This document shows positions 1 through 45,781 of a DNA stretch of 45,781 nucleotides, one piece after another. The DNA is from an uncultured Alphaproteobacteria bacterium (lineage in GTDB: Bacteria; Pseudomonadota; Alphaproteobacteria; RF32; CAG-239): positions 1-45,781 of the forward strand of contig CALXUQ010000006.1 of NCBI GenBank assembly GCA_944391725.1, written 5' to 3'. The notes beneath the pieces are model-generated. The model saw only the letters and a program-made list of their open reading frames with translations. It searched no databases and was not told where the DNA came from. How positions within the stretch are numbered: position 1 is the first letter of the stretch; each line of letters starts with the position of its first letter. Both the position numbers and the translations under genes were made by a program.

Positions 1-63
1 CATCCCTCAAGTACGTTAACATTATTTAGAGTCATCCCTCGTGTTCTAAAAAAATACAAAATA

Positions 64-179
64 GAGTCATCCCTCGACTACGCAGTAGTCGTCCAGGGAT
101 CTACGAATTTTTTTATACTTTCCAAACACTTAACCTAACTCGAAGCCTCCTTGGTTACTGTCGTAACCAAGGGGTGACA
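64..179. repeat. Palindromic intergenic repeat, copy 1
   Basis: About 115 bp that recurs at 1750-1850 and 45378-45478. It begins with GTCATCCCTC and contains two inverted repeats. The first (69-100) pairs ATCCCT with AGGGAT around GACTAC/GTAGTC. The second (about 150-171) pairs CTTGGTTAC with GTAACCAAG. It ends GGGGTGACA. Extra GTCATCCCTC half-copies lie at 31-40 and, clipped, at 1-8. It resembles in style the GTCATCCC...GGGATC palindromic repeats scattered through many alphaproteobacterial genomes; family membership is inferred. Confidence 0.85.
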
Positions 180-186
180 TTATAAT

Positions 187-228
187 ATAAAAAGCACTCC
201 GCAGAGCGCTTTCGCCACTCTGCGGAGC
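187..228 (-). terminator. Intrinsic terminator of the Cys-rich repeat protein gene
   Basis: A perfect 10-bp stem (CTCCGCAGAG at 197-206 with CTCTGCGGAG at 218-227) is followed on the minus strand by a T-rich run at 186-193. It lies about 55 bp after the stop codon at 283. Confidence 0.85.
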
Positions 229-282
229 ATCGGAGAAAGAAAAAAACATAATAATACCTGTTACCCAAACTCGGTTAGTTAA

Positions 283-1701
283 CTAAAAAGCTAGGACACA
301 CCTGACGTAACCGTAGTTGACCTTATGGTCCCAGTCCACAAGGCCGGTATCGCTGTACACGTTCCACGCGCGGCCGCTATTATACTCGGACGAAGACCAA
401 AAGTAGTAATATTCTGATGTTAACTGTGTCCCTCCGGCCGCCTTTATACCATTGTTTACGGCTGAATAGTTAGTCTCTATCGAGGCATATAGCTCCCCTG
501 CCGCTGGTAAGTACCACTGCCCCTTAGATGTGCCTGGGGTTGTATAGTTATAGCAATAACCAGGAGCATAATCAGTTACACTGCTCCCATAATATGATAT
601 CCATGCCGCCGTATTAGCCTTACCACTAAAGTCATTCTTTGCCGCAGCAACTGAGCGATAATTCGTGATACCGCTGATATCTACATCATCACTACTCCAT
701 TCCATTTCCGTATGTGCCAAATTTATCGCTAATCTCGTATCGCCATTTACATACGACACTACACCTATTGGCGTCTTGCCGCTTACCTTAGAGGCCGAGC
801 AAGTCATATCGGAGTTGAGGATATTTCCAACCTCACAAACTACCGCCTGCTCACACACCCCATTCTTCCACTCATAACCATTCGCACAGGTGCAAGCCGT
901 ATATTTTCCACCGCAAGCCGTACCTGAACCACCCGAAATATTTGCTCCACTACAAGTGTATTGATAAGAACTATCGCAAGACTTCTCGCACACCCCATTC
1001 TTCCACTCATACCCATCAGCACAAGTACAAGCTGTATATTTTCCGCCACAAGCCGTGCCTGAGCCGCCAGAATAGCCCGTACCTGAACAAGTGTACTTAT
1101 ATGTACTCGGGCAAGAGCAAGCACCATTAGACCATGTGCGAGGACTTGAACAACTGCAAGCCGTATATTTACCGTTACAAGCACTGCCCGAACCACCGGT
1201 AACATAACTACCGCTAGTGCAAGTATATTTATAATTATTACTGCAACAAGCTCCGCCGCCCCATGTATATCCGCTTGCGCAAGTGCAGGACTGATACTTA
1301 CCGCCGCAAGCCGTTCCCACACCTCCGGCATAGCCTGTACCCGAACAAGTATATTTATATACACTGTCGCAAGTACAAGTTCCATTTACACAGCTTTGTC
1401 TGCTCGTACATTTAGAAACCCCGCAACCACTATAATAGGTTACGCCGTTTTTAGAGCATGATTGTGTTCCAACATTAAGGCAATTGGCATCACAATCAGC
1501 CTTAGTAGTGGTCATATTACAACTCGGTCCGCAAAAGAGTTTAGTTGTATCCCACGGACATTTTACCCCACCTTCCGGACACTCGGTTTCGGTATAACCC
1601 AGTTCCGCACAATCTGGTGTAGGAACACAAGCCGCATACGCCGCCGGAACCTCCAGCATTGTACTGCTTAGTAGTAGATATAAATAATATTCTTTCTTCA
1701 T
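283..1701 (-). CDS. Secreted Cys-rich repeat protein with C-terminal Lcl/DUF1566-like domain
   Basis: A 472-residue exported protein of unknown role, probably on the cell surface. Residues 1-23 form a signal peptide with a likely cut after AYA. Residues 25-57 carry a Cys motif (PDCAELGYTETEC) that recurs at the end of the neighbouring protein. Four Cys-rich modules of about 43 residues follow (roughly 111-152, 153-196, 197-241, 242-288), with the pattern YKYTCSGxGYxGGxGxACGG, then KYxxCxC and a closing W-x2-G-x-C. Residues about 305-472 match the Lcl C-terminal/DUF1566 pattern: GQWYLPAAGELYA, then FWSSSEY and a final GYVRCV. The start is preceded by a good AAGGAG site. The modules look like products of internal duplication, and an adhesin- or lectin-like role is possible but not shown. 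The gene is flanked by palindromic repeats and has its own terminator. Confidence 0.85.
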   Translation of the reverse strand: MKKEYYLYLLLSSTMLEVPAAYAACVPTPDCAELGYTETECPEGGVKCPWDTTKLFCGPSCNMTTTKADCDANCLNVGTQSCSKNGVTYYSGCGVSKCTSRQSCVNGTCTCDSVYKYTCSGTGYAGGVGTACGGKYQSCTCASGYTWGGGACCSNNYKYTCTSGSYVTGGSGSACNGKYTACSCSSPRTWSNGACSCPSTYKYTCSGTGYSGGSGTACGGKYTACTCADGYEWKNGVCEKSCDSSYQYTCSGANISGGSGTACGGKYTACTCANGYEWKNGVCEQAVVCEVGNILNSDMTCSASKVSGKTPIGVVSYVNGDTRLAINLAHTEMEWSSDDVDISGITNYRSVAAAKNDFSGKANTAAWISYYGSSVTDYAPGYCYNYTTPGTSKGQWYLPAAGELYASIETNYSAVNNGIKAAGGTQLTSEYYYFWSSSEYNSGRAWNVYSDTGLVDWDHKVNYGYVRCVLAF

Positions 1702-1749
1702 TAGTCTTCTCCTTAGTTCCGGTTACCCCACCGAGTTATTATAATAAAA

Positions 1750-1850
1750 GAGTCATCCCTCGACTACGCAGTAGTCGTCCAGGGATCTTCCGATTTTTCA
1801 ACCTAACTCGAAGACCCCTTGATGGCTGTTATCACAGCCAAGTGGTGACA
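1750..1850. repeat. Palindromic intergenic repeat, copy 2
   Basis: Second copy of the element at 64-179, lying between the two Cys-rich genes. It has the same GTCATCCCTCGACTACGC start, the hairpin at 1755-1786, and a second hairpin with a changed stem (GGCTGT/ACAGCC replaces GGTTAC/GTAACC). The paired changes on both arms suggest that the fold is conserved rather than the exact bases. Confidence 0.85.
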
Positions 1851-1886
1851 ATAATAATTTTTTTTACCCACCATAACAGCATCGCG

Positions 1887-2858
1887 TCACATACAGAAGA
1901 ACAAGCCCGCATTATACGGACATACCAACTTGCGCCCACCGCAACTTGTTGCTGTATAACCAAGCGCCGCACAATCGGTTACCGGTTCTTGGCAATAATC
2001 CGTATGATCCACCAAACAACCAACAATACAGTACTTGTTCGAACATACTTCATAATTGCAATCTGTACCGGCCGGACACTCATCCAAACTGCAATCATAA
2101 GCACAACATTCCTTATACCAAGTTTCGTTGCCATGCTTACATTCCGGCGTTCCCGATTTCGGTGCATCACTGCAACGCTGATATCCGATACAAGGGTCAA
2201 CCTCGATTTTATAACGCACTACTCCTCCGCAGGCCGAACAGCTCTCCGCACTCACGTATCCTTCCGGTATTTCATCTTTTTCATAGGGATAATCCGCGCA
2301 CAAATCGCAACACTTGCCGTATAATTCCGAATATGAACACAATTCGTCTTTATCTAATATCCACCCATCCGGACATTCGCTCACATAATCTTCATCTTCT
2401 TCATGGCAGGCTTTTTCATAATCGGCCTTACACTGTTTATAAAGTTCCAGACCATTAGGACATTTAGCATCCGGATATTCAGGAATGGTGCAATCTTCGG
2501 GCTTGGTTTCATAGCCATTATTGGTACACCATTTGCCCGCATCGCATTTAAGATAATGACTGTCATGTGGACAGACTTCGGCAGCATAATATTCCGGACA
2601 GCGCCCATTGCCATAATAGACATACCCCTCATCTCGACAATATTTAGTTGAGATATTGGCATCCCCCTTAAACTCTAAAAGTTTATTCGCACAATCAGGC
2701 AAAAAACAAACCGCAGCATGTACTGTTGTAATCACACTCAGTATAGTTCCGCCCACCAAACTCAAACCCGACACCACCGCCATTGCGCCCCGATAAAAGC
2801 GCAATTTTTTTGAATTTCGGCCGCAACAAAACAGGCCGGATTTTTTCTTCTCCCGCAT
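1887..2858 (-). CDS. Cys-rich exported protein of unknown function
   Basis: A 323-residue protein. A basic N-terminal stretch of about 25 residues precedes a hydrophobic segment (about 26-46) ending in VHAA, which suggests a signal peptide or N-terminal anchor. The rest is rich in Cys, Asp, Glu and Tyr, with frequent CP and CxxC pairs, as expected for a disulfide-bonded extracytoplasmic protein. The C-terminal motif DCAALGYTATSC followed by CPYNAGLFFC matches the N-terminal motif of the protein encoded at 283-1701, so the two genes share a domain. I do not recognise a catalytic domain. No clear terminator follows it; the palindromic repeat at 1750 lies just downstream. Confidence 0.8.
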   Translation of the reverse strand: MREKKKSGLFCCGRNSKKLRFYRGAMAVVSGLSLVGGTILSVITTVHAAVCFLPDCANKLLEFKGDANISTKYCRDEGYVYYGNGRCPEYYAAEVCPHDSHYLKCDAGKWCTNNGYETKPEDCTIPEYPDAKCPNGLELYKQCKADYEKACHEEDEDYVSECPDGWILDKDELCSYSELYGKCCDLCADYPYEKDEIPEGYVSAESCSACGGVVRYKIEVDPCIGYQRCSDAPKSGTPECKHGNETWYKECCAYDCSLDECPAGTDCNYEVCSNKYCIVGCLVDHTDYCQEPVTDCAALGYTATSCGGRKLVCPYNAGLFFCM

Positions 2859-3086
2859 GGCTATAACCTTTCTTCGATTAAAAACTAGACAAAAGCTTAA
2901 ATTACCTTAAAAACCTTAGATTCTCCCATTAGCGATTCTATATATAAGTAATATCATAATATATTTTTCCAAAATTTGCAATAATTTAATAGCCTATACT
3001 AAGGATATTTGTCCATTATATCTTTTTTCATAAAATTAAAACAGTTTTAAGTTATATTGGATATATTATCTCCAAAGGAAACCAAG

Positions 3087-4370
3087 ATGTTGCAAAAAAT
3101 AGCTGCTTTTTTTAATGTATATCGCGACCGTAAAATGCTGATTATGTTAGCATTAGGCTTTGCCAGCGGTTTTCCTTTTCCTTTGGTTTTCAATACCTTA
3201 AGCTTGTGGTTGCAATCTGATAATCTGGCGTTAGAAATCATTGGTATTTTTTCGCTTTCCAAACTGCCCTATAGTTTCAAATGGCTCTGGGCTCCGTTAG
3301 CTGACAAGATTCGGCTGCCATTATTATGGAAACTCGGACAGCGCCGCAGCTGGGCATTGTTATCCCAAGCCTTGATTTTGCTTGCCATATTAGCTCTGGC
3401 TTGCTCCCAACCCGAACAGCACTATTTGCTAACTTTTGCTCTGGCCGTATTTTTAGCCTTTTGCTCCGCCACTTTAGATATTGCCCTCGATGCTTATCGG
3501 GTAGAAAGCTTCACCACCCAAGAACAGGCCGCGGCCTCTGCCTCATTTGTCACCGGCTATCGGTTTGGTTTTTTGTTTTCTGGCGCCGGAGCCCTATATC
3601 TGGCCGAAGTCTTCAGCTGGAATATGGTTTATTTGCTAATGTCTTTCGGAACTTTAGTTGGTTTTATTACCCTCTTGCTGGCTCAAGAAAATAATCAAAG
3701 CCACCAACTCAGCACTCAGAGTTACCACAGCTTGGGAGAGTTTTTCCGCTCAGCTGCCATTGCTCCCTTAAAAGATTTTATCAAACACCAAAACTGGCAA
3801 CTTATACTGCTGTTTGTGTTCTTCTACCGCATGAGCGATGCCTACATTAGTCCCATGGCTTATGTTTTTTATAAAGACATCGGCTTTGACTACAAAGATA
3901 TTGCCTCCATCACGAAAGTTTTTGGAGTAATTGCCACCTTGGGCGGCGTGTTCATCGGAGGGGCTTTGTTAAGCCGCATTAGCTTAAACCAAGGACTGAT
4001 TATCTGCGGTATTTTACAAGCCTTGTCAAATTTGATTTATGTAGCTCAGGCTCATGCCGGTGCTAACCCCTATATGCTGATGCTTACCATATTTGTAGAA
4101 AATGTATCCGGCGGCATGGGTACAGCCGCTTTCATGGCTTATCTGGCCTCCTTGTGCAACGCGGCTTATACTGCCACCCAATATGCATTGCTATCATCTC
4201 TCATGAGTTTGGCACGCGACGGCTTATCAGCCACCTCAGGATGGATGGCTCAAAGTCTGGGCTGGAGCAATTTTTTCATTTTCTCTACTTTAATCGGTCT
4301 GCCGGGGTTACTGATATTATTTATTCTCATAAAAAAACAAAAAACTACTTCTGCCCCGGAAAAGCCTTGA
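3087..4370 (+). CDS. AmpG-like muropeptide permease (MFS)
   Basis: A membrane transporter of about 427 residues in the AmpG branch of the major facilitator superfamily, which imports anhydro-muropeptides for peptidoglycan recycling. Evidence is the start LGFASGFPFPLVFNTLSLWL, then FKWLWAPLADKI and RRSWALLSQ early on, ALDAYRVE after the fourth helix, and about 12 hydrophobic segments. I chose ATG at 3087 because AAAGGA lies 7 bases upstream; an in-frame TTG at 3057 would add 10 residues but has no better site. The 3' end overlaps the convergent trmL by 26 bp. MltA and MurA also in the window fit a wall-turnover role. The exact substrate is inferred. Confidence 0.8.
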   Translation: MLQKIAAFFNVYRDRKMLIMLALGFASGFPFPLVFNTLSLWLQSDNLALEIIGIFSLSKLPYSFKWLWAPLADKIRLPLLWKLGQRRSWALLSQALILLAILALACSQPEQHYLLTFALAVFLAFCSATLDIALDAYRVESFTTQEQAAASASFVTGYRFGFLFSGAGALYLAEVFSWNMVYLLMSFGTLVGFITLLLAQENNQSHQLSTQSYHSLGEFFRSAAIAPLKDFIKHQNWQLILLFVFFYRMSDAYISPMAYVFYKDIGFDYKDIASITKVFGVIATLGGVFIGGALLSRISLNQGLIICGILQALSNLIYVAQAHAGANPYMLMLTIFVENVSGGMGTAAFMAYLASLCNAAYTATQYALLSSLMSLARDGLSATSGWMAQSLGWSNFFIFSTLIGLPGLLILFILIKKQKTTSAPEKP

Positions 4371-4818
4371 GCTGGCGTAAAGCTTCCCCCACCACCATAA
4401 CTGCCGATACCGCCACATTAATAGAACGTGCTTTTTCATTCATGGGAATAAGCAAACGTGCATCAACCGTTTCATGCACACTTTGCGGCACTCCGGCACT
4501 TTCTCTCCCCATTAGAATAATATCATTGGGAGCAAATTCAAAATCATAATAAGGTTCGCTGGCATGAGTGGTTAATAAAACCAAACGCCCATATTCATCC
4601 GGATGATTAGCACGATATTCCAAAAAATCGGCCCAAGAATCATGCTGCCGATATTTAACTAGTCCTAAATAATCCATACCGGCTCTTTTTAAGGCCTTTT
4701 CCGAAAACACAAAACCGCAAGGCTCAATAATATCCAACTCCACATCCAAACAAGCCCCCAAACGGAGCAAAGTACCGGTATTTTGCGGGATATCCGGCTG
4801 ATACAAAGCTAAACGCAT
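4345..4818 (-). CDS. trmL: tRNA (cytidine(34)-2'-O)-methyltransferase TrmL
   Basis: A 157-residue SPOUT-class methyltransferase that 2'-O-methylates the wobble base of tRNA-Leu isoacceptors, using SAM. The family hallmarks are visible: LYQPDIPQNTGTLLRLGAC at the N-terminus, DIILMGRESAGVP (SAM-binding knot) and IPMNEKARSINVAVSAVMV near the end. The length is normal for TrmL. The start at 4818 has GAGGAG 8 bases upstream; an in-frame extension to 4896 is possible but has a hydrophobic, unrelated N-terminus and is rejected. It converges on the AmpG-like gene with a 26-bp overlap. Confidence 0.92.
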   Translation of the reverse strand: MRLALYQPDIPQNTGTLLRLGACLDVELDIIEPCGFVFSEKALKRAGMDYLGLVKYRQHDSWADFLEYRANHPDEYGRLVLLTTHASEPYYDFEFAPNDIILMGRESAGVPQSVHETVDARLLIPMNEKARSINVAVSAVMVVGEALRQLKAFPGQK

Positions 4819-4875
4819 CTCAATCTCCTCTAATAAATATTGTTCCAGAGCATAAAACCAAAAAAAGAGCAAAGC

Positions 4876-4915
4876 AATAAAAAAAGCATTACCCATATGG
4901 CAATGCTTTTTTAAT
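4876..4915 (-). terminator. Terminator downstream of the gene at 4926-5366
   Basis: Inverted repeat AAAAAGCATT / AATGCTTTTT around a loop of about 10 bases, with runs of A and T on both sides. It could work in both directions but lies directly after the minus-strand gene. Confidence 0.75.
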
Positions 4916-4925
4916 CACAAAGGCT

Positions 4926-5366
4926 TTAGTTCAGCTGACTCAAAATATACTCAGCCATATCTTCAGCCGTTTTTAACTCCATGGACTTGCCGCAAAACTC
5001 CAGCTCATGACGAGCAAACATTACTGTACAAAGCTTATATTTATAAATACAAGCTTCTTCGTTTGAAAAATCCTCAAACAACACCTGTTTAGAAGCATAT
5101 TCATGCCCGCAAATTTGTTTTACCGCCGCCAATACCTGACTGACCAAATCTTCATAAAAATCATAAGCTGCCTGAATAGCCGCCGCCAAATCTTCAATAG
5201 TACGAATTTCATAAGCAGTCATAATTTTAAAACCATAATTAATGGCCAGTCTCTCCCGCAAAAAACCAATATGCCGTTTTGGCAGCTCATTTTTGAGATT
5301 AATGTCCTTCAAACCGGTCATTTTTTGGTATTCTGCAACAACGATTTTTAATAATTCATTTTTCAT
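4926..5366 (-). CDS. Hypothetical protein, possibly two carrier-like helical repeats
   Basis: A 146-residue soluble, mostly helical protein that I do not recognise. Two segments look alike: IRTIEDLAAAI near the middle and LKTAEDMAEYI at the end. The pattern resembles the closing helix of acyl-carrier-type folds, but no phosphopantetheine DSL serine is evident, so a carrier function is not supported. It has own terminators on both sides and so is probably a single-gene unit. The upstream ribosome binding site is weak. Confidence 0.6.
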   Translation of the reverse strand: MKNELLKIVVAEYQKMTGLKDINLKNELPKRHIGFLRERLAINYGFKIMTAYEIRTIEDLAAAIQAAYDFYEDLVSQVLAAVKQICGHEYASKQVLFEDFSNEEACIYKYKLCTVMFARHELEFCGKSMELKTAEDMAEYILSQLN

Positions 5367-5390
5367 AAACTATTATATAAAAATAAAAAA

Positions 5391-5419
5391 ATGAGGCTAA
5401 AATTTAGCATTAGCCTCAC
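5391..5419 (-). terminator. Intrinsic terminator of ychF
   Basis: A 9-bp perfect stem TGAGGCTAA (5392-5400) / TTAGCCTCA (5410-5418), followed on the minus strand by a T-rich tract. It lies about 30 bp after the ychF stop codon. Confidence 0.85.
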
Positions 5420-5447
5420 CAACTGTCAATAGTTTAAGTAATTGATT

Positions 5448-6560
5448 TTATACATTAAACAAGAAATTGAGCAAATCTCCGTCCTGCACCACATAGTCTT
5501 TGCCTTCGGAGCGCATTTTTCCGGCTTCTTTGCAGGCTTGCTCACCGCCATATTTGATAAAGTCATCATAAGCAATGGTTTCGGCCCGAATAAATCCCCG
5601 TTCAAAATCCGAGTGAATAATTCCGGCACATTGCGGTGCTTTTGAACCTTTCATAAATGTCCAAGCCCGCACTTCCTTAGGTCCGGCCGTAAAATAGGTC
5701 TGCAACCCCAAAAGCTCATATCCGGCCCGAATAACCTTTGCCAAACCGGTTTCTTTCAAGCCAAGAGATTCCAGAAATTCCTTTTTTTCTTCTTCACTGT
5801 CAAGCTGAGCCACCTCAGATTCGATTTCAGCAGAAATAATAACCACCGAGGCATTTTCTGCCGCTGCTTTTTTCATCACCATATCCGAAAACTTATTTCC
5901 GGTCGCCGCCGATGCTTCATCAACATTGCAAACATACAAAATCGGTTTAGAGGTTAACAGCTGCAACATTTGATATTGCTTATAAGCATCTTTTTCTTTG
6001 CTATCGGGAGCCGCCACTCGTGCGGGTTTTCCGGCTTTCAGCGCCTCAATAATCGGTTTGACCACCGCCACTTTGAGCTGAGCTTCTTTGTCACCGCCGG
6101 CCTGTGCTTTCTTTTGGAGTTGGTCAAAGCGTTTTTCCAAAGACTCCAAATCGGCAATCATCAATTCTGTTTCAACAATTTCGGCATCACGAATAGGATC
6201 AACCGAACCTTCAACATGGGTAATATTATCATCTTCAAAACAGCGTAACACATGGATAATGGCATCGGTTTCACGAATATTAGCCAAGAACTGATTTCCC
6301 AATCCCTCACCTTTGGAAGCCCCTTTTACCAATCCGGCAATATCCACAAATTCAAGCTGGGTCGGTGTCACGGTTTTCGGGTTAACAATTTGGCACAGCT
6401 TTTCCAAACGTTCATCTGGAACGGCTACTCTTCCGGTATTGGGCTCAATCGTACAAAACGGAAAATTTGCCGCTTGTGCCGCAATAGTTTGGGTCAATGC
6501 GTTAAACAAAGTAGATTTACCCACATTCGGCAATCCGACAATTCCGCAATTAAATCCCAT
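5448..6560 (-). CDS. ychF: Obg-family ATPase/GTPase YchF (OLA1)
   Basis: A 370-residue P-loop protein of the YchF family, which prefers ATP and associates with ribosomes. The N-terminus [19 protein letters not shown] is the G1 motif, [19 protein letters not shown] covers G3 and its neighbours, and NVDE stands at the G4 position, as in YchF. The C-terminal TGS domain is visible from [14 protein letters not shown] to the end ([14 protein letters not shown]). The start at 6560 was chosen because AAGGAG lies 8 bases upstream; GTG at 6569 overlaps that site. pth lies upstream on the same strand, the common pth-ychF pairing in bacteria. Confidence 0.96.
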
Positions 6561-6627
6561 TAATCTCACTCCTTATATCAGCAATTTTATCAAACAGCTT
6601 TTCTTATAGCCAATTAGCACTCTCAAT

Positions 6628-7206
6628 TCAAGCCTTAAAATTAAGAGCCAGCCCTAATTTATTGCTATATTCGGCCACACCTTTTTTCAGCAAAATCGGG
6701 ATTGTATCGGCCACCAAATCAATTTCTTTTTTAATCACATCTCCGTCAGCTTTTGAGAAACCCGACAACACGTGGTTTACCACTGCTTCTCCTCGCCTAT
6801 CCGGATGCCCTACCCCGATACGAATTCGATTATAGTTTGGAGTAACGGCGGCATCAATAGACTTCAGGCCATTATGCCCACCGGCCCCACCACCGCATTT
6901 AGCTTTTAATTTTCCGACCGGCAAATCCATATCATCATGAATAACTACTATATTTGCCGGCAAAATTTTATAAAAATTAGCTGCTTTAACCACCGAGTTA
7001 CCAGACAAATTCATATAAGTCTGCGGCTTAAGCAAAAAGACTTTTTCTCCCTCAATCTCACCTTCGGCAATCAGTCCGTCAAACTTAGCTCTAAAAGTTC
7101 CGAAACGATACTTTTCCGCCAATTTATCTGCCGTCATAAACCCGACATTATGTCTGGTTGCCGCATATTCCGCTCCCGGATTACCCAAGCCGACAATTAA
7201 AAACAT
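6628..7206 (-). CDS. pth: Peptidyl-tRNA hydrolase
   Basis: A 192-residue enzyme that cleaves peptidyl-tRNA released from stalled ribosomes. The family motifs are FLIVGLGNPGAEYAATRHNVGF (with the catalytic His in RHNVG), KPQTYMNLSGNSV, IHDDMDLPVGKLK and GGAGGHNGLKSI. The length is typical. It sits between rplY and ychF, the usual rplY-pth-ychF order, but a terminator-like hairpin separates it from rplY. Confidence 0.97.
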   Translation of the reverse strand: MFLIVGLGNPGAEYAATRHNVGFMTADKLAEKYRFGTFRAKFDGLIAEGEIEGEKVFLLKPQTYMNLSGNSVVKAANFYKILPANIVVIHDDMDLPVGKLKAKCGGGAGGHNGLKSIDAAVTPNYNRIRIGVGHPDRRGEAVVNHVLSGFSKADGDVIKKEIDLVADTIPILLKKGVAEYSNKLGLALNFKA

Positions 7207-7229
7207 CTTTTCGCTTTCTCCCAGATAAT

Positions 7230-7268
7230 ACGCAAAAAAATAGAGCGGCCCAATTAAGAAGCCGCCCC
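7230..7268 (-). terminator. Hairpin between rplY and pth
   Basis: Stem GAGCGGC (7243-7249) / GCCGCCC (7261-7267), followed on the minus strand by TATTTTTTT. This looks like an intrinsic terminator or attenuator after rplY. Because pth starts only 24 bp beyond, partial readthrough is likely. Confidence 0.65.
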
Positions 7269-7280
7269 ATTGATAACCAA

Positions 7281-7571
7281 TTATTTTCTAACAAAATCAA
7301 CATGCAGCGGCATATCGCTAACCGGATGGAACTGCACATCTTGGCAAACCACGGCAATGGTTTTGTCATTTAATACAATTTCGATATCTGCATTGTAGAA
7401 ACCAGCCATATTCAAAGCTTTTTCGAGTTCGACCGGATGCAAAGAAATCATGATTGGTTCTTGTTTTCCGCCGTAGATAACAGCCGGAATACGTCCCTCA
7501 CGACGACATGCCCGAGCTGCCCCCTTACCTGCTTTCTCACGTTTTTGAGCATTAAAAGTAATTTTAACCAT
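7281..7571 (-). CDS. rplY: Ribosomal protein bL25 (short form)
   Basis: A 96-residue 5S rRNA-binding protein of the large subunit. AQKREKAGKGAARACRREGRIPAVIYGG at the N-terminus and the closing VCQDVQFHPVSDMPLHVDFVRK are typical. It has only the L25 core, like the E. coli protein, and lacks the C-terminal TL5/CTC domain that many alphaproteobacterial homologs carry (about 200 residues). It stops cleanly with a normal end, so this appears to be a true short form rather than a frameshift. TAGGA lies upstream of the ATG. Confidence 0.93.
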   Translation of the reverse strand: MVKITFNAQKREKAGKGAARACRREGRIPAVIYGGKQEPIMISLHPVELEKALNMAGFYNADIEIVLNDKTIAVVCQDVQFHPVSDMPLHVDFVRK

Positions 7572-7697
7572 TTTATCAAATCCTAAAAAAATTAATCCGA
7601 CAGCTGAGCTGCCAACTGTTCAAACCTCCAGGGGTGTTCAAACAATCAAGGCATTAATACAACAATCTTTTTGGTTTTTCAAGACTTTTTTCATTAA

Positions 7698-7726
7698 AAA
7701 AGCCCGGGATTATAAGCCCAGGCGTT
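7698..7726 (-). terminator. Terminator of the gene at 7710-8042
   Basis: GCCCGGG (7702-7708) pairs with CCCAGGC (7717-7723), with one G-U pair in the minus-strand RNA, followed by a T run at 7696-7701. The stem spans the stop codon of the gene. Confidence 0.8.
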
Positions 7727-8042
7727 TTCTTTCTTTTTGCACTTCAGGGATAAGCTCCCAATGCACATGATACAAGTTTCTTTTGGTATTAAAATGCTTA
7801 ATCCGCACCATCAACTTATCTGGTTCAATTCCTTCCGGCGGTTGTTTTTTGCAATATCCCGCGACATGATAATCGGCAAATTCAAACACCACGGCCCAAA
7901 TCCCCGGAGTTGCAGTTGGTTTTACACTCAATACCTTATACCACTTTTGTTCAAAAAACTTAGGCACCAGCAGCCGATTGACCGCATAGCCCAAAATTAC
8001 CAAAAACAAAGCTGTTCCAAAGCCCCACCAAAACATCTCCAT
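7710..8042 (-). CDS. Small membrane-anchored protein of unknown function
   Basis: A 110-residue protein. One N-terminal transmembrane helix (about 4-26, WWGFGTALFLVILGYAVNRLL) is followed by a probable beta-rich soluble domain of about 80 residues ending in charged residues. The pattern of alternating hydrophobics (KVLSVKPT, IWAVVFEFADYHVAGYC, KLMVRIKHFN) suggests a small beta-barrel or sandwich. I do not recognise the family. It follows a 43-residue membrane protein by 21 bp and is probably cotranscribed with it. Confidence 0.65.
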   Translation of the reverse strand: MEMFWWGFGTALFLVILGYAVNRLLVPKFFEQKWYKVLSVKPTATPGIWAVVFEFADYHVAGYCKKQPPEGIEPDKLMVRIKHFNTKRNLYHVHWELIPEVQKERKRLGL

Positions 8043-8063
8043 AATTAAAAAAGCATAAAAGAT

Positions 8064-8195
8064 TTAACTATTATTGTTAGATTTCTGATTTTCTTCAAAA
8101 TCGCGCTGTTTCCAGTAATCATAGTAGTAAGCGGCCGAAGAAGCCACTAACATCAACAGGACAATAAAAGCCCCCAAAATAATAAGCAATCCCAT
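8064..8195 (-). CDS. 43-residue single-pass membrane microprotein
   Basis: Reading frame from ATG at 8195 to TAA at 8064. It encodes 43 residues: a hydrophobic helix (about 2-22, GLLIILGAFIVLLMLVASSA) followed by a charged, polar tail (YYYDYWKQRDFEENQKS). The helix-plus-tail composition and the tight 21-bp spacing to the next gene on the same strand argue for a real gene. No strong ribosome binding site is visible, so confidence is moderate. Confidence 0.55.
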   Translation of the reverse strand: MGLLIILGAFIVLLMLVASSAAYYYDYWKQRDFEENQKSNNNS

Positions 8196-8267
8196 ATTCT
8201 TAATCTAAATTATAATTAATTATATGACAGAGTATGGAAAAAATTAATATTTGTCAACGATTTAAAA

Positions 8268-8306
8268 ATAAAAAAGGTTCGCTCTCAATAGACGAACCCT
8301 TTTTTT
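8268..8306 (-). terminator. Terminator of the gene at 8354-8668
   Basis: AAAAAGGTTCG pairs with CGAACCCTTTTT (GGTTCG at 8276-8281 with CGAACC at 8293-8298), flanked by A and T runs on the two sides. Confidence 0.75.
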
Positions 8307-8353
8307 GATTTAAGCTTAAAACAAATTAATTTCTTGCAGCCGCACATCCCAAG

Positions 8354-8668
8354 CTATGCAGGTGACAAGTCATCGCAGACAATAAGCTGCGAATCCGGAA
8401 AAAGAAACTTAACATCAAGTTTAAGCTTCTGACCGGGCTGATAGGTTTCCTTCGGGGATAATGTAAAAAAATGTCCGGACATTTTTTCATCATTATACCT
8501 AAAAGCAACCTCAACTTTAAGGGTGGAAGACTCCTGCACCGAAACTACATCTGCATCACACAAGATTGGACACTTTTTAAGTTTCTTAGCAAACACCCTA
8601 TATTTTCTCATCCGAACATATTGCAGGACGGAAGAAACTAATAATCGAGGCGAGAATAATGCTTTCAT
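8354..8668 (-). CDS. Small hypothetical protein, DUF3592-like beta domain
   Basis: A 104-residue protein. A basic N-terminus (about 1-32) precedes a likely beta domain (ADVVSVQESSTLKVEVAFRY, then a YQPGQKLKLDVKFLF strand pair). The order of strands and the PGQK turn resemble DUF3592-type small domains, but this is pattern resemblance only. The 5' side is notable: nine GANTC sites lie within about 200 bp upstream of its start (8696-8869). Confidence 0.6.
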   Translation of the reverse strand: MKALFSPRLLVSSVLQYVRMRKYRVFAKKLKKCPILCDADVVSVQESSTLKVEVAFRYNDEKMSGHFFTLSPKETYQPGQKLKLDVKFLFPDSQLIVCDDLSPA

Positions 8669-8695
8669 AATAGAGATAATTTTTATTTATGGTTC

Positions 8696-8869
8696 GATTC
8701 TACGATTCGATTCCTTAATTTTGTGTTAAAAAACCAATCTTCGATTCGAAAAAGCTCCATTTTTTTATCAATGGATTCGTTTTTATGACTTTCGACTCGT
8801 AAAATTACGCTTTTGGATTCGCAAAAATTAATTTAGGAGGGTAAAGACTCGGAGCAAATTTTCCGAATC
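8696..8869. promoter_or_regulatory. Cluster of nine GANTC (CcrM-type) sites
   Basis: GANTC occurs at 8696, 8704, 8709, 8743, 8774, 8794, 8816, 8846 and 8865, mostly as GATTCG or GACTCG. GANTC is the target of the cell-cycle methylase CcrM in alphaproteobacteria. The cluster fills the gene-free stretch upstream of the minus-strand gene at 8354-8668. A methylation-controlled promoter is an inference. Confidence 0.6.
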
Positions 8870-8873
8870 GCAA

Positions 8874-8912
8874 AAAAATACCTTTCTTTCTGAGTTAGAA
8901 AGAAAGGTATTG
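8874..8912 (-). terminator. Strong intrinsic terminator of the gene at 8922-9473
   Basis: A perfect 15-bp stem (8877-8891 with 8897-8911) and a 5-base loop GAGTT, followed on the minus strand by a run of T. It begins 11 bp after the stop codon. Confidence 0.92.
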
Positions 8913-8921
8913 ATAATACAC

Positions 8922-9473
8922 TTAGGCTTCAACCACTAAGTTTCCGGTAAAACCATTTAGCTTCGGGAAACAATAATCCGAACAGAATTTTACCTTACAA
9001 ATTTTTCCAGCTTGCAATCTTTTAATGTCCTTATAATCAGCTTCCATATACGCCCATGAACACTGTTCACTGGTATTTTTATCCCAGTAAATCAAACCAA
9101 AGATAAACCCTTCGGCAGCACCACGAACTTCCCAATCATAAGTAGCCCCTTCGGTAAATTTTGATAAGGTGTATTTTTTCCAGTTATGTTTTTTGACCAG
9201 CAAATCCGCCACAATCAGGGCAAAAATACCTATCCCTAACGGAAACACCATCAACACCCATGATCCAAACCACGAACCATAGCAATGTGTATTATAAGCA
9301 AACACACCAGAAAGAATTCCGATTGCAGCTATGACTGCCCCAAAAAGAATATCCCGATAAAACGACCGGACATAAACTTCTTTCACATACGAAATTTTGG
9401 TCACTTTATGATAGATTAATATTGCTACCCAGTAAACCAATAACACCATAAACACAATAAGTAAAAAATCCAT
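8922..9473 (-). CDS. Hypothetical three-helix membrane protein
   Basis: A 183-residue protein with three predicted membrane helices (about 3-22, 43-62 and 69-91), then a cytoplasmic or periplasmic domain of about 90 residues with aromatic residues and three Cys (CKVKFCSDYCF). Unknown family. The soluble part (WEVRGAAEGFIFGLIYW, then QAGKICKVKFCS) has a strand pattern similar to the neighbours at 7710 and 8354. It has its own strong terminator and appears to be a single-gene unit. Confidence 0.7.
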   Translation of the reverse strand: MDFLLIVFMVLLVYWVAILIYHKVTKISYVKEVYVRSFYRDILFGAVIAAIGILSGVFAYNTHCYGSWFGSWVLMVFPLGIGIFALIVADLLVKKHNWKKYTLSKFTEGATYDWEVRGAAEGFIFGLIYWDKNTSEQCSWAYMEADYKDIKRLQAGKICKVKFCSDYCFPKLNGFTGNLVVEA

Positions 9474-9587
9474 AAGCTTAAAATTTTAAGTTAATAATTA
9501 AATTATTTTGACAAATCATAGACAATATCTCTTGTATAGTCAACGAAAAATCTGACTATTGCTTAAATTTCCTGGCTCACACCACCA

Positions 9588-9618
9588 AAAAAGCACCCCC
9601 AAAGGGGTGCTTTTTTTT
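9588..9618 (-). terminator. Intrinsic terminator of pnp
   Basis: AAGCACCCC (9591-9599) / GGGGTGCTT (9604-9612) with a short loop and flanking runs of A and T. It lies about 20 bp past the pnp stop. Confidence 0.93.
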
Positions 9619-9638
9619 CATAGAAAATATGGATTAAA

Positions 9639-11759
9639 TTATTTTTCCAAATCTTCACCGGTTTCCTGATTAACCCGTTTAGCCGACAATTTAATCTTGC
9701 CGCGGTTATCAGTTCCCAAGCATTTAACCCACATGCTGTCACCTTCTTTGTAGAAGTCCGAAACCGAAGCAATCCGTTCATTTTTGATTTCTGAAATATG
9801 AACCAATCCTTCGGTCGTACCCAAGAAGCGTACAAAAGCACCAAAATCCATAATCTTGGTCACTACACCATGATAGATTTTGCCTTCTTCCGGTTCAGCC
9901 ACAATACCCATAATCCACTCTAACGCGGCATCACCGTCTTCTTTCTTCATGGAAGCGATTTTGATAACACCATCGTCACTGATATCAATTTTGGTATTGG
10001 TTTTTTCGACAATTTCGCGGATAACCTTACCACCGGTACCGATAACTTCACGAATTTTATCAATCGGGATTTTAATTGCCACAATTCCCGGAGCCAAAGG
10101 CGACACATTCGGACGCGGCTCTGCAATAGCTTTCGCCATTTCGCCCAAGATATGAATTCTGCCTTCATGAGCCTGAGCCAAAGCGGTCTGCATAATCTCT
10201 TTGGTGATAGAGGTGATTTTAATATCCATCTGCAAAGCGGTTACACCATCTTTCGTACCGGCCACCTTAAAGTCCATATCACCAAGATGGTCTTCATCAC
10301 CCAAAATATCGGTCAGAACAGCCACTCTGCCGTCATCTTCCTTAATCAAACCCATTGCAATACCGGCCACAGGTTTTGCCATCGGCACACCGGCTGCCAT
10401 CAAAGACATACAGGTACCGCAAACGGTCGCCATTGAAGAAGAACCGTTAGATTCCATAATTTCCGATACCACGCGAACGGTATAAGGGAAGGTATCTTTG
10501 TTTTTTGGCATCATCGGATGAATAGCCCGCCAAGCGAGTTTTCCATGTCCAATCTCACGACGTCCCGGAGAACCCAAACGACCGCACTCACCGACCGAGA
10601 ACGGAGGGAAGTTATAGTTGAGCATAAAGTCTTCTTTGTACTCAGCCATCAAACCATCAACCACTTGCGCATCTTCACCGGTACCCAAAGTGGTAACTAC
10701 CAAAGCCTGAGTTTCACCACGAGTAAACAGAGCCGAACCATGAGCACGCGGCAAAACATCAACTTCGCATTGGATTGGACGAACCGTTTTGGTGTCACGA
10801 CCATCAATACGATGACCGGTAGTCAAAACTTTTTCGCGAACCACGGTGTGCATCAACTTTTCAATCACATCACCGACATAGCGCATTTCAATTTCATTTT
10901 CAGGATCAATAGTAGCTTTAACTTCTTCCGAGGCTTTAGCCACCAAATCACCGCGTTTGAGTTTATCTGTCTCTTTGAAAGCTTCTTCAAACTTGCCACG
11001 AAATTCTTTTTCCACCCGAGCATAGAGATCATCAAACTCTTTGGGGAATACCGGAGTTTCCCAAGGCTCTTTACCGGCTTCTGCTTGCAGTTCCTTAATC
11101 ATCTTGATAACCGGTTGGAAGTTATCAAAACCAAACATCACCGCACCGAGCATCACTTCTTCGGAAAGTTCTTGAGCTTCCGATTCCACCATCAGCACAC
11201 CTTCAGAAGTACCGGCCACGGTCAATTCCAAATCGGTGTCTTTCATTTGTTCGATAGTCGGGTTCAAAATATACTGACCATTTTTATAGCCCACTTTTGC
11301 AGCCCCGATCGGCCCCATAAACGGAATACCCGAAATTGCCAAAGCTGCAGATGCAGCTACCATAGAAACAATATCAGAATCTGTTTCTTGGTCATGACTT
11401 AAAACTGTACAAATAATTTGCACTTCATTTTTGAAAGCATCCGGGAACAACGGACGAATAGGTCTGTCAATCAAACGCGAGATTAACACTTCACGTTCAG
11501 AAGGTTTACCTTCTCTTTTCATAAAACCGCCGGGCACTTTACCGGTAGCATAATATTTTTCCTGATAGTTAACTGTCAAAGGGAAAAAGTCTTGATCTTC
11601 TTTAACCTCTTTTGCTGCCACCACCGTTGCAATAACTTCTGTTTCGCCATAAGTAGCCACAACTGCGCCGGTAGCTTGTCTGGCCATTTTACCTGTTTCT
11701 AAGACTAACTTGCGTCCGCCCCAATCCATCTCTTTTCTGGACACCTTAAAATCAATCAT
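9639..11759 (-). CDS. pnp: Polyribonucleotide nucleotidyltransferase (PNPase)
   Basis: A 706-residue phosphorolytic 3'-5' exoribonuclease, a core part of mRNA decay. In order: RNase PH domain 1 (from about residue 1; [21 protein letters not shown]), the helical linker, RNase PH domain 2 ([12 protein letters not shown], then [23 protein letters not shown]), a KH domain ([20 protein letters not shown]) and an S1 domain ([20 protein letters not shown]). The start at 11759 ([13 protein letters not shown]) fits family N-termini and follows GAAAGG; an in-frame TTG at 11777 would overlap that site. It follows rpsO, the conserved rpsO-pnp order, and the leader between them can form a long hairpin. 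Confidence 0.97.
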
Positions 11760-11903
11760 ACTTTTTTTACCTTTCAATTATCTATCTATTCATTTCATCC
11801 TCACCCCGAAAACCATTTCGAGGATTTAAAAGGAATGCGGAGCCCCATTGCCCCGCACCCTCTGCAACAATCATACAATCATCGCATCAGACATACTTTG
11901 CAA

Positions 11904-11961
11904 GCAATATCTCACCAGAGATTTTCTTAACTTCAAATTTCTCATCATTATGTGATATTGC
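11904..11961 (-). ncRNA. Stem-loop in the pnp leader
   Basis: GCAATATC (11904-11911) is the inverse of GATATTGC (11954-11961), and the inner segments AGAAATTT and AAAATCTCT can pair further with one mismatch. The hairpin would sit in the RNA between rpsO and pnp. In E. coli the pnp leader hairpin is cut by RNase III as part of PNPase autoregulation; a similar role here is inferred from position only. Confidence 0.45.
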
Positions 11962-11979
11962 ATACAAACCAGCCCAAAA

Positions 11980-12249
11980 TTACTTACGCAAATCCAACTT
12001 CTTAATGATATCTTGATATCTGCTTTCGCTGGTAGATTTCAAGTAATCAAGCAGGTGGCGGCGTTTACTAACCATTTTCATCAAACCCAAACGAGAATGC
12101 AAATCTTTTTTGTGAACATTAAAATGCTCAATCAAGCTGTTGATACGAGCAGTCCAGATTGCAATTTGAACTTCCGGAGAACCGGTATCATTCGGGTTCA
12201 AACCATAAGTTTTGATTAGTTCTTGTTTCTTTTCATTAGAAATCGACAT
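11980..12249 (-). CDS. rpsO: Ribosomal protein uS15
   Basis: An 89-residue small-subunit protein that binds 16S rRNA early in assembly. The sequence [20 protein letters not shown] and the stretch [20 protein letters not shown] are diagnostic, and the length is exact for the family. The start at 12249 has GAGGA upstream. truB ends 17 bp upstream and pnp lies downstream, giving truB-rpsO-pnp. Confidence 0.97.
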
Positions 12250-12266
12250 CTTATTTTTCCTCATAT

Positions 12267-13175
12267 TTAGTAATTAAACACTCGAACCGGAGCAATTTTG
12301 CGCTCCTCGATTCGCACTATTGCCGTCAACTTTTGCTGAAATACTGCCGCCACTTCTTTCCCATACAAATTTTGCACATCATAAGATTTAGGAGAGATTG
12401 ACTGCCCGAGCTTAAGTTTCTCGGCATCTGCCTCCGATACAGCTATGACCGCGATGTCGCGCAGTGAAGTTAATAACGGAAGCAAAAACTGTTTTAGGTC
12501 TTCACTATGCACTACTTTTTTTAATTTTTCCAGTAAAATCGTATCCTCAAGCGAAAAAATTCCGCATTTTGTGCGGCAAAGCTCCTCCAAATAGCCGCAA
12601 GTACCGAGTTTTTGCGCCAAATCCATTGCTAAAGTCCGCACATATGTTCCCTTTGAACAGCAGACCTTAAAACGCGCCCGATTAGGCGGCAAATCCTCCA
12701 GCCATTGTAAATCATAAATCGTAACCGTTCTTTCCGGTATTTCTACATCTTGCCCCTTTCTAACCAAATCATAGGCGCGTTGACCATTGATTTTGATAGC
12801 CGAATACGCCGGCGGGATTTGCTTTATCTCACCGATAAACTCCGGAATAACATTAAAAATTTCTTCTCGGCTTGGAATTTTATCATTGGTTTCGATTATT
12901 TCTCCGGTCAAATCGCCGCTGTCGGTTTTTTTGCCCCATACCACCACAAATTCATATTCTTTTTTGGCCTCCGTCACATAAGGAATAAGCTTGGTCGCCT
13001 CCCCAAAAGCAATCGGCAACACTCCGGTTGCAAAAGGATCCAACGTTCCGGTATGACCGTTTTTTTTGGCATTAAACATTTTTCTGGTTTGGTTAACCAC
13101 ATCGGTAGAGCCCATACCTGCCGACTTATTAATTACCAACCAACCGTGAATATCTTCGCCTTTTTTGTGTTTCAT
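12267..13175 (-). CDS. truB: tRNA pseudouridine(55) synthase TruB
   Basis: A 302-residue enzyme that makes pseudouridine 55 in the T-loop of tRNAs. [17 protein letters not shown], the catalytic-Asp motif [15 protein letters not shown], and [20 protein letters not shown] are all present. [19 protein letters not shown] is the second conserved block, and the C-terminus is PUA-like. ATG at 13175 has GAGG just upstream. rbfA, usually directly upstream of truB, is separated from it here by two unknown genes. Confidence 0.96.
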
Positions 13176-13231
13176 CAAAACCTCATTACCAATTTTGCTA
13201 AATTATATACAGCCAACCACATTTGTCCAGA

Positions 13232-13276
13232 CATAAAAAAACGGGGCTCACTCTCAAAGCAAGCCCGGTTTTCTTT
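13232..13276 (-). terminator. Terminator of the gene at 13284-13742
   Basis: An imperfect stem (ACGGGGCT at 13241-13248 with AGCCCGGT at 13262-13269), followed on the minus strand by a T run. It begins 15 bp after the stop. Confidence 0.75.
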
Positions 13277-13283
13277 CATTTAA

Positions 13284-13742
13284 TCAGACTGCAATTAGTT
13301 CCGACATTCCGTCAGAATACTGCAGTGTGATACTTTTTCTAAGTCCCCGCTGGCAACCTTTACACCAAAATGTTATCAATCTGTTGCCATCAATTTTAGA
13401 GAACTTTACTTTATCGGAAGAACTATAAATAAAGAATTTATGTTCTTCATCTATCATACTTCCGAGCAAAATCTTCTCGGCCGGAGTATACAGCTTCCAT
13501 TTGCTGTCAATCTCCAAAGCCGCCAAACGGTTCTCATCGAGCAAGAAAAACTTAGTAAATACCCCGTATTTACGATATTTTTCTCCGCCGACACAAATTG
13601 CAAACATCGTACCGTCTTGATTTGTACCAATCACAAAATTTCCGCAAATCTGGTACTTTGTTCCCAATTTATGAACCGTTAAACCTTCTAACAATACCCA
13701 TACTCCATTGTAGTATGCGATATTAAGATTTTTTTCGGCCAT
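13284..13742 (-). CDS. Hypothetical protein, lineage-specific
   Basis: A 152-residue soluble protein, rich in aromatic residues and probably all-beta (repeated short hydrophobic stretches such as YQICGNFVIGTN and KFFLLDENRLAALEI). It has a Cys pair near the end (FWCKGCQRG). I do not recognise a family. Together with the next gene it splits the usual rbfA-truB pair, and both have their own terminators, which suggests an insertion into an old operon. Confidence 0.65.
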   Translation of the reverse strand: MAEKNLNIAYYNGVWVLLEGLTVHKLGTKYQICGNFVIGTNQDGTMFAICVGGEKYRKYGVFTKFFLLDENRLAALEIDSKWKLYTPAEKILLGSMIDEEHKFFIYSSSDKVKFSKIDGNRLITFWCKGCQRGLRKSITLQYSDGMSELIAV

Positions 13743-13829
13743 ACTATAACTATATATAATTTAACAATTTTTATACTGAGTTTTCAATAAAGCACATCTT
13801 TAGACAAAAGTCAACAAAAATCTTTAAAA

Positions 13830-13862
13830 GCCCAAAGGCGCCTTATTCAGACGCCTTTGTCA
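13830..13862 (-). terminator. Terminator-like hairpin over the stop of the gene at 13843-14562
   Basis: AAAGGCG (13834-13840) pairs with CGCCTTT (13852-13858), and a short T-rich stretch follows on the minus strand. The hairpin includes the stop codon. Confidence 0.6.
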
Positions 13863-14562
13863 CAAAACATTTCCCTTTTTCAGACAACTTTTTACCCTTC
13901 CGCACTCTGGCAAGTTGCTCATTAAGACAATCTGCTTTCCAAAACGAACTGCCTTCAACAAACACCCGACAAGCGCCAAAGCGTATCAAATCCGGAACAG
14001 AGACCAATTCCAACACATAATCCCACAAGCCGTCAAACCGCTCAAAAGCATATTGCTCCTGCAGGCGATACTTTTTCAGATTTCGATAAATTTTAAAATA
14101 CAATTCACCTTCAAACAAAAAGTACACTAAAAGCATCTTTTTGCGAAACACAAAATTAGTGTTGCTGCACCAAAAACCGTTTTTGCTTAATCCCAAATAC
14201 AGATATTGCAACGTATCCATTTGAAACAAATACCAATATCTGCCTTTTCGAGAAAACACAAATTTTTGCCAAATCAACCACTCATCACAATCATGGTTAG
14301 CCAAGCACAAAAGTTTTTGTTCTTCGCAAAAATAATACACCGTCGTCAAACCACTTGGAACATCTCGAAATACAAACACATTTTTTTTCGGACAACTATA
14401 ATATTGTGCCCGAATAATCTTTCGCCAATGTTTAGTATTACTACGACAAATCAGCAGTTCAAACTTACCATCGACAACATCAATTTTCACTTTTGAAGCC
14501 AACCATTGATAACGACGCCGCGGTTTAATTTTTTTAATAAAAGGAATTTTTTCACTTTGCAT
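13843..14562 (-). CDS. Hypothetical protein, lineage-specific, aromatic-rich
   Basis: A 239-residue protein unusually rich in Phe, Tyr, Trp, Lys and Cys. It is probably beta-rich in the middle (YYFCEEQKLLCLANHDCDEW, KGRYWYLFQMDTLQYLYLGL) with a basic N-terminus (KKIKPRRRYQW). No signal peptide is evident. I do not recognise it. Style and location match the smaller protein at 13284-13742, and the two may be distant relatives. It is AT-rich compared with flanking housekeeping genes, which would fit a late arrival in the rbfA-truB block. Confidence 0.65.
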   Translation of the reverse strand: MQSEKIPFIKKIKPRRRYQWLASKVKIDVVDGKFELLICRSNTKHWRKIIRAQYYSCPKKNVFVFRDVPSGLTTVYYFCEEQKLLCLANHDCDEWLIWQKFVFSRKGRYWYLFQMDTLQYLYLGLSKNGFWCSNTNFVFRKKMLLVYFLFEGELYFKIYRNLKKYRLQEQYAFERFDGLWDYVLELVSVPDLIRFGACRVFVEGSSFWKADCLNEQLARVRKGKKLSEKGKCFVTKASE

Positions 14563-14673
14563 AATAAAAATACTAATAAAATTACTAATAAATATTTTTC
14601 AATTCTTCATACGCCACAAACTGATACTTTGCAACATAAATTTTTCAATTTTTTATTGCGGCCTATTTTCCCA

Positions 14674-14704
14674 ACAAAAAAGGCCTGCCGGCCTTTTTTT
14701 ATGA
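14674..14704 (-). terminator. Intrinsic terminator of rbfA
   Basis: AAAAAGGCC (up to 14685) pairs with GGCCTTTTT (from 14690) around the loop TGCC. On the minus strand it ends in a T run and overlaps the rbfA stop codon. Confidence 0.85.
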
Positions 14705-15085
14705 TTGAGTACTTAAATCTCTCTGCACTTTTGGATCTCTGAGCAATTTTTCAATTTGATCCACCCGAGCAAAACTCTCATCAACCTTAAAAAACAACTC
14801 CGGACTATAACGCAGTTGCAACCTAGCGCTCACTTGCTTACGCAAATAATTAGCCGCCAATTGCAAACCGTTTAGAGCCTCTTTCAAGCCGACACCGTTA
14901 GTTGTCATTACATACACCGAAGCATATTTCAAATCCGGAGAAACCTCTACGTCGGTAATAGTCACCAAAGCATTAATCCCTTCCAGATTATGAATTTCAC
15001 CTTTATCTACCATTGTGGCCAAAATTTTTCTGATTTCCTGACCTACTCGCAACTGACGCTGAGATGGTTCTTTTCTTTCCGCCAT
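14699..15085 (-). CDS. rbfA: Ribosome-binding factor A
   Basis: A 128-residue KH-like protein needed for late 30S maturation. Evidence: SQRQLRVGQEIRKILATMV at the start, ALVTITDVEVSPDLKYASVYV in the core, and LRKQVSARLQLRYSPELFFKVDESFARVDQIEKLL at the end. The start at 15085 is preceded by GGGAGA. infB, its usual partner, is not in the window; upstream here is the sugar-kinase operon. Confidence 0.94.
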   Translation of the reverse strand: MAERKEPSQRQLRVGQEIRKILATMVDKGEIHNLEGINALVTITDVEVSPDLKYASVYVMTTNGVGLKEALNGLQLAANYLRKQVSARLQLRYSPELFFKVDESFARVDQIEKLLRDPKVQRDLSTQS

Positions 15086-15192
15086 AGCATATCTCCCTTC
15101 ACAAATTCGCCTATGTATAACTGATACACTGCAATTTTGCAAGCAAAATCAACCTCTCAAAATCAGATTATCAGTTTTTCGCGCAATAATAT

Positions 15193-16635
15193 CTAAAAAG
15201 TACCAATCTCTGAACTAGGCTTACGCTCTTTATAACTTCCTATCAAAGAAATTGAAGATATTGTATCACCCATACCCACCAGTGTTACCGGATTATCCAC
15301 CAAAATCGTCGGCACTGCAATCACTTCATTTTCTGCATAATCCGCAATACCGGTTTTAAGCATATTCGGACGTTTCATAAATTTAACCAACGCCCGCAAT
15401 TCTTTCAAGCCCACATCACCGACTTCTCTGCTCAATGACCACAAAGGCTCATGTCCGCAATTATCAATATTACCGATTTTTGCCTTATGAGCAGCCACGG
15501 AGGCCGCCAGCATCATTCCCTTACGATTATTTTCGGGATTAATTTTGAAAAACTTATTTTGCAAAGTAATATACAAACCAAACATATGCAGCTGAATCCG
15601 CGGACATTTGGTTTTTTCCTTAATTTTGAGCAAAGCCTCAAACAAGTTAACACTATCTGGGTTATCCTCACACTTTTTGGCCAGTTCTTCTTCTCCGATA
15701 ACCTGCAACACATCAATAGTTTCGCGTTCATTAACTCCGATAGAATCCACCAACGGCACAATCTTGTTAACAATTGCTTTTCTGATTGCCACATCTTGAG
15801 TTGAGGCCAATTCCAAATGAATAACACAGCCCAAACATTTTTGCCGCCAGGCATCAATCACCGGCAAAGCCTTATCCAACAGTTTCAACCCGCCGGAACT
15901 TTTGGTAAGAGCATGGAAACCCGATAAAATAACATAATTCAGCTTTTGGTTTTCAATATCCCTAACAAAAGCCTCATCAATAGTCAAACTCAAATTCAGC
16001 GGGTCATAAGTCGCAATAAATCGATTTGATTTCGGACATTCCACCTTGTTGCCCTCAAACTCAAATACATCACCCTTATCAAACTCCAAAATCCAATGGA
16101 TTAGCGGAACATCTTTTGCCCGATTAATCTGGAAAGCCGGTTTTTCTTCACCATTTTCATCAAAAGAGCGCAAATTTTCAAACTTAAGAAATTGGTTGGC
16201 CTGTTTTTTAGGCAAAGAGTTCGTATGCACATACACTTTTTGCACTCCGCAGGCTGCCATTGCATTAGCCACAATTCCGGCCTGACCGCCCATTTGCAAA
16301 CGATCATACCCAATTTCCTTATTCATCCAATTATAAACCGCCAAATTTTCCGTAATCCATTCTTCGGCAATACCTTTTTCAAAACACTTGACTAACCCTT
16401 TGATTACATCGGCCGGTTTTTCAATTTTTGCTTTTTTAATTTTATGCAGTTCATCCCAAGACAGATTGAGCTTTGAGGCCAACTCGGCAATTCTGCTGCC
16501 AGATACTTTTAGTACCGCATCAATATTAGTATTAAAAGCAGTTGATACCGCCTCCACTTTTTTAACATCATTAAAAACGCTCGGAACAATCCGATAATTA
16601 TTAAGCCAAACTTGCTTTAATTCCTCATCAGTCAT
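15193..16635 (-). CDS. ADP-dependent sugar kinase (ADP-glucokinase/phosphofructokinase family)
   Basis: A 480-residue protein of the ADP-dependent glucokinase/phosphofructokinase family (ribokinase fold), which phosphorylates glucose or fructose-6-phosphate with ADP as donor. Visible motifs: GGQAGIVANAMAACG (about 116-130, substrate side), GFHAL (239-243), HLELAS (273-278, the HxE region), SIGVNERE (NxxE metal motif, 302-305), RIQLHMFGLYI (346-356), and the catalytic GxGD in NPVTLVGMGDTIS (Asp457). The family is best known from Euryarchaeota and from animals; it is uncommon in bacteria. It begins 2 bp after the HemY-like gene stop, with GAGG inside that gene, so the three genes form an operon. 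Whether glucose or fructose-6-phosphate is used cannot be read from the sequence. Confidence 0.87.
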   Translation of the reverse strand: MTDEELKQVWLNNYRIVPSVFNDVKKVEAVSTAFNTNIDAVLKVSGSRIAELASKLNLSWDELHKIKKAKIEKPADVIKGLVKCFEKGIAEEWITENLAVYNWMNKEIGYDRLQMGGQAGIVANAMAACGVQKVYVHTNSLPKKQANQFLKFENLRSFDENGEEKPAFQINRAKDVPLIHWILEFDKGDVFEFEGNKVECPKSNRFIATYDPLNLSLTIDEAFVRDIENQKLNYVILSGFHALTKSSGGLKLLDKALPVIDAWRQKCLGCVIHLELASTQDVAIRKAIVNKIVPLVDSIGVNERETIDVLQVIGEEELAKKCEDNPDSVNLFEALLKIKEKTKCPRIQLHMFGLYITLQNKFFKINPENNRKGMMLAASVAAHKAKIGNIDNCGHEPLWSLSREVGDVGLKELRALVKFMKRPNMLKTGIADYAENEVIAVPTILVDNPVTLVGMGDTISSISLIGSYKERKPSSEIGTF

Positions 16636-16637
16636 GA

Positions 16638-18068
16638 TTATTCCTCATCTTCGTCATCATCAATTTCTTCCAACACATCATTGGATTGATGTTCAACATA
16701 CAAATGCCATTCATCCTGACCAAAAGCCTTGCAATGCGGACAAACCGAATGCCATTCCTGAGATTTTTCACCACAAGTTGCACAAACCCAAAGAGCATCA
16801 TCGGCACAACTATCCAAACGTTTGCGCCAAGCTTTGGCTTCTTTTTTATCTTTGTTAAATTTATCTTCAATCTCGGCAATCATATTGCAGACTTTTTTGG
16901 TACAAGGATTATTAACCAAAAACATCTCCACTTCTGACTTTGCTTTTGCCCAGTGTCCGCCCTCAATCGCCAGTTCGGCAGTTAAACGATTATTCAAAGA
17001 AGGACGCAAAGCATTGCAATTAACCAAAGTTTCCAAGCGTTTCATCCGTTCTTTGCCTTTTTTGTCGCCATATAAGTCAATATAAGCATAAGCAACCGCA
17101 TCAATCGGGTTTTTCTTCCAAGCCGTCATCAACACATTTTCGGCCAAACGCACCTGATTATCATTTTTCTTATAATAATCGGCCAAAGCCAAAGCCGCCG
17201 GCACTAAAGTATCATCCGCCTTAATGGATTGCGAAACATATTTGAAGAAATTGACCTCATCTCCGGCTTCTTGATATTGCTTAGCCCGTTCAAAAAGCAC
17301 CATCGCCCGCAAACGATTATACTTATTAAGCGGAATAATTTTCTTCTTATAACCGGCATCAAGCACCTGCAAAGCACCATCCCAATCTTGTGCTTTAGCT
17401 CTTAGTTCAAAGGCACTTTCAATAATCCAATACAAATCCTGACGCAGTTCAAAAGCTTTATTAACGGTAGCCAAAGCCACTTGAAACTCTTTCTTTTCCA
17501 TTTGAGCTTCCACCGCAGCTTTCATACCCACAATCTGAATATCGGCATTACGCATCAGTTTTTCTGACAACTTTTCCATCTTGTCATAATTTTTTTCGCC
17601 TTTATAGATTTTCATCATCAACAAGTCAATAATAGGATCTTTGCCGATAACTTGTTTAAGCTCCTTAATATTTTGTCTGGCTTCAGTCATATCACCGGCC
17701 GTAATTGCAGTCATAGCTTTTAAGACCTGGAGCAAAGAGCGATCAAAATCCTTACGATCAATAATTATTTTCTCACTGATTTTACCGGCCAAAACATCAA
17801 TGGTTTCATCTTCTTGTCCATCGCGGTTAGACAACAAAGACGTCTTATACACCTCCTTAACTTGCAATTTGAGTAGCGCTCTAAACAACCGATTGGCAAC
17901 ATCAAGCACCACCACGGCAAACAACAGCAACAACAGGAGCTCCGGCACCGATAAAGCAACATCAAAATCGCGCCAATTAATTGTGGCAACACTTTCTTTA
18001 TCCAACATCCAGACAATGACTGTAACAATCAGCCCCAACAAAACAAAAGTTGAAATTTTTCTAGTCAT
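16638..18068 (-). CDS. HemY-like TPR membrane protein with C-terminal zinc ribbon
   Basis: A 476-residue inner-membrane protein of the alphaproteobacterial HemY-like type. Two N-terminal helices (about 5-22 and 42-63) precede a long tetratricopeptide-repeat region (residues about 110-400). A Cys4-type ribbon near the end (CATCGEKSQEWHSVCPHC) resembles the rubredoxin-like domain of LapB/YciM. The tail is very acidic (EEIDDDEDEE). Despite the name, these proteins are not protoporphyrinogen oxidases; a scaffold role in the envelope is assumed. The gene overlaps the mitofilin-like gene by 8 bp, a conserved pair. Confidence 0.82.
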   Translation of the reverse strand: MTRKISTFVLLGLIVTVIVWMLDKESVATINWRDFDVALSVPELLLLLLFAVVVLDVANRLFRALLKLQVKEVYKTSLLSNRDGQEDETIDVLAGKISEKIIIDRKDFDRSLLQVLKAMTAITAGDMTEARQNIKELKQVIGKDPIIDLLMMKIYKGEKNYDKMEKLSEKLMRNADIQIVGMKAAVEAQMEKKEFQVALATVNKAFELRQDLYWIIESAFELRAKAQDWDGALQVLDAGYKKKIIPLNKYNRLRAMVLFERAKQYQEAGDEVNFFKYVSQSIKADDTLVPAALALADYYKKNDNQVRLAENVLMTAWKKNPIDAVAYAYIDLYGDKKGKERMKRLETLVNCNALRPSLNNRLTAELAIEGGHWAKAKSEVEMFLVNNPCTKKVCNMIAEIEDKFNKDKKEAKAWRKRLDSCADDALWVCATCGEKSQEWHSVCPHCKAFGQDEWHLYVEHQSNDVLEEIDDDEDEE

Positions 18069-19083
18069 TGTTAATCTCCTTATTAATTGAGTTCACTTTC
18101 ATCACGGCCAAAGCATTATTAGCAATTTGCTTCACCGCAGAATTAAATTCCATTTTGGTTTTCACTAAACCGACCCATTCTTGCAAAGCCTCGGATTTAG
18201 CCAACAAATCCGCATTTTTAGGCTGCTGCAGCATCATCAATGCACTTTGCAAATCTTCTGCATCGACAAGCTTTTTGATATTGACTAAAGTTTGATTTTC
18301 CTCAAACTCCGGCACTTGATTATTGGTGCGCCTAACTTTGATAAATTGATTAAGTTTACTGTTTAAGCGATCTTTCCAAGTTTTCTCAAACTCTTTCTTA
18401 TGCATTTCTGCAATTTCATTATAAACAACCTGAAAACGATTAACCAAAAACACATTTGACTTAACACCGCTGATGGCAATTTTCTGAATTTGTTCCACCG
18501 CCGGACGCACCGATAAATTGTTCTGAGCCAATTGGCTTAAAATCGCCGCCTCATATTCAAAACTTCCACCCTGCTCGGCACTGTCTTTAACCATCATCAC
18601 GGCAGTAAGAATAAGTGCACTTTCATCAGTAACTCTGGCTAAAACATTAACCTTATTTTCCAACCGATCCAAACGGGTCACAATCCCCAAAACCGTTGAA
18701 GCATCGGCCTTATTGTCAATAATCGCCAAATTAGTTTTTTCCAAGTTATCAAATTTCTGATTAAGTTTTTCAATCGTATCATTAGAAATATTCTGAGCCT
18801 CGGCATTACGTTGTGCCAATTCGGCTCTCAATTGAGCAATTTCTTGTTGCAAGATTTCCATTTGGTTCGGCGCCTGCTGTTCTTGCACCGGACTGGCGAG
18901 CATTTCTTCAAATTTAACTTTTACCTGATTGACCAGCTCCGGATTCCTCCACATTGCCGTTCCCAACAGCGCCAAAACTACAATCACCACCAACCACTTA
19001 AATAATATTCCCCAATTTTGCTTTTGAGGCTGAGGCGCCTCCTCGGGAAGATTTTTGTTTTCTGCGTTCGGATTCTTTGCCAT
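18061..19083 (-). CDS. Mitofilin-like (HemX/Mic60-type) inner-membrane protein
   Basis: A 340-residue protein with a short polar Pro/Gln-rich N-terminus, one membrane helix (about 27-44, ILFKWLVVIVVLALLGTAMW), a coiled coil (about 70-125, rich in Gln, Glu and Leu), and a helical C-terminal domain. This is the layout of alphaproteobacterial Mic60/mitofilin homologs, which shape the envelope and lie between hemD and hemY in many relatives. Here hemC and hemD are missing and tsaD is divergent directly upstream. Assignment rests on architecture and context more than on strong motifs. Confidence 0.75.
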   Translation of the reverse strand: MAKNPNAENKNLPEEAPQPQKQNWGILFKWLVVIVVLALLGTAMWRNPELVNQVKVKFEEMLASPVQEQQAPNQMEILQQEIAQLRAELAQRNAEAQNISNDTIEKLNQKFDNLEKTNLAIIDNKADASTVLGIVTRLDRLENKVNVLARVTDESALILTAVMMVKDSAEQGGSFEYEAAILSQLAQNNLSVRPAVEQIQKIAISGVKSNVFLVNRFQVVYNEIAEMHKKEFEKTWKDRLNSKLNQFIKVRRTNNQVPEFEENQTLVNIKKLVDAEDLQSALMMLQQPKNADLLAKSEALQEWVGLVKTKMEFNSAVKQIANNALAVMKVNSINKEINND

Positions 19084-19109
19084 CTTTAGCCTTTCCGTAA
19101 AAATTGCCT

Positions 19110-19138
19110 TTGCTTTTGATTTAATTATAGTGTATATA
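19110..19138 (+). promoter_or_regulatory. Probable tsaD promoter
   Basis: TTGCTT at 19110-19115 and TATATA at 19133-19138 with a 17-bp spacer, about 36 bp before the tsaD start codon. Confidence 0.5.
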
Positions 19139-19174
19139 ACTATACAAAAACATCAATAAAAAAAGAGTAAACAA

Positions 19175-20254
19175 ATGATAGTTTTAGGGATTGAGAGCAG
19201 CTGCGACGAAACGGCAGCCGCCATAGTTAATGAAAAAAGAGAGATTTTGGGTCAGTGCTTACTCACTCAACTTGAAGAGCACAAACCTTTCGGCGGAGTT
19301 GTACCAGAGATTGCCGCCCGCTCCCACTTAGAGCATATTGATGATATTATTGACCACACCTTCAAAAGCGCCAATCTCAAACCTCAAGATGTTGATGCCA
19401 TTGCTGCCGCCTCCGGTCCCGGATTAATCGGCGGTGTGGTTGTGGGTGTAATGGCTGCCAAAGCCATGTGCTTGGCCTTAAATAAGCCTTTTATCGCGGT
19501 CAATCATTTGGAGGGCCACGCCTTAGCCGCCCGCCTCACTTCCAATGTCAAATATCCCTATTTGTTGCTGTTGGTATCTGGCGGTCACTGCCAAATTTTA
19601 GTGGTTAAAGGGGTTGGCAATTTTGAACGCCTCGGCACCACCATTGATGATGCCGCCGGTGAGGCCTTTGATAAAGTTTCCAAAATGTTGGGGTTAGGAT
19701 ATCCCGGTGGTCCGATCATCGAAAAAATGGCTGCCGTCGGCAACAGTCGCCGCTTTGTATTGCCTAAGCCGCTGTTCAATTCCGGCGATTGTAACTTGTC
19801 TTTCTCAGGCTTAAAAACTGCAGTTAGAAAGATTATTGAATCTTATTCTCCCGACGGCATTTTGGAACACGCCATTTTGCCCGAACAAGATGTTGCCGAT
19901 ATTTGCGCCGGTTTCCAGTTCACCGTCACCGAATGCCTTTGCCAAAAGCTAGATAAAGCCATTAGCTATTTCAAACAAAAATATCCTCAAGGCAAAGACT
20001 TGGTCGTATCCGGCGGGGTAGCATCTAACACCTTTTTGCGCACTCGCTTGGAACTCTTAGCTCAGGCTCGCGGATTAGAATTTTCTGCTCCGCCGATTCG
20101 TTTTTGCACTGACAATGGTGTTATGATTGCTTGGGCCGGTTTAGAGCGTTTCCAAAACGGCTATACCAATAGTTTGGATTTCAAACCCAGACCGCGTTGG
20201 CCCTTAGATGAAAACGCCCCCAAAGCAGCCGGAGCCGGAGGAGTAAAAGCATGA
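19175..20254 (+). CDS. tsaD: tRNA N6-threonylcarbamoyladenosine transferase TsaD
   Basis: A 359-residue ASKHA-fold enzyme that transfers threonylcarbamoyl to A37 of ANN-decoding tRNAs with TsaB and TsaE (tsaE is at 40576). The N-terminus VLGIESSCDETAAAIV, GGVVPEIAARSHLEHI, the metal-binding NHLEGHALAARL (two His) and CTDNGVMIAWAG are diagnostic. AAAGAG precedes the ATG. It is divergent from the mitofilin-like gene, and its last bases overlap nth (ATGA), so tsaD-nth are cotranscribed. Confidence 0.97.
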   Translation: MIVLGIESSCDETAAAIVNEKREILGQCLLTQLEEHKPFGGVVPEIAARSHLEHIDDIIDHTFKSANLKPQDVDAIAAASGPGLIGGVVVGVMAAKAMCLALNKPFIAVNHLEGHALAARLTSNVKYPYLLLLVSGGHCQILVVKGVGNFERLGTTIDDAAGEAFDKVSKMLGLGYPGGPIIEKMAAVGNSRRFVLPKPLFNSGDCNLSFSGLKTAVRKIIESYSPDGILEHAILPEQDVADICAGFQFTVTECLCQKLDKAISYFKQKYPQGKDLVVSGGVASNTFLRTRLELLAQARGLEFSAPPIRFCTDNGVMIAWAGLERFQNGYTNSLDFKPRPRWPLDENAPKAAGAGGVKA

Positions 20255-20886
20255 GAAAAGCTGAAGAAATACTTGAGATACTTAAAATTTTTAATGACAA
20301 AGATCCCAACCCGCGTTGTGAGCTCGACTACACCAATGTTTATACATTGCTGGTTGCCGTATTGCTCTCCGCTCAAACCACCGACAAAGGTGTCAACAAA
20401 GCCACGGCCGAGCTGTTTAAGATTGCCGACACTCCGCAAAAAATGTTAGAGCTCGGTTTAGAAAATCTCAAAGGATATATTAAAACAATTGGCTTGTATA
20501 ATAATAAGGCCAAAAACATCATTGCTTTGAGCCAAGAGTTGATAAACAAATATCAAGGTGAAGTTCCCTCTGACCGCCAAGCTTTGGAAAATCTTCCCGG
20601 TGTTGGCCGCAAAACCGCCAATGTCGTACTTAATGTCTGGTTTAATCAGCCAACAATAGCTGTTGATACACATGTCATGAGAATATCCCATCGCTTAGGG
20701 TTTTCGGATGGTAAAACTCCGCTTGCCGTCGAAGAAGACTTAAATGCCGTTTTGCCGGATAATTACAAGAAAAACGCCAATCATTGGCTGGTTTTGTTTG
20801 GACGCTATATCTGCAAAGCTCAAAAACCCAATTGTCCTAATTGCCCGATTGCAAGCTTTTGCAAAAGTGCCGATAAACGGCTTTAA
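20251..20886 (+). CDS. nth: Endonuclease III (DNA glycosylase/AP lyase)
   Basis: A 211-residue base-excision repair enzyme that removes oxidised pyrimidines. The HhH motif LPGVGRKTANVVLN carries the catalytic Lys; the catalytic Asp lies in IAVDTHVMRISHRLGF. The Cys pattern C-x6-C-x2-C-x5-C (CKAQKPNCPNCPIASFC) binds the 4Fe-4S cluster. Length and spacing are normal. It overlaps the tsaD stop by 4 bp and the convergent Smr gene by 4 bp. Confidence 0.96.
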   Translation: MRKAEEILEILKIFNDKDPNPRCELDYTNVYTLLVAVLLSAQTTDKGVNKATAELFKIADTPQKMLELGLENLKGYIKTIGLYNNKAKNIIALSQELINKYQGEVPSDRQALENLPGVGRKTANVVLNVWFNQPTIAVDTHVMRISHRLGFSDGKTPLAVEEDLNAVLPDNYKKNANHWLVLFGRYICKAQKPNCPNCPIASFCKSADKRL

Positions 20887-21449
20887 TCATCTCTTTTGCG
20901 TCGCAGCAAAATCGTTAAAGCTCCCTCGCCGCCATCTTCAATCCGCGAATAATCAAACGTCAGAATCAGCGGTCTGATTTGCGGATTATTCAGCCATTGC
21001 GGCACCAAATCTTTAAGCACGCCACGGGCGGCAAAAATATCATCTTCACGATGCAAACCTTTTCCGGTCACAACCTGCACACAGCGTTTGCGACGTAGAT
21101 AGGCCTGTTTAATAAAAGATTCCACCTTGTCAAAAGCCTCATCAACATGACAACCGTGCAAATCTAAAATCGATTCGATAGCAAATTCGCCCCGCTTAAA
21201 ACGGCGCATGGTATTAGCATCAATATTGCTGGAGGTACCTGGAGTTATAAAATCGAGTTTTTCACCGCCATAAGCTTCAAACACATTAACATTTTCGCGG
21301 ATAACAAACTCTTGCGGTTTGGGTTTAGATAAATCCACATTCGGAGCTTTAAGTTTTTTCACTCCTTTGATTTCATTTTGCCAAGCTTGTTGGTCATTAT
21401 CATCAGGCTGCTGAAGATTGTTCTTGGTTATCAGTTTTTTTATCTTCAT
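20883..21449 (-). CDS. smr: Smr/MutS2-type domain protein (SmrA-like)
   Basis: A 188-residue protein with a C-terminal Smr domain: LDLHGCHVDEAFDKVESFI, CVQVVTGKGLH and the closing GGEGALTILLRR. Smr domains are nucleases acting on DNA or on mRNA at collided ribosomes. The N-terminal 80 residues are polar and disordered. It is placed next to mltA and tim44 as in other alphaproteobacteria. The start at 21449 overlaps the upstream gene by 47 bp and has no clear ribosome binding site, so a later start or translational coupling is possible. Confidence 0.85.
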   Translation of the reverse strand: MKIKKLITKNNLQQPDDNDQQAWQNEIKGVKKLKAPNVDLSKPKPQEFVIRENVNVFEAYGGEKLDFITPGTSSNIDANTMRRFKRGEFAIESILDLHGCHVDEAFDKVESFIKQAYLRRKRCVQVVTGKGLHREDDIFAARGVLKDLVPQWLNNPQIRPLILTFDYSRIEDGGEGALTILLRRKRDD

Positions 21450-21909
21450 TATTTTTATCGACCATCAAATCCGCAAAATTAATCACCACAAAGTCTTTCC
21501 AATCTCCTTCTGGAGCCACACAGCCAATGGTTTTGTTGTCGGCATTTACTAATACAATACCGCCCCATTCCCATAGCTTTTCACAATTTTCATAACCTGA
21601 AACCAAATAAGCTTTTGTACGCTCAATCAGGCGGCGATAAATTTTCTTTTTGAAATAAACGCTGAAAACCTCAACCATCACCCCGATAAACAACAAACCA
21701 AAAATCACCCCTACGCCGATAATCAACGCCAAACCGATTAACACCGGCACCAAAACCGGCAACAGCGATTCCCACGGATCATAGACCGGAGATTGCGGCC
21801 GATTAATTTTGCCATAATCAAGGTAGATTCTGAGTTTATCTTGGCTGATAGCAGTTTTTAAGGCCTTGTAGACCAATAAATCGGCCTTATTTGGAATTTT
21901 GGTACTCAT
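21403..21909 (-). CDS. Hypothetical membrane protein between mltA and smr
   Basis: A 168-residue protein with a strongly hydrophobic central stretch (about 48-85, LLPVLVPVLIGLALIIGVGV onward) that forms one long or two short helices. A basic segment (KKKIYRRLIER), a small domain with Trp residues, and an acidic, polar tail follow. I do not recognise it. It starts within the mltA stop (ATGA overlap, GAGGTG upstream) and runs 47 bp into the smr gene, so it is part of the tim44-mltA-smr operon. Confidence 0.75.
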   Translation of the reverse strand: MSTKIPNKADLLVYKALKTAISQDKLRIYLDYGKINRPQSPVYDPWESLLPVLVPVLIGLALIIGVGVIFGLLFIGVMVEVFSVYFKKKIYRRLIERTKAYLVSGYENCEKLWEWGGIVLVNADNKTIGCVAPEGDWKDFVVINFADLMVDKNNEDKKTDNQEQSSAA

Positions 21910-23093
21910 TGTACTTTCACCTCGGCATTGTTAGGTACCAAGATATAATAACGACCTCCCGCATTCATACTTCCGGCCAAGCGCAGAACGTCATCACCGC
22001 CGCTACCCCAAAAATAGTCACCGCGGATAGGACCTTTAATTGCACTACCCACATCTTGAGCAACGACTAATTTTCCGAGTTTTCCTTTGTCCGGATAAGA
22101 AGTTTCCAACCACATCAAACTGCCAAGCGGAATATAATCCGTATCCACGGCCAAGCTTCTGCCTGCGGTCAAAGCCACACCCTGAGCTCCGATTGGTCCA
22201 TTAGCTCTAATCAGACGATGAAACACATAACGAGGATTCTCGTTTATATATTTTTCCGATTTATAAGAATTTTCATTCAGCCATTGTTTTATTCTAATCA
22301 TATTAACTTCATTGCTGGCCAATTCCTTATGTTCCAACAAAATCGAGCCAATCCCCTTAAACGGCCAACCATTATTTCCGGCATAACCAATACGTTGATA
22401 AGTTCCGTCTTCCAACTGAGCAATTGCCGACCCCTGAATTTGAGCAATCAAAGCATCCGCCTGAGAAGAAACATATAAAATTGCCTGAGCTCTCAAACGC
22501 GGTCCGAGTTTACCGATTTCCTCTCTGGTATAATAAGGCACCAACTTTTGCCCCACCAAACGACCGACCAATTGTTTCTTAGGCAAAGACTTGTCAAAAT
22601 CCTGCAAATTGACTTCAAACAAATCTGCCGGTCGTCCATAAATCGGATATGGATAATCCGAACGTTTATATTTTGAAGCTCTGAACATCACTTCATAATA
22701 AGAAGTAAATTTTCCGTTTGGGCTGTCATTATAAGTGATGGCATAAGGAATAAAGTTTTTTTCTAAAAACTCGCGATATTGTTCCGGTTTGTATAAAGGT
22801 AAAACTTTACAAGCTTCCTGATAAGCCGCCGTTAACACCTTAATTTTGGCATTTCCCATATATTCCTTCTGCTCTTGCAAAATTTTCGGACAAGAAAGCT
22901 TAAAAGCCTCCACTGCCTCATTAACATTATCTTTGGACCAATCCGCCAAATCCGAAAAGCTTGCCGGAGTAACTTTCAGAGCCGAAATTTCGACTTTTTC
23001 GGGCATTTGCACCGGTTGTTCTTGTTCTTCTTTTTCGCCGCAAGAAGCCAGCAATAAGACACTCAAAAAATAAAAAAGTTTCTTTGTCATCAT
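21906..23093 (-). CDS. mltA: Membrane-bound lytic murein transglycosylase A
   Basis: A 395-residue lipoprotein that cleaves the glycan strand of peptidoglycan to give 1,6-anhydro-muropeptides. The N-terminus has a lipobox (FLSVLLLASC; Cys about residue 18). The MltA domain follows (FTSYYEVMF, YPIYGRPADLFEV), with the 3D domain near the end: VVAQDVGSAIKGPIRGDYFWGSG holds the catalytic Asp. The products would feed the AmpG-like permease at 3087. The start overlaps the Tim44 gene stop as ATGA; two consecutive ATG codons (23093, 23090) are equally possible. Confidence 0.93.
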   Translation of the reverse strand: MMTKKLFYFLSVLLLASCGEKEEQEQPVQMPEKVEISALKVTPASFSDLADWSKDNVNEAVEAFKLSCPKILQEQKEYMGNAKIKVLTAAYQEACKVLPLYKPEQYREFLEKNFIPYAITYNDSPNGKFTSYYEVMFRASKYKRSDYPYPIYGRPADLFEVNLQDFDKSLPKKQLVGRLVGQKLVPYYTREEIGKLGPRLRAQAILYVSSQADALIAQIQGSAIAQLEDGTYQRIGYAGNNGWPFKGIGSILLEHKELASNEVNMIRIKQWLNENSYKSEKYINENPRYVFHRLIRANGPIGAQGVALTAGRSLAVDTDYIPLGSLMWLETSYPDKGKLGKLVVAQDVGSAIKGPIRGDYFWGSGGDDVLRLAGSMNAGGRYYILVPNNAEVKVQ

Positions 23094-23779
23094 TTTTTAG
23101 TCGACACCAAAAGCCAGTTAGGGTTAGTAGAAGTCAGCGCGCGTTCAAAGGTCCAAACATCAGTAATATTCTGAATAAACTTATCATCACCTTCAATCAC
23201 GTCGCCTTGTTTATTTTTGAGCAGGTTCACTTGCTCGCTGACAAATTCGACAATAATTTTTGCCACCTGATTTTTGCCAATTTTAGCTTTAATGATTTCA
23301 GCCTTATTAAAGCCGATAAAATCCGCCTCCGCCGTCACTCCTTGAGCCTGACGATTTTCAATCACCTCTTGGAATTTTTTCAGCAAATTTTTATTAACCA
23401 GCTTTTCCAGAGTTGCAATATCGCCTTTTGCAAAAGCCTCAACAATAATCTCAAAGGCTCTTTTTGCCCCCGACAAGAAATTATTTTTATCAAAATTCGG
23501 AATTTCACTCAAAACTTTATCGGTTTCGCTCAATGTTATATCTGTATTATCATCATTATTCTCAGAGTTAGCCGCATCAATCTGCACCACTTTTGCAGCA
23601 ATGGATTGCGGATTTTGCTGAGCTTCTTTAACAATCAAATCAAACAGCTTGGCTGCATTTTCTTCTGCTTGTTTTTGGTTAGTATCAGCCGGTCTGGTTC
23701 CAAGCACTGCTTTCAACCGATTAAAAATCAGCACCACCACAACCAACAACACCAAAATATCAAAATATTGTCCCAACAT
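23090..23779 (-). CDS. tim44: Tim44-like domain membrane protein
   Basis: A 229-residue protein of the Tim44/TimA family. One N-terminal helix (about 5-20, YFDILVLLVVVVLIFNRL), a polar linker with Gln/Asn-rich segments, then the Tim44 domain (about 85-229, FLSGAKRAFEIIVEAFAKGD, then VTDVWTFERALTSTNPNWLLV). It is the bacterial relative of the mitochondrial import motor adaptor; its bacterial role is not settled. It lies next to secB and mltA as in other alphaproteobacteria. ATG at 23779 has AAGG upstream. Confidence 0.9.
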   Translation of the reverse strand: MLGQYFDILVLLVVVVLIFNRLKAVLGTRPADTNQKQAEENAAKLFDLIVKEAQQNPQSIAAKVVQIDAANSENNDDNTDITLSETDKVLSEIPNFDKNNFLSGAKRAFEIIVEAFAKGDIATLEKLVNKNLLKKFQEVIENRQAQGVTAEADFIGFNKAEIIKAKIGKNQVAKIIVEFVSEQVNLLKNKQGDVIEGDDKFIQNITDVWTFERALTSTNPNWLLVSTKK

Positions 23780-23926
23780 CAAACAACCTTTACCTTATTA
23801 TCTGAAATAAACTCCTAAAATTAATATATAAATATTTAGCCGATTAATCAACCATAATTATTTGACGAATTGAAAATTAGAGTGTAATCATTATATTAAT
23901 AAAAATTGATTAAAAAGGAGATAACA

Positions 23927-24400
23927 ATGGCCAAAAACAAGCCCGAGACTACCGCTAATGACAACAGCGATAAAACCGCACCGCAAAATCCACCGATTAT
24001 CATTAACAATCAGTACATCAAAGATTTATCCTTAGAAATTCCGCACGCACCCGAAATTTTCCGCAACTTAAAAGACAACCCCGACATTAATATTGACGTA
24101 AATGTTAATGCACATCATATGCATGACAATTTTTTCAATGTTTCACTCTTGTTTAAGATTAACGGTGTTGTTGATAATCAGCCCTTTTTCATTTTGGAAA
24201 TGGAATATGCGGGAGTAGTCAGTTTAAATATTCCCGAAGAGCATGTTGAACCGGTTTTGCTCATTGAAATTCCGCGTTTATTTTTCCCATTTGCTCGCAA
24301 CATCATCACCAACACTTTACAAAATGCCGGTTTACCGCCTTTGATGCTCAATCCGATAGATTTTGCAGCTATGTATCAACACAAAAAACAAGCCAATTAA
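23927..24400 (+). CDS. secB: Protein-export chaperone SecB
   Basis: A 157-residue cytosolic tetrameric chaperone that holds preproteins unfolded and delivers them to SecA. The motif NNQYIKDLSLEIPHAPEIF and the stretch EMEYAGVVSLNIPEE are diagnostic, and the end (PRLFFPFARNIITNTLQNAG, then LNPIDFAAMY) is typical. The start at 23927 has AAGGAG 6 bases upstream. It is divergent from tim44; a weak promoter (TTGACG and TATTAA, 16 bp apart) lies at 23872-23899. Confidence 0.95.
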   Translation: MAKNKPETTANDNSDKTAPQNPPIIINNQYIKDLSLEIPHAPEIFRNLKDNPDINIDVNVNAHHMHDNFFNVSLLFKINGVVDNQPFFILEMEYAGVVSLNIPEEHVEPVLLIEIPRLFFPFARNIITNTLQNAGLPPLMLNPIDFAAMYQHKKQAN

Positions 24401-24402
24401 TC

Positions 24403-24438
24403 AAAAAATCCGGGATTATAGTCCCGGATTTTTTTTAT
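24403..24438. terminator. Bidirectional terminator between secB and dnaQ
   Basis: AATCCGGGA (24407-24415) pairs perfectly with TCCCGGATT (24422-24430), with A and T runs on the outer sides. It serves both convergent genes. Confidence 0.92.
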
Positions 24439-25163
24439 TGTTTATCAGCTTCTGTAGTTTCTGCCAACCAAATTGGATTTTTTATCTTCTTTTCTAAAAA
24501 TTCCCGATGTTTCGCCTCATCTTCTTCTGAAAGTGCAAAAATCCGTGGTTCTCTGAATTTTTTTTCAGACTTTTGCACATTTTCACCTGCCGTCATCACA
24601 TTAGCAGCCGTCTGAGCAGACTTCTTTTTATCAAGCAACAAGCTTGGTTCACGACCACCCAAAAGTTCCAAATACACTTGCGCCAATAGCTGAGCATCAA
24701 GCAAAGCTCCATGCAAAGTACGGTCAGTATTATCAACATTATACCTTTTACACAAGGCATCAAGATTAACTCTCGCACCGGGGAACAATGTTTTGGCAAT
24801 TTCCAAGGTATCAACCACTCGATCCCAAGTAAACTGGGTTTTTCCGAGAAGCTTTTGCTCATAGTTGACAAACTTAATATCGAAAGAGGCATTGTGAGCT
24901 ACCAAAACGCCATCACCCACAAAATCCAACCATTCATCAACAATTTTATCAAATGTCGGAAACTGCTTTAAGTAATCATAACTCAAACCATGCACTTTGA
25001 AAGCATCTTCCGGCACTTCTCGCTGGGGATTAATATATTGATGATAAGTCACCCCGGTCGGAATATGATTAATCAGTTCAACCGCGCCGATTTCCACCAA
25101 CTTATCCCCGTTTTCCGGGTCAAAACCGGTTGTTTCCGTATCAAAAACAATTTCTCTAACCAT
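24435..25163 (-). CDS. dnaQ: DNA polymerase III epsilon subunit (3'-5' exonuclease)
   Basis: A 242-residue proofreading exonuclease. DEDDh motifs are visible: VFDTETTGFDP (ExoI, Asp8 and Glu10), HNASFDIKFVN (ExoII) and HGALLDAQLLAQVY (ExoIII, His and Asp). The C-terminal polar tail ends in a charged segment that may contact the polymerase alpha subunit. The start at 25163 lies 1 bp after the coaE stop, so the two are translated from one message. dnaQ-coaE beside the origin is a conserved alphaproteobacterial arrangement. Confidence 0.95.
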   Translation of the reverse strand: MVREIVFDTETTGFDPENGDKLVEIGAVELINHIPTGVTYHQYINPQREVPEDAFKVHGLSYDYLKQFPTFDKIVDEWLDFVGDGVLVAHNASFDIKFVNYEQKLLGKTQFTWDRVVDTLEIAKTLFPGARVNLDALCKRYNVDNTDRTLHGALLDAQLLAQVYLELLGGREPSLLLDKKKSAQTAANVMTAGENVQKSEKKFREPRIFALSEEDEAKHREFLEKKIKNPIWLAETTEADKQ

Positions 25164-25164
25164 G

Positions 25165-25740
25165 CTACAACTCATCAATAATGCTTAAAAGTTCAGTTTT
25201 CAAAACCCCAAGTGGTTTGTCGGTTTCTATCACCACATCGGAGCGCAAAATTTTTTCCTTGTTATCCATTTGCGCTGCAAGTATTTTTTCAAAATCTTGG
25301 GCCGAAATATTATCGCGTTTCATCACTCTTTGCTTTTGGATTTCTTTATCAACATCGGCCACAATCACCAAATCGCAATATTTATCCCAGCCAAGTTCCA
25401 AAATTAAGGCCGCATCAATAAAAAATATGTCATCATAGCGGCAATTTCGATGAATGATATTAAAGAAACGTTTGATTAAAAACGGATGCACCAATTCTTC
25501 CAAACGTTTCAGTTCATTAGAGTTTTCAAACACCAAATTTCTAAGCTTTCGCTTATTAACTTTTCCGTTTTCATTAACTTCTGGAAAGCTTTTCAAAATC
25601 AGCTTAATAAAATCTCTTTTTCGATAAAGAGCTCTGGTCCAACCATCAACATCATAGACCACATAACCAAGCTCACGTACCAAACCGGCCAGCGTAGTTT
25701 TTCCGCAGCCGATAGACCCCGTAATTGCCACCAATTTCAT
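25165..25740 (-). CDS. coaE: Dephospho-CoA kinase
   Basis: A 191-residue enzyme for the last step of CoA synthesis. The P-loop GSIGCGKTTLAGLV starts at residue 8, followed by YVVYDVDGWTRALY (the DxD substrate region), LVHPFLIKRF and a lid with QKQRVMKRDN. ATG at 25740 opens the family's usual N-terminus MKLVAITGS; 18 bp of in-frame upstream sequence is not needed. It is the last gene before the origin; aroE and maf, often next in relatives, are absent. Confidence 0.95.
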   Translation of the reverse strand: MKLVAITGSIGCGKTTLAGLVRELGYVVYDVDGWTRALYRKRDFIKLILKSFPEVNENGKVNKRKLRNLVFENSNELKRLEELVHPFLIKRFFNIIHRNCRYDDIFFIDAALILELGWDKYCDLVIVADVDKEIQKQRVMKRDNISAQDFEKILAAQMDNKEKILRSDVVIETDKPLGVLKTELLSIIDEL

Positions 25741-25770
25741 TTTTTTACCCCAAAACATATGGTTGGCAAG

Positions 25771-25779
25771 TTATACACA
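25771..25779 (+). promoter_or_regulatory. DnaA box
   Basis: TTATACACA, a perfect match to TTATNCACA, near the coaE side of the origin. Confidence 0.85.
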
Positions 25780-25793
25780 AATCGTTAACCTTT

Positions 25794-25802
25794 TGTGCAT
25801 AA
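25794..25802 (-). promoter_or_regulatory. DnaA box
   Basis: TGTGCATAA, the inverse of TTATGCACA and a perfect match, facing the box at 25771. Confidence 0.85.
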
Positions 25803-25863
25803 CTTCACCATTACCTAATGTTATACAATACTTATCACCGATAAACAAATTTATATCTGTAAG

Positions 25864-25903
25864 TTATATACAGGCTAAAAACTTATCCAGACTCTGTGGA
25901 TAT
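25864..25903. promoter_or_regulatory. Group of near-match DnaA boxes
   Basis: TTATATACA (25864), TTATCCAGA (25883) and TGTGGATAT (25895, minus) each differ from TTATNCACA at one base. Confidence 0.6.
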
Positions 25904-25948
25904 CAAAATCTATCAACAAACCTCATAAAATTAAGTTTACAAATTTTG

Positions 25949-25963
25949 TTAATGATTTTTTAA
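25949..25963. promoter_or_regulatory. CtrA box 1
   Basis: TTAA-N7-TTAA, the full consensus for the cell-cycle regulator CtrA, which blocks origin firing in Caulobacter. A GANTC site (25965) separates it from box 2. Confidence 0.7.
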
Positions 25964-25969
25964 CGATTC

Positions 25970-25984
25970 TTAAAAAGTGGTTAA
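25970..25984. promoter_or_regulatory. CtrA box 2
   Basis: Second perfect TTAA-N7-TTAA, 21 bp (two helical turns) from box 1, so both would sit on the same face of the DNA. Confidence 0.7.
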
Positions 25985-26020
25985 CTTTTGATTCACATTT
26001 TTACTCACAAAATTATAACC

Positions 26021-26054
26021 TCTGGATAACCATGTTTATCAAAAATAATCCACA
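26021..26054. promoter_or_regulatory. Near-match DnaA boxes, rho side
   Basis: TCTGGATAA (26021, the inverse of TTATCCAGA) and TAATCCACA (26046), each one base away from the DnaA consensus. Confidence 0.55.
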
Positions 26055-26117
26055 AGACTAACAGGTATATACTAATACAAATACTTTTTTTAAATTTATA
26101 GATTGGGCCCTTCGGGC

Positions 26118-26126
26118 TGTGTATAA
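26118..26126 (-). promoter_or_regulatory. DnaA box next to the rho promoter
   Basis: TGTGTATAA, the inverse of TTATACACA and a perfect match. It ends 6 bp before the -35 of the rho promoter, so bound DnaA could affect rho transcription. Confidence 0.75.
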
Positions 26127-26132
26127 AAAAAA

Positions 26133-26161
26133 TTGACAATCAAGAAAATCCAAGTTATAAA
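26133..26161 (+). promoter_or_regulatory. Probable rho promoter
   Basis: TTGACA at 26133-26138 and TATAAA at 26156-26161, spacer 17 bp. It leaves a leader of about 65 bases that includes a small hairpin (GGACA/TGTCC, about 26177-26192). Confidence 0.7.
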
Positions 26162-26234
26162 AAAAATCACCTACCGGACATTTTATTGTCCTTATATATA
26201 ATATATTCTTCACGTCTATACATCAAGGTATTTC

Positions 26235-27488
26235 ATGAATTTAAAAGAATTAAAACAAAAATCCCCTCAGGAGTTGTTAACACAAGCCGAAGATTTGGGT
26301 ATTGATGACGCATCTTCCATGCGTGTTCAAGATTTAATGTTTGCAATCTTAAAAAAAGTTGCCGGAGAAGATAATACCATCTGCGGTGAAGGTGTAATTG
26401 AAGTTTTGCAAGATGGTTTTGGTTTTTTGCGCTCCGCAGAATCCAATTATTTGGCCGGTCCTGATGATATTTACGTTTCTCCCGCCCAAGTTAAAAAATT
26501 TGGTTTGCGCACCGGTGATACCGTTGAAGGTGAGATTAGAGCTCCGCGCGATAATGAGCGCTATTTTGCCTTAACCAAAATTAATGCAATTAACTTTCAA
26601 GACCCCGAAAAATCCAAACTTCGGGTTAATTTTGATAACTTAACTCCGCTTTATCCAACCGAAAAATTAGATTTTGACATTATTAATGGTGAAAAAGACT
26701 ATACTACTCGGGTGATTGACTTAATTGCTCCACAAGGAAAAGGACAACGCGGACTTATTGTAGCTCCTCCGCGTACCGGTAAAACCGTGATGTTGCAAAA
26801 TATTGCTCATGCCATTGCTGTTAATCACCCTGAAGCTTATTTAATGGTTTTATTGATTGATGAGCGCCCTGAAGAAGTTACCGATATGACGCGTTCGGTT
26901 AAAGGTGAAGTTATTTCTTCAACCTTTGATGAACCGGCTGCTCGCCATGTTCAAGTGGCAGAAATGGTAATTGAAAAAGCCAAACGCTTGGTAGAAACCA
27001 AAAAAGACGTTATCATTTTGTTAGATTCTATCACCCGTTTGGGTCGTGCTTATAATACGGTTATTCCCTCATCAGGTAAGGTTTTGACCGGTGGTGTCGA
27101 TGCCAATGCATTGCAACGCCCGAAAAGGTTTTTCGGTGCCGCCCGCAATGTTGAAGAAGGTGGTTCGTTAACCATTATTGCTACTGCTTTGATTGATACC
27201 GGTTCTCGCATGGATGAGGTCATTTTTGAAGAGTTCAAAGGTACAGGTAACTCCGAAATCATTTTGGATCGCAAATTGACCGACAAGCGTTTGTTCCCAA
27301 CCATTGATATCACTCGTTCGGGCACTCGTAAAGAAGAATTGTTGGTTGATAAAGATACCTTGGCCAAGATGTGGGTTTTGCGTCGTGTTCTGATGCAAAT
27401 GGGCATGACCGATGGTATGGAATTTTTGCTTGATAAGCTACGCTTGAGCAAAGATAACAAAGACTTTTTCAATACCATGAATTCTTAA
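26235..27488 (+). CDS. rho: Transcription termination factor Rho
   Basis: A 417-residue hexameric RNA helicase that ends untranslated transcripts. It has the N-terminal helix domain and a cold-shock RNA-binding domain ([18 protein letters not shown], then [19 protein letters not shown]). The P-loop is [12 protein letters not shown], Walker B lies in [16 protein letters not shown], and the Q-loop and R-loop regions ([20 protein letters not shown]) follow. Length is standard. AAGG lies upstream of the ATG. hemE, often on the origin side of rho in alphaproteobacteria, is not here. Confidence 0.98.
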
Positions 27489-27491
27489 ATT

Positions 27492-27521
27492 AAAAAAGCT
27501 CGGGAAACCGAGCTTTTTTTG
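27492..27521. terminator. Bidirectional terminator after rho
   Basis: AAAAAAGCTCGG / CCGAGCTTTTTT with a GAAA tetraloop (27504-27507). It is shared with the convergent HAD hydrolase gene. Confidence 0.93.
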
Positions 27522-27524
27522 TGC

Positions 27525-28196
27525 TTAGAGCTTAGAAAGTAAGAACCTTTTCAGATCATTCATGGTATAAAAAATATGCTCAATTCCCAAATCTTTCACC
27601 TTCTGAATATATTGCGGATTATTGTTCATCGGACAGCCTAAAAAAGCGATAGTAATCATGTTGGCTTTTAGTCCGGCACTAAGACCGGCTAAAGAATCTT
27701 CAATCACAAAGCAAACATTAGGCTTATATCCGCAGGTTTGAGCCGCCAGTAAGAATAAATCCGGCTTCGGCTTGCCGTGTTGAACTTGCTGAGCGGTAAA
27801 AATTCGATTTTCCGGAAAATAGCGGTTAAAATTGAGCAAATCAAGCTTACGCATGGTTTTATCTAAATTTCCGCCTGTAGCGATGCAGTGTTCAAATTCT
27901 TTGAGCTTAAAAATCTCAACCACATTCTCAACCGGACGCATATCTTTCATAGCTTCCCAATCAAGTTTTTTCAGTTCCATTAAGAATTGGTCATTAATTT
28001 CGATTCCAAGCTTGGCCAGATTCTCAATTTTGGTTTTGGGACTAAGACCGCCAAGAATTTTATTAGCTTTGGCGAAATCCCAATTAATATTAAAAAATTT
28101 TTTAAGCAAAATTTGCCAGTTTTTAATCCAAAGATGTTCGGTGTCAGAAATTACCCCGTCAAAATCCCAAATAATTAGTTTAGATTGTTCTGTCAT
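27525..28196 (-). CDS. HAD-superfamily hydrolase (phosphoglucomutase/phosphatase-like)
   Basis: A 223-residue haloacid-dehalogenase subfamily IA protein. Motif I IIWDFDGVISDTE has the nucleophile Asp11 and Asp13; motif II is CIATGGN; motif III Lys lies in HGKPKPDLFL; motif IV is VIEDSLAGLSAG. A helical cap lies between motifs I and II. Such enzymes are phosphatases or beta-phosphoglucomutases, and the substrate cannot be told from the sequence. It runs against the general direction of this arm. Confidence 0.85.
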   Translation of the reverse strand: MTEQSKLIIWDFDGVISDTEHLWIKNWQILLKKFFNINWDFAKANKILGGLSPKTKIENLAKLGIEINDQFLMELKKLDWEAMKDMRPVENVVEIFKLKEFEHCIATGGNLDKTMRKLDLLNFNRYFPENRIFTAQQVQHGKPKPDLFLLAAQTCGYKPNVCFVIEDSLAGLSAGLKANMITIAFLGCPMNNNPQYIQKVKDLGIEHIFYTMNDLKRFLLSKL

Positions 28197-28333
28197 AATA
28201 AGCTCACATTATAGTTGTAAAAAATTGAGTCCGCCTAAAGCCCGTAGAGAGGTTTTTTATCGATTCTATGACACATAACTTAACAACAAGTAAATTTCCT
28301 CTCTGGAGTCAAAAAAAAGGCCTTTTTTAAAAC

Positions 28334-28362
28334 TTGCAAGATTTTTTAACTCCGACTATAAC
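28334..28362 (+). promoter_or_regulatory. Probable mnmE promoter
   Basis: TTGCAA at 28334-28339 and TATAAC at 28357-28362, spacer 17 bp, 26 bp before the start codon. The context ACTTGCAA plus a T run is shared with the promoter before mnmG. Confidence 0.55.
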
Positions 28363-28387
28363 ATTTTAAGCAAATAAAGGAGAGAAA

Positions 28388-29731
28388 ATGAACGCACAAA
28401 CTATCTATGCCCTTTCAACTGTATATGGCAAATCCGGAGTTGCGGTAGTCAGAATTTCCGGAGACAATGCTTTGGAAGCCATAAAGTTGATGACAGATAT
28501 TAAAGTTGATAAAATCAAGCCGCGCTATGCTTACTTTTGCCGGTTAAAATCCGTTTCGGATGGTCGATTGCTTGATAAATGCCTTGTCTTGTATTTTAAG
28601 GGTCCAAATTCGTTTAATGGGGAAGATATCGTCGAGTTTCAGATTCACGGCTCACGGGCGGTAATTTCTGGAGTCCTTGATAGCTTGGCCGGTATCAAAG
28701 ATTTTAGGTTGGCTGAACCAGGTGAATTTTCCAAACGTGCTTTCTACCATGGAAAAATGGATTTAACCGAGGCGGAAGGGCTGGCAGATTTGATTGATGC
28801 CGAAACGACCGAACAGCAAAAATACGCAATTCGTCAGATGGATGGAGAATTAAAGGAGCTGTACTCCGGCTGGAGGAATGAGCTGGTTAAAGTGTTAGCT
28901 CATTTAGAAGCCTTTATAGATTTTCCCGATGAAGATATTCCATCTTCAATAATGAGCGATATGAAAAACACTGTATTTAAAGTAGAAAACTCCATCGTTG
29001 AGCATTTGAAAGGCGATAACATTGGTGAAAGGTTGCGCGAAGGCTTTCGGGTTGTAATAGTTGGCCCGCCCAATGCCGGAAAATCAAGCTTACTAAATGC
29101 CGTTGCCAAAAGAGAGGCGGTGATAGTATCTGACATCGCCGGTACCACGCGCGATGCTATAGATATTCACTTGGACTTAGGTGGTTATCCGGTCATGTTT
29201 ACCGATACGGCCGGTTTGCGTGAAGCTGAAGAAGAAATTGAGAAAAAAGGCATTGCGGTAGCCTATGAGAAAATCAAAAATGCCGATTTGGTTATTTGTT
29301 TGTTTGATGCTTCAAAAGACTCTGTTCAAATCTTTGATAATTTGAAAAAATCTTTAAAAGACAATACATTGTTTGTAGCAAATAAATGTGATAAATTAAC
29401 ATTTGAACAGTGTTCCGAATTGCAAAAATCTGGTTGCCTCTGCATTTCCGCCAAAGAAAAACAAGGTGTTGAGGCCGTGCTGTTTGCCGTATCCGAGCAA
29501 ATCAAACAACGCTTTACCTCAAATTCTAACTTGCTGATTACCCGTAAGCGTTACCGTGAGGCTTTGCAAGAAGTGGTCGAAAATCTGGAAAACTTTAGTT
29601 TTGATAAAGACATTGAGTTAACAGCTGAAGACATTCGTTTGGCCGCTCGCGCTTTGGGCAAAATCACCGGACAAGTTGAGGTTGATGAAATCTTAGACCG
29701 CATCTTTGGTGATTTTTGTATCGGCAAATAG
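28388..29731 (+). CDS. mnmE: tRNA modification GTPase MnmE
   Basis: A 447-residue GTPase that, with MnmG, makes 5-carboxymethylaminomethyl-uridine at the wobble base of tRNAs. The folate-binding N-terminus begins TIYALSTVYGKSGVAVVRISG. The G domain has VVIVGPPNAGKSSLLNAV (about 222-239), IAGTTRDAID, DTAGLR and NKCD, and the protein ends in the family's C-[IL]-GK tail (FCIGK). AAAGGAGAG precedes the ATG. One copy of the AACACTGTATTTAAA motif is inside (28967). Confidence 0.97.
   Translation: MNAQTIYALSTVYGKSGVAVVRISGDNALEAIKLMTDIKVDKIKPRYAYFCRLKSVSDGRLLDKCLVLYFKGPNSFNGEDIVEFQIHGSRAVISGVLDSLAGIKDFRLAEPGEFSKRAFYHGKMDLTEAEGLADLIDAETTEQQKYAIRQMDGELKELYSGWRNELVKVLAHLEAFIDFPDEDIPSSIMSDMKNTVFKVENSIVEHLKGDNIGERLREGFRVVIVGPPNAGKSSLLNAVAKREAVIVSDIAGTTRDAIDIHLDLGGYPVMFTDTAGLREAEEEIEKKGIAVAYEKIKNADLVICLFDASKDSVQIFDNLKKSLKDNTLFVANKCDKLTFEQCSELQKSGCLCISAKEKQGVEAVLFAVSEQIKQRFTSNSNLLITRKRYREALQEVVENLENFSFDKDIELTAEDIRLAARALGKITGQVEVDEILDRIFGDFCIGK
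28967..28981 (+). repeat. AACACTGTATTTAAA motif, copy in mnmE
   Basis: Exact consensus, read in frame as Asn-Thr-Val-Phe-Lys. Confidence 0.6.
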
Positions 29732-29750
29732 CTTGAGCCGCCACTGGCAC

Positions 29751-29779
29751 AACGGCTTTCTTAGGAAAGCCGTTTTTTA
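29751..29779 (+). terminator. Intrinsic terminator of mnmE
   Basis: AACGGCTTTC (29751-29760) / GAAAGCCGTT (29765-29774) with a TTAG loop and a T run. Confidence 0.93.
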
Positions 29780-29808
29780 TTGACATATCAAAAAGCTACA
29801 GTTATATA
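29780..29808 (+). promoter_or_regulatory. Strong promoter for the gene at 29841
   Basis: TTGACA (29780-29785), a 17-bp spacer and TATATA (29803-29808). It starts directly after the mnmE terminator. Confidence 0.75.
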
Positions 29809-29840
29809 TAGGTCAAAAGGAATCATTAATTTTTAAGTTT

Positions 29841-30200
29841 ATGGAAAAAATTATTACACTGTTTGGCAATAATATTCCCAAACCTGAAAATTTAGCCGCG
29901 GATATCAAAAAATTTACCGCCGATTGCAAACTTCCTCTGGGATATTTGAACGACATCGCCGAATTGCTTACCTATCATCCAAAGTACAAGTTAAACTATT
30001 CGGAAAAACTCACGGAATGCCAAAAGGCTGCCAGATACTTAATTTTTTTATTAAAACAATATTATTCAGATAACCAAAAACTCATCTCAACCGTACAAAC
30101 GGCCGGAAGATATCTATGCTGGTGCAGGCATTATATACCGCAGTTGGTTACGGATAAAGAGTTGGTTGATTTTATCTGGTCGATAAATCAAGCAAAATGA
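29841..30200 (+). CDS. Small hypothetical protein between mnmE and mnmG
   Basis: A 119-residue soluble, helical protein (FTADCKLPLGYLNDIAELL, KAARYLIFLLKQYYS). It has four Cys and no signal peptide. I do not recognise it. It has its own consensus promoter and its own terminator, so it is an independent single-gene unit placed between two genes that usually act together. No ribosome binding site stands out. Confidence 0.7.
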   Translation: MEKIITLFGNNIPKPENLAADIKKFTADCKLPLGYLNDIAELLTYHPKYKLNYSEKLTECQKAARYLIFLLKQYYSDNQKLISTVQTAGRYLCWCRHYIPQLVTDKELVDFIWSINQAK

Positions 30201-30206
30201 TTATAA

Positions 30207-30240
30207 AACTGCCTTCATAATATTTGAAGGTAGTTATTTT
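30207..30240 (+). terminator. Terminator of the gene at 29841-30200
   Basis: AACTGCCTTC (30207-30216) pairs with GAAGGTAGTT (30226-30235), with one G-U pair in the RNA, and TATTTTTAT follows. Confidence 0.85.
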
Positions 30241-30254
30241 TATAAATTAAACAC

Positions 30255-30283
30255 TTGCAAATTTTTTGCTGATATATTATACC
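30255..30283 (+). promoter_or_regulatory. Probable mnmG promoter
   Basis: TTGCAA (30255-30260), 17 bp, TATACC (30278-30283). Same -35 and spacing as the mnmE promoter. Confidence 0.5.
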
Positions 30284-30311
30284 CAAGAAAAAAATAATTT
30301 GGGCTAACATA

Positions 30312-32162
30312 ATGAATAATAAAGATTTTGATGTAATAGTTGTTGGTGGAGGTCATGCCGGATGTGAGGCTTGTGCCGCTGCCGCGCGTGTAGGTGCTAA
30401 AACGGCTTTGGTGACCCATAAAATCAGCACCATTGGTGAAATGTCATGCAATCCGGCCATTGGCGGATTAGGTAAGGGTCATTTGGTAAGAGAAATAGAT
30501 GCCCTGGACGGACTGATGGCAAGAGTGATTGATAAAGCCGGTATACAGTTTCGTATGCTTAATGCCTCTAAGGGTCCGGCAGTGCGAGGTCCTCGTGCCC
30601 AGGCCGACCGTAAATTATATAAAAAATATATGCTCGAGGCACTAAAGGAGCAGGATAATTTAAGTTTGATAGAAGCCGCGGTTGAAGGTTTGATTGTGCA
30701 TGACAATCGGGTTGAAGGTGTCGTTTTGGCTGATGGTCAAGAGTTAAGGTCAAAAGCGGTTATTTTGACTTCAGGGACGTTTTTGAACGGTGTAATGTTT
30801 ATCGGGCACGAAACCAGCATTGGCGGCAGGGTTGGTGATGTTAGCTGTGTTGGTATAACACCGTATTTAAAGTCTTTAGGGCTCAAAGTCGGCCGTCTTA
30901 AAACCGGTACCCCTGCCCGATTAGACGGCAAAACGATTGATTGGGATATTTTGGAGAGCCAAGAAGGCGACAATCCACCCGAGCCTTTTTCTTATCTGAC
31001 TAAAGAAATTACTAACCCGCAAATTAAGTGCTATATTACCCATACTAACGAGAAAACACACCAAATTATCCGTGATAACTTTAGTAAATGTGCATTGTTT
31101 TCAGGCTTAATAACCGGAATTGGACCGCGTTATTGTCCCAGCATTGAAGATAAATTGGTCAAATTTGCCGACCGCACCAGCCACCAGATATTTTTGGAGC
31201 CAGAGGGGTTAGATACGGACGTGGTTTATCCCAATGGAATTTCAACATCACTGCCGGCAGATGTGCAAGATCAGTTTATTCATACCATTAGAGGGTTGGA
31301 GAAAGTGCGAATTTTGCGCCCTGCCTATGCCATTGAGTATGATTATGTTGACCCTCAGGAATTGGACAATCGGCTGAGTTGCAAAAAAGTTCCGGGACTG
31401 TTTTTAGCCGGCCAAATTAACGGCACCACCGGATACGAAGAAGCTGCCGCCCAAGGATTGCTGGCAGGTATTAATGCCGGTTTGTATGCTTTAGATAAAG
31501 GAAGTTTTAGCATTGACCGCAGCGAGGCTTATATTGGGGTGATGGTTGACGATTTAATCACCAAAGGCGTTGACGAGCCCTACCGTATGTTTACTTCGCG
31601 CTCAGAATACCGACTGTATTTGAGGGCTGACAATGCCGATGCGAGGTTGACTGAAAAAGGTTGGCAAATTGGCTGTGTTAGTGAGTATAGATACAGTGTA
31701 TTTAAAGATAAAATGGCACAAATTGAGCATTATCGTAAACTCTGTAATCAGTTATATATTAGTCCCAATGAGCTGGAAGAAAAATTTGGCATTAAGACCA
31801 AGAAAGACGGCAGTCGCCGCAGTGCATTTAATGTGATGTCCTATCCCGAAGTTTCACGTGAAACAATCACCACCATCTGGCCTGAGCTGAGCTCAATGGC
31901 TGAAAGTATTTATGAAGAAATCGAGATTGAGGCTAAATATTCCGGCTATCTGAAACGCCAAATGGCTGATATTGAGGTTTTCAAAAAAGATGAAAATCTT
32001 AAGATTCGAGAAGATATTGATTATAGCAAGATTGGCGGACTATCTCGAGAGATGGTGGCTAAATTGACCAAGGTTCGCCCTGCTACTATCGGTGAAGCAT
32101 CTCGAATCCCCGGAGTAACACCGGCAGCGATTATGGCGGTGCTAGGTTACATTAATAAATAG
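30312..32162 (+). CDS. mnmG: tRNA uridine 5-carboxymethylaminomethyl modification enzyme MnmG
   Basis: A 616-residue FAD enzyme, partner of MnmE in wobble-uridine modification. The FAD-binding motif [16 protein letters not shown] opens the protein; [36 protein letters not shown] and [11 protein letters not shown] follow. The C-terminus has ARLTEKG and the closing [11 protein letters not shown]. Length is standard. Two AACACTGTATTTAAA-type motifs (30857, 31692) and a parS-like site (31850) lie in the coding sequence. Confidence 0.98.
30857..30871 (+). repeat. AACACTGTATTTAAA motif, first copy in mnmG
   Basis: One base differs (AACACCG...). Read in another frame than the mnmE copy, as Thr-Pro-Tyr-Leu. 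Confidence 0.6.
31692..31706 (+). repeat. AACACTGTATTTAAA motif, second copy in mnmG
   Basis: Two bases differ (TACAGTG...). The GTATTTAAA core is intact, and it is read as Tyr-Ser-Val-Phe-Lys. Confidence 0.5.
31850..31865. promoter_or_regulatory. parS-like site in mnmG
   Basis: AGTTTCACGTGAAACA, one base from the consensus TGTTTCACGTGAAACA, the centromere-like site bound by ParB. The 14-bp core palindrome is perfect. Confidence 0.85.
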
Positions 32163-32169
32163 GTGCAAT

Positions 32170-32796
32170 ATGGAACAATTACTTTCTCGCAACGATGCTC
32201 AAGAAATGCTTGAAAGTATAATTTCCGAGCGTAATTCATCTGCTCACCCCTTCCGTCCCGAATGGGAACAAGAGTTTCGTGCTCATTCCGGCGCGGTTGC
32301 TCATATTGCCGAAACAATCGCCTTCAAAACACTGTATTTAAACTCTGAAAAAGCTTATATTTTGGGACTTTTGCACGATTGCGGCAAATATCAAGATGAA
32401 TATGCCTGCCACAAGTTTCATGGCTTGGCAGGATATTATTATATGCTCGAAAAAGGCTATCCAGATTTGGCACGTGCCTCCCTCACCCATACATTTTATA
32501 AAAAAGACTTTGAGCCAAATGAATATCCATTCCCGCCGGATGATTTGAAAATATGCCGCCGGCTCTTGCAAGATATTAAATACGATGACTACGATTTATT
32601 GTTGCAATTATCCGATATGATAAATGACATGGGGAAAACCTGCACTATCGAATATCGCATTCAAAGTGTTTGCACACGACGCAATATAACCCCAAAAAAT
32701 TATGCTTGGGTAGAAAGAATTCTAAAAAATATCAAACATCATTTTGACCAACAATGCGGTTGTGATATCTATTCTATGTTTGATATATTAAAATAA
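32170..32796 (+). CDS. HD-domain phosphohydrolase
   Basis: A 208-residue protein with an HD metal-binding pattern: HSGAVAHIAETIAFK (first His), LGLLHDCGKYQDEY (the HD pair), HGLAGYYYM, and LQLSDMINDMG for the last Asp. Such proteins cleave nucleotides or other phosphoesters; this one resembles uncharacterised HDIG/YqeK-like proteins. It follows mnmG by 7 bp with AGGTG upstream and is cotranscribed with it. The AACACTGTATTTAAA motif is at 32328. Confidence 0.82.
   Translation: MEQLLSRNDAQEMLESIISERNSSAHPFRPEWEQEFRAHSGAVAHIAETIAFKTLYLNSEKAYILGLLHDCGKYQDEYACHKFHGLAGYYYMLEKGYPDLARASLTHTFYKKDFEPNEYPFPPDDLKICRRLLQDIKYDDYDLLLQLSDMINDMGKTCTIEYRIQSVCTRRNITPKNYAWVERILKNIKHHFDQQCGCDIYSMFDILK
32328..32342 (+). 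repeat. AACACTGTATTTAAA motif, copy in the HD gene
   Basis: Exact consensus, in the frame that encodes Thr-Leu-Tyr-Leu. Confidence 0.6.
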
Positions 32797-32868
32797 AAAC
32801 TGACGATTTATTAATCATTTTCTGATAACTTGACTTCATTGTAAAAATAAATTTCTCACGGTGAAGTT

Positions 32869-34296
32869 ATGGAAGTTGCAAATTCCCCCTTTTTTATTCC
32901 CGAATTGCTAAGCATTCGAGGCGGCAATCCGGTTTATGGTTCGGTTAATATCAGTGGTGCCAAAAATGCCATTCTCGGGTTAATGGCTGCCTCTTTGTTA
33001 ACTGACGAACCTGTGACTATCAACAATGTTCCTTATATCAGCGACGTGTTGGAGATGGGACATATTATGAAAGAATTAGGTGTTGATGTTCGCTATGCTC
33101 CGCAAAAACGCATCTTATATTTACACGCTCGCAAAATAACCAGCAATGTTATTTCCGAAAAGGCGGTGCATTTTCGTGCCAGTTATTATCTTTGGGGTTC
33201 GCTTTTAGCTCGCTTTGTGCATACCGGCGAGTTTGATTCTTTGAAAGTTTTGATGCCCGGAGGTTGCTCTTTTGGTGGCAAACGAAGGACTGACTTCCAC
33301 GAACAACTCATCAAATCGGTGTTTAATGCCGAAATTAGTGAAGAACCATATAACAGCCGTCATTATCTATGCTTTAGCTTGCCTAAAAACAAGGTTCTTG
33401 GCGGAAATCCGGTTTATGCCACCTTTAAGGCCTCTCACGGCGCCACCTATCACTGGATGCTTTCGGTTGCCGGTGCCAGCGAGATAAAAATGATGTATAA
33501 TTCATCAATGGAACCCGAAATTTCCAACCTGATGATGATGCTTCAGCAAATGGGACTGAGGTTGTCCGGTAATGAGCGTACCGGTCTGATTTATGACGGC
33601 AAAAATCGTGGTTTGCTGCATGGCGGAACTTTTTATGCTATTCCCGACCGCATGGAAGCTGCGACCTATGCCTTGTTGGCCGTTGGTACCAAAGGTGAAA
33701 TCCAAATTGAAAACATCAATTTTGATAACTGCCGCCCATGGTTTAGCCAGCTTTATAATATGTTTGAATCCGGTGTTTACTATTCGCCGGATAAGACCCA
33801 GCTAAATCTTAATTTCCGCAATCGTTCCGATTTTAGCGGCGTGATAATGCAAATGTCGCCCTTCCCCGGCATGGAAACCGATTTACAGCAAATTTGGACC
33901 CCGATACTGGGTCAGGCCTCAAGTGAATCTTTTATTGCCGACTTAATTTGGCCGGGACGAATAGCCCACTTAGAGCAAATGCGCAAATTTGGACTTCAAA
34001 CTGAGGCTGAGCAAAGAGAAGTCAAGGTCAGTCAGGAAATGTCAGATAAAGTATTACTGGTCAAAATTAAACCCTCGCAGTACAAAGCCGCCGATGTTGA
34101 AGGCATGGATTTGCGCGGCACCATGGGGTTGATTATTATGGCCGCCATGACTGAAGGCAAAAGCAAAATTACCACACCGAGTTATGCATTGCGCGGCTAT
34201 CCTAATCTGATTAAGAATCTGCAAGATTTAGGTGTAAATATCAGCGCCTCAGCCAAAGGTACAAAAATTGATGCCCTCCCCGAATATGTTGGCTAA
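32869..34296 (+). CDS. murA: Divergent MurA-family enolpyruvyl transferase
   Basis: A 475-residue protein of the MurA (UDP-GlcNAc enolpyruvyl transferase) family, the first committed step of peptidoglycan synthesis. Key residues appear kept: Lys32 in ISGAKNA, Arg103 in HFRASYYLWG, Cys133 in MPGGCSFGG (the PEP/fosfomycin Cys), Asp338 in GMETDLQQ and Arg372 in LEQMRKFG. It is about 55 residues longer than typical MurA, and the loop after Cys133 (GGKRRTDFHEQ) is unusual. It could be the main MurA of a divergent lineage or a paralog with another substrate. No clear promoter was seen in the 72-bp gap upstream. Confidence 0.82.
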   Translation: MEVANSPFFIPELLSIRGGNPVYGSVNISGAKNAILGLMAASLLTDEPVTINNVPYISDVLEMGHIMKELGVDVRYAPQKRILYLHARKITSNVISEKAVHFRASYYLWGSLLARFVHTGEFDSLKVLMPGGCSFGGKRRTDFHEQLIKSVFNAEISEEPYNSRHYLCFSLPKNKVLGGNPVYATFKASHGATYHWMLSVAGASEIKMMYNSSMEPEISNLMMMLQQMGLRLSGNERTGLIYDGKNRGLLHGGTFYAIPDRMEAATYALLAVGTKGEIQIENINFDNCRPWFSQLYNMFESGVYYSPDKTQLNLNFRNRSDFSGVIMQMSPFPGMETDLQQIWTPILGQASSESFIADLIWPGRIAHLEQMRKFGLQTEAEQREVKVSQEMSDKVLLVKIKPSQYKAADVEGMDLRGTMGLIIMAAMTEGKSKITTPSYALRGYPNLIKNLQDLGVNISASAKGTKIDALPEYVG

Positions 34297-34316
34297 AAGA
34301 ACTATTGGAGCAAGTA

Positions 34317-35153
34317 ATGCAAAAATTTACTTATCATTGCCATACAACTTTTTCAGATGGTAAGAGCTCAATTAAGGAAATGTTAGACCGTGCGGTTGAG
34401 CTTGGTTTTACGGAAATTGGCATATCTGATCATTTATCCGTACATAAAAACTTTATGCAAAGTCCGAGTTGGCCAAGGTTTTCCGAATATCACGCACCGC
34501 ATATTTATCGCCAAGAGTTTAAATCGGCTATTAGTGACTTTCAACGTCATGCTGAAAATATTCGGTTGCTGGCAGCAAATTATCCAATCAAAGTCTATGT
34601 CGGCGCCGAAGTAGATTACATGATTTATGACGGCTGGTTAGAAGAATTTATGGAGTTTCGTCAGGAAGTCGACTTGGACTATTATATCACCGGCAACCAT
34701 TATGTGTTTAACAGCAATGGCGAAACACTGTATCATCCGCGCGATATTGCGGTATTGTTTAGTCAAGAAGAACAGGAAGTGATTATTCGCCGTCATTTTA
34801 ACACTCTGGTTACGGCGGTTAAAAGTGGTTTGTTTGAGTTTTTGGCGCATTTAGACTTCATGCGCAAAGCTGAGATTTATAGCTTGGAGCGCTTTGCGTC
34901 GGAAATTGATGAACTCTTGCAGACTCTGGCAGCACGAAATATGCCCGCCGAGATAAATTCCAAAGGGATTAGCAAAAGCGGAGAGCCCTACCCCACCTTA
35001 GAAATCATCAAAAAAATGCGTAATCTCAACATTCCGACCCTAATATCTGATGATGCCCACAAGGCTGAAAATATGGGTAAGGATTACGATAAGGTAGAAA
35101 AAATATTGCAAGAATTAAACTATACTAACCGTTGGAAATTAAACCGAGAATAA
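34317..35153 (+). CDS. PHP-domain phosphatase (histidinol-phosphatase-like), copy 1
   Basis: A 278-residue metal-dependent phosphoesterase of the PHP family. Metal-binding motifs: YHCHTTFSDG at the N-terminus, EIGISDHL, VGAEVDYM, AHLDFMRK and SDDAHKAENMG. It is similar to HisK-type histidinol phosphatases, but no other his gene is in the window, so the substrate is open. The start at 34317 has GGAG 8 bases upstream. Its paralog begins 1 bp after its stop. Confidence 0.87.
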   Translation: MQKFTYHCHTTFSDGKSSIKEMLDRAVELGFTEIGISDHLSVHKNFMQSPSWPRFSEYHAPHIYRQEFKSAISDFQRHAENIRLLAANYPIKVYVGAEVDYMIYDGWLEEFMEFRQEVDLDYYITGNHYVFNSNGETLYHPRDIAVLFSQEEQEVIIRRHFNTLVTAVKSGLFEFLAHLDFMRKAEIYSLERFASEIDELLQTLAARNMPAEINSKGISKSGEPYPTLEIIKKMRNLNIPTLISDDAHKAENMGKDYDKVEKILQELNYTNRWKLNRE

Positions 35154-35154
35154 A

Positions 35155-35973
35155 ATGCAAAATTTCAGTTATCACTCACACACACACGCTTTAAATAAGT
35201 ATGACGGTAAAAATACTGCCGCCGAGATGATAAAACAAGCTGAATTAATTGGCTTTAAGGAGTTAGGCATAACCAATCATCTATGCTATCACCCAAACCT
35301 AACTCCCTCAAACCCGATGGCTTACAATGATATTAAGAAAGCCATTGAGGACTATAAGGCGATTATTGAAGAGATTAGGCAAGCCGCAAAATCGAGTGCG
35401 ATTAAGATATATGCAGGCTTTGAGGTTGACTTTTTTCCCTCCAAGAAATGGCGTGATAGCTTTGAAAAAATCATGTCCGAGATAAAAGCCGATTATTATA
35501 TTGGCGCCTCGCATTTCATGAGAAACAAGGACGAAACCGACATTATCAACCCTTATGATGTGCTGCTGCATGGTTACCCCTACCCGCACGAAGAATTGGT
35601 AAAAAACTTTCCCAACTGCTGGGACAATGTGGTCGAATCTATAAAGAGCGGCTATTTTGCATTCATTGCTCACTTAGATTTATATAAAATTTTCAATTTA
35701 GGGGTTGGACCGGAATGGGATAAGCCCAAATGGAAAATAATCGATGCGTTAAGCGAATCAAAACAGCCCTATGAACTAAATACTTCAGGCTGGAACAAAT
35801 GTAACGAACAACATCCGCATACTTGGATGTTAAAGGAGTTGAATCGGCGAGATGTTCCGGTAGTAATTTCCGATGACGCGCATAGCACGGCAATGTTGGG
35901 ACAGCATTATCAACGTGCTGAAGATTTGCTACAAGAAATTGGTTATCAAAAGCGGTTCAAATTTCCGTTCTAA
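35155..35973 (+). CDS. PHP-domain phosphatase (histidinol-phosphatase-like), copy 2
   Basis: A 272-residue paralog of the preceding gene, with the same motif order: YHSHTHALNKYDGKN, ELGITNHL, AGFEVDF, AHLDLYK and SDDAHSTAMLG. The ligand positions are conserved in both, but SDG becomes YDG and GISDH becomes GITNH. Asn in place of the usual Asp in the second motif may change metal binding or activity. It is cotranscribed with copy 1. A 153-bp gap follows before rsmG. Confidence 0.87.
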   Translation: MQNFSYHSHTHALNKYDGKNTAAEMIKQAELIGFKELGITNHLCYHPNLTPSNPMAYNDIKKAIEDYKAIIEEIRQAAKSSAIKIYAGFEVDFFPSKKWRDSFEKIMSEIKADYYIGASHFMRNKDETDIINPYDVLLHGYPYPHEELVKNFPNCWDNVVESIKSGYFAFIAHLDLYKIFNLGVGPEWDKPKWKIIDALSESKQPYELNTSGWNKCNEQHPHTWMLKELNRRDVPVVISDDAHSTAMLGQHYQRAEDLLQEIGYQKRFKFPF

Positions 35974-36126
35974 CCAGCCGCTGATATGGTTAAATTTTTG
36001 AAAATTATAAGAAATAGATTCAAGAAATAGTGTTTAAGTGTTTGAATTTAAAATATTTTTAAAATCGTGTTCATAACTTGGTTATTTTAGTTTTAAAATC
36101 TCAAATAAAATTATATAAATTTAGGT

Positions 36127-36756
36127 ATGAAAAATACCGTAGACAAATATAATGTTTCACGTGAAACATACGAGCTTTTAAAACGCTATGAGGCATCTCT
36201 CAGCGAGTGGCAACAGAAGATGAACCTGGTTAGCCGCAACTCACTGGCCGATGCTTGGAAGCGTCATTTTTTAGACTCAATGCAGCTGTTTTCTCTGCTC
36301 TCAAAAGATGCCAAAGTTGTCTATGATTTTGGCTCTGGCGCTGGCTTTCCGGGGATGGTGCTGGCGATTATGGCTAAGGAAAAAACACCGTATTTAAAAT
36401 TTAAATTGGTCGAAAGTATTAAAAAGAAAACGCTGTATTTAAATGCCGTGAAAGAGTTAACCGGCGCTAACGTCGAAATCATTAACGACCGTATTGAAAA
36501 TATTGAAGCCGAAAAGGCGGATGCCATCACCTCTCGGGCAATGTGTGCATTACCCGAACTTCTGAAATATTCGCGTCCCTTCTGCGGTAAGGATACAAAG
36601 CTCATTTTCCTCAAAGGAAGGAGCTACGAGCAAGAGGTTGCTTCTGCTAAGAAAGACTGGAAATTTAATCTGGAAATTATTCAAAACCAAGAAAGTGAAG
36701 ACGGAGTGATTTTAGTCATTACCGACTTACATCATAAGGGAGAAAAAAATGCCTAG
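36127..36756 (+). CDS. rsmG: 16S rRNA (guanine(527)-N7)-methyltransferase RsmG
   Basis: A 209-residue SAM methyltransferase that modifies G527 in 16S rRNA. WQQKMNLVSRNS near the start, RHFLDSMQLF, the SAM loop YDFGSGAGFPGMVLAIM and the TSRAMCALPELL block are diagnostic. A perfect parS site lies at codons 9-14, so the protein sequence there (NVSRETYE) partly reflects the DNA site. It overlaps parA by 8 bp. Two AACACTGTATTTAAA-type motifs lie only 45 bp apart inside it. Confidence 0.96.
   Translation: MKNTVDKYNVSRETYELLKRYEASLSEWQQKMNLVSRNSLADAWKRHFLDSMQLFSLLSKDAKVVYDFGSGAGFPGMVLAIMAKEKTPYLKFKLVESIKKKTLYLNAVKELTGANVEIINDRIENIEAEKADAITSRAMCALPELLKYSRPFCGKDTKLIFLKGRSYEQEVASAKKDWKFNLEIIQNQESEDGVILVITDLHHKGEKNA
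36153..36168. promoter_or_regulatory. parS site in rsmG
   Basis: TGTTTCACGTGAAACA, a perfect 16-bp match to the ParB-binding consensus, about 600 bp before parA. Confidence 0.95.
36384..36398 (+). repeat. AACACTGTATTTAAA motif, first copy in rsmG
   Basis: One base differs (AACACCG...). Read as Thr-Pro-Tyr-Leu. Confidence 0.6.
36429..36443 (+). repeat. AACACTGTATTTAAA motif, second copy in rsmG
   Basis: One base differs (AACGCTG...). Read as Thr-Leu-Tyr-Leu. Exactly 45 bp after the previous copy. Confidence 0.6.
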
Positions 36757-37525
36757 AATTATTGCTATTGCTAATCGTAAAGGCGGCGTGGGCAAAACCA
36801 CTACCACAATTAATGTTGCAACAGCTATGGCGGCTGTCGGCAAAAAGGTTTTGGTTATTGACCTTGATCCGCAAGGTAATGCTTCAACCTCGATGGGAAT
36901 TAATAAGCGTGGACGCATGGCCTCTTCCTATGAAGTCTTGATTGGTGAAAGAAAAATAACTGAGGCTGTGGTTTGGACTGAAATTCCCAACTTTTCACTT
37001 GTTCCCTCCTCACCTGATTTGGCTGGTGCCGAAATTGAGTTGGTAGATATGGAAAATCGCGAATTTACTCTCAAACGTGCCCTGATGCGTGACGCTATTA
37101 ATTACGACTATGTCCTGATTGATTGCCCGCCCTCTTTGAGCTTGGTTACTATCAATGCACTGGTCGCCGCCAACGCGGTAATTGTGCCTTTGCAGTGTGA
37201 ATTCTTGGCTCTTGAAGGTATTACGGATTTAATCAGAAATATTAATTTGATTAAAAAGCATTTTAACCCCAGCTTGGAACTGCAAGGTGTGGTCCTAACC
37301 ATGTATGACCGCCGCAACAATCTTTCCCAAATGGTTGAAGATGATGTCAGAAGCTTTTTCGGTAAAAAAGTATATCAAACCGTAATCCCGCGGAATGTCA
37401 GAATCTCGGAAGCCCCGTCGCACGGTAAGCCGGTCTTGCTTTATGACTTCAAATGCCCCGGCTCCCAAGCTTACATTAATTTAACCGGAGAAGTATTGAA
37501 AAGAGAAAAGGAATTAGCCGCATGA
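36749..37525 (+). CDS. parA: Chromosome-partitioning ATPase ParA (Soj)
   Basis: A 258-residue deviant Walker-A ATPase that forms gradients on the nucleoid to move ParB-parS complexes. NRKGGVGKTTTTINVATAMA (with the signature Lys), DLDPQGNASTSMG, LIDCPPSLSLVTINAL and EFLALEGITDL are all family blocks. The length fits chromosomal ParA, without the N-terminal HTH of plasmid type Ia proteins. It overlaps rsmG (8 bp) and parB (ATGA), the standard rsmG-parA-parB operon. Confidence 0.97.
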   Translation: MPRIIAIANRKGGVGKTTTTINVATAMAAVGKKVLVIDLDPQGNASTSMGINKRGRMASSYEVLIGERKITEAVVWTEIPNFSLVPSSPDLAGAEIELVDMENREFTLKRALMRDAINYDYVLIDCPPSLSLVTINALVAANAVIVPLQCEFLALEGITDLIRNINLIKKHFNPSLELQGVVLTMYDRRNNLSQMVEDDVRSFFGKKVYQTVIPRNVRISEAPSHGKPVLLYDFKCPGSQAYINLTGEVLKREKELAA

Positions 37526-38529
37526 TTGATAACGAATTAGATGCCCTGCTCGGCAAAGAAGATAACAGTCACACTAAACGCAAGAGCTTGGGTCGTGGAC
37601 TTGGTGCATTGTTGGGTGAAGATGATAATCTCGATTTTCAAAATTCTGAAACCAATAAAGCCGCACAAAATAAAATAGACATTAATCAGATAGTACCCGG
37701 CAAATATCAACCTCGTACCGAATTCGACCAAGAAGCGCTAAATTCCCTCGCCTCATCAATTAAAGAGAAAGGAATCCTACAGCCGCTTTTGGTAAGAAAA
37801 ACAGGCGATAAATATGAAATTATTGCCGGTGAAAGACGTTGGCGAGCCGCTAAGCTGGCTGGTTTACAAGAAGTTCCGGTCATAGAAAAAGATTTGAGCG
37901 ACCAAGAAGTTTTGGAAGTTGCTTTGGTAGAAAATCTCCTGCGCGAAAATTTATCCGCCATTGAAGAAGCCGAAGGAATGCAGCGCCTGATAGATGAGTT
38001 TTCTCATACCCAAGAGGCTCTGTCACAAATTGTCGGTAAATCACGCAGTCATGTAGCTAATATGTTACGACTGCTAAGCTTACCTGAAAGCATTAAAAAC
38101 CTCATCAAAGAGGGTAAGCTTTCGGCCGGACACGCCAGAGCCCTGGTCGGATTGGATAATGCCGAAGCCATCGCCAAGGAAATTGTCGAAAAAGGATTGA
38201 GCGTGCGCCAGGTTGAAGAGTTAGTCGCCAAGCTCAAAGATAAAACTCCACAACCATCGGCTAAAAAAGCTTCCTCCAAAGATGAAGACATAGCCGAAAT
38301 TGAAAAAGACCTCATCAAGAAATTAGGTCTGAGAATTAAAATCAGCCCAAGCAAACAAGGCGGCGGAAAAGTAGTAATGCAATATGCCTCCGTTGCCGAG
38401 TTGGACATGATTTTAAACATACTGGAAGGCAACCGTCAGAACGAGAGCCTGCCAACCTCGAACACTGTATTTAAAGCTCCGGAACCAACCGCAGCCACAG
38501 ATAAATTCACTATTAAAATGATTGATTAA
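37522..38529 (+). CDS. parB: Chromosome-partitioning protein ParB (Spo0J)
   Basis: A 335-residue CTP-dependent DNA clamp that loads at parS. KRKSLGRGLGALLGE at the N-terminus binds ParA; IVPGKYQPRTEFD, the GERRWRAAKLAG motif and ALVENLLRENLSAIEEA form the CTPase part; the helix-turn-helix follows (TQEALSQIVGKSRSHVANMLRLLSLP is the recognition region). The C-terminal dimerisation domain ends the protein. The AACACTGTATTTAAA motif lies near the 3' end (38461). Confidence 0.97.
   Translation: MIDNELDALLGKEDNSHTKRKSLGRGLGALLGEDDNLDFQNSETNKAAQNKIDINQIVPGKYQPRTEFDQEALNSLASSIKEKGILQPLLVRKTGDKYEIIAGERRWRAAKLAGLQEVPVIEKDLSDQEVLEVALVENLLRENLSAIEEAEGMQRLIDEFSHTQEALSQIVGKSRSHVANMLRLLSLPESIKNLIKEGKLSAGHARALVGLDNAEAIAKEIVEKGLSVRQVEELVAKLKDKTPQPSAKKASSKDEDIAEIEKDLIKKLGLRIKISPSKQGGGKVVMQYASVAELDMILNILEGNRQNESLPTSNTVFKAPEPTAATDKFTIKMID
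38461..38475 (+). repeat. AACACTGTATTTAAA motif, copy in parB
   Basis: Exact consensus, read as Asn-Thr-Val-Phe-Lys, the same frame as the mnmE copy. Confidence 0.6.
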
Positions 38530-38542
38530 CAGGAGGACTAAA

Positions 38543-38794
38543 ATGAGTATTTTAGATAACATGATCCAACGGTGCGCCGAAGCCGGCTACACCCCGACCA
38601 AAAACATTGAAAAAATTGCCAATGCCAAAAAGATGATGTTTGGCGAGCAAGAATGGCAACGCTGTCCCTGCGACGGCAAAAACCCGGCCCGCTACTGCAT
38701 TTCTGAGCAATGCCGCAAAGATATTGAAGAAAAAGGCGTATGCCATTGCAATTGTTATACCAAAGCAGACCTGCAAAAAACCGCCAATTCATAA
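38543..38794 (+). CDS. Small ferredoxin-thioredoxin-reductase-like Cys protein
   Basis: An 83-residue protein with eight Cys. The core CPC (41-43), C52, C57 and GVCHC (67-69) resembles the catalytic chain of ferredoxin-thioredoxin reductase, where six Cys hold a 4Fe-4S cluster next to a redox disulfide. Compared with that family (CPC-x16-CPC-x8-CHC) the spacing is shorter and the second CPC is replaced by CISEQC. The start at 38543 has AGGAGG upstream, 13 bp after the parB stop. It may be an iron-sulfur redox protein; the exact role is unknown. Confidence 0.65.
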   Translation: MSILDNMIQRCAEAGYTPTKNIEKIANAKKMMFGEQEWQRCPCDGKNPARYCISEQCRKDIEEKGVCHCNCYTKADLQKTANS

Positions 38795-38805
38795 ACTACA
38801 TACCA

Positions 38806-38842
38806 ATAAAAAAGCTCCGTACGATTACGGAGCTTTTTTTTA
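38806..38842. terminator. Bidirectional terminator between the FTR-like gene and thyX
   Basis: GCTCCGTA (38814-38821) / TACGGAGC (38826-38833), loop CGAT, with long A and T runs on the outer sides. Confidence 0.93.
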
Positions 38843-38853
38843 TGCAAAATGTT

Positions 38854-39507
38854 CTATGCCGCAACAACCGGCTCATCTTCAATCAGCGGAATATCATCAA
38901 ACAGCACCGGAATTTTCTGCTTAAATTCTTTTAAGACCATTTTCATCACTTGTTGCACACTTGGGTGAGCCGCCGGCGCAGTTCTCAGGCGCAGCACGTG
39001 ACGCCATTCGCGCAAATTTGCGGTCATGATAATTTCTGACTTGGTTGAGTGCGGAAGTAACATTCTGCAAGCATCAGCCTTACACCCGAGTTCAGCCATT
39101 TTGAGATAAGATTTCTCAATATCTTTCATACAATTGAGCCAAACGTCGTACTGAGGAGTACCTTCCGGAATATTAACCGGTTTCATCACCGAAATTTCAT
39201 TGCCGAATTTATCTTTGGAATAAAGACAATAACGAGTGCTTTCCACTGCAAAACTAACTAACCGATGCCGAGTAATATCTTTCAGCACGCCGGTATCCGC
39301 AATAATTTTAAGCGAAATTGAAAAATGTTCAATCATTGCCTCATGACCAAGATCAATCAGTTTCTTAATCATTTTGGGTGCAGATTCATCAGTAATTTTA
39401 TCTTCGCTTTTGTAGCAGTTACGAGCGCAACGCTCCAGATGTTTTAAAATTTCCGTACCGTTAAGCGGTGTAAAAATTTCCACACTCGGTTCAATTATTT
39501 TAACCAT
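38854..39507 (-). CDS. thyX: Flavin-dependent thymidylate synthase ThyX
   Basis: A 217-residue FAD enzyme that makes dTMP from dUMP using methylenetetrahydrofolate and NAD(P)H, in place of ThyA. The ThyX motif is RHRLVSFAVESTR (Arg80-Arg92), preceded by HEAMIEHFSISLKI and followed by LPHSTKSEIIMTANLREWRHVL. The length is normal. The start codon is preceded by AAGGGGG at good spacing, but that site lies within one arm of a long hairpin (39509-39556). It runs on the opposite strand to the rest of this arm. Confidence 0.96.
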   Translation of the reverse strand: MVKIIEPSVEIFTPLNGTEILKHLERCARNCYKSEDKITDESAPKMIKKLIDLGHEAMIEHFSISLKIIADTGVLKDITRHRLVSFAVESTRYCLYSKDKFGNEISVMKPVNIPEGTPQYDVWLNCMKDIEKSYLKMAELGCKADACRMLLPHSTKSEIIMTANLREWRHVLRLRTAPAAHPSVQQVMKMVLKEFKQKIPVLFDDIPLIEDEPVVAA

Positions 39508-39508
39508 A

Positions 39509-39556
39509 TTATCCCCCTTAAATTGTTTACTTCATTGTAAAACAAATGGGGGATAA
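39509..39556 (-). promoter_or_regulatory. Hairpin covering the thyX ribosome binding site
   Basis: In the minus-strand RNA, TTATCCCCC (39556-39548) is exactly complementary to GGGGGATAA (39517-39509), the ribosome binding site of thyX. An inner stem TTGTTTTAC / GTAAACAA with one bulged base and the loop AATGAA continues the fold. The start codon follows 1 base after the hairpin. Folding would block translation initiation. Confidence 0.65.
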
Positions 39557-39650
39557 GACAAGCTAAAGTCGAGAGTATTTCACAACAAAGTAAGAATATA
39601 TTTACCAAATCTCGTTATAAAGAAAAGACAACAGCGCGCGGAGATTAAAA

Positions 39651-40574
39651 ATGATGTTTGTAAAAAAATTTCTGTATGGTTTAGGTGCGGTTTTACTCAT
39701 TTTATGGGGAGGCGCCGGAACCCAGAGTCAAAATATATTATTGCAAGGCGGCGGTTTTATCGGGCTGTTTATCGGTCTGGTTGTATTGTATTTATTTTTG
39801 AAAATGGCCTGGCGCGCCATGGGTTGCTTGCCCTCATTTTTAATTTTCGCGGGCATATCGCTGTTTATTTTATATGCCATTGGCGCATTCAATGGTGGTA
39901 TAGGTAATATTGGCAATAACCTAAAGAGTTTTTTAGGGCAAAAGCCGCAAAACTACAGCCAGCCTTTGCCTCCTCCGGGAGCTATGGAGCAAGCAGATGA
40001 GGAAACCACCGGAGATAAGATAGGCAATTTTGTTGATAATATCTCTGAAAAATTTGGCTCTTCACCCCAGCGCCGTGCCCCCTCAATTGAGAATTATCCG
40101 CTTATCCGCAGTTCGGCACGAGTTGTTAGGGGTGATACCCTAAAGATTCAGGGATATTATTTCAGATTATATGGGATTGATGCTCCCGATACGGACCAAA
40201 CCTGCGCCGATAAGAACAAGCGCTCGTATAAATGCGGTCAGAAAGCCGCTACTTGGCTGAGAGATTGGATATTAGACTATGAGTTAGAATGTCGGATCAT
40301 GCAGCAAGACCAGCGTGGAAATATGGCCGGGGTGTGTTTTTTGGGAGAATATGATTTGGGCGCCGCCATTGTAACCGCCGGTTGGGCATTGGCCGCTACT
40401 AAATATACCGATATTTATGCTCCCTATGAGCAAGAAGCGCGCCGCAACAAAAACGGCTTGTGGAGTGGTAGTTTTTATCGACCGGAGGACTGGCGGGTCT
40501 TAAAAACTCAAAAGCCCGACATAAAGATTATCAAACCCAAAAACCCCAAGAAAAAGGGCATATGGGGGTTTTAG
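39651..40574 (+). CDS. Membrane-anchored thermonuclease (SNase-like) protein
   Basis: A 307-residue protein with about three N-terminal helices (residues about 7-90) including a Gly-rich end. A polar linker and a staphylococcal-nuclease-type domain follow (about 145-290): ARVVRGDTLKIQGYYFRLYGIDAPD, DQRGNMAGVCFLGEYDLG (conserved Arg), and YAPYEQEARRNKNGLW. Such domains cut RNA and DNA with calcium. The anchor suggests action at the membrane or in the periplasm. The start has GGAG upstream. tsaE starts 1 bp after its stop. Confidence 0.85.
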   Translation: MMFVKKFLYGLGAVLLILWGGAGTQSQNILLQGGGFIGLFIGLVVLYLFLKMAWRAMGCLPSFLIFAGISLFILYAIGAFNGGIGNIGNNLKSFLGQKPQNYSQPLPPPGAMEQADEETTGDKIGNFVDNISEKFGSSPQRRAPSIENYPLIRSSARVVRGDTLKIQGYYFRLYGIDAPDTDQTCADKNKRSYKCGQKAATWLRDWILDYELECRIMQQDQRGNMAGVCFLGEYDLGAAIVTAGWALAATKYTDIYAPYEQEARRNKNGLWSGSFYRPEDWRVLKTQKPDIKIIKPKNPKKKGIWGF

Positions 40575-40575
40575 C

Positions 40576-41049
40576 ATGACAGATAAAGATTTTGAATATT
40601 TCAGTAATTCTGAAAGCGATACCATTGCATTGGGTAAAAAACTGGCCCGCATAGCTAAAAGGGGAGATACCTTTGCGTTGTTTGGCACTTTAGGCATGGG
40701 CAAAAGCGTTTTGGCTCGCGCTTTTATACAAGAGCTGAGCGGTGCCACAGAAGTCCCGAGCCCGACTTTTACCTTGTTGCAAAGTTATGAAGGACCAGAT
40801 TTTGAAATTTATCACTTTGACTTGTATCGCCTAAAAAGTCCGGAAGAAATTTTTGAGATTGGCATGGAAGATGCGCTTTATGATGGTGCTTGCCTCATTG
40901 AGTGGCCCGAGCGCATGGGCGGATATCTGCCGCGCGATATGTTTAGGGTTGAGTTTGAGCCGGAAGGTGAGGGGCGAAAGATAAGTATTAGCACCACATC
41001 AGAAGATAAACGTCAACGCTTGATGCAAATAGGCGAGGGGGCAAGATGA
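40576..41049 (+). CDS. tsaE: tRNA threonylcarbamoyladenosine biosynthesis ATPase TsaE
   Basis: A 157-residue P-loop ATPase that works with TsaD and TsaB in t6A synthesis (tsaD is at 19175). Visible motifs: FGTLGMGKSVLARAFIQEL (P-loop), VPSPTFTLLQSYEG, IYHFDLYRLKSPEEI and CLIEWPERMG. It overlaps hprK by ATGA, a pairing common in alphaproteobacteria. Confidence 0.95.
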   Translation: MTDKDFEYFSNSESDTIALGKKLARIAKRGDTFALFGTLGMGKSVLARAFIQELSGATEVPSPTFTLLQSYEGPDFEIYHFDLYRLKSPEEIFEIGMEDALYDGACLIEWPERMGGYLPRDMFRVEFEPEGEGRKISISTTSEDKRQRLMQIGEGAR

Positions 41050-41474
41050 GCAACATTCATGCCTCTTGTGTTTCCTGGCAAGACAAGGGAATTTTGCTGT
41101 TGGGCAGGTCTGGCCGTGGCAAATCAGATTTATGCCTGCGTTTGATTAGTAAATATGATGCAGTTTTGGTGGCTGATGACAGGGTAGATTTAAATGTTTC
41201 CCGTGAAACAATTTTGGCCTCTGCGCCTAAAATATTGCAAGGTATGTTGGAAGTCCGCGGAGTTGGAATTTTGCAGTTGCCGTTTGTTAAACAAACCAAG
41301 TTGGATTTGGTCGTTGAGCTGGTGGAAGATTTATCTGAAATTGAGCGCCTTCCTGAGCCTCAAAGTTGGGATTATGAGGGTGTAAAGCTTCCGCTGATAA
41401 AGCTTTTTGGCTTTGAGGTTTCTGCCGCAGATAAAATCATCGCTACCTTACGATGGCCAAGAGCTGTAAAATAG
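41046..41474 (+). CDS. hprK: HPr kinase/phosphorylase, short alphaproteobacterial form
   Basis: A 142-residue protein with only the C-terminal kinase domain of HprK, as in other alphaproteobacteria. P-loop LLGRSGRGKSDLCLRLI, VADDRVDLNV, and the HprK signature LEVRGVGILQLPFV are seen. It would phosphorylate a serine of an HPr protein in the nitrogen-type PTS control system. No PTS gene is in the window. A parS-type site lies at 41195 inside the gene (the encoded NVSRET repeats the residues encoded by the rsmG site). Confidence 0.92.
   Translation: MSNIHASCVSWQDKGILLLGRSGRGKSDLCLRLISKYDAVLVADDRVDLNVSRETILASAPKILQGMLEVRGVGILQLPFVKQTKLDLVVELVEDLSEIERLPEPQSWDYEGVKLPLIKLFGFEVSAADKIIATLRWPRAVK
41195..41210. 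promoter_or_regulatory. parS variant in hprK
   Basis: TGTTTCCCGTGAAACA, one base from the perfect palindrome (C for A in the centre). The same amino acids as in the rsmG site would be possible with other codons. Confidence 0.75.
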
Positions 41475-41562
41475 CTTGTGATGAGTTTGATAAGTTTGTT
41501 GATTTTCGGGGCAGTTAGTTCTAATATGCTCACAAATTGATTTAACAGATGAGAGAATTTCC

Positions 41563-42354
41563 ATGCTACTACACGCAATCGAAAAGTTTTTAAGAAGACA
41601 GGGCAAACCGCTGGTTAAGTTTGTTACCCGCATTGGTGAATTGTCAATTTTTATTGCCCAGTCCTTGTATCATAGCGTCACCCCTCCTTTTTACGGTCGT
41701 TTGTTGTTCAAACAAATGATTGATATCGGGTTCTATTCTTTACCGGTTGTTGGCTTAACCACCATTTTTGCCGGTATGGTCATTGCTTTGCAGAGCTATT
41801 CGGGCTTTGCGAGCTTTGGTGCAGAAAGTACAGTTGCAAGCGTAGTGCTGATTTCGGTCACTCGCGAACTGGCTCCGGTGCTTTCGGCTTTGATGGTTGC
41901 CGGGCGTATCGGTGCGGCCATGGCGGCTGAAATCGGCACCATGAGAGTTACCGAACAAATTGATGCCTTGGTAACATTGTCGACCAATCCGTTCAAATAT
42001 TTGGTTGCCCCGAGATTAATTGCCGGCGTTTTGGTCTTGCCGATTTTGGTATTAATTGGTGATGTTATTGGTATTTTCGGTGGCTATGTGGTTGGTGTTT
42101 ATAAACTGGGCTTTAACCCGGCTAACTATGTTAATGCCACCTTGCAGGAGCTGCAAGCTTTGGATATCACCACCGGTGTAGTCAAAGCGGCAGTGTTTGG
42201 GTTTATCATTTCCTTAATGGGCTGTTATAATGGTTACAAGTCCAAGGGTGGCGCCCAAGGTGTGGGTACGGCTACCACCAATGCCGTGGTTTCGGCCTCC
42301 ATTTTGATTTTGATTTTCAACTACATCATTACCGAAGTTTTCTTCTCCAAATAA
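41563..42354 (+). CDS. mlaE: MlaE-type ABC transporter permease
   Basis: A 263-residue inner-membrane permease of the Mla/Mce lipid transport family, which maintains outer-membrane asymmetry. Evidence: GFYSLPVVGLTTIFAGMVIA early on, then SVTRELAPVLSALMVAGRIG and AAEIGTMRVTEQIDAL, the MlaE signature, then GGYVVGVYKLG and five to six hydrophobic helices. mlaF follows by 12 bp. mlaD/mlaC are not in the window, and the next genes are unrelated. GATGAG precedes the ATG. Confidence 0.94.
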   Translation: MLLHAIEKFLRRQGKPLVKFVTRIGELSIFIAQSLYHSVTPPFYGRLLFKQMIDIGFYSLPVVGLTTIFAGMVIALQSYSGFASFGAESTVASVVLISVTRELAPVLSALMVAGRIGAAMAAEIGTMRVTEQIDALVTLSTNPFKYLVAPRLIAGVLVLPILVLIGDVIGIFGGYVVGVYKLGFNPANYVNATLQELQALDITTGVVKAAVFGFIISLMGCYNGYKSKGGAQGVGTATTNAVVSASILILIFNYIITEVFFSK

Positions 42355-42366
42355 CAAGGAGCTACC

Positions 42367-43131
42367 ATGTCAGATACAAAAATAAAAATTTCCGGTCTCA
42401 AAAAAGCCTTTGGCAAGAAGGTTGTTTTAGATGGCTTAGACTTAGACATTCGCAAAGGTGAATCTTTGGTGGTGATAGGGGGGTCGGGTACCGGTAAATC
42501 GGTGCTGATTAAATGCATTCAGGGCTTACTGCAACCCGACGCCGGTTCCATATTGATTGATGATCAAGAAGTTGTCGGCCTCAAAGAAAGCGAGAAAGAG
42601 GAAATGCACTCCAAAATGGGGATGCTGTTCCAAGGCGGAGCTTTGTTTGATAGCTTAAGCGTGTGGGAGAATGTGGCTTTTGGCTTGCTTGAAAACCAAA
42701 AAATGAACAAAAAGCAGGCCAAAAACGAGGCTATTCGAGTTTTGCGTCAAGTAGGTCTAGCTCCTGATGTTGCCGATTTGTCTCCGTCAGAATTGTCCGG
42801 CGGTATGCAAAAGCGCGTAGGCTTGGCGCGAGCCATTGCCACTCGTCCGGAAATAATTTTCTTTGACGAACCGACCACCGGTTTGGATCCGATAATGGCT
42901 GACGTAATCAACGACTTGATTATTGAGTCGGTCAAAGGCTTGGGTGCAACCGCCTTGACCATTACTCACGATATGGCCTCGGCCCGCAAAATTGCCGATA
43001 GAATAGCCATGCTGTATAAAGGCAAAATCATCTGGCAGGGCACGGTCAAAGAAATGGATAAAACGACCGATCCTTATGTCTGCCAGTTTATTAACGGCTG
43101 CTCGCAAGGACCGATAAAAGTAGAGGTATAA
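42367..43131 (+). CDS. mlaF: MlaF-type ABC transporter ATP-binding protein
   Basis: A 254-residue ATPase that powers the MlaE permease. Walker A VIGGSGTGKSVLIKCI, signature LSGGMQKRVGLARAIA and Walker B EIIFFDEPTTGLDP are standard, with TITHDMASARKIADRI as the H-loop. AAGGAG precedes the ATG. mlaE lies directly upstream; radA begins 1 bp after the stop. Confidence 0.95.
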   Translation: MSDTKIKISGLKKAFGKKVVLDGLDLDIRKGESLVVIGGSGTGKSVLIKCIQGLLQPDAGSILIDDQEVVGLKESEKEEMHSKMGMLFQGGALFDSLSVWENVAFGLLENQKMNKKQAKNEAIRVLRQVGLAPDVADLSPSELSGGMQKRVGLARAIATRPEIIFFDEPTTGLDPIMADVINDLIIESVKGLGATALTITHDMASARKIADRIAMLYKGKIIWQGTVKEMDKTTDPYVCQFINGCSQGPIKVEV

Positions 43132-43132
43132 C

Positions 43133-44503
43133 ATGGCCAAACGTGGTGGAAGTGAATTTGTTTGTCAAAACTGCGGCATGGTGTATCCGCGTTGGCAGGG
43201 CAAATGCGATGCCTGCGGTGAGTGGAATTCCATTATTGAGGAAAAAGTCGGCGGGGAGGGGTTTTCAAACCTTCCGAGCAAACGCAAAGGACAGATTATA
43301 GACTTTGTACCCCTAAGCGGCAGCCAAGAGAAATTAGATAGATTAACCACCACCATCAAAGAATTGGACCGCGTCTGTGGCGGCGGATTGGTAGCTGGCT
43401 CAGTCATTTTGGTAGGTGGCGACCCCGGAATTGGAAAGTCGACCTTACTGTTGCAAACCTGCGCCAAAGTTGCGGAACTACCTGGAAATCATGAGTGCTA
43501 TTACATCTCCGGAGAAGAAGCGATTGACCAGGTACGGATTCGCGCCAAACGTTTGGGTTTGGAGAAAGCTCCGGTCAAGTTAGCCAGTGCCACCGATATC
43601 AAGGATATTATCGCCACTTTGGAAAAATCCAATGCCGCGGTAGTGATAATAGATTCTATCCAAACCATGTATTTGGAGGAAGTTGAATCCACTCCGGGCA
43701 GTGTGGCGCAAGTCAGAGCCTGTAGTTATGAGCTGATAAAACTGGCCAAAAAGAAGGGTTTTACCTTGTTTTTGGTAGGTCATGTCACCAAACAAGGTTC
43801 TATTGCCGGCCCGAGAGTTTTGGAGCACATGGTTGATACGGTTTTGTATTTTGAGGGCGAGCGTGGCCACCATTTCCGAATTTTGCGAGCGGTAAAGAAC
43901 CGCTACGGAGCCACTGACGAGATTGGCGTTTTTGAAATGCAGGACCAAGGTTTGGTCGAGGTTGAAAACCCCTCCGCGCTGTTTTTGGCCGAAAGACAAG
44001 GCAATATATCTGGTTCTTGTGTTTTTGCGGGCATTGAAGGTTCCAGACCGGTTTTAGTCGAGATACAAGCTCTGGTCAGCCCGACCGGATATGCCAGCCC
44101 CAAACGTGCGGTAGTCGGCTGGGACAGCAACCGTCTGGCCATGGTTTTGGCGGTATTAGAAGCGCGTTGCGGCATGAACTTGAGTTCGCAAGATGTCTAC
44201 TTAAACATTGCCGGCGGCTTGCGGATAACCGAACCGGCGGCAGACTTAGCGGTTGCCATGGCCATAATTTCATCTTTGACCAACAAGCCGCTCCCGCATG
44301 ATATGGTAATTTTTGGCGAGATAGGCTTGTCAGGAGAGGTGAGGGCGGTCAGCCAGCCGTCATTACGTATGAAAGAGGCGCGGAAGTTGGGTTTTGCCAG
44401 TGTTGTCATGCCGCCGCGCCACAGCAAGGACAATGGCAAGAGCTATGATTTGAATGTTTACGAAATCGGCAATGTCCAAAGATTGATAAATATGTTTAAC
44501 TAA
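43133..44503 (+). CDS. radA: DNA repair helicase RadA (Sms)
   Basis: A 456-residue RecA-like branch-migration ATPase in recombinational repair. It has an N-terminal Cys4 zinc finger (CQNCGMVYPRWQGKCDACGEW), a P-loop (VGGDPGIGKSTLLLQT), the RadA motif KNRYG (in RAVKNRYGATDEIGVFEM) and a C-terminal Lon-protease-like domain (SPTGYASPKRAVVGWDSNRL onward). Length is standard. cvpA follows by 13 bp, the common alphaproteobacterial radA-cvpA order. Confidence 0.97.
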   Translation: MAKRGGSEFVCQNCGMVYPRWQGKCDACGEWNSIIEEKVGGEGFSNLPSKRKGQIIDFVPLSGSQEKLDRLTTTIKELDRVCGGGLVAGSVILVGGDPGIGKSTLLLQTCAKVAELPGNHECYYISGEEAIDQVRIRAKRLGLEKAPVKLASATDIKDIIATLEKSNAAVVIIDSIQTMYLEEVESTPGSVAQVRACSYELIKLAKKKGFTLFLVGHVTKQGSIAGPRVLEHMVDTVLYFEGERGHHFRILRAVKNRYGATDEIGVFEMQDQGLVEVENPSALFLAERQGNISGSCVFAGIEGSRPVLVEIQALVSPTGYASPKRAVVGWDSNRLAMVLAVLEARCGMNLSSQDVYLNIAGGLRITEPAADLAVAMAIISSLTNKPLPHDMVIFGEIGLSGEVRAVSQPSLRMKEARKLGFASVVMPPRHSKDNGKSYDLNVYEIGNVQRLINMFN

Positions 44504-44516
44504 AAGGATATCGGCA

Positions 44517-45284
44517 ATGAATAATGTTGACGTCATAATCTTGATAATCATGGGAATATCGGCCTTAATCGCCTTAAACCGGGGGTTAGTTAAGGAAGTA
44601 TTGTCCATCATTGGCTGGGTCTTTGCGATTATTGCGATTATATATTTATTACCGATATTTGAGCCGGTCATAGAAGAATATGTGGTTGGCGGATGGATGT
44701 CATCGGTTGTGACGGCCATATTGATTTTGATAGTTTTCATGTTGCTGTGGTATTTTGCCACCAACGGGCTGATAAAAGACATCAGAAACTCCAAATTGAG
44801 CACGGCAGACCGCATTTTAGGCCTATTTTTTGGGATTGCCCGCGCCTTTTTACTGGTAGTTTTGTTTAATATCATGATTGGCTGGATGATGCCCGAAAAG
44901 ACTCAGCCGGAAGTTTTGCAAGAGTCAAAATATTTTCAGCTTGCCGGCAAATTTGCCAAACCCTTAGAAGAAATGTTGCCGGAAGAAACCTTGGTTGACA
45001 TTAAGGATAAGGCTCGCACCTGGGGAGAAAAGAGGAGCAAGGAAGAAGGTGAGGAAGAAGAGAAAGAAGTTTCCGAGCCCAACAAATCCGCCCCGGCCAA
45101 GAAGGTGCATAATCGCCCCGGAGACGATGCTGAAGAACTTTTTGATAAGTTGGCACGTCCGCAAATCAAAAAGGCCTCAGAGCGGCTTAAAAACGATTCC
45201 GGCAAGGGCAAAGCGGAAGAAGACGGCTACAACATCCATGAAAGAGCCAATTTAGACCGCCTGATTGAAAATACCATAGATTAG
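44517..45284 (+). CDS. cvpA: CvpA-family membrane protein
   Basis: A 255-residue inner-membrane protein. Four helices (residues about 5-120) carry the CvpA start DVIILIIMGISALIALNRGL, with GWVFAIIAIIYLLP next. A long charged, probably disordered tail (from about 165) is rich in Lys and Glu (SKEEGEEEEKEVSEP), and a short conserved end (YNIHERANLDRLIENTID) closes the protein. The purF gene that often follows is not here; the region beyond is repeat-rich. AAGGA precedes the ATG. Confidence 0.92.
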   Translation: MNNVDVIILIIMGISALIALNRGLVKEVLSIIGWVFAIIAIIYLLPIFEPVIEEYVVGGWMSSVVTAILILIVFMLLWYFATNGLIKDIRNSKLSTADRILGLFFGIARAFLLVVLFNIMIGWMMPEKTQPEVLQESKYFQLAGKFAKPLEEMLPEETLVDIKDKARTWGEKRSKEEGEEEEKEVSEPNKSAPAKKVHNRPGDDAEELFDKLARPQIKKASERLKNDSGKGKAEEDGYNIHERANLDRLIENTID

Positions 45285-45377
45285 GCCGACAAAGAGTAAT
45301 CGCTCATTTCTCATAGAAATAAAAAAGGGTCATCCTTCGTTTGCGTTAGCAATATTTAAAGTCATCCCTCAAAAATG

Positions 45378-45478
45378 GTCATCCCTCGACTACGAAAGTA
45401 GTCGTCCAGGGATCTTCCGATTAGTATTAACAAATTCGAAGACCCCTTGATGGTTACTGACGTAACCAAGGGGTGACA
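45378..45478. repeat. Palindromic intergenic repeat, copy 3
   Basis: Third copy of the element at 64-179 and 1750-1850: GTCATCCCTCGACTACG start, hairpin 45381-45413, then TTCGAAGACCCCTTGATGG as in copy 2 and a GGTTAC/GTAACC stem as in copy 1. It is a mosaic of the other two. Confidence 0.85.
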
Positions 45479-45617
45479 TTATATTATTATCAACCCGTTC
45501 TACTGGTAGCATCGCGGCTCTTGGGCACATACGCCAAGCAACAAACTGATGCCTCAGGCGCTGCCTGCCGCGCACCCGTCGTCCGGGGATCTTCCGATTA
45601 GTATTAACAAATTCTAA
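45401..45617. repeat. Pair of 40-bp direct repeats
   Basis: 45401-45440 and 45578-45617 are identical except for two bases, both running from GTCGTCC through GGGATCTTCCGATTAG to ACAAATTC. They bracket about 137 bp that includes the rest of repeat copy 3 and the GC-rich stretch. Confidence 0.85.
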
Positions 45618-45659
45618 TCTCATTGCTGATTAGCGCAATAATTAATAGGGAAAAGTTTG

Positions 45660-45706
45660 GATAAAAAAGATACCCCGACAGCGCCATAGCCACTGCCGAG
45701 GTACCT
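45660..45706 (-). terminator. Terminator of the gene entering from the right edge
   Basis: GATACCCCGACAGCG (45669-45683) and CACTGCCGAGGTACC (45691-45705) form a 15-bp stem in the minus-strand RNA with several G-U pairs, followed by a T run. The G-U pairs would be A-C mismatches in the other strand, which fixes the direction. Confidence 0.8.
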
Positions 45707-45763
45707 CGAAAGAAATTGCATAACATAATAATATTTTGGTACCAAACCGGTTTTAGAAAATCA

Positions 45764-45781
45764 TCACACAACGCACCGCAC
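45764..45781 (-). CDS. 3' end of a Lcl/DUF1566-type secreted protein gene (partial)
   Basis: Only the last five codons (Val-Arg-Cys-Val-Val) and a TGA are inside the window. The match to the end of the protein at 283-1701 (GYVRCVLAF) is short. However, the downstream DNA also matches: TATTATTATGTT followed by TTTCTTTC and a terminator hairpin occur at the same distance in both loci. A related gene therefore probably enters from the right. Confidence 0.55.
   Translation of the reverse strand: MRCVV

Follow-up and report, generated by a model that had tools for sequence, protein, structure and literature searches.

A conserved GANTC array near the likely replication origin of an uncultured alphaproteobacterium, probably a methylation-sensed regulatory region

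Results

Organization of the locus

The window analysed here, a stretch of 45,781 nucleotides from the genome of an uncultured gut alphaproteobacterium (G000), carries between rplY and pnp a small cassette that includes a dense run of GANTC motifs, the target of the methyltransferase CcrM. The features of this region, together with the likely replication origin discussed below, are as follows:

8354..8668, minus strand: gene of a 104-aa protein, left of the array and therefore downstream of it on the minus strand
8696..8869, no strand assigned: GANTC array of nine sites, kept in G003 (9), G002 (7) and G004, G005 and G006 (7 each)
8696..8722, minus strand: 27-bp core with three GANTC and the possible -10, start-proximal, identical in G000, G003 and G002
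8697..8702, minus strand: possible -10 hexamer TAGAAT, picked by eye, overlapping the GANTC at 8696 and lacking a good -35
8877..8911, minus strand: intrinsic terminator of the gene at 8922-9473, upstream border of the array
8922..9473, minus strand: gene of a 183-aa probable membrane protein, upstream of the array and fast evolving
25759..26234, no strand assigned: likely chromosomal oriC, the coaE / rho intergenic region, with nine DnaA-like boxes (one mismatch) and a sign change of GC skew

The array fills the gap 8669-8876, which lies between the gene of the 104-aa protein and the terminator. Its sites start at 8696, 8704, 8709, 8743, 8774, 8794, 8816, 8846 and 8865, exactly where a preliminary description of this DNA had placed them. 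Nearly all of them had been described as GATTCG or GACTCG; on the plus strand the form GANTCG is indeed present in seven of the nine (four GATTCG, two GACTCG), but one of these seven is GAATCG, and the sites at 8696 and 8709 read GATTCT and GATTCC. Only the first three sites are at a promoter-like position, the other six being located 35-170 bp farther upstream. No sigma-70 promoter was called in the array by a consensus scan. Helical phasing of the sites gave a best Rayleigh P of 0.04 (period 10.0 bp) and 0.2 (10.5 bp), not significant after the several periods tried. An origin by tandem repetition was rejected, as TRF reports no tandem repeat here.

The 104-aa protein is found only in three genomes of one genus, and no Pfam family matched it above cut-off. 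An N-terminal helix and beta-strands are predicted in its AlphaFold model, which is of low confidence (mean pLDDT 50). Carriers of the gene among the relatives are Alphaproteobacteria metagenome bins, one of them from roe deer cecum. The whole gap between rplY and pnp (window 7572-9638) forms a variable cassette, whose small genes evolve fast, code for probable membrane proteins and differ among species of the genus.

Density of GANTC sites and their background

As background we used a 28% sample (434,781 bases) of the same genome, a fragmented bin. GANTC occurs there 712 times, or 1.64/kb, with 1.59/kb in coding and 1.92/kb in noncoding DNA according to crude gene calls. Base composition alone would give 1614 occurrences, so that the motif reaches less than half of its expected number. 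The same holds for the window, where 78 GANTC were observed against 136 expected from dinucleotide shuffles; the motif is therefore avoided outside the array. CcrM-bearing Alphaproteobacteria are known to be depleted of GANTC overall and enriched in it between genes (PMC3973325). The expectation of one site per 250-300 bp, originally proposed for this composition, was too generous; the measured average is roughly one site in 610 bp.

At the intergenic rate, the Poisson probability of at least nine GANTC in 174 bp is ~1e-10. Among 20,000 dinucleotide shuffles of the array region (mean 1.1 GANTC, maximum 6), none had nine. In the 434,781-base sample, no 174-bp stretch outside the array holds more than four. 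The whole genome was also scanned for three sites separated by short gaps; the next densest runs comprise six sites (contig C17, inside an ORF) and five (C50). The high density, for which a genome window count had been suggested as a check, is thus specific to the array and not general to intergenic DNA.

The sites of the array are also distinguished by their flanks. The extended form YGAKTCK accounts for six of the nine sites, compared with 176/633 (28%) elsewhere in the genome sample, a modest enrichment (P 0.017), and a flanking G is present at 7/9 versus 195/633 (P 0.005). In the array of the relative G005, three of seven sites show YGAKTCK as judged by eye.

Methylation machinery of the genome

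The involvement of CcrM and GcrA had been guessed from the motif, and a search of the genome proved the guess right as to the machinery: both genes are encoded. CcrM is present at full length (G000:C21, a 393-aa frame), matches C. crescentus CcrM (6pbd) over residues 36-390 with E 2.4e-155 and carries a RAMA domain. GcrA, encoded at G000:C42:590-1153, matches PF07750 above cut-off (E 4.7e-36) and structure 7ye1 (E 2.6e-25). GcrA binds preferentially to methylated GANTC of the extended form YGAKTCK, although GcrA of B. subvibrioides did not show this preference (PMC7987155), and its binding is stronger and wider on fully methylated DNA (PMC3667746). A SeqA-like protein had been offered as another possible reader of the array, but nothing favours such a protein over GcrA.

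In Caulobacter, the MucR protein shields GANTC from CcrM (PMC5172544). No match to MucR (PF05443) was obtained in G000-G011, that is in the own genome and 11 family members, and the same search did recover MucR from Caulobacter and from further relatives in the class. Occlusion of the array by MucR was rejected on this ground.

Conservation in relatives

Counterparts of the array, with 7-9 GANTC at the corresponding spot, exist in five further genomes of the genus. In G003, the closest relative, identity reaches 95.7% in the array region, compared with 91.4% in both rplY and the 104-aa gene and 81.5% in the 183-aa gene. The nine substitutions in 8669-8876 all fall within 8758-8808 and outside GANTC, leaving the nine sites unchanged. 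In G002, whose 104-aa protein is 59% identical, the 27-bp core is preserved without change, and more copies of CGATTCG are kept amid flanks that hardly align. The array is thus retained upstream of homologues of the gene at 8354-8668, in G003 and G002, as the preliminary description had suggested looking for.

No 104-aa gene could be detected in G004, G005 or G006, though the array and the leader remain. Both are better conserved there than the adjacent gene of a 162-aa protein. The leader retains a block resembling the start of the 104-aa gene, ATGGAAGCATTATTAGG versus ATGAAAGCATTATTC, followed by a stop after ~8 or 9 codons (DNA read by eye). The view of the array as the upstream region of a small unknown gene therefore holds for G000 and for the genomes with homologues, but is an incomplete account, because the array persists in three relatives in which no such gene is detected. 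For the same reason the regulated product is uncertain. In other genera, no array was seen within ~1.5 kb upstream of rplY in the readable loci, the locus of G012 being not located and that of G013 partial. Judged by this pattern of sequence conservation, the array is under selection.

Position relative to the likely origin

The coaE / rho intergenic region (25759-26234) very probably represents the chromosomal origin; the cumulative GC skew of the window is lowest around 26-27 kb. The intergenic region holds three GANTC of its own, at 25890, 25965 and 25990, one of which overlaps a DnaA-like box (25989). The array lies 17 kb away in G000, and in G004, G005 and G006 it is found on the same contig as rho at a distance of 19-22 kb. 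The idea that the array is oriC itself, or its sequestration cluster, was rejected because of this separation.

Discussion

A methylation-sensed promoter region

We propose that the array is a CcrM-methylated regulatory region of GcrA type, controlling transcription that begins immediately upstream of 8668 and runs leftward, on the minus strand. We consider this the probable explanation, and with it that the array is a real switch reading DNA methylation near the replication origin. The proposal rests on the excess density of sites, the presence of CcrM and GcrA, the depletion of GANTC elsewhere, the conservation of the sites, the nearness of the origin, the recurrence of similar arrangements in the family and the precedent of known promoters. 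Against it stand the negative result of the sigma-70 promoter scan, the placement of six sites upstream of any promoter-like position, the persistence of the array where the 104-aa gene goes undetected, and the modest size of the YGAKTCK enrichment together with the missing preference of B. subvibrioides GcrA. From the supporting observations we infer that the sites are methylated and bound by GcrA, as well as the position of the promoter, its direction and its timing.

In the proposed mechanism, CcrM would methylate all nine sites and GcrA would load together with RNA polymerase on several methylated GANTC of the extended form YGAKTCK. Three sites would belong to the core promoter, one of them overlapping the likely -10. 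As the array is only 17 kb from oriC, the replication fork would pass it almost immediately after initiation and leave it hemimethylated for the greater part of S phase. This state would last until the late action of CcrM in the cycle, a timing assumed here as known in Caulobacter and established also in Agrobacterium (PMC11514494). Because of this long hemimethylation, the promoter would switch a single time in each cycle, during early S phase, and the large number of sites would make the change sharp and robust. As to its sign, we lean slightly, by analogy with the A. tumefaciens gcrA promoter, towards an array that is repressed when fully methylated and on when hemimethylated.

Alternative explanations

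The best surviving alternative, which we nevertheless hold to be rather unlikely, is that the array acts independently of its neighbour genes, as a titration sink or landmark next to the origin, buffering GcrA or CcrM or setting their timing. The array would then be an origin-proximal element, a replication-coupled timer or a GcrA/CcrM buffer, that has outlived a once-adjacent gene. A comparable role for DnaA is played by datA in E. coli. Three observations fit such a role: G004-G006 have the array at the corresponding place on the chromosome with no 104-aa gene detected beside it, the distance between array and likely origin is comparable in four genomes, and the sites extend well beyond any promoter. 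However, nine sites are a small share of the ~2,500 GANTC in the genome (1.64/kb x 1.57 Mb), so that simple titration is a weak explanation unless these sites are of high affinity. Moreover, the gene-less relatives have kept the start-codon-like block of the leader (ATGGAAGCATTATTAGG) alongside the array, which favours transcription.

It is less probable still that the sites bind another protein whose motif (~CGATTCG) merely contains GANTC, with methylation being incidental. The word common to the sites is indeed longer than GANTC, given GANTCG in 7/9 and the CGATTCG copies kept in G002, but the extension coincides with the published preference of GcrA, TGATTCG / YGAKTCK (PMC7987155), and is missing from the sites at 8696 and 8709. 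A CcrM target in a genome with CcrM is also methylated by default, and MucR, the known GANTC-occluding protein, is not among the proteins found in G000-G011.

A structured RNA or leader element, in which GANTC would occupy stems by accident, is very improbable. The minus-strand fold of 8669-8921 (z = -4.4) and the unusual conservation of a noncoding stretch would suit it, but 150-nt pieces without the terminator give z of -1.8, -1.8, 0.1 and -2.7, which leaves much of the signal to the terminator. A repeated near-palindrome moreover pairs with itself trivially, and there is no Rfam match; the RNA element was rejected on the fold signal and the missing match. That the sites accumulated by chance, or are left over from a local duplication, might be expected in an AT-rich gap (31% GC), the more so as GANTC is somewhat commoner between genes, but it is already contradicted by the Poisson probability (~1e-10), by 0/20,000 shuffles at nine sites, by the array not being a tandem repeat and by its retention in six genomes of the genus.

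Comparison with known systems

The array interpreted as a methylation-sensed promoter is best read as an extreme case of an already known type. E. coli oriC offers a distant parallel, with its GATC clusters that are methylated by Dam, bound by SeqA and hemimethylated for long. Both cases present dense methylation sites and, as predicted for the array, long hemimethylation near the origin, but the motif and the enzymes are different, and the array is 17 kb outside the likely oriC.

The closest match is the gcrA promoter of A. tumefaciens, where six GANTC lie in 250 bp and methylation is thought to be repressive (PMC11514494). In both systems several GANTC, strongly above background, precede one gene in a host with CcrM and GcrA (PMC11514494). 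The A. tumefaciens promoter has been studied experimentally, whereas the array is known from its sequence. They differ also in that the array packs nine sites into 174 bp upstream of an orphan gene and lies 17 kb from the likely oriC, while A. tumefaciens gcrA is ~430 kb from oriC.

Promoters controlled by GcrA and CcrM in Caulobacter crescentus, such as ctrA P1 and mipZ, have GANTC in or near the -10/-35 region, as the array would if TAGAAT is its -10, and the form YGAKTCK, to which six of the nine sites here conform; timing by distance from the origin, proposed here for the array, would be shared as well (PMC3667746, PMC7987155). The array has far more sites than these promoters, and GcrA binding to it is predicted. 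The MucR-shielded promoter P169, with four GANTC, is a further example of multiple sites in one promoter (PMC5172544), but MucR was not detected in the genome of the array or in the family members searched.

Promoters of this methylation-reading type have been described in a few model Alphaproteobacteria, and the published examples compared have one to six sites. The array, with its nine sites near a likely origin and its retention in a genus of gut bacteria that are uncultured, would offer a compact natural system for asking whether cell-cycle control becomes sharper with more methylation sites.

Other multi-GANTC runs in the family

Elsewhere in the family, GANTCG recurs in scattered runs, and some of these lie in promoters. 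In related genera, ppdK is preceded by 5-7 GANTC (in one genus) and rplK by 4. Since cases such as these and that of an HU-like gene recur (the names ppdK, rplK and HU being judged from N-terminal sequences, without a family search), multi-GANTC promoters look like a habit of the family, of which the array is the densest case found here.

In genus g7 (L161, L164), seven GANTC occur within 174 bp upstream of ppdK, coding for pyruvate phosphate dikinase. In the own genome, five GANTC are located between lon and the HU-like gene (G000:C50, L099:881-962), one of them inside a terminator-like hairpin. In genus g8 (L179, L180, L183), the coaE / rho gap contains five GANTC; as this gap is the likely origin, the origin itself may be methylation-marked in that genus.
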